From: Gigantopelta aegis
Lineage: Eukaryota > Mollusca > Gastropoda > Neomphalida > Peltospiridae
Assembly (NCBI RefSeq): GCF_016097555.1
Contig: NC_054701.1
Coordinates: 30,453,118-30,517,117 of the forward strand
Length of the DNA: 64,000 nt
Reading direction: 5' to 3'
The notes beneath the pieces were generated by a model. The model did no database searches, had not been told where the DNA came from, and was given only the letters and a program-made list of their open reading frames with translations. Position numbers and translations under genes: made by a program. Below are positions 1 through 64,000 of the stretch, piece after piece; position 1 is the first letter of the stretch; every line of letters begins with the position of its first letter.

Positions 1-301
1 CAGCAGCATCTGTGGCTGATGAATCTGGACTCTCTATTATAAGGAATATTCAATTTATTGTAAAGTACGTTATCAACTACTATTACAAATAAGGTGATTG
101 CCAAAATCGATTTATTCGTCATCTCATCCCCTATGCGATCATTTCTGACAAATGCTGCTTCATTATGAATAGTGTTATGCATATGCAAGTCTCACGACTG
201 TGACTCCCTTTAACATGCTGTATCTATCACAAAATATGACATTTATGGGATAAACAGTTAACTTACTACTGTCAGCTTTCCTTTGAGTGCACTTGGTGTT
301 T

Positions 302-388
302 GCATGTACCAAAGTTTGACACCCAATAGCCGATGTATTTTTCGTGCTGGGGTGTCGTTAAACATTCATTCATTCATTCATTCATTTC
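302..388 (+). mobile_element. LINE/SINE 3' tail fragment with (attc)n
   Basis: Contains cacccaatagccgatgtatt, then a gtgtcgttaaacattcattc-type end and an (attc)n tail. The same tail ends elements at 23880-23940, 44130-44190 and 49800-49890, and in reverse at 8617 and 28538. Confidence 0.75.
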
Positions 389-423
389 TTTGAGTGTGTC
401 CTATTTTGACAACATGGTTGCGA

Positions 424-720
424 CGGTGCGGTCGCGAACAAACCTCATTCTGTGAAGCCAGTCCTGGGAGAGTGGCAGTCCTCTTACAGGCGATGTAGGA
501 AGGATGAAGAAGTATTGCGCTGTGTCCGCATCGGCCATACATATTTGAGGCATTCATTTATTTTAAAGGATACTGCTCAGTGTGAACATTGTCAGTGTAC
601 ACTTACCGTGCGCCACATTTTGGTGGAATGTAATCATCTGAAGTCAACGAGAAATTATCTATTTGGCAACAGAAATGTTTTGGAATCGTTTTAATTCTAC
701 CCAGATTTCTTATGCATAAA
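424..720 (+). mobile_element. LINE ORF2 C-terminal fragment (zinc-knuckle end)
   Basis: The frame at 452-694 reads SWQSSYRRCR(K), then IGHTYLRHSFIL, then CEHCQCTLTVRHILVEC. This is the usual C-terminal end of Jockey/I-type LINE polyproteins after the RNase H domain. A related piece is at 23520-23790 and a shorter one at 8105-8250. Not a host gene. Confidence 0.75.
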
Positions 721-1840
721 TATTTATTGCAGAGTTGTGAAAGTTAAAATTTAAAAATATCACCTCACTGAAAATGTGACATCACAGATTATTTTCATGG
801 ACCTTTCATACTGTTCTAAAACAAGTTTGTCATATTATGTCTGGACACATTTGGTAAAGTATCCTCGCGGTATGGGTCTTGAAGCGGATAAGCAACTATC
901 TCGCTTAGTGTAGAAATAACAATGTTTTTCTTATTATTATTGACAGACACATAACCTGATATATATATATATATATATAAATATCATTAAAATATAAATA
1001 CTAAATTCAATATTTACTTGTGTATACTGTAATATTCTGAGCTTTTTGATGCGATATATGTTTTGAAGAGGAACATCCAGATAACTTTCAATGTTCAAAT
1101 CAAAATAACTCCAAACAACTGGAAACGATGTATGGTGGTCCATAAATTCCATATTAATAATACACGTTAAAAATAACTATTAAAATAAAATGTTAACCCT
1201 ATTGTCATATGTAAACCATACAGCCCAGTGGCAATATAGTCACTATTTGTACATTGATAGCTTGGGGGTAAATTTGACAGCCCTTCTATTCGAATTTTTT
1301 GTTTGTTTCTCGATTATTATTACTAGTATTCAAAAAAATGTCCACTACACATTTCGTGTTAAATATGTATTATTTTAAGATGTAATAGGCACTTGAACGT
1401 ATTTTAACCCTGACCGGTGCAAGTAAAGTAAGGGCAAAGGACTCATTCTGACGTCCATAGATATAGATTGACGTAAGGGTGGTCTAATTGTCTTAGCAGA
1501 GGACAATGTCTAGTGCAGCAGGTGAGAGTACAATTCATTGTGAAAATGTGGAGATACAGGGATGCCTATGTATGTTTAAAAAAAAGTGTCTTACGGAAAA
1601 AATAACTTTTAGTTACATGGTATTTTTAATTGTTTATACTTAACGCAAATTGGCAAATTGTAAAGATTGCTTTATTTTTATCAATAAAAAAATACTTCCG
1701 TTAGCAAAAACGTCTGCATTTGACGTCATACATTTTTTTTGATGACGCACACTTCTATTTAAAAATAGCGCTTCAAAACCCTCGAAATAATTACAACTTT
1801 GGTCCTAGAGATCTTCAGGATCTCATTAATCAGCTCCCAA
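721..1840. other. AT-rich DNA without recognised genes
   Basis: Holds a (TA)n run near 959-979. Short open frames at 937-1152 and 1190-1378 show no family signature, and nothing else is seen. Confidence 0.5.
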
Positions 1841-3445
1841 AACCTTTTTATTCTTATGGGACATTTTAATGGCCACCACACTGTGAGGATACGAGGATGT
1901 AAATATCAGAGGTAAACATTTGGAATTCTTAATTCTCAAAAATGACTTAGTTTTATTTAATAATAAAAGTCATACATATTTTCATTCTGCAAGTGGTTCT
2001 TTTACTTCCATTGATTTAACCCTTTGTAGTCCATCACTTTTTGTTGATTTCACCTGGAGAGTAGGACCAGACCCTTGTGGTAGTGATCATTTTCCAATTA
2101 TTTTGAAAGAAGAGTTGCAAAATGCTCTACGTAGAGCCCACGATACTCAGAAGAACCAGATGAAATACATTACCAATTATTAAAACACTTATCTAAATCA
2201 CTTTTAAACATCTTTAATAAAATCTGATATTCTGGTAACTTTCCTTGATTGAAGGAAAACAATTAGTATTCCTATCCACAAGCCTGGTATCCTACCAGTT
2301 ATCGCTCTATTGCTTTGACAAGTTGCATCTGCAAAACCATGGAATAAATGATCAACCGTAGACTTGTCTGGTATCTTGAATAACACAAATTGCTTGATAA
2401 TGTATAATGTGGATTCAGATATACAAATTAAAAAAGACGGCATTTAAGGTATGAGTGGGATCCACTTTATCCGATTCTCACTCCCAAGAGATAGGTGTGC
2501 ATCAAAGTAGCCTCCTGTCGGTAAATCTATTTTCTCGTTATATGTTGATGATTTTCAGATTTGCTACAGATCGTCCCATATGATATGAGTATCACTGAAC
2601 AACAGTTGCAGCTTTGAATAAACTCCAACAATAGGCAACAGAAAATGGATTTCGATTCTCAATATCAAAGACAGTCTGTATGCATATCTGCCAGAAAAGA
2701 GGTCACCATTTAGATTCACAGCTGTTTCTGAATAAAATTTTGATTCCAGTTCAGAGGAGACCAAATTTCTTGGAGTTATATTTGATAGGAGGCTATCTTT
2801 TGTCCCCCATTTAAAATATGTTAAAAAGAAGGGCTAAAAGGCCATCAATATTTTAAAACGTATTGGCAAGACTGAATGGGGAGCAGATCGAAAGGTCATG
2901 CTCGGACTCTATCGATCTTTAGTTAGGTCTAAACTTGATTATGGATACATTGTGTGTGGGTAAGCATGCAATTCGTACTTGCAAATGCTAGATCATATAC
3001 ACAACCGAGGACTTAGGCTTTGTCATGGTGCTTTTGTAACATCTCTAGTGGAGAGCTTGTACGTTGATGCCGACAAACCTAGTTTGGGTGTTAGACGTGC
3101 AAAGCTTTCTCTGCAGTATTCTATTAAGACTAAATCATTGCCAAAACACCCTGCGCATTATGCGGTGTTTGATAAAAAAAAAAAAAAAAAATGATATTTG
3201 ATACCATCCGAACATTTGGTCTTCGCATTAAGCAGTTTTTATCAATTACATTGATTTAACTGACATTTTGTAAACTCCTTCATATTTTGTTTTGCCACCT
3301 TAAATGGTGCATCAAACCACCCAAATTGTACTTGATCTTGTGTGTATGAAGAAAGATTGCACAGATGCAGTTATTTATAAACAACATTTTATGGAAATCC
3401 AAGACAGGTACCATGATTACATTCCTGTTTACACAGACAGAGTGC
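1840..3445 (+). mobile_element. Decayed Jockey/I-type LINE (endonuclease, reverse transcriptase, start of RNase H)
   Basis: Endonuclease C-terminal motif SIDLTLCSPSLF...CGSDHFPI at 1920-2140. RT pieces include a GKDPTSYRPIALTS-like stretch near 2280 and the catalytic YVDDF motif at 2540-2554. A late RT/thumb region HNRGLRLCHGAF...VESLYVDAD...LGVRRAKLSLQY covers 2979-3160. After an A run (3173-3191) the similarity resumes (TFGLRIKQ) to the beginning of an RNase H domain (PVYTD) at about 3440. Many stops and shifts make it non-functional. Confidence 0.75.
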
Positions 3446-3839
3446 TGAGTGCGTAGTTAAATTAAATATTTCTCTTTTTTTGCATAACATAATAAACCAA
3501 GAATTAAAATTATTTTCAGAACTCATCGTCGAGGAAGAAGGATGGTTGCACGTGATTGTGCACAATATTACCGTGAAAAAAACCCCTAAAGAAAACATAA
3601 TAGTAAGAGTTGGAGTGTAAAAGGTCAAGACGATTTATAAAACGATATGAACGTCTTTGGATTAAAATGACATCCAAATCCATGGGCACTTGTCCAAGAC
3701 GTGAAACAAAGCAGGTCCATTGAAACTGGACCCACAGGCCTAACAATAACAAACGTACATTAACTTTCCATTTTGCTTTATTAGCAGACATAAACAAAAT
3801 AACAAAAAAATACCCAGATACAAGGAGTTGGCGAAACAA

Positions 3840-5680
3840 ACAGCTCTGTTTTCTTAGTGGAAAAACCATTACAAAATATAAGCTGAGAAAATTGGCAGAG
3901 CGTCAGCTCCCCTTTTCACAGAAAAAGGTGGAACTCCTCTTTGGATACGTTTGAATTTAATCGAAAGGAACATGTAAATCCTTTACATGCTAAATGTTGA
4001 GAGTTTTTTTGTTCGTGATGATGTTAGCAGGCTTATAACAAGTAAGACAAATACAATAACACGTGACAAAACTAAGAAACAAATCGCAAATGTTGTGCAG
4101 AGGTTTCAAACAAGGTAAGTTACTCATTGTTATGTAAACTTAGGCCCTTCTGAGTTGTAGAGCCAACAGAACTGGATCGACAAACATGTCAATGTAAGTC
4201 ACATGAAAATCTTCATTTATGGCTGATAAGTTAAAACAGTTTAATGATATTCCAATCAGCCATGTTGAGGTGCTGGCAAACCACATTGTTTGTGATATAA
4301 CCTCTAAAGAATGTGCGTATGACACGTGTGAAGTCTGCAGACTAACACTGTATTCAACTGCAACTTGGTGACTAGAACTGTATCAAAGTGAAGTCCGATA
4401 CTTGCAGTGGCCATTGAAGAGGGTTCCACGTACTAGCAAATCTCATTATCTGGGGATTCTTCTGCTGAAACTGTAAATATAACCACAAAGGAAGAAGTGG
4501 TTTCTAATCTTGACAAACTGCAGGATGATTTTCAATAATAAAAAGAACATTTTTAACATAAGGAGGCAGTACAGAATTTACATAAGAATAACGAAACAAC
4601 TTGAAACCAAATACTGCATGTTGCACATTGACTTCAGTGAAAATTACTCTTGTAAATATGCCCGTGAAATCCAGTCTGTATACTTTGGGGGTTCTCATCA
4701 GCAAGCCTCTCTTCACACAGGTGTTATGTATGTTGGTGATGAGAAAATGCCATTCTGTTCCATATTCCCTTCAAAGCAACATGAGCCTCCAGCCATTTTG
4801 GGCTCTCGTTAAACCCATACTTGTAAGGAATTAGAGTGAAGTATTTTTGTCCCTTTCACAACGGGATTCGGTGCAGTTTCTTGGCATTTTGTTTCAAGCT
4901 TCCTATGGAAACGGTGGCTCAGATGGTGTTGGTGGTATATTGGTAAGACTTGGAACAGATATACATGATGCAAAATCATTGTACATCTCAAACATCGGTA
5001 AGATTTTTATTATTATTATTGAATGTTCTATAGTTGAAAAGAACAACCAAGACATTGCTCACACAGGTGATTTGCCTACAGTAAAAGGAACAATGAAGAT
5101 GCAGCAGGTCATTTCCCTTGTCCCAGGAAAGTTAAAATACAGAGATGTCAGCTGTATGTGTAAAGCTACTGAAGGTGTTTTGGATTGTCCATGTTATCAA
5201 CTTAAAGACTTTGACTTTAAAGTCACTGTTCGGACCTTCTGCCGGCACATACTATGAAAATATCTAACACGTACTCTGTATCAAATGCACAAACTTCAGG
5301 CACATATTTCCATGATAATTGCAAAATTACGTCTCTTGACAGACCAGATATCACCAATAACAACCATATAGATAAGTACTGTGTTCTAACATATGACCTT
5401 AAGCCATACCCGAGTGTTATTGTGGTGACTGAAGGAGGTGATGTCCAAGTAAAATGTATGGCTAGAGTAGGAAAAAATATATTCCTATGGCCAACTTTGA
5501 TGTTTGTTGGTATCCCGAGGATGACATTCTTTGTATCATCCCAGAGCGACAGCCAGCCAACAGAAGACATTTTATGATTATGTCTGACATTTGTGAACTA
5601 CCTGAAAACAAATTAACAGTTGAACTAGTTTGTACTGACATCACGTCTGAAACATATACTGTTAACAATAATAAGTAGGG
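3840..5680 (+). pseudogene. Decayed copy of a widespread uncharacterised metazoan gene, possibly transposon-borne
   Basis: Conserved blocks occur in order but in shifting frames: KLAERQLPFSQKKVELLFG (about 3885), a VRDDVSRL-like block (about 4010), KECAYDTCEVC (about 4305), LHIDFSENYSCKYAREIQ and GGSHQQASLHTGV (4620-4730), ASYGNGGSDGVGG (4895-4940), YRDVSCMC and LDCPCYQ (5135-5205), a VGKNIFLWP block (about 5470), and WYPEDDILCIIPE (5502-5540). I recognise this series from uncharacterised, multi-copy proteins in cnidarian, mollusc and fish genomes; it has no established function. The segment expected between the SHQQASLHTGV and SDGVGG blocks is missing and frames break repeatedly. Whether the parent gene belongs to a DNA transposon is inference. 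Confidence 0.55.
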
Positions 5681-5689
5681 TATATTCCA

Positions 5690-6715
5690 AATGAATTGAA
5701 ATATGAATAATATATCACAAATCACATACATTCTACCCTTGCTGCCTATCTGGGTATGATACAGGCACACCTCTACATGTATATCCTGGAATAAATACAG
5801 TAGTTCCGACATTGACCTTTCTTTGCCACTCAACTCGTATTACTTAAACTTGTGATATATACTTGAATAACGCCTACTATTTTAACAGCATAGTCTTCCT
5901 GTGCAGAAGAAGTTTGTTTTGTTTAACGATACCACTAGAACACGTTGATTTATTAATCATCGGCTATTGGATGTCAGGTGCAAGACATTTACATCCCGTT
6001 ACATTAAATGTCATGGTGTTTTATCAGTGTTTATATAGTCAATATAATTATGTTCTAAATGCATTGGATCACTGTTTGCAAGTAAATACATTTATGACCA
6101 TTCGATTTTGTTGCAGTAATTGTGTTTATTACTGAGCTTTACAGACTGTTTAATTAATGATGCAGATCTGATGTATTGACAATTTATTTTTGAAATGATA
6201 ATTACAAATAAGTGTAAAATATAAGAAAAATTCGCCACCCCCAAAATATCAGACCTGCAACTTTAATATCAAACAATTTTAAGATTAATAACATTTCGAA
6301 ATGTCTGTAATATAATTTGTTTTAATTGAAATGTTTTCATAGTTAATGTATTCGTGAAAAACAATTGTTAAGTTTTTGTCATTGCATGGTGTTACTTATT
6401 GTCATTGGTGTTACTTTTGGTGTCACTGGTGTTACGGGTGGTTTTAAATAGTTCAGCGTAGGAGAGTCGGAAGCAATTAAAAGTTGGTACGGCCATGAAA
6501 GCAATGTACATGATGAGATCTATACTATGCGAGCGCCATGGGAATAGAAAAAAACGTTCCTGGCCCAAAAAGTACCGCTTCCGATGCCACTGCAGCGTAG
6601 TTAGTATTTTACATAACTAAACCAAACGTAGTTTGTACAAACAAAACATTAAATATTTTATTCTGCTTTTTTTTTCGAAAGTCTATAAAAAAAATTCTTG
6701 TGATGTTAATGAAAG
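5690..6715. other. AT-rich intergenic DNA, no genes recognised
   Basis: A weak SINE-tail trace near 5905-5975 (acgataccactagaacacgt) is the only repeat seen. No supported coding sequence. Confidence 0.45.
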
Positions 6716-6717
6716 AA

Positions 6718-6997
6718 AAAGAAAGAAAGAAATGTTTTATTTAACGACGCACTCAACACATTTTATTTACGGTTATATGGCGTCAGACATATGGTTAAGG
6801 ACCACACAGATTTTGAGAGGAAACCCGCTGTCGCCACTACATGGGCTACTTGGTTTACACCTACCCACTGAGCCTTGCGGAGCACTCACTCAGGGTTTGG
6901 AGTCGGTATCTGGATTAAAAATCCCATGCCTCGACTGGGATCCGAACCCATTACCTACCAGCCTGTAGACCGATGGCCTAACCACGACGCGAGACCG
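6718..6997 (-). mobile_element. tRNA-derived SINE, head type 2 with 'gagtgcgtcgttaaataaa' tail
   Basis: Read on the minus strand it begins with a tRNA-like head (gtggttaggccatcggtct as A-box region, ggttcggatccc as B box). It ends with the tail gagtgcgtcgttaaataaaa and a (ctttc) run. It shares this tail with a SINE that has a different head. A relative lies at 55170-55565. Confidence 0.75.
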
Positions 6998-7053
6998 GTT
7001 GTGATGTTAATGATGCAGAAATAGTAAAGTAAGCATTTTACGAATGAAAATGT

Positions 7054-7557
7054 TAAAGGGACATTCCTGAGTTTGCTGCAATTTTAAAGATGTTATCGAC
7101 TAACAGAGACTTTTTAACGATTTTAATTACATATCAGATATATTTTTCTGCATAAAATATTAGTGGCTGTATATTAAAAGTGTTTCTGATCGTTCTAATA
7201 ATTATTTGTACTAGGTTAAATTTCATTTTATTCCCTAAATTTCTTTTTCGTACGTACGAAATTATTTGAAGACAAAATCCAGTTTGGGCTTCTTACATAT
7301 ATTAAGACGACCAGAAACATATTGATTATACAGCCATTGATATTGTATACATTAAATTTCTTTTTCGCGTACGAAATTATTTGAAGACAAAATCCAGTTT
7401 GGGCTTCTTACATATATTAAGACGACCAGAAACATATTGATTATACAGCCATTGATATTGTAAACAAGAAAATGTATTTAATATGTAAGTTTAATCGTAG
7501 ACATTTTTTATTAGTCGGAAACATTTTACAATGCAGCAAACTCAGGAATGTCCCTTC
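7054..7557. mobile_element. MITE with 'aagggacattcctgagtttg' termini; internal 117-bp duplication
   Basis: Both ends carry aagggacattcctgagtttg in inverted orientation. An internal segment of about 110-117 bp (starting ttctttttcg, 7237-7345) is repeated in tandem (7346-7461). A second full copy is at 20540-20928, and a third hosts the Polinton-like element. Confidence 0.8.
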
Positions 7558-8104
7558 CAAAAAAAAAAAATTCACTACCTTCTGTCTCTCTTTTTCTTCA
7601 TCAGAGCTTTAGGTAGATTAGTATCATAAGTAAATAATCGTAATGGCAGCAGTGATCTACCTGGCCGCGATTTCGATTTATAATTTATTGAAATCTCCAT
7701 GGTGTCTCATCTCAGTGTCATCTACGTCACGACAGGTAGCCTTTCTTGGACTTCCATTTATTTTGTTTCCCATATTATTCAACCTAATAATTTAAATTCC
7801 AGTATATTTACATTACTTTGTAAAACTAATGTTCAAATTTTTTTTGATATCTTACACATAACTGAATAGTATTCAGGCTCTCGAACTGTAACGGTCTGTC
7901 AAATGTCAGACATTCACCGTAATCAGATGTAGATAATCGCTCTATTATTCATTTGACATTTTATGTGTATACGTTCAAATGTAATGCGATTAAATATATA
8001 TATTTGTACTCCATCTCTACCATGGTCTACCAGTAGATCTAACAGCTTTGCGTGGACTCCCATGTCCAAGTGACCAGTGGAGCTAATTTCAATTAGATTG
8101 CATT
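7558..8104. other. Intergenic DNA; hAT-like MITE end at 8079-8101
   Basis: No genes. The end ggagctaatt...aattagattg (8079-8101) matches the right end of the MITE at 12138-12718. Confidence 0.45.
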
Positions 8105-8250
8105 CTGTCAAGCTAAGTCCTGGGGTAGTGGCAGTCCTCTGAAGTAGTCTTGAGCCGTGCTCGCATCGGCTACACACATTCGACCCATTCATTTATATTA
8201 AAACATCCTCCTCCTCGGTGTGAACACTGTCCACAGGCACTGACACAGAT
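8105..8250 (+). mobile_element. LINE ORF2 C-terminal fragment
   Basis: The frame reads IGYTHSTHSFILK then CEHCPQALT, matching the LINE end at 424-720. Short and broken. Confidence 0.6.
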
Positions 8251-8261
8251 TAGTATAAATG

Positions 8262-8347
8262 AATATAATTTTTTTTTTAAGTTGTTATATATCGGTAAAC
8301 TTGAGATATTTTGTCTTCGAATAATTTCGTACGTACATAAAATATAC
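8262..8347 (-). mobile_element. Left half of the MITE split by the Polinton-like element
   Basis: Contains attttgtcttcgaataattt, the reverse of the internal part of the MITE at 7054-7557. The same MITE resumes after the element at 15870-15960 (gaaatttaacctagtacaaa, gaacgatcagaaacac). Confidence 0.7.
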
Positions 8348-8353
8348 TTTAAG
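8348..8353. repeat. Left target-site duplication (tttaag) of the Polinton-like element
   Basis: The hexamer tttaag directly precedes the element's AG terminus and recurs directly after its CT terminus. A 6-bp duplication is what Polinton-type integrases leave. Confidence 0.8.
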
Positions 8354-8383
8354 AGTAGTAGAGGGGGCACTTGAGCACCATGT

Positions 8384-8498
8384 ATGCAAATGAGCTAGGT
8401 CACGTGACCTGTTCTGAGCTCTGATTGGCTGACCTCTAAGGCATGGCCTCTTCTGATTGGCTGATCTCTAAGCGTGGGGGCGTGGCCTAATGACGTCA
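8384..8498 (+). promoter_or_regulatory. Cluster of host-type transcription-factor sites at the TIR tip
   Basis: Within about 115 bp of the left terminus: octamer ATGCAAAT (8384-8391), palindromic E-box GGTCACGTGACC (8398-8409), inverted CCAAT boxes in tgattggctga contexts (near 8424 and 8456), GC-rich GGGGGCGTGG (8476-8485) and CRE TGACGTCA (8491-8498). All recur in the right TIR. The arrangement resembles a viral enhancer or origin-proximal promoter; function is inferred. Confidence 0.5.
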
Positions 8499-8616
8499 CG
8501 TTCAGTGCCTTGACCTCGGGGTCATGCAGCTGGCTGACCTTTAAGCGTGGGGACGCTACTTTAATGAGTTTAACCGTCGGGGGTCCTTTGATGTACATGA
8601 AACAGATAGTGCAGAA

Positions 8617-8902
8617 TGAATGAATGAATGAATGAATCTTTAACGACACCCCAGCACGAAAAATACATCGGCTATTGGGTGTCAAACTATGGTAATGCAA
8701 ATAAATAAAGTGATGATCAACATCAATATAAAAATTCAAGACTGAAACAAAAACAGTGTAAAGAACTGTGCAAAAACACAAATATAACATAATTTTACGG
8801 ATACTGAATTTTACTCAAAACTTCAATTTTGTACTGTATTGGCCATTCTCAAAGAGAATGTTACACCCCTGCACCACGGTGAGGTTACAGCACACGCAGG
8901 GG
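8617..8902 (-). mobile_element. LINE-tail/SINE retroposon nested in the left TIR
   Basis: 286-bp insert with a (gaat)n tail at its left end, thus minus orientation. It carries the tail cacccaatagccgatgta found in several other copies here. It is flanked by a 14-bp duplication, cagatagtgcagaa (8603-8616 and 8903-8916), and is absent from the equivalent point of the right TIR. It therefore arrived after the virus-like element. Confidence 0.8.
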
Positions 8903-9501
8903 CAGATAGTGCAGAAGTCGTTAATGACCCATAGAGTGGTGTCGAATGACCGGGGGGGGGGGGGGGGGGGGGGGGGGTAATTTTAACTGTGACAGCTGTT
9001 CGTTTGATGTACAGGAAACAGATGGTGTGGAAGTCGTTAAGACGGCAAGATAGCATGGGTTTTATGAGTGTGTTAATCGTCGGGGGTCTAAACAGATGGG
9101 GGCGGAAGTCGTTAATCAGATGGCAAGATGGGTTTAATGGATTTATGTGGGCTGTTTAAGGAGAACCAGTCAACGGGGGAGTGGAATATTCCAGAGGAAA
9201 ACCCCCAGGGTTTTGCCAGATGTCGGGGAAAGGTTTGAAACGTGCCCATATACGGCGTTGGCCATGAGTCATCCCAGAACGTGTTCAGACACGTCTTGAG
9301 TGGGGTCTCTGCATAATGAGAAACAGATGTGAGTCAACGAGGGAGTGGAAATTTCCAGAGGGAAAAACCTCAGGGTTTTGCCAGATGTCGGGGGGGGAAG
9401 GTTTGAAACGTGCCCATATACGACGTTGGCCATGAGTCATACAGAACGTGTTCAGACACGTCTTGACCTGAGATAGCGAGGGGATGCTACCTTGGGGGGT
9501 C

Positions 9502-9508
9502 TATAAAA
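9502..9508 (+). promoter_or_regulatory. TATA box upstream of the PC4-like gene
   Basis: TATAAAA sits just inside the left TIR and upstream of the PC4-like reading frame, with a CATTCGCTCAG segment about 25 nt downstream that could serve as an initiator. Confidence 0.5.
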
Positions 9509-9586
9509 ACCCCAGATTCAGGACGCTTGCCATTCGCTCAGCGACACTGCTAGAGAGAAGACGTATACTTACGTTCCTGTGTCTGA

Positions 9587-10033
9587 TTGCGCTGTACTTG
9601 GAAAGAAGGAAAAGCATCGGGATATAATAGAAGCACTACAGAGGTCAGTGTCAAAAACGAAGAAAACGAAACGAGATGCAAACTAAACCTTGGCGGTAAC
9701 GTCTACTTGGTGGCTAAACTGTGGAAGGGGGACATTACCATTCACGTACGTCAGTTCGACGAGGACCGTGGAAAAAAAATTCCCACCAAGAAAGGCGTTT
9801 CTCTGACGATGAAACAGTGGTTAGAACTGGCTCGTGAATCTGGTGAAATTGTGGATGAAGAACCCACGGATATCCGTGAACCCGTCGAAATCGTGGATCA
9901 GACGGGCCCATGGATCAGACGGATGCTGCTCGAGAAACGGACTCGACTCCCTACGATGATGATGCCTACGACGCCGATGACGAATGGGATGGTCTTTCGA
10001 GACATTACTTGTTCTGTCATCGACCCGAAATGA
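9587..10033 (+). pseudogene. PC4-like single-stranded DNA-binding domain protein (start lost), Polinton-like element
   Basis: The frame reads CKLNLGGNVYLVAKLWKGD...HVRQF...KKGVSLTMKQWLELA, the pattern of the PC4/Sub1 C-terminal domain: beta strands, a K-rich loop, then KGISL..EQW. PC4 domains bind single-stranded DNA and act in transcription or replication; virus-like elements sometimes carry them. An in-frame TGA at 9584-9586 precedes the frame and no ATG occurs before the domain, so the start is lost or lies on an undetected exon. Just past the domain, a 17-nt insertion carrying an 11-bp direct repeat (ggatcagacgg at 9895 and 9912) shifts the frame. The sequence continuing in the other frame is the BIR coding region. 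Residues downstream of that shift are probably out of frame. Confidence 0.65.
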
Positions 10034-10177
10034 GAAGATTCTACAGACGTCTCTGCATGTTTGGGTGGTGGCCCATACAGTTGCGCCAGAAACCGAGGGA
10101 ACTCGCCAAGGCCGGTTTCTTCTACACGGGAGACCACGATGCCGTCGTGAATAACACGTTTTGTTTGTTATTAATGT

Positions 10178-10179
<2 letters not shown>
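9910..10179 (+). pseudogene. Truncated BIR (inhibitor-of-apoptosis repeat) domain, Polinton-like element
   Basis: An acidic segment (DDDAYDADDEWD) leads into MRRFYRRLCMFGWWP and then PRELAKAGFFYTGDHDAV. This is the first half of a baculovirus IAP repeat (R..SF..WP....P..LA.AGF.YTG..D.V). The zinc-ligand half (C..C...H...C) is missing: the frame ends at 10179 where a long (GT)n microsatellite begins. IAP-type BIR proteins block caspases or serve as ubiquitin-ligase scaffolds and are carried by several large DNA viruses. The frame overlaps the PC4-like frame and may originally have been fused to it. The BIR assignment is fairly secure from the motif; anti-apoptotic function is inference, and this copy cannot form a zinc-binding fold. 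Confidence 0.7.

Positions 10180-10180
<1 letters not shown>

Positions 10181-10224
<44 letters not shown>
10181..10224 (+). repeat. (GT)n microsatellite and GT-rich degenerate repeat truncating the BIR frame
   Basis: A perfect GT run followed to about 10370 by degenerate units of the type gtgtggccctgagt. It begins exactly where the BIR frame loses similarity, which suggests expansion or slippage replaced the 3' half of the gene. Confidence 0.8.
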
Positions 10225-10228
<4 letters not shown>

Positions 10229-10464
10229 TGGACCTGTGTGTGGCTCTGAGTGTGGCCCCGTGTGTGGCCATGAGTGTGGTCTTGTGGCCCTCCGTGTGGC
10301 CCTGAGTGTAGCCCTGTGGCCCTGACTGTGGCCCTGAGAGTGACCCCGAGAGTGGCCCCTGAGCCGTGCACGAGTTATTCTTTGGGATGAGGGGGGGGGG
10401 GGGCATGGACCATACGTATCACACAAAATTTAATCTTTGTGCGCATGCGCGAAACTATAGAGAG

Positions 10465-10473
10465 TATAAATAA
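10465..10473 (+). promoter_or_regulatory. TATA box upstream of the ATPase gene
   Basis: TATAAATAA lies about 60 nt upstream of the ATG at 10525, in a short leader. It is the second TATA element preceding a gene of this element, consistent with separately transcribed virus-type genes. Confidence 0.5.
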
Positions 10474-10524
10474 AAGGGCAATGGGTAACATCGTCATTTG
10501 AGACAGAACCTTCAGAGGTGCAAC

Positions 10525-10889
10525 ATGTCAGACCAGTACAAGTTGTACGTTCCCGACGCGGACAAGTGGACAGCTTTTACAAGTTGCAAGCCCAAGGCAA
10601 ACTTCAACCTCATTTTCCAGTGCAGTGTGGTGGGAAAAGTCAGATGATGTACAGCGTGGATCGATGTCTAGAACTCTACGATCCCACTTGGAAAAAGGAA
10701 AAAGAGGAACAGAGCAAGCACCCGACACCTAAAGTCGTCATGGTCTCCCCAACGCAACAGGTGGTAGAACAAGCCAAGGCCGAGCAGAAAAGGAAACGAG
10801 AACAGAGCGGCGTGGAACAGAAACGACGAGAGCAGACTCGGCACGTACGAAATAAACATGGACTCTTGGAATCTGAAAATAAGCCTTCC

Positions 10890-10966
<77 letters not shown>

Positions 10967-11723
10967 GCCCTTAAGATTGTTACATCCGTTCACCATGATC
11001 GTGTCGGGACCCACGTCGTGTGGAAAAACATTTTTGTTGTAAAAACTGCTACAGGATGGTAAAATCCACCCGCCTCCCCGGCGCATCATCTGGCTCTACA
11101 AACGATGGCAGCCTCTCTATGATACGATCAAAATGGTTGCTCGAGTAAAATTTGTTCAAGGCATACCCGAGAATTTGGAAAAGGATCGTTATTTGGATCC
11201 CAGAGTCAGAAATCTGATCGTGTTGGATGACCTGATGTCTACAGCTGGAAAAGACTCTCGTATCACCGATCTGTTCACGGAAGGAAGTCACCACAGAAAC
11301 CTCTCGGTGATTGCTATCAACCAAAACCTATATAGCAGCAAAGACCCGACACAGAGAAGAAACTGTCATTACCTGGCACTGTTCAACAACCCCATCGACA
11401 AGCAGCAAGTCCTAACCTTGGCACAGCAGATGTATCCTGGAAATACTCGTCATTTCATGCAACGGTTTGAGGAAGCTACCCACAGGCCCTACGGACATCT
11501 CTTGGTGGACTTGAAACCGACCACGCCCGAACATTGGCGCCTTCGACCTAATGGTTTAGAGACGGGGCCGTCCGAATGGTATAAAAGCACGAACGTAACG
11601 GCGAATGTCTCAGAAGAGTTTCAACCACCGTCGGACAAAGAGCTCTACGTGCAAATCATGCAAAGGAACGCATTTAAGAGAAAACTACCAGGCATACCCG
11701 CCTACGAAGGTGACGACGAATAA
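10525..11723 (+). pseudogene. Packaging ATPase (FtsK/HerA, A32-like) with N-terminal extension and 26-Gln tract; frameshift and in-frame stop
   Basis: The ATG at 10525 opens MSDQYKLYVPDADKW. A one-base slip at the T run 10575-10578 moves the coding frame, which continues from FYKLQAQGKL through a charged region (SPTQQVVEQAKAE). A CAG/CAA run of 26 Gln follows (10890-10967), then the ATPase core. Walker A GPTSCGKT is at 11007-11030, Walker B NLIVLDDLM at 11211-11237, and then FTEGSHHRNLSVIAINQNLY. An in-frame TAA at 11040-11042 separates Walker A from Walker B. The core resembles genome-packaging ATPases of Polinton-like viruses and relatives of poxvirus A32, which pump DNA into capsids. The rest of the frame is open to 11723 and well conserved, so inactivation looks recent. 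The N-terminal part may once have been a separate gene. Codon use is more GC-rich than the host introns. Confidence 0.8.
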
Positions 11724-11762
11724 GAAGATGAGGTAGAGCCCTATCTGAAAAAAGTCAAGAGG

Positions 11763-12841
11763 ATGCAGTCTTGCGATACGTGTGGTCTGGTCTTTAAAAA
11801 CGGGAGTGACTTGCAGCGACATCTACGATTTAAAACGTGCAAGGAGGGAAATGAAGAAGAGGAGCCGTCGTCCGATCTGGAAAACGAAGGCGTACGTCTG
11901 ATGATCGAGCGTGAATTCGACATCAATCGTGATTATATCGAAAGCAAGAGGAAACGCTACGAAGAAAAAAAACATGTCCCAAGATGCCATCGAAAGAAAC
12001 ATGAAGACTTTACAATGGAAGTTATTTAAAGACACGTACGCTCGCTTCCTGGCTTATATGCATTACTTTGATAAAGGCCCCAACACGAGAAAAATTCTAC
12101 AGTCTGTGATTCCGAAAAGAGATCCGAGACCTCAGATCCAATCTAATTAAAATTAGCTCCACTATTACATGTCGATCTAAAGACAGCCAGTTGGAGCTCA
12201 TGTCCACCAATCAAAACCTTACTTGCAGAATCCTGCCAGTGATTTAAAACTAACAACACTGCGTAGTCCCCAATGTCCAGGTAACATTTCGTCTGTAAAT
12301 AATAATTTAAATATTGACCAATCGCACTTCGCCTTTTATAACGTTATTTGGGAGCATACAAATTCTAAAAATATCGGGCGAGTCTATTTTAGTGGCCGCA
12401 GTACAGCGAACCATACCAATACGTACGGGGTGGGTTATTTTACATTAAAAATTATTTATTTATTTATAAAAAACCCCAACTAAATCAGTCTTCAGTTTTA
12501 CATTACAAATTATTTATTTTATAAAATAAAACATGTTTTAAGGCATTCGTAATTCACACGAAACATGTCGTATACCCTCAGGATAATTCGGAATGTTTTC
12601 AAATTATTTTTAAATCACTGGCAGGATTCTGCAAGTAAGGTTTTGATTTGTGGACATAAGCTCCAACTGGCTGTCTTTAGATCCACATGTAATAGTGGAG
12701 CTAATTTTAATTAGATTGCCTCAGATGCGTTCTAAATTAAATCAGTATCGTTCGTGGATCGGCGAATATTTGGACGAACTAGACGGCGACGATACCGATG
12801 GTGATAATACTAATGATGAGGACGAAGATGAGGAGAAATGA
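11763..12841 (+). pseudogene. C2H2 zinc-finger, coiled-coil and acidic-tail protein, interrupted by a frameshift and a MITE
   Basis: The ATG at 11763 opens MQSCDTCGLVFKNGSDLQRH, a C2H2 finger (C-x2-C-x12-H). An acidic then charged helical region follows (EREFDINRDYIESKRKRYEE). An A-run slip near 11965-11972 moves the frame to one starting at the NMSQDAIERN segment, which runs to about 12130. There a 581-bp MITE (12138-12718) with an 8-bp duplication breaks the gene. The frame resumes after the duplication with RSKLNQYRSWIGEYL and a strongly acidic tail ending at 12841. Finger proteins of this layout often accompany this ATPase in invertebrate genomes, in my recollection; their role (DNA binding or packaging adaptor) is unknown. 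Confidence 0.65.
12138..12718. mobile_element. 581-bp hAT-like MITE nested in the zinc-finger gene
   Basis: The ends are near-perfect inverted repeats of about 100 bp (caatctaattaaaattagct at the left, its reverse complement at the right). They are flanked by the 8-bp duplication cctcagat (12130-12137 and 12719-12726). Eight-bp duplications suggest a hAT-type transposase. A solo end of the same family lies at about 8079-8101. No coding potential. Confidence 0.8.
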
Positions 12842-12860
12842 ACACTCATATTATTCACAT

Positions 12861-12900
12861 GTCGCCCTTTAGGGCCTCTCGATGTAACCCAATGTGTGTC

Positions 12901-12939
<39 letters not shown>

Positions 12940-13275
12940 CATATATAACATGCGAGGTTGTCCGAATGATTTTTGTGTTACAGAAGCACCCGACAACGGC
13001 CGAATGCATGGTTCGAACTACCCGATGGGTCGAACAGACTTTGATGCACCGACAGTGTTCGAGCCAATGAGATTCTACTGTATGTAGTTGTCGCCCTTAG
13101 GGCCTCTCGATGTAACCCAATGTGTGTCCATTTTATATATATGTGTAGTTGTCGCCCTTGAGGCCTCTCGATGTAACCCAATGTGTGTCCATTTTATATA
13201 TATGTGTAGTTGTCGCCCTTAAGGCCTCTCGATGTAACCCAATGTGTGTCCATTTTATATATGTGTAGTTTGTGA
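12861..13275 (+). repeat. 61-bp tandem repeat downstream of the Polinton-like genes
   Basis: Units of the type gtcgcccttagggcctctcg...ccattttatatatatg start near 12861, 13090, 13151 and 13212. The first is separated from the other three by a (TA)n run (12907-12936) and about 150 bp of unique sequence. Period is 61 bp in the last three. Confidence 0.8.
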
Positions 13276-13523
13276 TTTGTCATTTAGAAATAAAATGAAA
13301 AAACCCAAACCATTGCGTTTGTTTTTTTGTGTGTTTTACTCCATGACTAGTTTTGTGATTGAATGTCAGTCTCTACCGCTAATTTATAGTAGCAAGGGAT
13401 GTGTGTACAGGACAGCACATACCACGGCCCTTGGCATAATGCACTGGTTAGCCATAGCCTATTGGACCACCGACGGGGATCGATCCTAGATCGACCACTG
13501 TATTTACCCATTTGGTAAAATAT

Positions 13524-13598
<75 letters not shown>

Positions 13599-15175
13599 GT
13601 TTGTTTTTTTGTGTTTTCTACTCTATGTGGCTAGATTTGTGATTGGATATTTCTACCGCTACTTTATAGTAGCAAGAGCTGTGTGTACAGGGCAGCACAT
13701 ACCACGGCCTTTGACATACCAGACATAATACACTGGTTGTCTATAAAGGTTTGTACTCTAGGGAAATACTCGTGTTTCAAATGCAGTTAAAAGATCATAG
13801 GTTACGTTGGAACGTTGAGTTGTAGTCACACGTTCTTTCTTCAAAGCAATGGGCTGGGGTGTTTCACACAAACACACACACGCGCGCGCGCGCACGCACG
13901 CACGCATATTCCTTTCTTTCCTTAAAAATTAAGCCGTCTATACATTCCTTTATTAATGTTTGTAATGGGCTGGGTTGTTACGCACATTCCTTTCTTCCCC
14001 CTACTGGCCACCGAATAAGTGTATCTGCTTTTTCCACTGTATTTCTTTCTGTCTTTGAAAAATATCGGCTGCTTCGCTAAAAATAACCCGGGAAATTAAA
14101 CTCGACTTTGTAAGCTTCGGTGCGTCGTTAAATAAAGCATTTGCTTGTAGCTTCAGGGGTATCATATTTCAGCCACAGCGTAGTAAGAAAGTAATACTTT
14201 GAAGTGACCCGCGTGTGTTTCTCATTACGTATCAATAGCAGACGATATTTCTGTATTATCTAGCTACACATATGTCTCAGTGGGAAGTGATTAATGTTGA
14301 AATAAAGTTTCAAACTATGAGGTTATATTTATTTTTCCGTACCTCTATCCCATTAAGGTTTAAACGCGCGCGCGCGCCAGTTATCTGTGGCTAAGACAGT
14401 GGTGAGTGTAGGGGTGAGAGAGATTATCTGCTCTTACGTTAAATGCCACTACCAACACCCCCGTGTTTATTATTCTTTAAATGGTATATATCGTTTGAGT
14501 ATACATTCAGTATTTATTTAATAGTGATACATATGTAATATTAATGCTTTGTCTGTTTATTTTTGAAATTACCATCGTGCGATCATTGCGAGATATGAAA
14601 GAAGGTCGTATTTCAAAACAAACTAGCAACCTTCTCATTGGCTAATCTTGTTATGAAGTCTCGGGGGCCATCCTCTACGAAAGTCTGGCAATACGAAATA
14701 CTCTATCCCGTTAAGGTTTAAGCACGCCCGCACACACACACACACACACACGCCAGTTATCTGTGGATATCTAAGACAGTGGGAGTTGTGTGGTATGTGC
14801 TATCCTGTCTGCGGGCTGGTGTAGGACCCCTTGCTTCTATAATGTAGCGGGGTTTCGTCTTTATGTTTCGAAAGTACCATATGTTTGACATCCAATAGCC
14901 AATGATTAATAAATCAATGTGCTCTAGTGGTGTCGTTAAACTTTTAAAACTTTTAAAACAAAGCTTACTATTTGTATTTATTTCAACTTATTTCCGTGCT
15001 CATATTTCAATTATGGTTCAAGCACGCTGTCCTGGACACGCGTCAGCCATCTGTGGCTAGTGAAAAGGCTGGGTTATGACCAGTTAATACCCGGATACGA
15101 ACCCCGGTATCTACCCCGGTCTTAACCACCGACTACAGCAATGATTCGGGCATTTCTTGTGACGTCAGACCCCCA
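13276..15175. other. Gene-free right part of the Polinton-like element: microsatellites and SINE debris
   Basis: Holds minus-strand SINE fragments (about 13380-13500 and 13620-13740), a (CT)n run (13528-13596), CA/CG runs (13868-13905), and three copies of a repeat head of the type ttaaggttta...cagttatctgtgg (about 14341, 14705 and 15005). A plus-strand SINE fragment lies at about 14790-14960. No capsid, polymerase or integrase frame could be read. Confidence 0.6.
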
Positions 15176-15863
15176 CGCTATCTCGAGGTCAAGACGTGTC
15201 TGAACACGTTCTGGGATGACTCATGGTGTTCCCACGCCATGACCATATATGGGCACGTTTCAAACGTCGTGGAATTTTCCACTCCCCGTTGACTCACATC
15301 TGGTTGATACACACGTCAAAACGATTAAACCCATCTTGCCATCTGATTAACGACTTCCACCCCATATGTTTAGACCCCCGACGATTAAACACTCATAAAA
15401 CCCACGCTATCTTGCCATCTGATTAACGACTTCCGTCCCCATCTGTTTAGAACCTCGACGGTTAACACACTCATAAAACCCACGCTATCTTGCCGTCTTA
15501 ACGACTTCCACGCCATCTGTTTCCTGTACATCAAACGAACAACTGTCACAGTCAAATAAACCCCCCGTCAGTCGACACCACTCTATGGGTCATTAACGAC
15601 TTCTGCACTATCTGTTTCCTGTACATCAAAGGATCCCCGACCTTTGAACTCATTAAAGTAGCGTCCCCACGCTTAAAGGTCAGCCAGCTGCATGACCCCG
15701 AGGTCAAAGCACTGAACGTGACGTCATTAGGCCACGCCCCCACGCTTAGAGGTCAGCCAATCAGAAGAGGCCACGCCTTAGAGGTCAGCCAATCAGAGCG
15801 CAGGACAGGTCACGTGACCTAGCTCATTTGCATACATGGTGCTCAAGTGCCCCCTCTACTACT
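15176..15863 (-). repeat. Right terminal inverted repeat of the Polinton-like element
   Basis: About 690 bp, inverted relative to the left repeat. It lacks the nested insertion and the internal duplication, so it is the better guide to the ancestral TIR. Three related sub-units with the pattern cgttaa...cagatgg...ttttatgagtg lie in its inner half. Confidence 0.85.
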
Positions 15864-15869
15864 TTTAAG
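15864..15869. repeat. Right target-site duplication (tttaag) of the Polinton-like element
   Basis: Matches 8348-8353 and is followed by sequence resuming the host MITE (aaataaagtgaaatttaacc), so the right boundary is precise. Confidence 0.8.
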
Positions 15870-15960
15870 AAATAAAGTGAAATTTAACCTAGTACAAATA
15901 GTAGAACGATCAGAAACACGTTTAACATATAGCCACTAATATTTTAGGGTGAACGTGTAT
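15870..15960 (-). mobile_element. Right half of the MITE split by the Polinton-like element
   Basis: Reads gaaatttaacctagtacaaa and gaacgatcagaaacac followed by tagccactaatatttta, continuing the MITE sequence that stops at 8347. Confidence 0.7.
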
Positions 15961-16149
15961 TTACATATACCGGTACCAAAAATAGTGGGGATCGAAATTT
16001 TTGGTATATGTAATACTCGTTAACTGACAATAAAATTGTCATGTATTAAAACAGTAAACTCAAATATTGTGGAGATTTATATAATTCAACATTACACACA
16101 TTTTTCAGTTAGGTATACTCATCTACAAATACATTACATTGATTTATAC

Positions 16150-16450
16150 AATAATTCCGTGTCAAGTGCCTGCGTCACAGTTTGGTTTAGTGTAATCACC
16201 TGAAGCCGACAATAATCGTAATTTGACAAGCAGAAACATTTTGGAATAATTTAAAACATTTTGATTTGTATACAAATTTTTCAAATGTATTTACCTTGAT
16301 TTTTTTGATATTCTAATTTTGTTTTTAAATATACATACCTTGATATTTGTATTGTATTCTGTTGTACTTTCCCACAGCTCTTTACTGTGTTTTACATAAT
16401 TATACCTTTTTTTATCTTCTTCCTATAATATTACACATCATATAAACAAG
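16150..16450 (+). mobile_element. LINE 3' UTR remnant
   Basis: Segments such as agaaacattttggaat and tgtatttaccttgatttttt, then cccacagctc, match the 3' UTR of the LINE fragment at 23640-23880. Coding part absent. Confidence 0.5.
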
Positions 16451-16585
16451 GCATCAACACGGAACGATGTATGTGTTTAACGACGGACATATCAACACAT
16501 TTTTAACTGCAGTTATTTAACATCTAAATTATGGTTATTTTAAAATAATAATAATAATAATAATGGTGATAATAATAATAATAAT

Positions 16586-16590
16586 AATAG

Positions 16591-16652
<62 letters not shown>
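16586..16652. repeat. (AC)n microsatellite preceded by (AAT)n
   Basis: Long AC run directly after an aataat tract at about 16540-16590. Confidence 0.9.
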
Positions 16653-16655
<3 letters not shown>

Positions 16656-16823
16656 TATTTGTGTGTAGCCTATACCTATGCTTTAGTATTTACAAAAGTA
16701 ATTCTGTGTCGCCACCTGTAAGTTCGTCTTGCTGGTTTTATCTTTGTTTTTATTGGCAAGCAAAGATCAGCAATAATATGATTCCAACCAAAATATTTCT
16801 TCTTTTTAAAAAAATCTGATGAA

Positions 16824-16975
16824 GTCGACAAATGGCAACTACATACATGCATGCTCGAATTCCTTGAATCTGGTGGAGTCGACAAATGGCAACTACATAC
16901 ATGCATGCTCGAATTCCTTGAATCTGGTGGAGTCGACAAATGGCAACTACATACATGTAAAAAAGAAACGCACTG
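16824..16975 (+). repeat. 54-bp tandem repeat, about 2.9 copies
   Basis: The unit starts gtcgacaaatggcaactaca; starts at 16824, 16878 and 16932. A single diverged unit recurs at about 20060-20115. The open frames here are by-products of the repeat. Confidence 0.85.
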
Positions 16976-17235
16976 AAACTGAATCGAATGTGACAAAACA
17001 CACCGCGTCTGCGCTGGCGCGAACTACAGATCTGGCAGCAGAAAACATAGAACATTGTCTATATTTTGACATCGCCAGTCATCTTTTGTGGCTTTGGACC
17101 GGGTATTTCTAAAAATAATGCTCAAAACGTAATACAGACATTGCATGTATTTTTAAAATCTGGAAGTCGTCGGCTTATTGGAATGGGCTGGGTACGTCAT
17201 AAGTATCTAGTGGACCTAGTTTTTGACAATTGTTA

Positions 17236-17588
17236 TTAAAGGGACAGACCCTAGTTTCAGTCCCATGAAAATTAATACTAAGTTTAGTTAATCTACAAAC
17301 CTGTAACACATTTGGATAAAGTTACAATTGAGTGAAACACGAGTCTGTGACTTTGAAATGGTGAAATACCCTCCATAACTGTTACTTCTCAAAAATATTC
17401 TTAAAAATATGAGAAATGCATTTTGTCATATTAAAAAACCCAGGATGACGAAAAACATTTCGGAATGTACGGATATTGATAATCTAAAACCATAAATTCT
17501 AAGTAAAGTTTAATTTCAGTTATCAAAAAACTGCTATAATAGTCCAAAATATGCCTTAGTGTTTAAAAACTAGGGTATGTCCCTTTAA
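17236..17588. mobile_element. MITE with 'ttaaagggacagaccctagt' termini
   Basis: The left end ttaaagggacagaccctagt is matched in reverse by the right end (aaactagggtatgtcccttt). A left-end fragment of a relative appears near 46125-46165. No coding potential. Confidence 0.7.
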
Positions 17589-18049
17589 ATGTTATGATAC
17601 AAATTAATCATATTTAATTAGATTATGTTATTCTGGGACAAATCAAAATTTATCTTGTAGTTTTAGCTCATACTACCGTGAGCGCATGCGTGCATATAAA
17701 AATAGCAATGGAATTTTCCATTAGTACAGGAATTATTCCAAAGGTCAGTTAATTGATTGTCTTTGTCGGTATCGTTTTAAGTTTAAGCTATTTCCATGCA
17801 ATAAGAACAGATCTAACATGATGACATAACGTCTAAATATTACTATAATAAACAATAAGTATGTGTTTATGCTTTTTAATATGATAACAAAGTGCATCAT
17901 TTTTTAAATTGGTACAATGTTGGGTTTGGGTGTGTGTGTGTGTGTGGAGGGGGGGTTATTGAGGGGTTTTTTTTTGGGGGGGGGTTGGAGTTAATAATTA
18001 ATAATAAATTAATTTGTCTTTTCATCTTTATTTTATTATTAGCCTAATA

Positions 18050-18185
18050 ACTGTAGCATTTATAATATCTCTGTCTAGTGCCTCGTATATAGGACAGCTA
18101 CTCCCGAGGAGATCCTTTACTGGCGATTCCATCCCTCTTGCATCTCCACAAGGAGGACTGCCACTCCCAGACTAGTTTACTGAAG
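18050..18185 (-). mobile_element. LINE C-terminal fragment (antisense)
   Basis: The minus strand reads ctgggagtggcagtcctcct, similar to the LINE end at 470-490. Only a short degenerate piece remains. Confidence 0.4.
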
Positions 18186-18211
18186 CATATATATATATAT
18201 ATATATATATA

Positions 18212-19709
18212 TACTCTTCAAAAGAAGAAACGCAAAACCACATTGTCGTAACATTTGGAGAATTGATTTAATTATTGAATGGTGAGTCCGATAATTACCA
18301 AATGTTGCAGGATTGTTCACAATTCACTCTAGTCCATTGTGAGTAAGTGATAGGACACACCACCAAGGTCAAGGTCATCTGGAGTCAATACCGGGTGTGG
18401 CCTCCGCGTGTGTTGACAACTGCCTGGCACCGCCTGCCCATTGAAGCAACCAGAGTACGGATGACGTCCCGGGGGATGGTGGCCCACTCGGCCTGCAAGG
18501 CTGCTGCCAGCTCGGGCAGGGTCTGGGGCTGTGGTTGTCGCTGTCGGAGGCGTCGGTCCAACTCGTCCCATAGATGCTCAATTGGGTTCAAATCCGGTGA
18601 TATCGATGGCCAAGGAAGGACATTAATGTTGTTGTTCTGTAGGAAAGCCGTTGTGAGACGTGCTGTGTGAGGCCTGGCTTTGTCATGTTGGAACACTGCG
18701 TTGGCGTTGGCCATAACTGGAACGATGTGTGGCCGGAGGATCTGGTCAATGTAGCCCTGTGCATTCAGGTTGCCCTGCACGTGGACCAGGTCAGTTCTGC
18801 CAGTGTGTGAGATGGCTGCCCACACCATGACACTACCCCCGCCGAATCTGTCCACTTCCTGCACGCAGTTTGCCGCATAACGTTCACCACGACGCCTATA
18901 CACGCGACATCTTCCATCATGACGTCGGAGCAGAAATCGGGACTCGTCACTGAACCACACCTGTCTCCATCGCAGTTGAGGCCATTGTCGATGAATCTGG
19001 CACCACTGCAGTCGGAGTCGACGGTGTTGTGGTGTTAAGATGACACCTCGAACTGGACGTCTGGCACGAATTCCTACCTCACGTAGGCGGTTCCGTATTG
19101 TCTGGTCGGATATCCTGCGCAAACCTGGTATTGCTGCGGTTGTGGAGGTGGCAGTAGTCAATCGTTCCCGAAGGTGGCGTACCCGGATGTAGCGGTCCTG
19201 CCCGGGGGTAGTGACTCGTGGTCGACCGGATCTAGGGAGGTCACGTGTTGATCCATGTTGCTGGTAACGGTCCCACAGTCTGGAGGTGGTGCTTGGGGAC
19301 ACATGGAATGCCCTGGCAACGGCCGTTCTGGATTCGCCTGCGTCTAGTCGGCCGATGGCATTGTTTCTCTGCGGTTCACTGAGACGTGGCATGTCCTGGA
19401 TTGTCAACTGTCGGCCAGATACAGAGGCCAGGCAAGCGAACACCCTGCACTTTTATACTGTCGGTGTTCATGTTGCACGTGCAGACAACGCACGTGCAGT
19501 GGTGACATGGTTTGCACGTGGCTGCGTTTTTGCGAATATTCACATTTTGGAACTTTATTGTACAGTAGCTGCGTTTTATCGAATGTAACCGTGGGAATGT
19601 GTTTGGGACATGCAATGACCTTATATTCACAAAGCATGAACCGGTAGGAAACATAAAATCGGAGTTATAACCCATTTGTACCCTTTTGCGTTTCTTTTTT
19701 TGAAGAGTA
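18212..19709 (-). mobile_element. Tc1/mariner element, copy A (1498 bp)
   Basis: Termini tactcttcaaaa...ttttttgaagagta in inverted orientation, inserted at TA inside a (TA)n tract. The length equals copy B (57041-58538) exactly and the sequences are nearly identical; two differences were noted in the stretches compared. Transposase on the minus strand at 18385-19392. Confidence 0.92.
18385..19392 (-). CDS. Tc1-type DD34E transposase, copy A (N238K next to second catalytic Asp)
   Basis: 335 residues from the ATG at 19392; the longer frame to 19443 begins with a non-ATG codon and overlaps the leader. Paired helix-turn-helix DNA-binding regions span residues 1-110 with a GRPR linker motif at 56-59. 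The catalytic triad is D149 (WFSDESRF), D237 (FQHD) and E272 (NPIEHLWDE), with DD34E spacing. Residue 238 is Lys, whereas copy B and the family norm have Asn (DNARPHTA). This single change could impair catalysis although the frame is intact. A TATAAAA box lies about 60 nt upstream of the ATG. High GC content contrasts with the AT-rich surroundings. Confidence 0.9.
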   Translation of the reverse strand: MPRLSEPQRNNAIGRLDAGESRTAVARAFHVSPSTTSRLWDRYQQHGSTRDLPRSGRPRVTTPGQDRYIRVRHLRERLTTATSTTAAIPGLRRISDQTIRNRLREVGIRARRPVRGVILTPQHRRLRLQWCQIHRQWPQLRWRQVWFSDESRFLLRRHDGRCRVYRRRGERYAANCVQEVDRFGGGSVMVWAAISHTGRTDLVHVQGNLNAQGYIDQILRPHIVPVMANANAVFQHDKARPHTARLTTAFLQNNNINVLPWPSISPDLNPIEHLWDELDRRLRQRQPQPQTLPELAAALQAEWATIPRDVIRTLVASMGRRCQAVVNTRGGHTRY

Positions 19710-19808
19710 TATATATATATATATATATATATTATTTATACTGGATTTCTTTTTCAAAAAATGTTATTTGAGTTGGTATGGGTTTAAAACTTAATAAATT
19801 GTTTTTAT

Positions 19809-20075
19809 ATGAATTTTAATTTCATTCATTATGAAGTTGCATGTCAATTCGTGGGCTTCCTTTTGACGCAAACGGACTACATACGGTGTGAACTTGATTA
19901 CTATTCAACAAAGAACATTCCAGTTTTGATTTTGGCTGTGCAGTTAAATTTCAATATCATAATGGGAGGGCTAGTTGAATTTGAGAAGGGCCAGCAAGAT
20001 TTTTCTTTAACTGGCGTTGATGGCGACCATGGTTTTCATGCTAATTTTCAACCCTGGTATGCTCGAATTCCTTGA
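19809..20075 (+). other. Orphan open frame, no recognised family
   Basis: An 88-codon frame that opens at an ATG but has no domain I can name. It ends in a diverged unit of the 54-bp tandem repeat (20060-20115), so it may be repeat-derived. Kept as a note, not as a gene. Confidence 0.15.
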
Positions 20076-20539
20076 ATCTGGTGGAGCTGACAAATGGCAA
20101 CTACATATGCTCGAACGTTTTGCTACAAACTTTTATCCATTCATTTCTATTTCATAAATCTCTTCAGTAAATGCATAAAACAATAGTACATTCTCCCCCT
20201 CCGCCCCCCCCCCCCCCCCAATGACCCCTCTCGTGGGTACAAATAAAAACAGAACAAAAAGTTCGGCCCCATAATAAACGGCAATCTTCTTTTTAGAGAA
20301 ATGAAAACCTCACATCCCATAGTAATCAACGGCAGAAATCGTTTGTTTACAGCGCCCAACCTCAAACTCATATTCTTTCGCAGGACTCTGCATAGGTCTA
20401 AAACATGTGTCATTATGGTTCCTCTTAGTGCTCCGTAGTAAAGTGACGTAAAAGAAAATACATTTAATTTCAGAAATTATGCCAAAATATCATGTTCCCT
20501 GCAAGGTGTAATTTAGATTAAAATTGGGATTTTTATTTT

Positions 20540-20928
20540 TAAAGGGACATTCCTGAGTTTGCTGCACTTTTTAAGATGTTATCGACTAACAAAAACTTTT
20601 TAACGATTGTAATTACATATCAAATATATTTTTCTGGATAAAATATCAGTGGCTGTATATTAATCATGTTTCTGATCGTTCTAACATTTGTACTAGGTTA
20701 AATTTAATTTTATTTCCTATTTTTTTTTTTTTCATACATACAAAATTATTTGAAGACTAAATCCAGTTTAGGCTTCTTACAAAAATTAAAACGACCAGAA
20801 ACACATTGAATATACAGACACTGATATTCTAAACCAGATAATGTATTTAATATGTAAGTTTAGTCATAGAAATATTATATTAGTTGGAAACATCTTACAA
20901 TGCAGCAAACTCAGGAATGTCCCTTTAA
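20540..20928. mobile_element. MITE, second copy of the 'aagggacattcctgagtttg' family
   Basis: Inverted termini identical to those of 7054-7557 and the same internal order, without the internal duplication. Confidence 0.8.
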
Positions 20929-20929
20929 A

Positions 20930-21940
20930 TATGTTATTCTTTAACTTTCTTCTGTGAAAATTCCACACCTAAAATGTTACCATTTTTATATTGACAAATA
21001 CAAATTACAATTATTCTTACTTATGAAGTGAAAGCATGCCCACCTACCTGTATATAACTTAAAATAATTATTTTATTTGCCTGGGTGTGGTAATATTGTA
21101 AAAACAAATGTTTAAATAGTGGCCATTTTGAAAACCAAGATGGCCGTCAGCAAACTCCCCTGGAATGTGGCTATAATATTTTGGCTTTTTTGTATTATTT
21201 GCAAAAGGTATCCAAATAGGTAGGGGTCTTCCAATAATCTTGTACAAATAAAACATAATAGCATAATGCAATGGGCCTAACTGAATTATTTTTTTTTTTT
21301 AGCCTGGGGTGGTGCTTTTAAAATGACTGTAAAAAAATTGCTCAATGATGACAAAGTGTCATCAAACAGTTTCTGAATCAAGATGCCCCAACTGCCATAA
21401 AACCACCATAAAACATTGTTTTGTTTTTAACCCTTATTCTGCCAGACTATATCCCTCATGACTACCTGCATAAGACAGTTAATACAATGTAATTAGTCTT
21501 TTTCTTTTAAGCCAAAAAGCACTTTTAATGTAGCATTTTTAATTTAATTTTATAAAATTAAAATAGCCGTTATTGGAAATGAAAACATATGTAATGTCCT
21601 CTCCTAATATTTGAGTACAATTTTGAAAAACATGTTTTGTCTGGTATTAACTTTACTCTATTATAAAAGTTCACATTAGATGAACGTATACATGACTTGT
21701 GTACTACTTTATGCTAACTCAACAAAGTCACAAACTACCTTATTAAGTAACCTGTCATGGCTTTATAACTGACCATGACTTATGTTATAAAAAATAATAA
21801 TAAACAAACAATTTATATAATAATAAAAATATATATATAAAAAAATTGACATTTTTGTAAGACCAGTTATGATAATTAAATGGCCACCAAAGACCACTAA
21901 GAGTTTGATAAATTTTACTGCAGTATTAAATAGGATATAG
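20930..21940. other. AT-rich intergenic DNA without recognised genes
   Basis: Only short open frames without family signatures and several A/T runs. No clear repeats. Confidence 0.45.
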
Positions 21941-22714
21941 TCTTCTAGTATGAACCAAACAGCAAAGAGCACTTTGGACACAAAAATTACCAAAATACAG
22001 GTATTTCAAATTCAAACAAAGAGTACCGGTGAGGTACATGATACGCCCATCAGGAGTTTGATGGAAAACCATATCTATATTAATGAATATGTTATGGGTA
22101 TAATTCAATTTTAATTATGTGAAATGTTAGCAATGGGATGGATGAACAGTTCGTTTTGGACCAACCACCATCAGTTGTTCATACATGTGGTTTGATGGTC
22201 CTGTATGCATCTGTATGTAAGATATGATCCGGACAAGAATATACTGTTATGTGCAGTAGACCACGAAAAGTAGGTCATAGTGACCTAGTAATAGTATGCA
22301 ACACACAGCCATCCTAAGTTGTTCCTACATGTGAGGTTTGATGGTCCTGTATGAATCTGTATGCCAGGTGGGGTCGATCCCCGTCGTTCCAGCCAGTGCA
22401 CCACGACTGGTATATCAAAGGCCGTGGTATGTACTACCCTGTCTGTGGGATGGTGCATATAAAAGATCCCTTGCTGCTAATCTAAAAGTCAGTATCTGTG
22501 TGGTCCTTAACTATATAACCGTAAGTAAAAAGTGTTGAGTGCATTGTTAAATAAAACATTTCTTCCTTCCTGTATGCAAGATATGGCCCAGACAAGTATT
22601 TACTGTTATGTGCAGTAGACCGTGAAAAGTAGGTCATAGTGACCTAATAATAATATGTGACACGCCGCCATCCCAAGCTGTTCCTACATGTGAGGTTTGA
22701 TGGTTCTGTATGCA

Positions 22715-23945
22715 TCTGACGTGCAAAACTTTCTCTGCAGTATGCTACAAAGATTAAATCAATGTCAAAACATCCTGCACATAATGCCGAATGTAGTTCT
22801 TGATAACAAATATATGAAGTTATTTGATGCGAATGCGATTCCAACATTTGGTCTTCGCATTAAGCAGGTTTTTTTTATCAGTTTCCAGCATTGATTTAAC
22901 AGACATTTAGAAAACGCCTTCATATTTTATTTCGCCACCCTGGTGTATCAAACCACCAAAAATTGTATTCGATCCTGTGCATCTCAAGAAAGATTTCACA
23001 GATGCAGTTATTTATAAACAACATTTCATGGAAATCCAAGACAGATAGGCCTACTGTGGTTCCATTCCTGTTTACACAGATGGATCATGGATGGGAATTT
23101 TGTGGCTTCTGCTACAGTTTTTCCATCAGACACAATAATTTCCATGAGATTGCCCAATTCAGCATCAATCTTTACTGCTGAAAGTTGGGCAATCATTAAA
23201 GCCCTGGAACAAATTAAGGATTCATGTGCATCAAAATACATTATTTTTACTCTTACTTTCGTGTCTCCAAGCTTTACAGTACATGAAATTGGAGCATCCC
23301 TAAGTTGGGATGGTGATACTAAAGTGTGTCTTTTTTATCAACTGCAAATAAAAATGTTATATTTTGTTGGGAAGAAAGACATGTTTTATTTAACGATGCA
23401 CTCAACACATTTTATTTATGGTTATATGGTGTCAGACATATGGTTAAGGACCACACAGATATTGAGAGAGGAAACCCGCTGTCGCCACTCTTTTTTTCGT
23501 TTAGCAGCGGTGCAGGAAGGATGAAGTAGTCATGTACTGTACCCATATTGGCCATACATATTTGACACATTTGTTTATTTTAAAGAAGGACCCTCCTCCT
23601 CAGTGTGAACATTGTCAGTGTACACCGACTGTGCACCACATTTTCAAGCTGACGAGAAATGATATATTTGGCAACAGAAATGTTTTGGAATCCTTTAAAT
23701 TCCATCCAGAATTAATTGTAGTTTTTAAAAACACTTTGACTTCTATACAAAGTTTTAAAATGTACTTACCTTGATTTTATGTACTGTATTATACTGCCCC
23801 CCCCCCCCCCACCCCCCCCCAAGCTTCTTACACTGTGGTTTTACATAAATATATATAAATATTTTCATACTTACAATTTGTGACACCCAATAGCCGGTGT
23901 ATTTTTGTTGGTGTCGATAAACATTCATCAATTCATTCATTTGCA
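22715..23945 (+). mobile_element. LINE fragment: late RT, RNase H and 3' UTR, with SINE piece inside
   Basis: RAKLSLQYATK marks the end of RT. An RNase H-like stretch (SASIFTAESWAIIKALEQI) runs from 23065 to about 23260. A SINE fragment (23372-23500) interrupts it, then the zinc-knuckle end (IGHTYLTHLFIL, CEHCQCTPTVHHIF) follows to 23650. The 3' UTR includes a C-rich run (23796-23819) and the tail cacccaatagccggtgta. Shows that the (attc)n tail belongs to this LINE. Confidence 0.7.
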
Positions 23946-23954
23946 TCTGTATGT

Positions 23955-24262
23955 GGGGCAAAGCGTAGCCTAGTGGTACAGCGCTCGCTTCATGCGCAGT
24001 AATTTTGGGATCGATCCCCATCAGTGGGCCCATTGCGCTATTTCTTGCTCCAGCCAGTGCACCACGACTGGTACATCAAAGGCCGTGGTATGTGCTATCC
24101 TGTCTATGGGATGGGGCATATAAAAGATCCCTTGCTGCTAATCGAAAAGAGTAGCCCATGAAGTGGCGACAGCGGGTTTCCTCTCTCAATATCTGTGTCT
24201 GACGCCATATAACCATAAATAAAATGTGTTGAGTGTGTCGTTAAATAAAACATTTCTTTCAG
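23955..24262 (+). mobile_element. tRNA-derived SINE, head type 1
   Basis: A-box region tagcctagtggtacagcgct, B-box region tgggatcgatcccc, conserved core (gcaccacgactggtacatca, gtggcgacagcgggtttcct) and the tail gtgtcgttaaataaaacatt with (ctttc). Confidence 0.85.
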
Positions 24263-24464
24263 TATGCAAGATATGGTCCAGACAAGAAAGAAATTAACAG
24301 ACGGACAGACTGATGGACTGACGGACAACACCATACCATAATATGACCCATCAAAAACGAGCGTATAAAAAGCACTTTGGACAAAAAAATTACCAAAATA
24401 CAGATATTTCAAATTTAAAACAATGCCGTAACCTGCAACAATTTCTTTGCATGTTAACCATGTT

Positions 24465-24657
24465 GTTTTGTTTAGTGACACCACTGGAGCACATTGATTT
24501 AGTAATCATTAGCTATTGGATGTTAAACATTTGGTCATTTTAAAGAGGAAACCTGCAGTGGCTGGAACAAGATATAGCCCAAAAGGCCCACCAATAGCGA
24601 TTGATCTGACTGACCAGGCATCAGGCGAGTGCTTACCACTGGGCTATGTCCAGCCTC
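24465..24657 (-). mobile_element. SINE fragment (tail type 2, antisense)
   Basis: The beginning tagtgacaccactggagcac is the reverse of the 'ctctagtggtgtcgttaaac' tail. It runs into a degraded head ending ggctatgtcc. Confidence 0.6.
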
Positions 24658-24879
24658 CTTATCAGAAATGAAGCGTTCATTAAAATATAATAATAACACA
24701 ACTGAACATTGTTAAAAATATGTATTTTTCAAAATTCCATGATTCTTAATGTTAATATAAAAATGTTGAATCATTGCATGACAGTTCAACAATCTTACAT
24801 GTATTAACACAACATACTTGGACACCAATACAGAGCGCAGCCAATTGCAAGATTTTAAGAATCACAAGCGTTTCTGTGT

Positions 24880-25012
24880 TTGTGTGTGACAGTTTGTGTG
24901 TGTGTGTTTGTGCCTGTGTGTGTGCATGTGTACGTGTTTGTGTGTGTGTGACAATGCGCGTGTGTGTGTGTGTGACAGTGTGTATGTGTGTTTGTGCGGG
25001 TGTGATGGGATG
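24880..25012 (+). repeat. GT-rich imperfect microsatellite
   Basis: Interrupted gtgtgtg tracts; the open frames on both strands here are low-complexity artefacts. Confidence 0.85.
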
Positions 25013-25295
25013 CAATCCATGATTAGGGATTCATAAAGATTTGAAAAGTGCTCGAATTTTAGTAGTACATAATAAAAATTAAAACAGGCCTTGAACTTGT
25101 CAAACCTATCAGTGTTTCTGCCAGAAAGAAATTTTTGGGTATGAAGCAATGGAATTGAATGCAACCACAGTTAACAGTTTCCATTTTTATTATCATCACT
25201 GTAGACTTCAAAGGAATAGTTGATGGACCAACAAATTGGTATTAAAAAAAACCTCTGCTGTAGACCGCCATAGCAGAGCTATTAATATATATATA

Positions 25296-25979
25296 TACTC
25301 TTAAAAAAAAGTAGGGGAACCTGAAATATTAATATTAATATCAACTATTAGACCGAACACAGTCTTTGGCATGAGTAAAATCAAGGCGAGCTGAAATTGT
25401 GCTAGGCGAGCAATCTATTGATGTGTCAAATAAAATGCATTAAATATTTTAGTGAGAGGCGATCAGTTTGCCACTCTCCTAAAACCTTCCAGGCGAGTGT
25501 GGAGGGAAGCGGGAGTCATCACTCGCCTTTCCTGGCGTAGACTGGAACATATGTTTTGACCAGACATCCTAGTAAAGAATGTTCAGGTCTGTTTATCAAC
25601 ACACCGAAACACATTCTCGATTTTGATACTTTCCAGGAAGGTCCATTAATCACTGTGGAACATTATTTATGTCAATCTTTTTCATTCTGTTGATCACACA
25701 GTTATTGTTTTGTTTTTAATAATTTTTATTGTTTGAATTTGCAATTTACTGATAAAAAAAAGTCAAATTTCACTTCTGACCCCAATCGTCCTTCAAGATC
25801 TTTGGTGGTCATAAAACTATTGTAATACTAAACTACCGGTTGTAATTAATTCACTGTTATACTGAACAGCCGGTTGTAATTAATTTACTATTATCATATA
25901 ACCATTCCCCACAGCTAATATACCTCACAATTTTGGCAATTGTAAATTCTTATTTGAGTTCCCCTACTTTTTTTGAAGA

Positions 25980-25982
<3 letters not shown>
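25296..25982. mobile_element. Mariner-related MITE (687 bp) in a (TA)n tract
   Basis: Termini tactcttaaaaaaaagtagg and, in reverse, cctactttttttgaagagta. They share the outer tactctt motif with mariner copies A and B, and the element is again inserted in TA microsatellite sequence. No transposase, so presumably mobilised in trans by a related one. Confidence 0.75.
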
Positions 25983-26015
<33 letters not shown>

Positions 26016-26054
26016 GTACATATTATAACTGGAATGAAACCAGCATTCTAACTT

Positions 26055-29000
26055 TTATGTTTCACCTAACACCACCCTTTTCGTTAGATCCCAGTCAATG
26101 GTACACTTGTCCTTGATGGAATTCAAGGCATTTAGGAAAACAATGAGCTTGGCGTTTCCTCCCTGACGCTGCTTCCACTTGTTGAAGACATTGAACATGT
26201 GCACATGTGGAGACATGTTCGCCATCTTGGCCTGCTCGATCTGAGCCTGGGGGATTCCGAGCTCGATTGCCAGTAGCTCCCAGCCATAGCCGAGACACTG
26301 GACTAGACGACCCAGCTCCTGTTCACTCAACTTCTGTTGTTTTTTCTTTTCCGCTATCTCATTATACCATGCTGATATGAAAGAAGAAAAGGAAGAAATT
26401 TTGTTTTATTTAATGACTGACTCATTTTGTTTACAGTTAGATGGTGTCAGATAAATGATTTGGCCAAATAAAAAAATATGTTACTTTATTGCTCTTTGCC
26501 AAGACCAGTTTGACCGGTCTTAGGAATAAAAAAAAAATAATAATAAAAAAGAGAAAAGTTATAGCCTACCTATATGTACCTATGATAACCTAACTGTTTC
26601 ACGGGGCGGGATGTAGCCCAGTGGTAAAGCGCTCACTCAATGCTTGGTCGGCCCAATGGGTTATTTCTCGTCACAGCCAATGCACCACGACTGGTATATC
26701 GAAGGCTGTGGTATGTGCAATCCTGTCTGTGGAATGGTGCATATAAAAGATCCCTTGCTACTAATGGAAAAATATAGCCAGTATGCTCTCTAAGACTATA
26801 TATGTCAAAATTACCAAATGTTTGACATCCAATAGCCGATGATTAATAAATCAATGTACTCTAGTGGTGTCATTAAACAAAACAAACTTTAACTTTGCCA
26901 AGTGCTTTACCACTGAAAAAAAGAAAAATTAAACTCTACCACCCCATGAACTTACAAGATCAAATGTTACATAAATATGTGTAATACTTTTTTTTAATGG
27001 AATACAATAATTATAATGGATTTTTTTTTTTGTCACTGTATGATTAATTTTCTATATATTCTGATTCTATATAACAACATTTCAGTCACCTAAAACATAA
27101 AATTTTCATTTCAATTACCCAAGACAGGGAATTTTCATTTCAACCTCAAAGACAACGTGATATTTTCTTTTTATCCCTAATTCATTCTGCACAGCTATTT
27201 TATTTAGTAATACTGGATTTAAGCTGCCATTCACTGAATAAAGCTTAAAATTTATTTCACAAAGACTAGATTTCATAATAATTCCATCAAAAGATATCGT
27301 ACATGTCATTAGTGAATGAGTATTATAAAACATTTTGCTTCACTAAGATTAACTTAATCTGGCTACTTGTTCAAACAAAATCAACCAATCCACTAACAAT
27401 AATTTAAAAAAAATTTCATCAAATTAAAGTAAACACTGGAAATGCAATTAGGAGATAACCATGTGGATTTTTTAGATTTGCAGGTGTTATTTATATTTGA
27501 TCCTGCAAATGTCATTTTTGACTGAAGCCGTTAGCCAGAGGTTAAAAATTAAACACATGAAATAGACAATAACACCTGTAAATCTAAAACCTCCATATGG
27601 CTATGTCCATTGTAAACTGAATCGTTTTTTCTATAGAATTAACTATATATTTGGTACTTCTTGAAAACAAATACCTGGCTACAATCTAACTGTAGACCTT
27701 TAAACCACCAACTTGGCATCTTCCAATTGCTAATGACATCATTAGATTTCCAGGTGTTATTTTCATTTGATCCCAGAATTTTTTTTTAATTAACCGATCA
27801 CAATACAGAACACACTCACCATCAGTTTATAATCAATTATAATATCTTAAATTGTTTGGGTTTTTTCAATTATAATATCTTAAATTGTTTTGTTTTTTCA
27901 ATTATAATATCTTAAATTGTTTGTTTTTTTCAATGATAATATCTTAAATTGTTATAAAAGCCCAGTCAGTTCAACAGCATTTACCTAACAACCAGGACAC
28001 AAAATTATTTAGATTTACGTACACATAGCCTTATTTATTTGCTTATGTTTATAATGGTACCATCAATGAGTTTAAAAAAAATAATAATAAAAAGTTTGTT
28101 TTGTTTTGTTTGATGACACCATTTGTGGTGCACTGGCTGGAACGAGAAATACGGCTATTAGATGTCAAATATTTGGTAATTCTGACATATAGTCATCAGA
28201 GAAAACCCGCTACTTTTTTCTATTAACAGTAAGGGATCTTTTATATGCACCATCCCACAGACAAGTTAGCAGACAAGTTGTGGTGCACTGGTTAGAATGA
28301 GAAAAACCCCAATCAGTTGAATGGAGGTTCGATTCTGTGATGCAAGCACCTCAAACAAGTACTCAACCGACTGAGCTAAATCCCGCCCCCCAAAAAAATA
28401 ATAAAGCCGTAGCTATGTAAATCAGGGCTTGAAATAGCAGCTTAATACAAGTAAAACACACCAAGTTTTAGAACCTAGCAGGCGAAATCAAATTCCCCTG
28501 CTAAAAACACCAAAAACATCACAGGCCATTTTTAAGAATGAATGAATTTTTAACAACACCCCAGCATGAAAAATACATCGGCTATTGGGCAGGGCTTCTA
28601 GATTATGGTAGCCCCACTCCCATGGCTAGTGATATTTAATTTTGGGCTAGTAAATAACCACTATTGCCATGCCTAACGGCTAGTGAATTGTTTTGGGTCA
28701 AATGTTCCAGTCAAGTCTATTTTGTAAATATGAATATCCTGCCCTCACCCCAAGCCCCTAATGTTAAATTCAAAACATGATGTGATGATCAACATCAATG
28801 TAAAAATTCAATAGTTAAATTAAACACAGTGTAAAGAACATTATGTACGATTATTTTTATAAATTATTTAGCTTGTGTTTCTGTTCTATTTCAATTCTAT
28901 AATGACCTAAACTACCTGTACATCTCAGAGATCCCAATTTTTCACACACTACAGTGTTCCAAACCTGTGCTATCTTATTTGCAGAAGGCCATTTAGTTTT

Positions 29001-30208
29001 TTGTGTTAACAAGACATATTTCTTTAGGACTGTCATATTAAAAAGATAACAGCAGGCCATATTTTACTTCCCATTTTGAGATATGTAAATGTAAGCGAAA
29101 TTATATTGACGTCCAAAAGAAACTTTACAAACTTTATTGTAGAAAACCAACAAATGGTACGGTGGGATATGAAAGTATCGTGAAGTTCAACACCTAAAAG
29201 TCAAATTGCACTTCGTGATACATGTAAAGTGTTTGTAACATAGTTTCTAAATTGGTTCTTTTCGATAAGCAACAATATTTATTAAAATATTCAAATTTTA
29301 TGTATACAGGCCTCTGAGAATTGTAAATCTGCGTAAAACATTTATGGGTTACGCAAAAAGAAATTCAGGTAAGCCATTTTGTTATTATGTAACCCATAAA
29401 TGAAGGTAAAGTTTGTTTTTGTTTAAAGACACCACTAGAGCACAGTGATTTATTAATCATCGGCTATTGAATGTCTAACATGGCCATTCTGACAGTCATT
29501 GAGAGGAAACCTGCTACATTTTTTCATTAGTAGCAAGGGATCTTTTATATGTACCATCCCACAAACAGGATAGCACATACCACGACCTTTGATATACCAT
29601 ATACTGGCTGGAACAAGAAATAACCCAATGGGCCCACCACCGAGGATCAATTCTTCACCGACTGCACATTAAGCGAGTGCTTTACTACTGGGCTACATCC
29701 TGCCCCGATCATGTAAATGATGTCATAAATTCAATGCGCGAACGAAAATAGGTTGAGCAAACTATATACTTAAGCAAGCGATGTGCGAACGAAACTATCG
29801 CTCTCACAATTCTTAGAAGCTTATGTATGTAAAGTTTCTTTGGGATATCAGTATATTATCTACATACTAACCTGGACTTGTGTCGGTACTTCCAGGACAT
29901 TCAGAGGAAACATCTGTTTTTTCTAATATGGGAATAACATGTGGATAACTACGTTTCAATGCTTCTAGGAACACATTGTAGCCATTCACCCCAGAAAACA
30001 TCAGTTTGTCGAGGAAGACCTCTGTTCTAGCTTTCCGTGTGTTAGGAGTTGCATGTCTAATTTCATCAAGACAGTCCTGGTCAAAAATTCCTCGACTGTA
30101 CATAATATCAGAGAGATCCTTGCCATCCAGCTCACTTAAAAGGAAAGTGTAGTTCTTTTGTATCTTCCGATCATCTTCCCAACGCAGTCTGCCTCTTTGA
30201 GCTGCCAT
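26055..30208 (-). CDS. CRADD: CRADD/RAIDD-like adaptor: CARD plus death domain, two exons
   Basis: Two coding exons on the minus strand, 30208-29872 and 26371-26055, joined by a 3.5-kb intron with donor CAG|GTTAGT and acceptor after a pyrimidine tract ending ATATCAG. The phase-1 junction fits exactly and gives 217 residues; human CRADD has 199. Exon 1 (about residues 1-112) reads as a CARD fold: helices around LLSELDGKDLSDIMYSRGIF, then EVFLDKLMFSGVNGYNVFLEAL. Exon 2 begins with a Lys-rich linker and then a death domain (LGYGWELLAIELGIPQAQIE, FNKWKQRQGG). CARD-DD adaptors of this type link death-domain platforms to an initiator caspase (caspase-2 in vertebrates). The start ATG at 30208 heads the open frame. 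No other domain is seen. Orthology to CRADD is inferred from domain order and the death-domain match; another invertebrate CARD-DD adaptor is possible. A head-to-tail duplicated repeat begins just upstream (30273). Confidence 0.82.
26602..26895 (+). mobile_element. SINE in the CRADD intron (tail type 2)
   Basis: Head gatgtagcccagtggtaaag, core gcaccacgactggtatatcg, tail ccaatagccgatgattaata, then ctctagtggtgtcattaaac. Confidence 0.8.
27832..27955 (+). repeat. 33-bp tandem repeat, about 3.6 copies
   Basis: Unit caattataatatcttaaatt followed by a T-rich spacer, in the CRADD intron. Confidence 0.85.
28096..28395 (-). mobile_element. SINE (antisense) in the CRADD intron
   Basis: Reverse of a type 2 tail at the left, core catcccacagacaagttagc, and a head at the right ending ccgactgagctaaatcccgc, which is a third tRNA-like head on the minus strand. 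Confidence 0.7.
28538..28850 (-). mobile_element. LINE-tail retroposon (antisense), interrupted
   Basis: The (gaat) start and caccccagcatgaaaaatac match the insert at 8617-8902, and gtgatgatcaacatcaatgt near 28770 continues it. About 180 bp between the two parts is foreign. Confidence 0.6.
29411..29706 (-). mobile_element. SINE (antisense, tail type 2, head type 1) in the CRADD intron
   Basis: Left end gacaccactagagcacagtg, right end tgggctacatcctgccccga; nearly full length. Confidence 0.8.
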
Positions 30209-30272
30209 CTATAAGTAATGTATAAGAAGTTTAAAAGCATGTGTGATAAATGTACTAAACAAATACATGTAG

Positions 30273-30560
30273 GTCTACACAATCAGTTTAAGTTACATAC
30301 AGACAGCCCAGATAGCTGACGTGTGTGCCCAGGACATCATGCTTGAACCTTAATTGGATATAAGCACGAAAATACGCTAAAGAAAGAAAGGTCTACACAA
30401 TCAGTTTAAGTTACATACAGACAGCCCAGACAGCTGACGTGTGTGCCCAGGACATCATGCTTGAACCTTAATTGGATTATTATAAGTACGAAAATACGCT
30501 GAAGAAAGAAATTTCTACACAATCAGTTTAAGTTACACACTGAAGTTAAAAAACCCACAT
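30273..30560 (-). repeat. 118-122-bp tandem duplication upstream of the CRADD start
   Basis: Segments beginning gtctacacaatcagtttaag at 30273 and 30391, with a partial third unit at about 30514. The unit contains the reverse of a ttaaggttcaagcatgatgt repeat head seen elsewhere. It starts 65 nt upstream of the CRADD ATG and could sit in its promoter or 5' UTR. Confidence 0.8.
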
Positions 30561-30787
30561 AAGTAAGTTTAAGTGTTTGCAACTCAATATTGTTTTAAGT
30601 ACAAATCCTGTGACTATTAAAACTATAGTTAATAAACAATAGATATTTTGTCGACAGGGTTTTATTTCTAAACTTTTGGGAATTTTAGCATTGTTTTACA
30701 AAAAATTGGGAATTTTCAGTTTAATTTCAAAAACATCTCATTTAGCCAAGTTAGAATTACTTGTTCACTAAATACATGTACCATGTA

Positions 30788-31171
30788 AAAGCCCAAATAA
30801 ATACCCCCGGTGTAAACTATACCCAAAATATAAACCGCCTAGCCCAGAATATACCTGGGGTATAAAACAGGCTAGCCCAGAATATACCTTTCTAGTCTGT
30901 ATTTCAATGTCCATAGGGTTTTTTCCATCATAATTTATATATTTTGGGCTAGAGAAAATCGAAATATCTTCTAAAATGACTAATCTGTGATAGTTTTATT
31001 TTTATGAAAGGCTTAGTTGCTTTTCTTTTAAAGTGTTTATTACTATTATTTATTTATTTATTTTGTATACAAGTTAGTAATAAAAAATGAGGGTTAGGGT
31101 TAGGGGTATAAAACAGGATAGCCCACTTTAACCCCGGGTATAATTTGGTGGGGGATATATTTTGGGCTGTT
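30788..31171. mobile_element. Probable MITE with 'agcccaaa.ta.atccccc' ends
   Basis: The left part (aagcccaaataaatacccc, aactatacc, tagcccagaatatacc) and right part (ggtataatttggtggggga, tattttgggctgtt) are imperfect reverse complements. Confidence 0.5.
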
Positions 31172-32090
31172 ACACCAGTATCTATTTTGCTGTAAAGTAA
31201 ACAATCCATCTGTTATTTAAAATCTATTATTAATATTAAATGTAAAAAAAACAAAGTAGTAATTTATTAATGTCCATCAAATAATATATCCAATGCAGTA
31301 TAGTTTTAGTCAATACATTTAGTACCGGTATGTGAATTTTCGATAAATCAACTTAGTAAATTCTAATCTCGAAGTTTGCTACCTAAATACTTTTTATATC
31401 ATATAAACATTGTATTTCTTACACACCTATGTCCCATTTAAAAACAAAAGCTAAAAAGATAAAAATTTCTATATAATACCTACCTAAATAGGAGTAATTT
31501 TTTAGTATTTCAGATCATATTCAATACATTTTGTGAACATTATATCATGCAAAAAAAGAAAAAGAAGGGGAGCTAAAATCTGATAAAAAGTTGGAAAATC
31601 ACATGCCAACATGTGAGACAGCACCCAATGTTTATTATAGATCATTTTTGTCTCCCACATACACTAAGATCACTTTTGAGACTTGTGATTGGTTACTCCA
31701 CAGTGATGACCCGGTTGCCAAAGCCATACCTTGTAATAAAGTAAGCACAAACAAAACTGATCACTCTGTGATGGATAAGGTTGTGTAAGTGCCAGTGACA
31801 TAAGCCTGACGTGACAAGTTCACTTTAGACTATATTTTCAATTACACAGTTGTGTACTCTTTATACTGTTCAAGTTTTAATGTTCACAGGTTATTTGATG
31901 GAGAACATTTTAATTTTTGTACAGCAATATGTTGACACAGGTTCTGATCCACTACATGCTAATAATATAAGTAATTTCTAGATACGTTTAAACAAAGATG
32001 AATATTAGGACATGCCATGAAAATTAGGACATGCCATGGCATATCAAATTGGTAACAAATACATCACAATACCCTGTGATGTTAACAATA
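31172..32090. other. Intergenic DNA, no genes recognised
   Basis: AT-rich. The frame at 31591-31788 has no family signature. Confidence 0.4.
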
Positions 32091-32094
32091 CCAA

Positions 32095-32658
32095 CTGGTA
32101 CATATTTTTATGTCTAGATGGCGGTAATTGTCTTGTCTGGTACCTACCAAATATACACCTGCCAATCAGGAATCACAGATGGAGGCAACTAAAAGAATAG
32201 ACCAATTGACTAAGAAACACCCCATTTATCATTTCAGTAGGTTAATGCATGGACAAAACATGATACATCATTGGATAGTTATTTTGACTTGTATTGTAGC
32301 CACTTTGACAATGGTGGTTTATTTTTAATTGAAAAATAATATATATATTGGTGGCTTACTGGGATGAATATTATTACAGAAAATTGCGATGCATACTTGT
32401 TTTATCATCTCACAAAAATCAGGTATGTTTGTACCTTCAGTATGAAGACTAATTTCTGATGTGAGGCATTATGGTAACCACGTACTGGCTCACCAGAAGG
32501 CCGATTCACTGGGATGAAACAAAATGACTGCACCTGTTATGTATAATAGCCGTCAATTTAACCATTTTATTTATTAAATATACCAATATACTTGTTGATA
32601 TAAAGCAATAATGTGCATTATATATCTTTCAATATGCCAACCAGTCCAAAAGCCTTGC
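32095..32658 (+). mobile_element. Partial copy of the 1.2-kb non-autonomous element
   Basis: Directly repeats the right half of the full copy at 32659-33851 (ccaaatatacacctgccaat, aaagcaataatgtgcattat, ccagtccaaaagccttgctt), giving a head-to-tail arrangement. Confidence 0.65.
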
Positions 32659-33851
32659 TTAAAGGAAGAGTAAACTAAAGCATGAGCCCTATGTGTTGTA
32701 AAGATACATACCCGGACCACCAACACATACTGACACTTTAACAAATGAAAAACATGTAATTTTTGTGTTTTTAAAACAATTTGTTTATTGGGGGCAGCCA
32801 TTTTTTCTTTCTTTTCGAGGCGTCTGGTACAGCTAGCATGGGGCGAAGAGACATCAGCTCCTAACTAACTCCTGTATGCACAGTGTAAACAAAGGCAGTA
32901 ATTTTCGACAAGGCGCTGCTTTTTGATCAACCTGACTTGTAAAACAACATAAATGACATAATAATATAATACACTATTTAACTAAATATATTTCAAATTG
33001 CATTAACGGAACGAAATGGGGTTATAGTATTTTTCTCTGTTAAATAATCCAAAGGAAAAATGTACACTATTAAGCCTATTGGTATGCTACGTTGGAGCAA
33101 ATACAACAACACACGATACCCAAGTGATAATTTTCTTTTCTTTGGCATTACGTAATTGGTCAGTTCTGTGGTTTTAGATGGGAAAGTCTACTAAATCAAT
33201 AGTTTTACAGAACTATATACAGTAATAAACCATGTTCATTACCATTTTAGGGGCAACAGGTAATATTACACAATTCCGGTATGTATTTTTATGTCTAGGC
33301 AGGGCCAATTAGTGGGCTTGTCTGGTTACCAATCAAATACACACCTGCCAATCGGGAATCAAACGTAGAGGCAACTAACTGCATAGACCAATTAACTAAG
33401 AAAACACTGACACTTTAATATACCGTGTATCATTTCAGTATGTTGGTTAATGCATGGACAAAATATGGTATAATTATTTCGACTTGTTGTGTAGCCATTT
33501 TGACAATGGTGTTTTATTTTGTATTACTAGGATGTATATTATTACAGAACATTGCAATGCATGACTATTTTATCATCCCGCAAAAACCAGGTAGATTGTG
33601 TTTCTCTAGTTCTAAGACTCATTCCTGATGTTATGCATTAAGTATTACGAAACCACCAGCTCGCCAGAGGGCGTATTCACTGGAATGGTACAAAATGGCT
33701 GCGCCCATTAAATTATATCTAATAGCCATCACATTTAACCGTTTTATTAATTAACTATATGATTATACTTGTTTATATTAAGCAATAATGTGTATTATAT
33801 ATCGTTGAATATGCATACCAGTCCAAAAGCCTTGCTTTAGCATTCCTTTAA
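32659..33851 (+). mobile_element. 1.2-kb non-autonomous DNA element, full copy
   Basis: Starts ttaaaggaagagtaaactaa and ends cattcctttaa, short inverted ends. It contains a gggggcagccattttttctt block and a ctcgccagagggcgtattca block that recur in reverse order at 62216-63442. No transposase frame. Confidence 0.65.
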
Positions 33852-34565
33852 GTTTAATTGCAGGGGTGGTCTCTTAATAAATTCCAATAGTGCAACAGTA
33901 GAAATCTGGCTTGATCTGATGACATCCATCTTCCATGAGTCAAAACTGACTTAAAATTTCAACAAGCAACATAAGAGGTGATTTTACCTTTCATTATAAA
34001 TTAAAATATGAACTTTCAAATTTATCAAAACGAAAATAGGACCACCACGAATTCACATGACTTAGAAATTTATAATACATATTTCTTACTATACAAATGC
34101 AACACATTTTCATTCTTGACTAATATGATTAAAACAAATATAACAAATTTAACCATACCACTATTAAAAACTGGAATTCGTTATTTCCAAAGTTATTGGT
34201 TAAATCAACCGCTATACTTCCTTTCACGTTTATTTGTCTACCGTCACCCTGTGACAAATTTCTACCGGATATAAATTTTAATGTGCATGATTTTGACATA
34301 ATATATTTTTTATTTTGTCGTTCTTACAATACTAATCGTCAAATATCAAGTTGCTGCTGTTTTAAATCGAGTAACTTGTTGTAATCAAAATTTACACGTT
34401 AATTTCTTAAAACGTCAATTCGAATTGCACATGCGCATTAATAATATGGTTGTTATATTACATGGGATCATTTTGACTCATTACAACATGCATTTAGTTT
34501 CATTTTGATGATAATTTTTTTCACGGGGAAATTTAAAATAGTTGCTAATATATTTTTTTTACGAT
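33852..34565 (+). other. Upstream region of ACAD9
   Basis: AT-rich without repeats I can name. No CpG-rich block and no clear TATA or initiator could be assigned. The 5' UTR and promoter of ACAD9 should be in or near it. Confidence 0.4.
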
Positions 34566-37500
34566 ATGTTGTCGTTATCTAGAAATTGTGTTGTAAGGGT
34601 TATTACCAGGCTACGGTCAAGGCATTACTGCTTACTTTATAGCACTTCAGCAGTGGAGACAGCTTCAAAAGGCTCTTCATCTCAAATAACTTCACAAAAA
34701 ACACAAACCAATGAACCTTTTGCTAAAAACCTATTTCTTGGCAAATTCGATAAGGTAATGATGAAATTTTCAAATTCTGGACATCAGCTGGTTATAATAG
34801 TAAATTAGGCTATTATTATCGGAAATGGAACCTATGCCAAAACTGCCCCAAGCGAAAACGGAACCAAAATGGACAAAACTGTAGCCAAAATCTATGGCAA
34901 AAACAGAACCAAACATTAAAAAATGAATATGGTACCAGAATCATTACAAGTTGTGAACGATGACATCTTCAATAAAAGAACAGCAATATTAAAGGCATAT
35001 TGTCACAGACCACTGATCTATTAAATGGCCTAACAGGATTATCTGAACAAAAATATATTCGATTTCCCTCTAAATGTACTTTATTCAGACATCTATGTAA
35101 CCACCATTCTCTACTTATTAATGATATTTTGTGAAAATAATTGAATTATGGCAATGGTCCATAATTCAAAAACTAAAATTGCCAAGAGGGATGACATGGA
35201 TTTCACTCCATCGTTCAATTAAAATTATGCGATGGCTAGATTTGGGTTTTAAAATTTAATGTAATTTTCATTTATTATCCATTTTTAGAGAAATAAGGTC
35301 CTTAAATCAGTGACAGTATGCCTTTAAATCATTTATTACTTTATTTAATTTTTTTATGAGCGGGACATAGCCCAGTGGTAAAGTGCTCGCTTGATGCACG
35401 GTCCGTCTGGGATCAATCCCTGTCGGTGGGCCCATTGGGCTATTTTTCATTCCAGGCAGTGCACTACAACTGGTATACTACTCTGTGGGATGGTGCATAT
35501 AAAACGGCATAAAATTTGGTATGGACAATTTTGTTGTTTGTCTGTCAGTTAAATGCAGAATCAGTATTAACATAAACGACAGGTCATTTGTGCAAAAGCT
35601 GTAATCGCTTGTCAGAAAATCCAAACAAATGTGTGTTTGCTAATATCACGAATGTTTTGGAAAACTGACCTAAATGTATGCCATGTGTGGTTGACGGTAA
35701 TGTTCTAACCATCTTTTCCTCCATCGTTCAACGTATCCAGCTATTTCTTTCATGATCTCCATCAACTTTTGTTATAAAACTCTACCTACGTTAGCACTCC
35801 ACCGACATATTTACAATTTACAGAAGTTTGCTGAAATTCTCAAACTCCTGACGTCATGATATTCGGTGTTTGCAACACGTCATAGAACTTTTATGGGTAG
35901 TTTCTTAGAAAATCTCTCACCGCTTTTCCAAGCCATTTGGAATAAGTTGGTTGATTACGGATTTTCTGCAGACTGATTCAGGTCTATTAGCAAACGCAAT
36001 GACATTCTAGCGACTGTACCTATATAGTCCATTCCACGGGGAACGCCTCTTTTCATGCTATGGATGGAATTTACTATACGTTATTTAGTTCTGAGCCAAT
36101 TGTTTTCTAAATTGGACACAAAAATGTTTTTTTGTTCTTATTTCCAAAACACTTTTACCTTTCTTCTTATGTCGAACAGAACTGAAATTATTTACCGAAA
36201 ACTTTTTTGTAGGAGGATGGGATGGATTATAGTGTTGGACAAAATGACCCCTAATATTAACTTTGTGACTATCAAATCATACCAATACATCACCTTCTCT
36301 GGCTCACGTGAAGGTACTTATGCAGCTACCATTAGATTGATTTAGTTTATAACCTATTTTGCCTGTCACAAGAGCATGTACCGGTGCACAAGATATCATG
36401 CCACTGTCGCGGGAAGATTGTGTTCTCATTACGATGAATAGCAATTTACAGAATTTATAATTTGCAATGAATCGAAACTAACGGTAATACATTTTTGTTA
36501 AATTATATCGAGGTTTTAAAATGTTTGACAAATATCATCTACAGATCATATTTTTTCACCATTGCCACTGACCCTAAAACCATTTTCCATTACTAATCAT
36601 CAAAACAGTGAGAGGATGCAGGATTTGTCTGAATGGTTACTTTATTGCTCTTTGCCAAGATTATTTTGACAGATTTTAGGAATTTATTTATTTATTATTG
36701 GTTTTTTTAAATTTATAACCTACCTATGTGTACTTACTCTGTTTTCCACATGTAACTAAAACCGTACATATTGTCTTTATTTGGCCTAAGTAAATCTTAA
36801 TTGGACATTTATGTAAGCATGCAAATAATTTGAAAAAAACCACTTTAATATAATATTTTTCTTTGTATCACAGGAAATATTGGTTTATCCAGAATTTTCA
36901 GACAAGGGAGAATATGAAGAACTTGGGCAAATGTTGCGACCAATTGAAAGATTTTTCACTGAAGGAAGTTAGTTGTTTTTATTTGATCGCAACATATATC
37001 AGTCATGTGATTCTTCCGCTTTTTAGCGGAATTCCGCTTTAAAAAAAAAATCTTTTATCATAAAATAAATCTGAAAATGTTTTCATTAAAAAAAAATCCC
37101 ATTTCCCTTTATTTTCAGGGTTTTTTATTATTGCACTTCCACTAAACCATTTTCTTAATGGCTGTTCGCTTACCTGTAGACAGTGTACCGTGATATAAGA
37201 CTGATGACCAGTCAAAGAAATCGCTGCACTTTTGTATGATAGAACATTTTCAGCTTTTTTTAAGAATACCAAATCACATGCCTGATATATGTATATTTAA
37301 AACAAGTGAAACATTATACTCTATATGTTATTTTTGTATCATAAAATGTTTCATCAGTTATATTCACTGAATTATTTTATTACTATTTTTTTAATTATTA
37401 TTTACATACATTTCTGTGTTTACAATACCTGCAATTTGACGTCCAAAATTCAGTATATTTTTTCAGTGCTAGGGTGCTGTTAACAGCAACTAGTCATATT

Positions 37501-40500
37501 GTATTAATACACTTATGTAAGAGTGATATGTTGTTTAAAATACACAATTGTAATAACTCAGTGAAACCTCTCTAAACAGGACACCATGGGACTAAGTAAA
37601 AATTCCAGTTTTAAGACCAGTTACATGTTTGTTCTGTACAGATACTTAAAAATGGACCATGAGAAATATCCAGCTTTGAAGGAATTCTAGTTTACAGAGG
37701 GTCTGGTTTTTAGGGGTTTCACCGTATATAATATGTCTGATGTTATTATTAATGTATTACATGTGTGGTTTTTAGGGGTTTCACCGTATATAATATGTCT
37801 GATGTTATTATTAATGTATTACATGTGTGGTTTTTAGGGGTTTCACCGTATATAATATGTCTGATGTTATTATTAATGTATTAATGTGTGGTTTTTAGGG
37901 GTTTCACCGTATATAATATGTCTGATGTTATTATTAATGTATTACATGTGTGGTTTTTAGGGGTTTCACCGTATATAATATGTCTGATGTTATTATTAAT
38001 GTATTACATGTGTGGTTTTTAGGGGTTTCACCGTATATAATATGTCTGATGTTATTATTAATGTATTACATGTCTGGTTTTTAGGGGTTTCACCGTATAT
38101 AATATGTCTGATGTTATTATTAATGTATTACATGTGTGCTTTTGGAGTAACTGGTTTTATTAGTAATTATTGCAAGTACTAAACAGTTTTCTTTCTTTTT
38201 AAAATCAAGTCCCATTTAATTCTGAAATATTTTTATGAATTAATGTAAAAATATTTTGTTTTCTAGTTGACTCGAGGTCAATTGATTCCGAAGCTGTCAT
38301 TCCTGAAAAGACAATGCAGCAGCTAAAAGATTTTGGTCTCTTTGGTCAGCAGATACCAGTGGAATACGGTAAAATTAACGTCAAACTTGTCTTGCATCAG
38401 AATGAGCATAGTGTCTGGTGACCCTTGTACAGGTTACAGTAAAATACAGGCCTGGTAACCTAACACGTTTATTAGTCCCCTACCAGTCCAACTGGAGGGA
38501 ACTGTATGTATCATCTCTGTCTGTTTGTAGGTCCATCCGTCTGTCCCACATATAGTTTTCCAGATGGGGCGGGACGTAGCTCAGTGGTACAGTGCTCGCC
38601 CGATGTGCAGTCGGTCTAGGATCGATCCCCGTCAGTGGACCCATTGGGCTATTTCTCGTTCCTGCCAGTACTCCACAACTGGTGTAACAAAGGCCGTGGT
38701 ATTTACTATCCTTTCTGTGGGATGGTGCATATAAAAGATCTCTTTCTGCTAATCGAAAAGAGTAGCCCATGAAGTAGTGACAGTGGGTTTCCTCTCTCAA
38801 TATCTGTGTGGTCCTTAACCATATGCCATATAACCATAAATAAAATGTGTTGAGTGTGTCGTTAAATAAAACATTTTGTTCCTCTTTTTTTTCACAGAGT
38901 TATGGCCCTTGAATTTTGGAGATAAGAATTTGGGGGGGTGGGGGGTGCAAGTAAGGGACATGTATTGCTTTTATTACTATTATTATTATTACTAAAAGAA
39001 TCCCAGAGCAGATACACTAATACTTTGTTATTCATTCAAATCACTGTTCTAATTGTACTGATATTTTCTATATGTATTTGATAAAAGCCTACAGTAATTG
39101 ATCAAAAGTTAGGGGGTGTAGTTTTTGGTTAAATAACAAGTAGTGGTGTCGTTAAACAAAACAAATTTAACTTCAGCTATTATTTCTAAATAATTTTTAT
39201 TATTTGCATTTGAAATTATTGGGTTTTGCAGGTGGATTGGGTTTGAATGCTACCAAATATGCAAGGATTGCCGAGATAACATCGATGGATGGCGGAATTG
39301 CTGTCACTCTAGCTGCACATCAAGCTATTGGACTCAAAGTAAGGCTGCTTTTAAAACATTTTGTAAGAGGTCTCGTGGTTCGTTTAATTTTATTGTAAAA
39401 ATTATTTTGAAGAAATTATTTCTAGTCACTTTTCTGTAAGTCAAGTTTTAGAAAACACTACATTAAATTTTAAGGTTGACTTTCTTATTGACATCTGTTA
39501 CATGTGTGTCTTTCCAATTTTTCGACCCTGACCTAACTAGAATCCTGTCAAAACCAGCCAAGTTTCATGGTCATGAATTTCAAGAGTTGTGTTTGAAAAT
39601 CTGTAATAATAATAATAATAATAATACACTTTATTTCAGATCAGTGATCCACAGAAAATACATAATTATACTTGACATACAAATCTGATTACATAGTATA
39701 CAGTAGCTTTTGCCAGCGATTTACACCTGCAGATTTGACGTACACACTTGTACACCACAGAATTTGTGTGATTACTGAACATGAGTTTAATGTGTAATAT
39801 AACCACCAGGTTCCTGTTCCACGAAGTGATCTTAGCACTAAGATCACCTTAAGTGCTCTAGGTAGTTATGCACTTAGGGTGATATTAACGCTAAGATCGC
39901 TTTATGGAACGGAGCCTAGCTGGACAATGTTCTGGGGTGTTGTTACTAAGCAAGCAATGTTTCAATCAATGTGTTCTAGTGGTGTCGTTAAAAAACAAAA
40001 ACAAACTTCAGCTTTAACTTTGTGTTGCAGGGAATCTTAATAGCTGGTACTGAGGAACAAAAACGGAAATATTTACCCAAACTGGCAACTGGAGAACATG
40101 TTGCTGCTTTTTGTCTCACTGAGCCGTCCAGGTGAGATTTCTGCTGTTCGTTGACAGCTCTCACTCTAAACACTGCCTTTCTGTTCTGTTATTAGTATGA
40201 AGGTTGCACATCACCATTAATTTGTTCATGCATTTCAAATCGGTCATCATGTCGGTTATAGGGGCGGGATGTAGCCCAGTGGTAAAGCGCTCACTCGATG
40301 CGCGGTCGGTCTGGGATCGATCCCTGTCGGTGGGCCCATTGGGCTATTTCTCATTCCAGCCAGTGCACCACGACTGGTATATCAAAGGCTGTGGTATGTA
40401 CTACCCTGTCTGTGAGATGATGCATATAATCGATCCCTTGCTGCTAATCGAAAAGAGTAGCCCATGAAGTGGCGACAGCAGGTTTCTTCTCTCTCTATAT

Positions 40501-43500
40501 CTGTGTGGTCCTTAACCATATGTCTGACGCCATATAACCGTAAATAAAATGTGTTGAGTGTGTCATTAAATAAAACATTTCTTTTTTTTAATGTCGATTA
40601 TGTTTAAAGGACCACATTGCAAAGAAATGCCTATACCCTTTTGAATCTCATTCCAACCAGTGCGCCACAACTGGTCAAAGACCGTGGTATGTGCTTTCCT
40701 GTCTGTGGGAAAGTGCATATAAAAGATCTCTTGCTGTATTGGGAAAAATGTTACGGGTTTCCTCTGATCAGAATTACGAAATGTTTGACATTCAATAGGC
40801 GATAATTAATTAATTTGCTCTAGTGGTGTCATTAAACAAAACAAACTTTTTCTGTTCTATTATTAGTATGATGGTTGCACATTACCATAATTTTTTCATG
40901 CATTTCAATTCAGTTATTAACTCTTTATGTGTATATTTTCATTGTAAAATTTTATTGTTTTTCAGTGGCAGTGATGCTGCATCGATTCAAACACGGGCTG
41001 TCTTGTCCGAGGATGGGAAAACGTTTCGTCTGTCAGGAGGCAAGATTTGGATATCAAACGGCGGGATTGCTGATATCTTTACAGTGTTTGCTAAAGTGGA
41101 GGTCACTAATAGTGATGTATGATTTATAGTTTCTGTAATTAAGTGGCAAAAAGTGCATTTAGTTGGCTGTGGCTCACTTAACTATATCAAATGAAAAATA
41201 ATTCATTGAAAATTTAACATTAATTAAACAAATATTAATGTAAATAAAGTCACTCAGCAGATTTTAGACTATAGCTATTAGGCGTCTAAGATACCGTTGT
41301 TGTTGTGTCACTGTTAAGAGTTGTATATGAAACGCACTGTCACGACAGAGGGTTCTATCAAACAACCACGACTGGTATATCAAAGGTTATGATATGTGGT
41401 AGCTTGTCTGTGGAATGATGCATATAAAACTTTCCCTACTACTAATGGGAAATTGTAGGGTGTTTCCTCTCTAAGACTATATATATCAAAATATATATAT
41501 ATATTTGACATCCAATAGCCAATGATTAAAAAATCAATGTGCTCTAGTGGTGGTGTTACACAAAACAAGTACTTCCTATCAAACAGCAGCAAGAGATAAT
41601 GACAGTTTGAGTGTTTACTTGTTTGAATATAGCACAGATGTAATTAGTAACAGTGATGTTTTATTTTCAGGGGGGTTGGGCGGATAAATGCGCACCAGAT
41701 GAGAGGTCGGTCTAGGATCGATGCCCATTGGTGGACCCATTGGGTTATTTCTCGTTCTCCAGTGCACCAAAATTAGTGTAACAAAGGTCATCGTATGTAT
41801 TATCCTCTCTGGGATGGTGCATATAAAAGATCGTATGATGCTAATCGAAAAGAGCAGCCCATTGTGTCGGTATACCGGGATCACTCTCTAATTATCTCTG
41901 ATTCTTATCTATATTCTGATGCCATGTAACCATTATTAAAATGTGTTGAGTGCATCAGTAAATAAAACATTTCTTTCTTTCTTTTAGGGTGAGAAGGAAA
42001 ATAAAATTACTGCATTTATTGTGGAGCGAGCATTTGGTGGGGTTTCAAATGGTGAACCAGAGGACAAACTTGGAATTCGCGGATCAAATAGTAAGTTTTG
42101 TTTTAAAATAACAATTGATCTAACTGGTTCAATCCAACTTTAGCTAGTCATCATCTGTTTATTAGATATAATGGGAATTTGATTGGCTGCTGTTAATCAG
42201 ATAAATCCTATCCCCCTCTGGTGTAATTTCAACAACTGCACGACTCGAAATAGAAACTAAAATATGACCTGCTGTTAATTTTTTTAAAATAGCAGACCAA
42301 AAGAAATATGGCCTGCTGAAATAAGAGCATGGAATGAGTCGTGGGTTTGGGACAGTGTGTGTAAAATTAGGACTTCTAAGATGCAGTGTTCTCGCTGGGT
42401 GAAAATTAAAGGAGGGCGGCCGCGCAGCACCACACCCTTCAAAAGGAGCTTGGTGGTTACCATGTTGTTGAGTGTTGATAGACTTTGTAGAAAGACATAC
42501 TCCTTATTTTGATTACAAAAAGTTTACTAGATAATTTGGCAAAACCTTTTATTAACCCAGAGCTAGCTCTGTTCTCAGATGTACTATGAAACCCCTCTAA
42601 ACCAGACAACCAGGGGACCAGGTAAAATGTCCGATTTAGAGAGGTTACATTCTGTACTGATTTTTAAAAAGGGACCATGAGAAACGTCTGGTTTTGATGT
42701 AATTCCGGCTTACATAGGTTTCACTGTATTTTCTTTTTCTTTGCAGCGACAGAAGTGTTCTTTGATGAAACCCCAGTTCCTGTGGAGAATGTTTTGGGGG
42801 AAGTAGGACAGGGGTTTAAGGTTATCATATTGATTCTTTTCGTCGTCTGGGTTTTTCTGCCCCCCCCCCCCCCCCCCCCCCCGAGTGCAATAATTTCGCT
42901 TAAACATGATTTTGTAACTGTTGATAACTTATGCTAAAGATTTTACGTTACAGTGATGTTGTATTATTAAATAATAGAAATATATAATATTTGACTAGAC
43001 TACCTCATTTCTTTCATCCATATTGATTTATATAGAAACTGCAATTAAAATTAGAGCCATTTTTCTGTTGGTTAAAGCCAAATGATGATTGGATTGTAAT
43101 AAATATTGTTTAATCGGGGTGTATGTTAGTGGTGTGGCCGTTAGATACCATTTATCTCACAACGAGTTGTTTTAAAAGGTATTTAACGAGCGAAATTGAA
43201 TTTGATACGTTTTTAAACAATGAGTTGTGAGATAAATGGTATCTAATGGACACTAATGTATTATACTATTTCTTACATATCCTCAAAAACCAGGTTTTAA
43301 GCAAATTGCAACATCTTTTTCGACTGAAAGATATTTACAACCCTTTGGACTTGTAGCTGACATCACAGACACATGATTGTCAGGTTAACAAAAGTCACAA
43401 TGTAATCAATTTCCATCGTGTTGTTTTTCATTGGATATATGGCATTTGTGACCTGGTCATCACTTAGGAGCAGCCAGTCGTATGTCTGGAAATTGTTAAC

Positions 43501-46500
43501 ACACGCACGTGTGTAACCAGTGTATGTGTTATCATAAATAATGCATGTTGTTCTTACCAATATGTGTGTAAGAAAATTATGTATACCACATGCATTCCAG
43601 TTATAACATAACTAATACACTTGTGATGTTTTATAACAAATGTAAAACAATTTTTTATTATTAATAGTTTGACATTATTTTTGATAGATTGCCATGAACA
43701 TACTAAACAGTGGAAGATTCAGCATGGGATCCTCAGTTGCTGGCATACTGAAAACACTTCTAGGCAAGTGCAGTTTAGAAATTTACAGTGGAAATAAAAT
43801 GTTTTTTGAACTGTAATGGGTCATTCCCCAGAAAAGGTGAAACATGGATGATTTTGTCCCCATCTATTTATTCTGATACAAATTATTTCAGTTTAATCTT
43901 TTATATGAAAATAAATGTTGTTGATGATGCTTTAGCCAAGGGCATTAACATTCATCATTTCAGTGATAATTATTCTGCCTAAAAAAATACTTTGACTTCT
44001 ATACAAAGTTTTAAAATATACTTAGCTTGATTTATATATTATATTATACTTTTCCCACACAGCTCCTTACACTGTTGTTTTATATAATTATATATAAATA
44101 ATACTTTCATATACTTACTATTTGTAACACCCAATAGCCGATGTGTATTTTTGTGCTGGGGTGTTGTTAAACATTCATTCATTCAATCGGCCTGAAAATT
44201 AATAAATTTTATGGATAAATTTGTTTTCTTCCCAAACCCATTGGGCTATTTCTCATTCCAGTTAGTGCACCATAACTGATATATCAAAGGCCATGGTATG
44301 TGCTATCCTGGCTGTGGGATGGTGCATATAAAAGATCCCTTGCTACTAATGGAAAAATATAGTAGGTTACTAACACTGAATATATGTCAGAATTACCAAA
44401 TGTTTGACATACAGTAGCCGATGATTAATAAATCAGTGTGCTCTAGTGTTGTTATTAAACAAAAGCAACTAACTTTTACCAACCAGTTAATGGTGTGTCC
44501 GGTGACATGTCTAGGGTACAACAACTGGGATTTTGTTCTATATTCATGGCTCCCAGATATCCTCTTAGGTTCATCCTCTGGTATATTCAATTTATGAAAA
44601 TGTACTTTGGTTTGAATTGTGTAAATTTACGTATGTCACCTACCTGTAAAATGAAGCATTCTGGGTAAACTGGAATATAAAAAGGGTTTATAAACTATGA
44701 ACATTTTCTGTTCTTTTTTACTGACCAGTGTTTGTTAACAGGTTACACCGCCGAACATGCGACAACACGAGCTCAGTTTGGCAAGAAATTGGCAGAATTT
44801 GGCCTCATTCAGGTGAGATCATATAACTGAGTTGTTTTGGTTTTTTGTCTTTGAGACAGTTGTGAAAACAGTTCATTATTTTGTGGTAACCTATTGTTTT
44901 AATATGTTGGGCTTTTTAAAATGTTTACTTTAAAATAAATAATTTTAAGGATTGTCTGTTATTTCTTTTTCGTTCATCGGGTTATAAAAAAAATAAAAAA
45001 ATTGCAAACTGTGTGAATCGGTGAAGCCATTCTCACATAAGTTGGTGGATGATTTTTTTTTTTTTTTTCATACCCAGATAAATGTAAAAGAAATAATACA
45101 CAATACTTATAATTAAATTTTAATCATACTTGCTACTAATAAAACTAAAACTTCATACTTTATTTTGATTTATTTTTGGTCTATAAACAATAATGCTCAA
45201 TAAGACAACTTGCCCATATAAAATGACGTCATCAGATGTGACGTTCCCTGACGACATCATTTTTACATTCCTTGAGAAATGAACAAACTTCTATTGCTAT
45301 GGGATGATGTTATGAATGTAACAGAAATGTAATTATAAGGCTATGACGTTAACAAAATTTGTTACGGGAAAAATAAAAAGTGAATATTGGTTACAAACAA
45401 ATATGAATTAATTGCTGACATTCAGTTGCATAAATTATGCCACACTAATGGAAATAATTTAGGAGTATGCAACCTTATCAGATGTAGTGAAAGTGTAACT
45501 GATTCCTTGGTTGATTGGTACAATATCCAGGGTTTTTTTTACCTTTACGTCCACAAAATTATTAGCAATTCAGCAAATTTGATAAGAAAATCTTTAGTTA
45601 AAATCATGTTTCAACAGACACAATTTTTGCATGATCTTTTTATCAAATTAGTAATGAAATATATACGTCAAATTCAATATTGATTTGTATTTGGCAGTTT
45701 AATAAATGACAGTTTGAACCCAGAGTATCCACCAATCAAAATGATTTAAGTTAAAGTTAAATTATTTCATTGCAACTTAACATATTAGTGTTCTTTTATG
45801 TCTTGTATAACATCTGTACCCATTAGTAGAATTAGTGCAGCTAACATTTTTCCATTTTGACATTTCATCCATTTAGACCAATTATTAAACCATTAACATT
45901 TGTTGATACCGAAAATGTTAATTTTTAAACACAACTTGTTTTCAGGAAAAGATTGCAAGAATCACGGTGATGACTTATGTTATGGAGAGCATGGCTTACC
46001 TAACAGCTGGGATCATCGACGAGTATGAAACCCCGGATTGCTCTGTGGAGGCTGCTATGGTTAAGGTCTGTTTTGAGAAAACTAACTTTAAAAAATATTT
46101 ATTCATTGTAATGTTTATTAAAGGTTAAAGTAACAGACCCAAGTTTTTAAACACTACGGCATACACTATTAGAAACAGGTTTTTTTACAATTGAAATCAC
46201 ACATTATTTAGATTTTTTTAAATATTATTTATTCATTTTTTTAGTACATGATATCCACATTTGGAATAAAAGAAAATTAGATAAGACAGCCATGTTAAAG
46301 ATACATATTCTAAATATATGCATACATATATTATCAGAAATAGTAACAACTGTAACAATGTACTACTATTCTTGTCAGTTTTATATGAATATAACTCACA
46401 TAGGCACATACAAGTAAGTAGGCCTTCAAACTTTTTTATATTAATAAAATAATTTTCTTGTCAAGCAAAAGGTTGTAGGTCATGTGTAATTTAAACATAA

Positions 46501-49500
46501 AAACTGCTGTAATGTTTTAATAACTAAAGTCCGTGACCAACATTTGCTGAGTTACAAATTGCTAATCTTCGCTAAAGAATAAAGGCTAATTTAATTTGTT
46601 CTGTATTTAGGTGTACAGTTCCGAAGGAGCTTGGGCCGGTGTCAGCGACTGTCTTCAGATTCTTGGTGGTCTTGGATACATGAAAGACTTTCCCTATGAA
46701 CGTTACCTACGAGATGCAAGAATACTATTAATATTTGAGGTAACTTAATATTTCTATAAGCCAGTGCACCACGACTGGTATATCAAAAGCCATGGTATGT
46801 GTTATCCTGTCTGGGATGGTGAATATAAAAAAGATCCCTTGCCACTAATAAAAAAAATGTAGCGGTTTGTCTCTAAGACTATATGTAAAAATTACCTAAT
46901 GTTTGACATCCAATCCGATGATTAATAAATCAATGTGCTCTAGCTTTATTATGTACTGTTACAGATCAAGTTTGACTTGCATGATAATTTACCTATTTTT
47001 CACAGAGTTGTGGCCCTTGAAGTTAAAAGATTTGAAAAATGTGTTGGGCCCGGTATTGATTATCAATACTCTCAGAATGCTTATTTAATACTTTGAAATA
47101 TTTGGTGTACTGACATTTTCAGGGAACCAATGAAATTCTCCGCCTCTTCATTGCACTTCAAGGTTTGCAGCATGCAGGAAAAGAATTAAAAGAACTTGTC
47201 AAGTAATTGTTGTTTTTTATTTTATTTATTTTTGTTCTGTAGTTTCTATATAATGTAAATCAGGAAATGTTAGCAAGTATAAAATATTAGCAAATTTAGA
47301 TATTTTATGTTGCTAAATTTAAAGAGATAAAAAAATAGACTGTTCCAAAAAACAAATGCTGTTAATTAAATTGTAAGTATAGCCAAGAACAATAGTTAGG
47401 ATATACATTACTGCAATTATCTATTCAATTTGTTAGTAAGCTGCATAATGTCAAAATTTATCAAAAGTATTTTCTTTCTTTTTTTTAAAATACTTTTATG
47501 CTGACCTTGCTAAAGTTATGTCTATAATATGTCACCTATTTGAAATTCGTTAAATATTAAGTTCACTAATTTTTTATTTTATTTATACCTGTAGATAAGA
47601 TTTCCCAAACTAGGTGATATCAATTCCCTTCACCAAAAACAATTCAAAATACCTCTGCTAAAGCTTTGTAAAAAGTTTAACCTTTCAATTACAGAAAACT
47701 TAAATATGCTGTATGCAAAATTATTTCTTGTTTTGTTTTGTCGGAGAAACTGGTTTTAAGTTTTATATTGATAGCAGATTATGATGAAGAGTGATTTTGA
47801 ACAAATTAAAAAAAAAAAAATTCATCTTAGCCTGATCTCAACAAATGGCATAGTCCCTCTATGTAGACTGGTCAGAACATCCCAACAGCCAATGGAATGG
47901 CTTAAAATCATCCAGTGAGTCATCTTGTGTCCTCTTCCGGTCATTTGACTGAAGCTGCCTTCATTCTTCTTCCCTGTTACGGTCTGCCAACTTTTCTTTA
48001 CTCCTGTTAAATCTAAGCCATTTGTTGAGGTCAGGCTAACTATTCATAAAAGAAAAAAAGATCCAAGTTTTTTACACATTTGTATATGTACATATGAAGG
48101 CTCAAAATGGCTAAAGATCAAGAGGAAACTTCCACTCTAAATAAACCATACACATTCTCATAATCAGTTTCGCAAGCAGCTTTTGCTTTCATTCTTGAAG
48201 TATTTTACAACTATAGAATTTATATTGACACATGTGGTCTACATCGGCTTCTCAATTTCTACCTTTTGCTTCAAGAATAAAATTTGATGTAGCAAAGATT
48301 GCGTCTCCACTTCATAAACAGATTTTTTTCGAGCGTTGCTTCTTCTGCATTTGGACAAACAAACATCTTGTAAATTTAAAAAAGATTATATTTGTTTTGT
48401 AGGAAACTTCGAAACCCAATGGCAAATCCTAGTCTAGTATTTTCAACCATTTTTGATAGATGGAAGAATCACAAGAATCCAGCCCTCACTCTGCGCCTGA
48501 ACGAAGAGGTGCATCCAAGTCTCAAGGTTAGTTAATAAATACTTAGCCAGCATTAACTCAGTTACCCCATAGCAAGTAAAGATATTGGGGTCATGTTTAT
48601 GAAGCTATCTTTACGCTACGAAATCGTAAAACCATTGTAAGCCATGATGTCACTATGGTGTGTGCAGGCGGGACGTAGCCCATGGTAAAGTGTTTGCCTG
48701 ATGCACGGTCAGTCTAGGATCGATCCCCGTCGGTGGGCCCATTGGGCTATTTCTCGTTCCAGCCAGTGCACCACGACTGGTATATCAAAGGTCATGGTAT
48801 GTGCTATTCTGTTTGTGGCATGGTGCATATAAATGTTTGCTTGCTACGAATGGAAAATTAAATTTGATGTATTGTATTTAAGAATTGAGCCATTTTGTTG
48901 ATGTATATTTAAGATCCTTGACTCTTAATTACCTTGTATAAAAGTATTTTCTAATAAAAAATTTAAATGTATGTTGTTATTATTTATGATTTATTTTCAG
49001 ATAGAAGCTATTGAGCTTGAACGTGGTGTTTTGAGATTTCAGAAAACTGTTGAAGTCGTTCTCAGCAAATATGGAAATGTAGGTTTTTGTTTACAAGCAT
49101 AAAAATTACACATGTTGTAACATTTATCTTAAAAGTATACTTCTTCACTTCCATCGCCTATGCAAAGTTTAGCATTATGTTTATGAATGTGGTCATTGAG
49201 AATATGTTCACAGGGAATTTACCATTAAAATTTACATATAAACTACAAGGTTTGTTTGAAACAGTTGACTCGATATAACTTGCATTTATCAATTTGAAAG
49301 TAGTTATATGCTTCTTATTGGTTAGAGTGGAAGTGGGCCACAGTCAAGGATGTCTTTTACTCCCTTTAAGGAAAAAAGTAAGAGACAAAAATATTGTGCA
49401 ATACATGTATATGAAGCTAGATTTATCAGCTTCAAAAAAGACCTCAAAATGTTTTAAAACGACTAAAACACAACGTCCCATCCATTCCAGTAATGGTAGG

Positions 49501-52500
49501 TTGCTAGTTCTTTGAAACCATAGGGTGGTTCAGGCCTCACGCGAGGTCAAAATCATAGAGCAAAGTCACTTCTCTCTCGAACTTTAGAGAGGGCGAAGTT
49601 TTTAACAGCAGGGAGACTTGAATTTTTAATCTAAAAAAATAAAATGCACAAAAAGAAGTTATTTTAATACAGGTGCAACTTTTACAATCTGCATTTTAAT
49701 TTTTATTATTAATAAAAAAAATGTTCACCATCTGTACTGCTAACTGAAGGATATGTGCTCTATTTTGATGTTGATCATCACTTTGTTTGCATTGCCATAG
49801 TTTCATACCCAATAGCCGATGTATTTTTCATGCTGGGGTGTCATGCTGGGGTGTCGTTAAACATTCATTCATTCATTCATTCATTCATTCCTTGTCACTG
49901 TTGTTTAACATAAAACAAAATGTTTATAGAATTTACAGTGGTCACTTAACACGGACACTTTAGCAACTTGGAGATCCAGTTTAGGTGACCGTCGGGTGTG
50001 TAGGACAGGTTACCTTTTACATTAAAAATCCACTGCGACAGGTTTGCTTGTATTATTTTATAATTTCGACATCTGTTTTGTATTTTGAATTTATTTATTA
50101 TGACAAAGTCTGCAAAAAAGTAGTTCATTACTCCTCGCATTTTTTTTTCACGTGGAGGTCTGCTGCTCCAAACTAATTTTTTTTAAATGAATTTTCCGGT
50201 GGAGCCTGACAACAGTCAGTAGCACGTTTAGGCCATCTATTAGTGCCCGACACGGGTGTTGTCTGAGTTAGACAGTCTATCGGTATCTGTGAGCATGTTG
50301 CATGATTTTGTGGCGCCAGTCTTCTTTTCAAACACTCGGACACTTCACACTTACTTATTATCTATGAATAGGTGTTTCTCAAGGTCTTCACCATTCGTCC
50401 GTGATGTGTACATTGCAAGTGATGACTATTTTTAAAAAGGCGATACAGATTTCGCCTTACAGTGACTGGCACGGCGAAGTCAGGCTGGTCAGAGCGAAGT
50501 TTGGGCTCACTTAGCCCAGTCGCGTGAGCCCTGGTGGTTGTAGGGTAGGGGGTCAAGACTGATAAACAAAGTTTCTAGGGGATTTGGGTCATGCTCGCCC
50601 AGAATATATATCTTTGACCCCTGAACCCACACACTGCAAACGCACCTGAAGCACCACCGCAACAGCAAGAAGTATTATTAAAACTAGATCTTGTTTGAAT
50701 CTGCACACAGCTATGTTGGTGGTGTGAATATTTCAGCACCATATGATTTGATGCACTAAATTCATTAAATTAATGTACCGGTACTGTTTATACTACTTAT
50801 TTCATTGCTGATATATTACATTATTAAAACCAGATGTATGGGTTGTGTTTTTTTGTTTGCTTGGGGTTTTATGTTGTTGTTTTGGGGTGAGTTTTTTGTA
50901 TTTTCATTGGGGGGGGAGGGAGGGGGGGGTGATGATGGTGGTGGTTAATTAAAAAAATTAATTAATATAACATTTTTTTTTAGATTTTTTTCTTTTCTTT
51001 TTCTTTCAGAAAATCATTCATGAACAGATGGATTTGAAGAGAATAGCAGATATTGCAATTGACCTTTATGCCATGACAGCATGCATTGGAAGGTCATCTC
51101 GGTCGTATTGCATTGGCTTAAGAAATGCAGATCACGAGGTAAATTTAACATAATTATAGGCAATGGAAATATATCTTAGCCCTGTAATCTACTCTCCATC
51201 ATATAACATTGCACACATACAATATTAATAAGTTATATAGGAGGGTGTGTCATATATTGATCTGTATTTCAACTGGGTGGAGGACAATGCATAATCCAGT
51301 TACTGAGTAAACTTTGCGTGAATTAATCATCAGTGGATACTGCTAATTGCCTTGATGCAGCGACGAAGTGTCGCCATCATTTTGCTGACCATGCAAAGGT
51401 TGCAGATGTGAACCAATCTTCCAATTTTGTTATGGCTTATAGTAGGAAACAAGAAACGGAAACATACTTATAGCGTGTAATCATGTCTCGTACTCTACTA
51501 CTTCTCTCCCGGCGGGATTTAGCTCAGCTCGCTCAAGATGCTTGCGTCGCAGGATTGAACCACCAAGGTGGATCCATTCAGCTTATTGTTTTTTTTTCTG
51601 GTTCCAACCAGTGCACCACAACTGGACAAAGGCTGTGGTATGTGCTTTCCTGTCTGTGGGAAAGTGCATATAAAAGATGTATCCTTGATGCAGCAACAAC
51701 GCGTCACCATCGTTTTGCTGACAATGCAAAGGATTGAGATGTGAACCAAGTTGAAGCATGGTTAATTTTCCTGTTTTGTTATGGCTTATAATAGGAAACA
51801 AGAAAAGGAAATATACTCATAGCGTGTAATCATGTCTCATCTTCTAATTCTCGTCCATTCTCATTTCTTTATAAAATCCCAGATCAAATTATGTATATTT
51901 GCTACTCTAGTACCCACATACAATACTTTTTATACGCCCATCTATGATGGGTCGTATTATGATGTGGTGTTGTCCTTACGTCCGTCCATCTGTTAACTAT
52001 TTCTTGCTGGACTAATCTTACATACAGATTAATATAGAATCATCAAACCTCACATGTAGGAACAACATGGGATGGCGGTGTGTCGCACACTATTACTAGG
52101 CCACTGTGACCTACTTTTCACGGTCATAACAGTAAATCCTTCTCCGGACCATATTTCGCATACAGATGCATATAGGATCATCAAACTTCATATGTAGGAA
52201 CAACTTGGGATGGCGGTGTGTTCCGTACTATTACTAGGTCACTGTGACCTACTTTTCAGTCTACTGCACATAACAGTAAATCCTTGTCTGGACCATATCT
52301 TGCATACAGGACCATCAAACCTCACATGTAGGAACAACCTGGGATGGCGGTGTGTCGCATACTGTTACTAGGTCACTGTGACCACTTTTCACGGTCTACT
52401 GCACATAACAGTAAATCCTTGTCCAGACCATATCTTGCATACAGATGCATACAGGACCATCAAACCTCACATGTAGGAACAACTTGGGATGGTGGTGTGT

Positions 52501-54392
52501 AGCATATTGTTACTAGGTCACTGTGACCTACTTTCACGGTCTACTTGACATAACAGTAAATCCTTGTCTGGAAGATGTCTTTCATACAGGACCATCAATC
52601 CTCACATGTAGGAACAACTTGGGATGTTGGTGTGTCACATACAGTTACTAAGTCTCTGTGATACAAATAAATCAAATAATTTGTGCATATTCTGAACATC
52701 ATATGGTTTCCCATCAAACTCCTCGCAGGCGTATCATGTACCTCACCAATTCTCTTGTTCTATGTATATAATTGTCAGAGGTCCAGGCTTGTGCGTGTGT
52801 GCGTACATGTTATACATTTATTATATTTAAAGCACTGATTCAGGGCTCCCACCCCTGACATTGCTGTTTGAGATCTGGGACAATAAAACAGTTTGTCACT
52901 AGAAGAAATGTAAACGGATCTATTCTAAACACATAAATAATTACATTTATACTTGAGATTGCAGCACGACTAAATTTATCACTTGATAATGGTTTGTGGT
53001 ACAGCAACAGATTGATATTTTATTTGACATAATCATTTATAACTAGGAAAAGGTAAATGTTTATGTGTATATTGGTCAGCAAATGACAGCATCCTGGATT
53101 TCACAGCTATTTTTCTGCAGTGTTAAAAAAAAAAAATTCTGTAGCCATTTTCACAGGAAACAATAATATTATGTCAAATAAAAATATTATTTAAACTTGT
53201 TTTTCAGCTTCTTCTAACAAAGTCTTTCTGTCAGGATGCTGCAAAACGAATTAATGACAATATAGCAAATATTACACTGGGTGAGTTAGTGAAACATTTT
53301 GTAATTCAGTTGAATTATCCCTAATACTTTACTTTTTATTTCTTTTGATTGAAAATGCAGATTCACATTGCATAACTGGGTGCCTGAAAACCGGGGTGGG
53401 TGGGTTGGGGCCGCTCGAAACAAATATCTGTGTCACCAAAAATACTTTCATATTTTCGACTCTTGGACACGTTAGAGCTGGATGTAGTGAAGTTTATATA
53501 AAAGACCCCATGGTGCCAATCAAAGACTTTGTAGGGGACATTTTTCTTAAATCTTAGAAAAAAGAAAGAAATGTTTTATTTAACGACGCACTCAACACAT
53601 TTTATTTATGGTTATATGGCGTCAGACATATGGTTAATGACCACACAGATATTGAGAGAGGAAACCCGATGTCGCCACTTCATGAGCTACTCTTTTCGAT
53701 TAGCAGCAAGGGATCTTTTATATGTACCATCCCACAGACAGGGTAGTACATACCATGGCCTTTGATATACCAGTCGTGGTGCACTGGCTGGAACGAGAAA
53801 TAGCCTAATGGGCCCACCAGCGGAGATCGACCGCACATCAAGGGAGCGCTTTACCATTGGGCTACGTCCCACCCCTCTTAAATCTTAGATGATCAGTTAA
53901 GTTCACCTGCTTTTAACCTAGTCAATGGATTGTCCATCACCCGAATTGTATTTGCATAAGCAGAGAGTAACCTCATCTTACGACATGTACTGTTGACGTA
54001 GTGTACAAAATTAGTCTGGAAAGGTTTGTTAAAAATAGTTTAGAACTAAAATCTGAAACATATTGCTTCACCATGTATCCTATTGACAATTCTCTTGAAT
54101 TTTCTATTTCCATGACAAACAGAACAATGGTTCGCATGAAATATTGTGACCACCTTTCCTCCCCCCAAAGTTGCCTATGTGGCAGCAATGACTTACTTCC
54201 ATTTTTCTCAACCAAGCATCGTAATAGCATATTTTAGACACATCACAGAACAATTATCACCAAATATTTTTTGTACCCATTCTTTGTTCAGGTTCCGTTC
54301 ACAACCAGGATGAAAATTATCGTCAGATAGCCGAAATGATTTTCAAGAATGGCGGATATGCAGCAGAACATCCACTAGAGAGGAACTGGTGA
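34566..54392 (+). CDS. ACAD9: ACAD9: mitochondrial acyl-CoA dehydrogenase family member 9, 18 exons, complete
   Basis: Flavoprotein of the VLCAD/ACAD9 branch: it oxidises long-chain acyl-CoA and, in animals studied, acts in the MCIA complex that assembles respiratory complex I (family knowledge). Exons read by homology and splice sites: 34566-34754, 36874-36967, 38267-38368, 39232-39338, 40031-40131, 40966-41116, 41988-42090, 42747-42820, 43688-43763, 44742-44812, 45946-46065, 46611-46739, 47123-47202, 48403-48526, 49001-49078, 51010-51138, 53208-53280, 54292-54392. They sum to 1902 nt, 633 residues, and all phases fit; human ACAD9 has 621 residues. The start is the first ATG; an upstream in-frame TTG at 34542 is ignored. 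Residues 1-26 are Arg/Ser-rich and acid-free, like a mitochondrial presequence. FAD/substrate motif FCLTEPSSGSDA is at 191-202, WISNGG at 226-231, and the catalytic Glu is E439 in IFEGTNEILR. Wording such as [13 protein letters not shown] and GLRNADHE favours ACAD9 over ACADVL. Intron 9 uses a GC donor. Introns are full of SINEs, MITEs and a minisatellite. Confidence 0.95.
35356..35510 (+). mobile_element. Truncated SINE in ACAD9 intron 1
   Basis: Head gacatagcccagtggtaaag and tctgggatcaatccctgtcg; the element stops at gtgggatggtgcatataaaa. Confidence 0.75.
35511..36873 (+). other. Remainder of ACAD9 intron 1
   Basis: No gene seen. The frame at 36055-36345 lacks a family signature and conserved splice context. 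Confidence 0.4.
37560..37704 (+). mobile_element. Short interspersed repeat with 'gaaacc(c)ctctaaa' end
   Basis: Resembles 42585-42730 (tgaaacctctctaaacagga; gggaccatgagaaa; tttcaccgtat end). The adjacent minisatellite is an expansion of its right end. Confidence 0.5.
37705..38142 (+). repeat. 62-bp minisatellite, seven near-identical copies, in ACAD9 intron 2
   Basis: Units start ggtttttaggggtttcaccg at 37705, 37767, 37829, 37890, 37952, 38014 and 38076. Almost no divergence between units implies recent expansion or homogenisation. Confidence 0.92.
38566..38880 (+). mobile_element. SINE, head type 1, in ACAD9 intron 3
   Basis: ggggcgggacgtagctcagt head, ctaggatcgatccccgtcag B-box region, and tail gtgtcgttaaataaaacatt. 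Confidence 0.85.
39808..39920. mobile_element. Short palindromic MITE in ACAD9 intron 4
   Basis: ttccacgaagtgatcttagc at the left and ctaagatcgctttatggaac at the right form an imperfect palindrome. A type 2 SINE-tail fragment follows (about 39955-40010). Confidence 0.65.
40261..40591 (+). mobile_element. Full-length SINE, head type 1, in ACAD9 intron 5
   Basis: The clearest copy in the window: head ggggcgggatgtagcccagt, B box tgggatcgatccctg, core gtggcgacagcaggtttctt, tail gtgtcattaaataaaacatt with (ctttt). Confidence 0.9.
40637..40852 (+). mobile_element. SINE fragment, tail type 2, in ACAD9 intron 5
   Basis: Core ccagtgcgccacaactggtc through tail ctctagtggtgtcattaaac; head missing. Confidence 0.75.
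41361..41575 (+). mobile_element. SINE fragment, tail type 2, in ACAD9 intron 6
   Basis: Core ccacgactggtatatcaaag, internal (TA)n run near 41491, tail ccaatagccaatgattaaaa; head missing. Confidence 0.75.
41672..41985 (+). mobile_element. SINE directly abutting ACAD9 exon 7
   Basis: Head ggttgggcggataaatgcgc (degraded), B-box region tctaggatcgatgcc, tail gcatcagtaaataaaacatt and then ttctttctttcttttag. The TTTC-rich tail runs straight into the AG of the exon 7 acceptor (exon starts 41988), so the pyrimidine tract of that splice site is SINE-derived. Confidence 0.8.
42585..42735 (+). mobile_element. Short interspersed repeat next to ACAD9 exon 8
   Basis: Begins tatgaaacccctctaaacca and ends acataggtttcactgtattt, matching 37560-37704. 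It ends about 12 bp upstream of the exon 8 acceptor. Confidence 0.5.
42861..42881 (+). repeat. Poly-C run in ACAD9 intron 8
   Basis: Homopolymer of about 21-22 C. Similar C/G runs occur near 8951, 10391, 20203, 23796 and 63546; lengths in such runs are unreliable in assemblies. Confidence 0.85.
43128..43255. mobile_element. Palindromic MITE in ACAD9 intron 8
   Basis: ttagataccatttatctcac at the left is mirrored by gtgagataaatggtatctaa at the right. Confidence 0.7.
43980..44195 (+). mobile_element. LINE 3' UTR copy in ACAD9 intron 9
   Basis: tttgacttctatacaaagtt matches 23738-23757, and it ends with the cacccaatagccgatgtg tail plus attcattcattc. Confidence 0.7.
44236..44472 (+). mobile_element. 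SINE fragment, tail type 2, in ACAD9 intron 9
   Basis: cccattgggctatttctcat through catacagtagccgatgatta; lacks the A-box part of the head. Confidence 0.75.
44821..45945 (+). other. ACAD9 intron 10, no repeats recognised
   Basis: AT-rich. The 98-codon frame at 45387-45683 has no signature and is treated as chance. Confidence 0.4.
46760..46950 (+). mobile_element. SINE fragment in ACAD9 intron 12
   Basis: gccagtgcaccacgactggt to ctctagctttattatg; tail type 2, shortened. Confidence 0.7.
47827..48040. mobile_element. MITE in ACAD9 intron 13
   Basis: ttagcctgatctcaacaaat at the left and atttgttgaggtcaggctaa at the right are inverted repeats, about 214 bp in all. Confidence 0.75.
48664..48860 (+). 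mobile_element. Truncated SINE, head type 1, in ACAD9 intron 14
   Basis: cgggacgtagcccatggtaa, ctaggatcgatccccgtcgg and gcaccacgactggtatatca; 3' tail absent. Confidence 0.8.
49079..51009 (+). other. ACAD9 intron 15: mostly unique AT-rich DNA with one LINE tail
   Basis: The tail ccaatagccgatgtattttt with (attc)n lies at 49800-49890. G/T-rich runs occur at 50830-50940. Other short frames (for example 49294-49515) lack signatures. Confidence 0.45.
51355..51860 (+). repeat. Duplicated segment of about 150 bp surrounding a SINE in ACAD9 intron 16
   Basis: 51355-51500 and 51688-51855 are similar (ccttgatgcagc..., tgttatggcttata.tagga, agcgtgtaatcatgtctc). Between them is a SINE with a third tRNA-like head (gcgggatttagctcagctcg, then gattgaaccaccaaggtgga). 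Confidence 0.65.
51930..52680 (+). repeat. Tandem array of 134-145-bp units in ACAD9 intron 16
   Basis: The landmark cacatgtaggaacaac recurs near 52051, 52189 (one base changed), 52323, 52468 and 52603. The array is preceded by tacgcccatctatgatgggt, gtccttacgtccgtccatct. The same unit occurs in reverse at about 22140-22700. Confidence 0.85.
53559..53876 (-). mobile_element. Full-length SINE (antisense) in ACAD9 intron 17
   Basis: Left end aaagaaatgttttatttaac (tail reversed), right end accattgggctacgtcccac (head type 1 reversed). Confidence 0.88.
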
Positions 54393-55165
54393 CATACCTC
54401 GTTATAAGATGTGCCTTACGAGATGACATCTTGCTTTAACAGGACACCTCTGCATAATGGACAGTAGTGTACTGTTCACATCACAGAAGGGAATAGTACA
54501 GTGAATGAAGCGACAGCAATGCCAAATTGTTTTTGAAATCTGTTGGTCTGTTTTCAAGTTTTGTCAAGGTGTACTTTGGAAGATTAAATATTCTATGATG
54601 TAACGAGGGAAGAAAAGGGTTGCTCCGAGGTGAAAGGTTATGATTTGGAATAGAACTAATGTACAATATTTATTTATCCATGAAAGATCTGTGGTGTTAG
54701 GAAACATTTGTCCTAATTTACAAAGGTATCTTAGGCTCTGCTAGACAACAAAGCATCCTCTTTGCAAGTCTTTTAGCATTGCACTGCGAGATCGCAACGA
54801 TGCAGGAGTTTAGTGAATTAGGCCCCAGGTTTTTGTGCTCCTAGTTAAAATGCAATGGAGTGGGAACCGGTCAAATTGTTAACAGGTATGCTGTATGAAT
54901 AGTAACCAGTCAAGAATAGCTCTCAGGAAATAACCATTGTTCACTTTACATACCTGTGATAATCTCTAAATGCTTGCACATGGTTACAGTATTTTGTGAG
55001 AGCAATAAATGAGTGAAATGATGTGTGATGCAGTGTTACGTATAAATATGACTATTATATTGGAGTAAATGTTTAAAAGATTATCACTTGTTTGTCATCT
55101 TTTATAATTAAAAGTCAGCATTATTCGTAGACTTTTTCTCGTTCCAACCAGTGCACCACAACTGG
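54393..55165 (+). other. Probable ACAD9 3' UTR and downstream DNA
   Basis: Non-coding, AT-rich stretch after the ACAD9 stop. It holds the AATAAA at 55004-55009 and no recognisable repeat until a minus-strand SINE begins near 55170. Confidence 0.45.
55004..55009 (+). promoter_or_regulatory. Candidate poly(A) signal for ACAD9
   Basis: AATAAA lies about 610 nt downstream of the ACAD9 stop codon in otherwise featureless DNA, so it would give a 3' UTR of roughly 0.6 kb. No transcript evidence is available. Confidence 0.4.
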
Positions 55166-55169
55166 ATAA

Positions 55170-55565
55170 AAAGTAAAGTTTGTTTTATTTAACGACACCG
55201 CTAGAGCACATTGATTTTTTATCTTATCATCGGCTATTGGACGTCAAACATATGGTCATTCTGACACTGTTTTTAGAGGAAACCCGCTGTCGCCACATAG
55301 GCTACTCTTTTTACGACAGGCAGCAAGGGATCTTTTATTTGCGCTTCCCACAGGCAGGATAGCACAAACCATGGCCTTTGTTGAACCAGTTATGGATCAC
55401 TGGTCGGTGCAAGAGGTTTACACCTACCCATTGAGCCTTGCGGAGCACTCACTCAGGGTTTGGAGTCGGTATCTCGATTAAAAATCCCATGCCTCGACTG
55501 GGATCTGAACCCAGTACCTACCAGCCTGTAGACCGATGGCCTGCCACGACGCCACCGAGGCCGGT
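55170..55565 (-). mobile_element. SINE chimera (antisense): head type 2, tail type 2
   Basis: Starts tttaacgacaccgctagagc, continues through the shared core, then gagccttgcggagcactcac and gggatctgaacccagtacct to ccaccgaggccggt. The head equals that at 6718-6997 but the tail differs. Confidence 0.75.
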
Positions 55566-55765
55566 CACAACTGGATAAAGGCTGTGTATGTGTTGTCCTG
55601 TCTGTGAGAAAGTGCATGTAAAAGATCCCTTGCTGCATTAGAAAAAATGTAGCGAATTTCCTCGTATCACTACGAGTCAGAATTACCAAATGTTTAACAT
55701 CCAATAGCCAATGATTAATTAATTGATGTGTTCTAGTGGCGTTGTTAAACAAAACAACCTTCTTC
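55566..55765 (+). mobile_element. SINE fragment, tail type 2
   Basis: cacaactggataaaggctgt to catccaatagccaatgatta and gttaaacaaaacaacc. Confidence 0.7.
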
Positions 55766-56528
55766 TTCTAACACTCACAAGTTAATGTGCATGGAGTTAC
55801 AGTTATCCACCTCCATAAAAGTATTTTTGCACTGCTCATCTACATCAGTGATCCATATTAGGGCATCATTCATTCACGGATGCATATTTATTAGTCCATA
55901 GCCTCTTACCATTTGACCAATCTTATCCAGCTTGGGTGACCCTATCAGGCTCCAAATTCATAAACGTATGTCAACGTATGATAAACGTATGTTTTGTTTA
56001 ATGATGATACTAAAGCACAATGATTTATTAATCATAGACTATTGAATGTCAAGCATTTGGTAATTGCTGTGGGGCAGTTTGGGAGGGGGATAATCTGACA
56101 ATGGGTCCACTTAAAGAGTTTGACAGAAAAACACTAGCACTTTAGAATTAGATAACTTTTAGGTATGTAATCATGTACATTTATGAATATGGAGCAAAGA
56201 GCTGAAGCTCCTAATGCAGGCTGTCCAGCACACCTTTATAAAAAAGTAGAAATGAAAATTTAGAAAAAGTAGTAAATTAGAAGGAAAAAGTAGGACTGAA
56301 ACAATACTTAGCTACATTAATCATGCTCATAATGGGAAAACGAATGTGTTAATTCCAGAGTTATATTAGTGGGAAAACACTTTAAAATGTTTTCATGGTG
56401 CTCAGTTTTTACTCAAAATAACATGAATCTTATAGTTATTTGAAATATCTCAAGGCATTGAGAAAAAAAAAACCTTAGGAAAACTATATGTGCGACAAAC
56501 AGAAGGATGGAGATAAAACCTATAGTTA

Positions 56529-56870
56529 AAGGGAGGGTAAACTCAAATAAGCGCCTTATGTGTTGGAGTTAATAAAAAAAAAACCATGATTATTCCTGCT
56601 AACTGGGGGCAGCCATTTTGTTTCATTTTTTGTGACGTCTGGTGGTAGAGCTTGGGGCGAAGTGACGTCAGCTCTGTACAAATTCTCTAAGCATAACGTA
56701 CTCTACCAATTAGCCTAATAAAAAAAATTCGTTGGTTTTTTGTAAAGAGAAAAATACTATAACTCCATTTCGTTCTATTGATGCAAATTGAAATATATTT
56801 AGTTAAATAGTTTATTATACTATCAAGTCATTTATGTTGTTTTACAAGTCAGGTTGTTAGGGTCACCAAT
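56529..56870 (+). mobile_element. Truncated copy of the 1.2-kb non-autonomous element
   Basis: ttaaagggagggtaaactca start, gggggcagccattttgtttc, ggggcgaagtgacgtcagct; breaks off near ttgttagggtcacc. Confidence 0.6.
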
Positions 56871-57292
56871 TCCTCTCTAGTTGACTGTTGACTTTTATAA
56901 TAATATAAGCAATATGTATACTTTAATAACAGCAGTTCGCGGCATTTTGAAACAAACAAGTAGGAAAAAATTAAGTATATGAAGAAAAAGTAGAAAAAAT
57001 AGGACAAAGACAAAAAATATCACTGGACAGCGTTCTAATATACTCTTCAAAAAAAGAAACGCAAAAGGGTACAAATGGGTTATAACTCCGATTTTATGTT
57101 TCCTACCGGTTCATGCTTTGTGAATATAAGGTCATTGCATGTCCCAAACACATTCCCACGGTTACATTCGATAAAACGCAGCTACTGTACAATAAAGTTC
57201 CAAAATGTGAATATTCGCAAAAACGCAGCCACGTGCAAACCATGTCACCACTGCACGTGCGTTGTCTGCACGTGCAACATGAACACCGACAG

Positions 57293-57299
57293 TATAAAA
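57293..57299 (+). promoter_or_regulatory. TATA box of mariner copy B
   Basis: TATAAAA about 60 nt upstream of the transposase ATG (57358); identical in copy A. Confidence 0.5.
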
Positions 57300-57357
57300 G
57301 TGCAGGGTGTTCGCTTGCCTGGCCTCTGTATCTGGCCGACAGTTGACAATCCAGGAC

Positions 57358-58365
57358 ATGCCACGTCTCAGTGAACCGCAGAGAAACAATGCCATCGGCC
57401 GACTAGACGCAGGCGAATCCAGAACGGCCGTTGCCAGGGCATTCCATGTGTCCCCAAGCACCACCTCCAGACTGTGGGACCGTTACCAGCAACATGGATC
57501 AACACGTGACCTCCCTAGATCCGGTCGACCACGGGTCACTACCCCCGGGCAGGACCGCTACATCCGGGTACGCCACCTTCGGGAACGATTGACTACTGCC
57601 ACCTCCACAACCGCAGCAATACCAGGTTTGCGCAGGATATCCGACCAGACAATACGGAACCGCCTACGTGAGGTAGGAATTCGTGCCAGACGTCCAGTTC
57701 GAGGTGTCATCTTAACACCACAACACCGTCGACTCCGACTGCAGTGGTGCCAGATTCATCGACAATGGCCTCAACTGCGATGGAGACAGGTGTGGTTCAG
57801 TGACGAGTCCCGATTTCTGCTCCGACGTCATGATGGAAGATGTCGCGTGTATAGGCGTCGTGGTGAACGTTATGCGGCAAACTGCGTGCAGGAAGTGGAC
57901 AGATTCGGCGGGGGTAGTGTCATGGTGTGGGCAGCCATCTCACACACTGGCAGAACTGACCTGGTCCACGTGCAGGGCAACCTGAATGCACAGGGCTACA
58001 TTGACCAGATCCTCCGGCCACACATCGTTCCAGTTATGGCCAACGCCAACGCAGTGTTCCAACATGACAACGCCAGGCCTCACACAGCACGTCTCACAAC
58101 GGCTTTCCTACAGAACAACAACATTAATGTCCTTCCTTGGCCATCGATATCACCGGATTTGAACCCAATTGAGCATCTATGGGACGAGTTGGACCGACGC
58201 CTCCGACAGCGACAACCACAGCCCCAGACCCTGCCCGAGCTGGCAGCAGCCTTGCAGGCCGAGTGGGCCACCATCCCCCGGGACGTCATCCGTACTCTGG
58301 TTGCTTCAATGGGCAGGCGGTGCCAGGCAGTTGTCAACACACGCGGAGGCCACACCCGGTATTGA
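57358..58365 (+). CDS. Tc1-type DD34E transposase, copy B, intact
   Basis: 335 residues from the ATG at 57358; the frame extends upstream to 57307 without an ATG. It has paired helix-turn-helix regions with GRPR at 56-59 and an intact triad: D149 (WFSDESRF), D237 in HDNARPHTA, and E272 in [13 protein letters not shown]. It ends GGHTRY. It binds the terminal repeats and catalyses cut-and-paste movement into TA sites. No stops or shifts, and matched ends on both sides, so the copy may be active. Confidence 0.93.
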   Translation: MPRLSEPQRNNAIGRLDAGESRTAVARAFHVSPSTTSRLWDRYQQHGSTRDLPRSGRPRVTTPGQDRYIRVRHLRERLTTATSTTAAIPGLRRISDQTIRNRLREVGIRARRPVRGVILTPQHRRLRLQWCQIHRQWPQLRWRQVWFSDESRFLLRRHDGRCRVYRRRGERYAANCVQEVDRFGGGSVMVWAAISHTGRTDLVHVQGNLNAQGYIDQILRPHIVPVMANANAVFQHDNARPHTARLTTAFLQNNNINVLPWPSISPDLNPIEHLWDELDRRLRQRQPQPQTLPELAAALQAEWATIPRDVIRTLVASMGRRCQAVVNTRGGHTRY

Positions 58366-58943
58366 CTCCAGATGACCTTGACCTTGGTGGTGTGTCCTAT
58401 CACTTACTCACAATGGACTAGAGTGAATTGTGAACAATCCTGCAACATTTGGTAATTATCGGACTCACCATTCAATAATTAAATCAATTCTCCAAATGTT
58501 ACGACAATGTGGTTTTGCGTTTCTTCTTTTGAAGAGTATAGTATAGTTTTCTGGGTCATCGAGATATGCAAGCTACTTCAAGATAGAATAAACATTTTTC
58601 TCAAATGGACATTAAGTTGCATTTACTTAACCAACTTTCATAGACAGCCATGATACTTGATAAATTTGTTAGGGTCTTGACTATCAGAATGATAATGTAA
58701 AACAGCCAGAGTTTAAAATATGTTGATGACTTTTTTTTCACCTGCCTCATTTCTAGAAAATCTGCACAAACTAAAATTGTTTCTGGTGGATAATGCGATA
58801 ATCTTACTGCTCTGATTTTAAAATGCTGGTACACAAACACAAACTAATTATGCCTTATTTTTCCACAAGTATCCACTTCCCATTGCCACTTCCCATTGGC
58901 ATATACAAGAAAAGAAGATTTTTTTTTAATTCATCAATGTTAT

Positions 58944-58949
58944 TTTATT
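58944..58949 (-). promoter_or_regulatory. Poly(A) signal AATAAA of RPL18A
   Basis: The plus strand reads TTTATT here, giving AATAAA on the minus strand about 20 nt downstream of the RPL18A stop codon. Position and sequence suit a cleavage and polyadenylation signal. Confidence 0.5.
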
Positions 58950-58967
58950 TAGTTTTCCACGTTTCGT

Positions 58968-61677
58968 TTAGAAGGTGGTGTGTGGGCGACGCGTGGTGAA
59001 GCGCGAGGTGTGCAGTTTCCTGTCCACGCAGTGAGGCAGCGGGAACTTGATCTTGCTGTTCTGTCATTACAAACAAAAAACTAATTAATTAAATACAAAT
59101 AATTTTTTTGTTACTCTGCAATACAATATTTTTATCTGGTTAGAATTTTGTTAACATAATAAGTCTTTGAACAGGTCAGTACATACTACAGACTTTGACA
59201 TGGGGACACTGGTTAGGACAGAAGAAAAAAACAATGTGAGAAATGGCTGACCAAGGCGGTTTGATCTTATGGCCAATACACCTTAGGTGGGTTTTTTTGT
59301 TTAACGACACCACTGGAGCACATTAATTAATCGTCCGCTATTGGATGTCAAACATTTGGTAACTCTGACATGCAGTCATCGGAGGAAACCCGTTACATTT
59401 TTCCTAATGCAGCATGGGATCTTTTATGTGCGTTTTCCCACAGGCAAGAAAGCACATACCATGGCCTTTTTCCAGTTCTGGTGCACTAGTAGGAACGAGA
59501 AAAAAAAACCCCAGTTGAATGGATCCACCGAGGTGGTTCGATCCTACGACACAAGCACCTCAGGCGAGCATTCAACCAACTCAGCTAAATTCCGTCCCTG
59601 CACCTTAGATGAGCACTCTACAGACTGAACAAAGTAAAGCACAATACATTTCCCGTTCTGTGGCATCTTTCCATTACTCAAGTATTAATGAATAATTGTT
59701 GCATCAAAACACCTTTGATATATATCACTTAATTGTTACATCAAAACACCTTTGATATATATCACTTAATTGTTGCATCAAAACACCTTTGATATATACT
59801 GAACCGCAAAAGAAACGCGAGATTTTTAAATGTCATTTCTATATGGTAAATTATAACAATTTATTTCGGGGATGTAACTATCAATATTACAAGACATGCT
59901 GGTTTATGACTGAGACCCAAATTGCAGGTACCCTTTCAACTTTCCATGAAACGACACGCCAAAACGCACCTGTCTCGAAGGCCGTGGGTGGCAGTCGCAA
60001 ACAATTGTCATGAAAACCGAAATGCACGTGCATCTCGTGGAGTTATGGGTATAAAAACCAACTTGAGCCGCGTTCCTGGCATTCGTAATTTGCACGCATC
60101 AGGTATGACCCGATTGTCAGCAGCGCAGAGAGAACGAGCTATCGGCCGATTGCAAGCCGGGCAGCGTGCCCTGGTTGTTGCTAACGCTTACAATGTCCAT
60201 GTCAGCACCATCCATCGTCTACAGCAGCGGTACATCAACACCAACAGCATTGCAGACAGTCACCGCAGCGGGCGCCCCCGGTTGACCACGCCCAGGCAGG
60301 ACCGCTACATCAACCGGCAACACCTCCATGATCGCTTCAGAACGGCCAGCATGACAGCTCGCGCGACCATTGGCACTGGACAGCGACCCATTAGTGACGA
60401 CACGGTACGACGTCGACTGGCCGCCAACAACCTGTTTTGCCGACGTCCCGCTCGAGGACCTGTCCTCACCGCCCGCCACCGTCAGACACGACTACAGTGG
60501 GCTACACAGCACCAACATTGGCGGCATCAACAATGGAGGTTGATAGTCTTCTCTGACGAGAGCCGGTACTGCGTTTCCAACTCGGATGGCAGAGTGAGGG
60601 TGTGGCGTAGGAGGGGTGAACGCTACAGAGACGCATGTGTCCTGGAGAGAGACCCGTGGGGTGGCCAAAGCATCATGGTTTGGGGTGCTATAGGCCTGAA
60701 TCAGAGAATTGGGCCCCATTTGTTCCAAAATGTTGGTGCAGGCAGAGGGAATGGCATCACAGCGCAGCGCTACGTTGACCAGATTCTAACACCTCACATA
60801 GTGCCCTTCTTCACGCGTCACCATAACCACGTGTTCCAGCAGGATAATGCTCGCCCCCACACGGCCAGGATCACCATGGACTTCCTGCGTCAGCACAACA
60901 TCAGAACCATGCCGTGGCCGGCTCTCAGCCCTGATTTGAACCCGATTGAACACCTGTGGGATGAAATCCAGAGACGGCTTAACCAGGTGGTCCCACGGCC
61001 GACAACTCGTGTACAACTGGAGGCAGCTTTCCTGAGGGTGTGGGCACAGGTGCCAATGGCTTTTGTGAACCACCTCGTGCACTCCATGTACAGACGGTGT
61101 ATGGCCGTTTTGAACAGCCAGGGAGGACATACACGGTATTGAACATGTCACGCCCTACAATCTCGATGTGCTGGATCCCCCCACTACCTGAACACAGGCA
61201 AACGACCCAGAGACTGTGGTCAAAGTGCATCCAATAAATTGACTTTTATCAGATTTTTCAAAATTTATCTTTGATATTAATAAATTGAAACATATTTTCT
61301 CAGCCACACATGTGTCGCGTTTCTTTTGCGGTTCAGTATATATATCACTTAATTGTTGCATCAAAACACCTTTGATATATATCACTCCTGGTGCACTGGT
61401 TGGGAAAACACAATCAGAGATATGATTTAATCCAAGCACTCCACCAATTAAGAGTTCTAGATCCTGCTTCATATTCATTCAGAAGTGCACAAGATTTTTT
61501 TAAAAACGATTTGTACAAACTCATTTTTATCCACCAAGACATTAAAAATAAGTCTGAAAAACTCTTACTGGAACTGCTGGATGTTGGGTCTCCTGCACTT
61601 GTTTGCTTGAGTGGACTCCACACGAATAATCTGAATGAACGATGCTCTAGCACGATGTCTAGTGCCCATGTCAACGT
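58968..61677 (-). CDS. RPL18A: Ribosomal protein eL20 (RPL18A), 3' two exons only; gene continues past the right edge
   Basis: Minus-strand exon 61677-61569 (109 nt) follows acceptor GTATGTTTCAG and ends at donor CA|GTAAGA. It encodes [10 protein letters not shown]...IQII...[10 protein letters not shown], matching the eL20 stretch DMGARHRARAHSIQI...KCRRP..KQF. The terminal exon 59055-58968 encodes [14 protein letters not shown]...[12 protein letters not shown] and a TAA stop, matching the eL20 C terminus. A minus-strand AATAAA lies about 20 nt past the stop (58944-58949). eL20 is a large-subunit ribosomal protein. The earlier exons were sought up to 64000 and not found, so the 5' part lies outside. 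Oddities: the junction keeps frame only with the second AG (AACAG|C), which drops two usually conserved residues, and the C-terminal 20 residues are unusually divergent for this family. A slightly broken paralogue is therefore possible. The intron (59056-61568) carries a SINE and an intact mariner. Confidence 0.75.
59290..59600 (-). mobile_element. SINE (antisense), head type 3, tail type 2, in the RPL18A intron
   Basis: Left ttgtttaacgacaccactgg; right ttcaaccaactcagctaaatt as a near tRNA A-box reversed, with gtggttcgatcctacgac as B-box region. Confidence 0.75.
59694..59796 (+). repeat. 37-bp tandem repeat, split by the third mariner
   Basis: Unit starts aattgttgcatcaaaacacc; nearly three copies here and just over one after the transposon (61339-61385). 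Confidence 0.85.
59797..61338 (+). mobile_element. Second Tc1/mariner family, 1542 bp, intact
   Basis: Termini tactgaaccgcaaaagaaac and, in reverse, gtttcttttgcggttcagta, flanked by TA (59795-59796 and 61339-61340). Inserted into a gatatatatcac unit of a tandem repeat in the RPL18A intron. Ends and protein differ from copies A and B, but share the gaaacgc core in the TIR. Confidence 0.92.
60105..61142 (+). CDS. Tc1-type DD34E transposase, second family, intact
   Basis: 345 residues from the ATG at 60105, whose context ([16 protein letters not shown]) aligns with the start of the other transposase. A TATAAAAA box lies at 60050-60057. GRPR occurs at 56-59; catalytic D151 (VFSDESRY), D247 ([10 protein letters not shown]) and E282 ([13 protein letters not shown]), with 34 residues between the last two. 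It ends GGHTRY. The long upstream open frame from 59922 begins with a non-ATG codon and crosses the TATA box, so it is not used. No disruptive mutation seen. Confidence 0.93.
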   Translation: MTRLSAAQRERAIGRLQAGQRALVVANAYNVHVSTIHRLQQRYINTNSIADSHRSGRPRLTTPRQDRYINRQHLHDRFRTASMTARATIGTGQRPISDDTVRRRLAANNLFCRRPARGPVLTARHRQTRLQWATQHQHWRHQQWRLIVFSDESRYCVSNSDGRVRVWRRRGERYRDACVLERDPWGGQSIMVWGAIGLNQRIGPHLFQNVGAGRGNGITAQRYVDQILTPHIVPFFTRHHNHVFQQDNARPHTARITMDFLRQHNIRTMPWPALSPDLNPIEHLWDEIQRRLNQVVPRPTTRVQLEAAFLRVWAQVPMAFVNHLVHSMYRRCMAVLNSQGGHTRY

Positions 61678-62215
61678 CTGAAACATACAAAGTAATCTTT
61701 TAGTATGCAAAATCAAAATGTGTGCAACTGTGTAGCTACATAAATTTCCAAACTGACAACAATTTGATCACACCTCTCTCCTACCCCAAGATACACACAA
61801 AGTTCACTTAAAGGGACTGTTAATGCCACTGTAACATGTTTACAACAGATCCTTTTTGATAACTAAAATTACATATAAAACAGACCTTGCCTTTTAAGGT
61901 GCGCGGGTGCGATCGCGCTCGTACAGCGCACGTAATTTCAATCTGGCGAGTGTGAAAAATAACGCACGTTACACTTAACAAACAGTGTACGTAAAATACT
62001 TTTGTATATTGATTGCCACTATTTACCTTATGTAGCTGATAGAAAGATCCGTATAATAATACTAAAAAAAATGTTTTTACTATTAATTAGAAACAGTCCA
62101 CTTTTGTAAGGTAATAGTTTACAATGTCTGATACGGATAACTTACCTATACTGTTCATATAGTTATGACAAAAAGAGAAAAGGCATTGAATTAAATAGTG
62201 GCGTCTGTAGCCTCC
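61678..62215. other. RPL18A upstream intron or flank, no exon recognised
   Basis: Searched on the minus strand for the preceding eL20 exon without success. A small CpG-bearing patch (about 61897-61935) stands out in AT-rich DNA. Confidence 0.4.
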
Positions 62216-63442
62216 TTAAAGGAGGGGACAATTAAGGAATTTGGCCTGGTATGCATATTCAACAATATATAATGCACATTATTGCTTAATACCAACAAGT
62301 ATAATCGTATACTTAATTAATAAAACGGTTAAATGTGACGGCTATTATATATAACGAGCACAGCCATTTTGTACCATCCCAGTGAATACGCCCTCTGGCG
62401 AGCTGGTGGTTACGTAATACCTAACGTGTCACGTCAGGAATTAGTCTTCAAAATGAAGAAACAAAACATATCTCATTTTTGCAGATGCATCGCAATGTTC
62501 TGTAATTATATCCATCCTAGTAAGCCAGCACCAATTATATATTATTATTTTTGAATACAAAATAACCCACCATTGTCAAAGTGTTGAAATAACTGTATTA
62601 TGTTTCGTACATAAATTAACCCACGTACTGAAACAATAATCGGAGTGTTTTCTTCTTTTCTTTTCTTTTGTTTCTTGGTTAATTGGTCTTTTTTTTCCGT
62701 GGCCTTTCTGTGGTTCCTGATTGGCAGGTGTGTATTCAGACGGTCCCCAGACACCGTGTCTAGACACACTAAAAAGACGTGCCTCTTTTATGAAGATCAC
62801 AGGGTATTGTGTGATAACAGTACGGATACAGCTCAAATCGTAATGAACATTACCAACCGCCCTGCTTTATTACTGTAAGTAATTCTGTAAAACCCTTGAT
62901 TAAGTAGACTTTCCCATCTAAAATCACAAAACTGACCAATTACGTCGTCCCAAAGAAAAGAAAAGTATCACTTGGGTATCGTGAGTGGTAGTTTTTGCTC
63001 GAACGTGCCCTACCAATAGGCCTAATACTATGCATTTTTTCTTTGGATTTTTAAAAAAAGAAAGATACTATAACTCCATTTCGTTCTGTTGATGTAACCT
63101 GAAATATATTTAGTTAAATAGTTTATTATACTATCAAGTCATTTATGTTGTTTTACAAGTCAGGTTGATGAAAGCGAAGCACCTTGTAAATTAGAGCGTT
63201 TGTTTACACTGTGCATAGAGAAGATGGACGGAGCTGACGTCACTTCGCCCCAAGCTATACCACCGGACGTCACAAAAACGAAACAAAATGGCTGCCCCCA
63301 GTTAGCAGGAATAATCATGTTTTTTTTTATTAACTCTAAAATTACGCGTTTTTCATTTGTTAAAATGTCAGTATGTGTTGGTGGTCCGGGTATGCATCTT
63401 TCCAACACATAAGGCTCTTGTTTGAGTTGACCCTACCTTTAA
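62216..63442 (-). mobile_element. 1.2-kb non-autonomous DNA element, second full copy
   Basis: Starts ttaaaggaggggacaattaa and ends gagttgaccctacctttaa; internal blocks gcctggtatgcatattcaac, ctctggcgagctggtggtta and atggctgcccccagttagca are the reverse of those at 32659-33851. Confidence 0.65.
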
Positions 63443-64000
63443 TCAGGGCTATCGGGGTCAGATTATTTTTACTCTTGGAATTCTGCACGCACACGCTGGT
63501 CTACTTGACAACGTATTACCCATTGATGATGGTGTCTAAAATTATGGGGGTGGGGGGGGGGGGGATATGATCTTTATTATGGCATCCCCACGTTTGGAAT
63601 AAAATCCTTTGTAATGACAGAGTTTGTATATTTTGTTATCAACAACATTGGGGCCGTTCAAGATCAATGACGTAAACGCAGTCAGAGCCGTTCGTAACTA
63701 CTAACTAGTCTCAAATGACGTGTCACAAAATGTTGAATTAATTGTTGAATTAAAAATGCCACGTTAATGTCAATGTCCCAACCAACACTATCATTTGAAG
63801 TAATTGTAGGCCTACATTTCACGAGTTATTTAAAAACATGTTTTAATAATACGAGTCGGTAGTGCACACCTGAGATGTTTGGGTCATAGTTCATGAACCA
63901 CCTCCTCGGTACCAGTAGGTTTTCCCATCCCAACTATCCTAATCATGTTCGTTGTACATAATAATGAAATTCAAGACAAGTTGATTCCTATATAATTATG
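63443..64000. other. No feature recognised except a G run
   Basis: A G-rich homopolymer lies at 63544-63562. No coding sequence or repeat that I can support. Confidence 0.4.

What the first reader, a model, noticed from the sequence alone, without database searches (positions are those of the whole stretch)
8354..15863. A compact 7.5-kb Polinton-like element that lacks polymerase and integrase
Long inverted termini beginning AG, a 6-bp duplication and a packaging ATPase place it with Polinton-type viruses. Its gene set (PC4-like, BIR, ATPase, C2H2) and size fit no class I can name. It could be a distinct small virus-like lineage that depends on a helper for replication and integration.
Basis: partly seen in the sequence, partly recalled or inferred. 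Interest (0 to 1): 0.9.

Follow-up and report, generated by a model that had tools for sequence, protein, structure and literature searches.

The report
Compact satellite-like Polinton family in snail
A deep-sea snail genome carries many short virus-like elements that keep their own DNA-packaging gene but seem to lack the genes to copy their DNA, insert it or build a shell, so they probably live off larger relatives in the same genome.

Summary
The window copy (8354-15863) has (AGT)2//(ACT)2 ends, a 6-bp target duplication, ~0.7-kb inverted repeats and decayed PC4, BIR, PX and ATPase-C2H2 genes. It is not a one-off deletion. In the same genome (Gigantopelta aegis, inferred), 18 of 20 loci fetched by the terminal repeat carry the ATPase; 10 of 20 have all four genes in the same order; 18 of 20 share the non-coding right segment; spans are 5.7-8.8 kb in 15 of 16 measurable loci. 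Flanks are unrelated, and 7 of 16 copies have perfect target duplications. Pooled dN/dS between copies is 0.33-0.62 for the four genes. None of 150 scored ATPase places lies within 25 kb of 85 PolB places; the ATPase type of a PolB element does so in 32 of 50 (15 kb). One PolB contig shares the terminal repeat (95%), and one PolB/integrase element shares PX (86-90% over 96 aa), but both have a different ATPase (35-40%). Best explanation: a high-copy non-autonomous Polinton family, probably a satellite supplying its own packaging ATPase to helper capsids. Helper use and packaging are inferred, not shown.

The parts
8348..8353 (.). left copy of the 6-bp target-site duplication TTTAAG
   Evidence: read directly; identical hexamer at 15864-15869
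8354..8616 (+). left terminal inverted repeat, outer part, starting AGTAGTAG
   Evidence: 96.2% to 15601-15863
8617..8902 (.). SINE-like insert in the left terminal repeat, flanked by a 14-bp duplication (8603-8616 / 8903-8916)
   Evidence: 8 matching rows elsewhere in the window; duplication read directly
8903..9483 (+). left terminal inverted repeat, inner part
   Evidence: blastn pieces of 74-85% against the right arm; global alignment 17.6% mismatches
9502..9509 (+). TATA-like motif before the PC4 gene (motif reading only)
   Evidence: read directly
9587..10033 (+). PC4-like gene frame (ssDNA-binding coactivator domain)
   Evidence: Pfam PF02229 E 1.7e-11; relative P0121 of Gigantopelta aegis, 79% over 70 aa; PC4 hits in 14 of 20 loci
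9880..10179 (+). BIR gene frame; in this copy only half of the BIR domain remains
   Evidence: PF00653 E 1.2e-5, profile 1-38 of 70; 1-63 in P0123 and 1-69 in another copy; BIR hits in 16 of 20 loci
10465..10476 (+). TATA-like motif before PX/ATPase (motif reading only)
   Evidence: read directly
10525..10860 (+). PX: small conserved gene (113 aa from the first Met in an open copy), frame broken here
   Evidence: relatives P0122, P0124; PX hits in 16 of 20 loci; 86-90% over 96 aa to the PX of a PolB-bearing element
10860..11723 (+). packaging-type ATPase (Pox_A32/Adeno_IVa2-like), decayed in this copy
   Evidence: 932 relatives; Pfam on family members; 18 of 20 loci
11724..12026 (+). C2H2 finger region, same frame as the ATPase in open copies
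   Evidence: zf-C2H2 E 5e-4, below the curated cut-off; C2H2 in the ATPase frame of other copies
12136..12719 (.). MITE-like insert with inverted ends, splitting the acidic tail
   Evidence: 115-nt arms 96.5%; an 8-bp flanking repeat (CCTCAGAT) read directly
12720..12841 (+). remaining acidic tail after the insert
   Evidence: by position and frame; the window aligns to 60 of 80 residues of another copy's tail frame
12842..15169 (.). non-coding right segment with microsatellites, 61-bp repeats and SINE pieces, shared between copies
   Evidence: found in 18 of 20 loci, in 14 over at least 1,381 of 2,328 bases; no gene family
15170..15863 (-). right terminal inverted repeat, ending CTACTACT
   Evidence: 78 matches in the own genome to 15176-15863
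15864..15869 (.). right copy of the target-site duplication TTTAAG

Best explanation
The window holds a decayed copy of a high-copy, compact (about 5.7-8.8 kb) non-autonomous Polinton/Maverick family. Shown: many separate insertions share terminal repeats, gene order (TIR - PC4 - BIR - PX - ATPase/C2H2 - non-coding - TIR) and non-coding segment, and their genes differ less at amino-acid-changing than at silent sites. No PolB, protease or tested capsid-region gene of the examined PolB elements was found in the 23 loci, and integrase only in one atypical locus. PolB places are common in the same genome, and one examined element has PolB, integrase and protease genes close together. Inferred: such larger elements act as helpers. 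Their integrase recognises the shared ends and their protein-primed polymerase copies the DNA. Inferred and less sure: the compact element is a capsid-using satellite. It keeps its own DNA-packaging ATPase with zinc fingers, plus a possibly virion-associated gene (PX), to load its DNA into helper shells. PC4 would assist DNA replication or transcription, and BIR would keep the cell alive.
For: Compact form: 18 of 20 terminal-repeat loci carry the ATPase, 10 of 20 all four genes, in the same order. Two loci picked by ATPase alone also have terminal repeats on both sides; one spans 5,803 bp with a perfect TSD. Separate insertion: perfect 6-bp TSD in 7 of 16 copies, one mismatch in 2, and no match between flanks of different copies among the 12 with placed ends. 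The non-coding segment is shared by 18 of 20 loci, so the short form itself was multiplied. Pooled dN/dS: PC4 0.62, BIR 0.37, PX 0.33, ATPase 0.44. Scale: 150 ATPase places scored of 1,516 first-look candidates, 134 without a stop in the match. 0 of 150 within 25 kb of 85 PolB places, against 32 of 50 PolB-type ATPases within 15 kb. Candidate helpers: a PolB place with rve+chromodomain integrase, adenovirus-type protease and its own ATPase nearby; a PolB contig whose outer terminal repeat is about 95% identical to the window's arms, which are 96% to each other; PX 86-90% over 96 aa in three compact copies. The two ATPase types are 35-40% identical and split in the tree (support at least 0.946).
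Against: No virion, packaging or mobilisation was tested. The link between terminal repeat and PolB rests on one 10.8-kb contig whose right end and integrase were not seen and which holds a retroelement-like piece between repeat and PolB. By reading the lists, no other terminal-repeat match has a PolB match beside it. The ends of the C5 element were not found, so its genes are grouped by proximity. In one search every copy other than the reference has a stop or frame break in at least one gene, or lacks a gene. Compact copies fall into at least two terminal-repeat subtypes (about 95% and 75% to the PolB contig); a helper for the second is unknown. Capsid absence rests on Pfam silence and on a 473-aa helper ORF not proved to be capsid. 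The acidic tail had the weakest ratio (dN/dS 0.69, 12 pairs). Only the best candidates are scored, so genome counts are partial.
Confidence: 0.6

Rival explanations
1. Purely genomic non-autonomous transposons: a helper integrase mobilises the compact elements by their ends, and the ATPase, PX, PC4 and BIR genes serve no packaging role.
For: No particle was shown here; shared ends alone would allow trans-mobilisation; host-like accessory genes (PC4, BIR) are present.
Against: dN/dS well below 1 for PX and ATPase and a packaging-type ATPase unlike the one of the examined PolB elements are hard to explain if the genes are idle.
Confidence: 0.27
2. A small autonomous virus or transposon with an unrecognised replication and integration gene.
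For: About 2.3 kb without known genes is shared between copies, with shared frames of up to 191 aa in 10 of 15 copies.
Against: Those frames are rich in simple repeats, and the window's segment matches no gene family and holds SINE pieces; end motif and 6-bp duplication are those of rve-integrase elements.
Confidence: 0.08
3. One ordinary 15-20 kb Polinton that lost its middle: a simple internal deletion.
For: The window copy is decayed; eroded Mavericks are common elsewhere (PMC8097293, PMC8504770).
Against: Same short structure and same non-coding segment in many insertions; ATPase type differs from that of the examined PolB elements.
Confidence: 0.03
4. Segmental duplication or assembly artefact multiplied one copy.
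For: Many similar copies; some sit on small contigs.
Against: Unrelated flanks and different target duplications; copies on many contigs and median dS of 0.2-0.28.
Confidence: 0.02

Closest known systems
Polintons/Mavericks (vertebrate Mavericks, PMC8097293)
   Same: (AGT)2//(ACT)2 ends, 6-bp target duplication, terminal repeats within the 46-1,447 bp range, packaging-type ATPase
   Different: mostly 5.7-8.8 kb instead of 12.7-24.6 kb; no PolB, protease or recognised capsid gene, integrase in one atypical locus only; C2H2 fingers in the ATPase frame; PC4 and BIR genes
PolB-bearing Polintons of the same genome (C5 place; contig C3694)
   Same: outer terminal repeat about 95% (C3694), PX 86-90% over 96 aa (C5), a PC4 stub beside the terminal repeat (C3694; 36 aa, 56%)
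   Different: they carry PolB (both), integrase with chromodomain and adenovirus-type protease (C5), and an ATPase only 35-40% identical
Virophages and phage capsid-using satellites such as P4 and PICIs (recalled; analogy only)
   Same: small genome, dependence on a larger relative, own packaging-related gene in some
   Different: animal host and integrated Polinton helper; dependence and packaging not shown; no sequence kinship tested
Adintoviruses/meldviruses (PMC11071296)
   Same: animal-associated; genomes lacking recognisable PolB and integrase are mentioned there, as are zinc-finger genes and an FtsK/HerA-like ATPase in a clam adomavirus
   Different: those genomes pair with adenovirus-class virion proteins; here no hexon, penton or PolB was recognised

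Membership tests
Polinton/Maverick | (AGT)2//(ACT)2 or (AG)3//(CT)3 end motif | tested here: met
   read directly in the window; in other copies the scan looked for it with up to one mismatch, so it is partly by construction there; motif described in PMC8097293
Polinton/Maverick | 6-bp target-site duplication | tested here: met
   perfect in 7 of 16 incl. the window, one mismatch in 2, two in 2, none in 1, ends not placed in 4; perfect in L043
Polinton/Maverick | long terminal inverted repeats | tested here: met
   about 0.7 kb
Polinton/Maverick | FtsK/A32-type packaging ATPase | tested here: met
   by sequence family; the fold comparison was not available
Polinton/Maverick | protein-primed PolB | tested here: not met
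   Pfam, window; PolB of C3694 matched in 0 of 23 loci; 0 of 150 ATPase places near PolB
Polinton/Maverick | rve integrase | tested here: not met
   integrase match in 1 of 23 loci (L013, which lacks this ATPase)
Polinton/Maverick | major and minor capsid genes | tested here: inconclusive
   no Pfam family in the window and no match to the 473-, 184- and 128-aa ORFs of the C5 element in 23 loci, but these are not proved to be capsid genes
Polinton/Maverick | adenovirus-type protease | tested here: not met
   C5 protease matched in 0 of 23 loci
Satellite of an autonomous element | shares ends with an element that has replication and integration genes | tested here: inconclusive
   terminal repeat about 95% on PolB contig C3694, but a single contig, integrase and right end not seen there
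Satellite of an autonomous element | mobilised or packaged by the helper | not testable with these tools
   needs particles, reads or experiments
Adintovirus | PolB with OTU-like domain plus hexon | tested here: not met
   PolB not found; hexon not tested by structure

The most novel reading that the evidence does not exclude
An old lineage of capsid-using satellites of Polintons in molluscs: compact elements with their own packaging ATPase lineage, distinct from that of their helpers and shared with bivalves, that redirect helper shells to their own DNA, as phage satellites do. They could be among the most abundant virus-derived elements of the snail genome.
Probability: 0.35. Interest if true: 0.92.

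Novelty: new variant of a known kind. Interest (0 to 1): 0.82.

Why it matters
Satellites that borrow capsids are well known for phages and giant viruses (recalled), but my searches listed none for animal Polintons (listings only). A family with at least 150 similar ATPase places (1,516 unconfirmed candidates), kept under selection for its own packaging-type ATPase, would be indirect evidence that animal Polintons make particles or did so recently; for vertebrate Mavericks such particles had not been observed (PMC8097293, start of abstract in a listing). It may also explain some 'inhibitor of apoptosis' gene models of this snail as mobile-element genes.

Tried and rejected
Ruled out: the window as a one-off deletion; the 12.84-15.17 kb segment as insertions private to the window, which I believed until; homology of the acidic tail with a bivalve-type tail (P0096), which was not above shuffles (57 of 1,000 reach the score). 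Nothing found: viral contigs, prokaryote genomes, tRNA and Rfam scans. The PX fold was of low confidence (pLDDT 63.6) and not used; the ATPase model (pLDDT 72.5) could not be compared with folds.

Weak points of the counts: the 85 PolB places and 50 PolB-type ATPase places were collapsed by hand, and rows between 45 and 80% identity were dropped. The 150 ATPase places are the best-scoring of 1,516 candidates, so they favour open copies, and one search gave 1,188 candidates for the other ATPase type, so the two candidate sets may overlap. The two ATPase-picked loci were my choice, 2 of 6 first asked for. Target duplications were chosen as the best match within a search range; in L027 and L028 the two ends themselves differ at 5 and 4 of 14 bases. 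The ATPase tree used 27 of 120 listed relatives, all found with the compact ATPase as query, so PolB-type ATPases of other molluscs were not sampled. dN/dS pairs (Nei-Gojobori) are not independent and use one open copy as reference.
Full report
WHAT IS IN THE WINDOW. The element runs from 8354 to 15863, exactly as reported. Its ends are AGTAGTAG...CTACTACT, flanked by TTTAAG on both sides. The outer 263 nt of the arms differ at 10 positions. The repeat continues inward to about 9483/15170 with more divergence and gaps. The left arm is interrupted by a SINE-like insert with a 14-bp duplication. On the plus strand lie a PC4-like frame, half a BIR domain, a small gene I call PX, an A32/IVa2-type ATPase and a C2H2 region with an acidic tail. 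The ATPase frame has stops and frame breaks and the tail is split by a MITE-like insert, so this copy is a fossil. From 12842 to 15169 no gene family is recognised.

WHOSE GENOME. PC4 and PX searches returned Gigantopelta aegis proteins (P0121, P0123). Contig C5 of the window's assembly is 40,821,028 bases long, the length listed for the contig of P0121. I infer that the window comes from this vent snail. P0123, named 'putative inhibitor of apoptosis', matches the BIR, PX and C2H2 parts in the element's order, so at least one annotated gene model is probably an element copy.

OTHER COPIES. The right terminal repeat has 78 matches in the genome, from 40 scored of 454 candidates. I fetched 20 stretches around such matches. 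An inverted pair lies inside the stretch in 16 of 20; its span is 5.7-8.8 kb in 15 of 16 and 3.7 kb in L024, and in L026 the outermost pair is AT-rich and doubtful. 18 of 20 carry the ATPase (not L013, L023), 14 PC4, 16 BIR, 16 PX; 10 have all four, in the order PC4 - BIR - PX - ATPase/C2H2. L023 gave no match to any of these genes; its longest frames look like a retroelement (by eye). L013 has PC4, BIR and an integrase-like gene but no ATPase, a second compact type. In L020 the ATPase is split by about 5 kb and in L022 it is degraded. Two further loci were chosen by ATPase alone. L043 spans 5,803 bp with a perfect target duplication; L042 has repeats on both sides with its ends cut by the stretch. 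Both have BIR, PX and ATPase; PC4 was found in L042 only.

SEPARATE INSERTIONS OF THE SHORT FORM. In 16 copies tested, a perfect 6-bp duplication adjoins the ends in 7, one mismatch in 2, two in 2; one gave no matching hexamer and 4 gave no placeable ends. Flanks of the 12 copies with placed ends do not match between copies (one 31-base match within L011). The window's 2.3-kb non-coding segment is found in 18 of 20 loci, over at least 1,381 of 2,328 bases in 14. The segment was thus part of the element when it multiplied. I had first taken it for insertions private to the window; that was wrong.

SELECTION. Aligned codons between the window and up to 20 loci give pooled dN/dS of 0.62 (PC4, 105 pairs), 0.37 (BIR, 150), 0.33 (PX, 134), 0.44 (ATPase, 171) and 0.69 (tail, 12); dN was below dS in 102, 145, 129, 171 and 12 pairs. 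Decay after insertion pushes the ratio up, so selection between multiplication events was probably stronger. This is why I do not think the genes are idle passengers.

SCALE AND SEPARATION FROM PolB. The ATPase piece has 1,516 first-look candidates; 150 were scored, all at least 92% identical, 134 without a stop in the match. PolB (PF03175) gives 124 matches from 91 scored of 211 candidates, collapsed by hand to 85 places. None of the 150 ATPase places lies within 25 kb of a PolB place. For the ATPase of a PolB element the same kind of test gives 32 of 50 places (80% identity or more) within 15 kb. Of 59 rows at 30-45% identity, 12 are near PolB; some of the 59 are compact-type places.

POSSIBLE HELPERS. 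Near the PolB at C5:14.058 Mb (open frame 1,614 aa) lie an rve integrase with chromodomain (E 3.2e-16 and 1.8e-8), an adenovirus-type protease (4e-5), a PX gene and an ATPase on the other strand. I group them by proximity; inverted ends were not found. Its PX is 86-90% identical to PX of three compact copies over 96 aa, 72% over a longer stretch with gaps; its ATPase is 35-38% identical to compact ones. PX there lies between the integrase and a 473-aa ORF followed by the protease; by position it may be the PW gene of vertebrate Mavericks (PMC8097293, section 7), an inference. Contig C3694 has a terminal repeat whose outer 260 nt are 94.6-95.3% identical to the window's two arms (the arms are 96.2% to each other), then a PC4 stub, a retroelement-like piece, a 1,102-aa PolB frame (2.6e-36) and an ATPase of the helper type, 37-40% to compact ones. 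The contig ends before any right repeat, and no integrase was seen on it. Other compact copies have a terminal repeat only about 75% identical to it. Seven proteins of these two elements (integrase, protease, PolB and four ORFs) were sought in the window and 22 loci: one locus, L013, matched, with the integrase.

HISTORY. In a tree of 33 ATPases the four compact ones fall among mollusc and metagenome relatives, apart from the two PolB-element ATPases (support at least 0.946; re-rooting leaves open whether 1.0 applies). Named relatives include Mytilus, Mercenaria and Mya. The compact ATPase lineage therefore looks older than this snail, but whether bivalve copies sit in compact elements could not be seen, and the sampling favours this type.

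MECHANISM. Shown: shared ends, separate insertions with the Polinton duplication, conserved genes, no PolB found. Inferred: helper integrase and polymerase act in trans on the shared ends. Inferred with less certainty: the ATPase chooses element DNA and drives it into helper capsids. Its open frame has C2H2 matches before and after the motor domain in one of two copies scanned, and after it in the other. PX may accompany it; PC4 may assist replication or transcription; BIR may delay cell death. The roles of PC4 and BIR come from general knowledge of these domains.

LITERATURE. Intact vertebrate Mavericks are 12.7-24.6 kb, commonly with end motif (AGT)2//(ACT)2, repeats of 46-1,447 bp and 6-bp duplications, and most copies are eroded (PMC8097293: sections 6 and 7; passages). 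Polinton gene content: PMC4028283 (passages). Meldviruses without recognisable PolB and integrase: PMC11071296 (section 16). Mavericks are known in mollusc genomes: PMC10294476 and PMC8905726 (passages). Hessian-fly Maverick consensuses are 600-4,500 bp with only polymerase or integrase domains (PMC8504770, passages). In two G. aegis genome papers the words Maverick and Polinton occur 0 times in the main text; PMC7895826 lists IAP genes in a figure legend beside transposable elements (passages). Six fixed phrases for non-autonomous or satellite Polintons gave no paper; wider searches were seen as listings only. Subscription journals and repeat databases are not covered.

Noticed in passing
L013 (G000:C6:54498200-54505700): A second compact type: terminal repeats, PC4, BIR and an integrase-like gene (53% to the C5 integrase), but no ATPase match; it could be a different division of labour among small Polintons.
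   Followed up: partly
P0123, G. aegis 'putative inhibitor of apoptosis'; PMC7895826 figure legend: Element BIR genes may inflate the inhibitor-of-apoptosis genes listed for this snail.
   Followed up: no
window 18385-19452 (-), 57298-58365 (+), 59910-61142 (+): Three open Tc1/mariner-type transposase frames; the first two translate almost identically, suggesting recent activity. Pfam was run on the first and third.
   Followed up: no
window 10182-10363: GT run followed by a 12-bp minisatellite between BIR and PX; the stretch 10231-10460 is found in 15 of 20 loci. By eye, an antisense frame resembles the repeat-rich start of the ATPase frame on L044.
   Followed up: no
L016 (G000:C1:31845500-31854900): One compact copy holds two ATPase-C2H2 stretches in tandem.
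   Followed up: no
P0045, named as Candidatus Thiodiazotropha taylori MAG protein: A compact-type ATPase in a bacterial MAG, probably bivalve host DNA in the bin (host link recalled).
   Followed up: no
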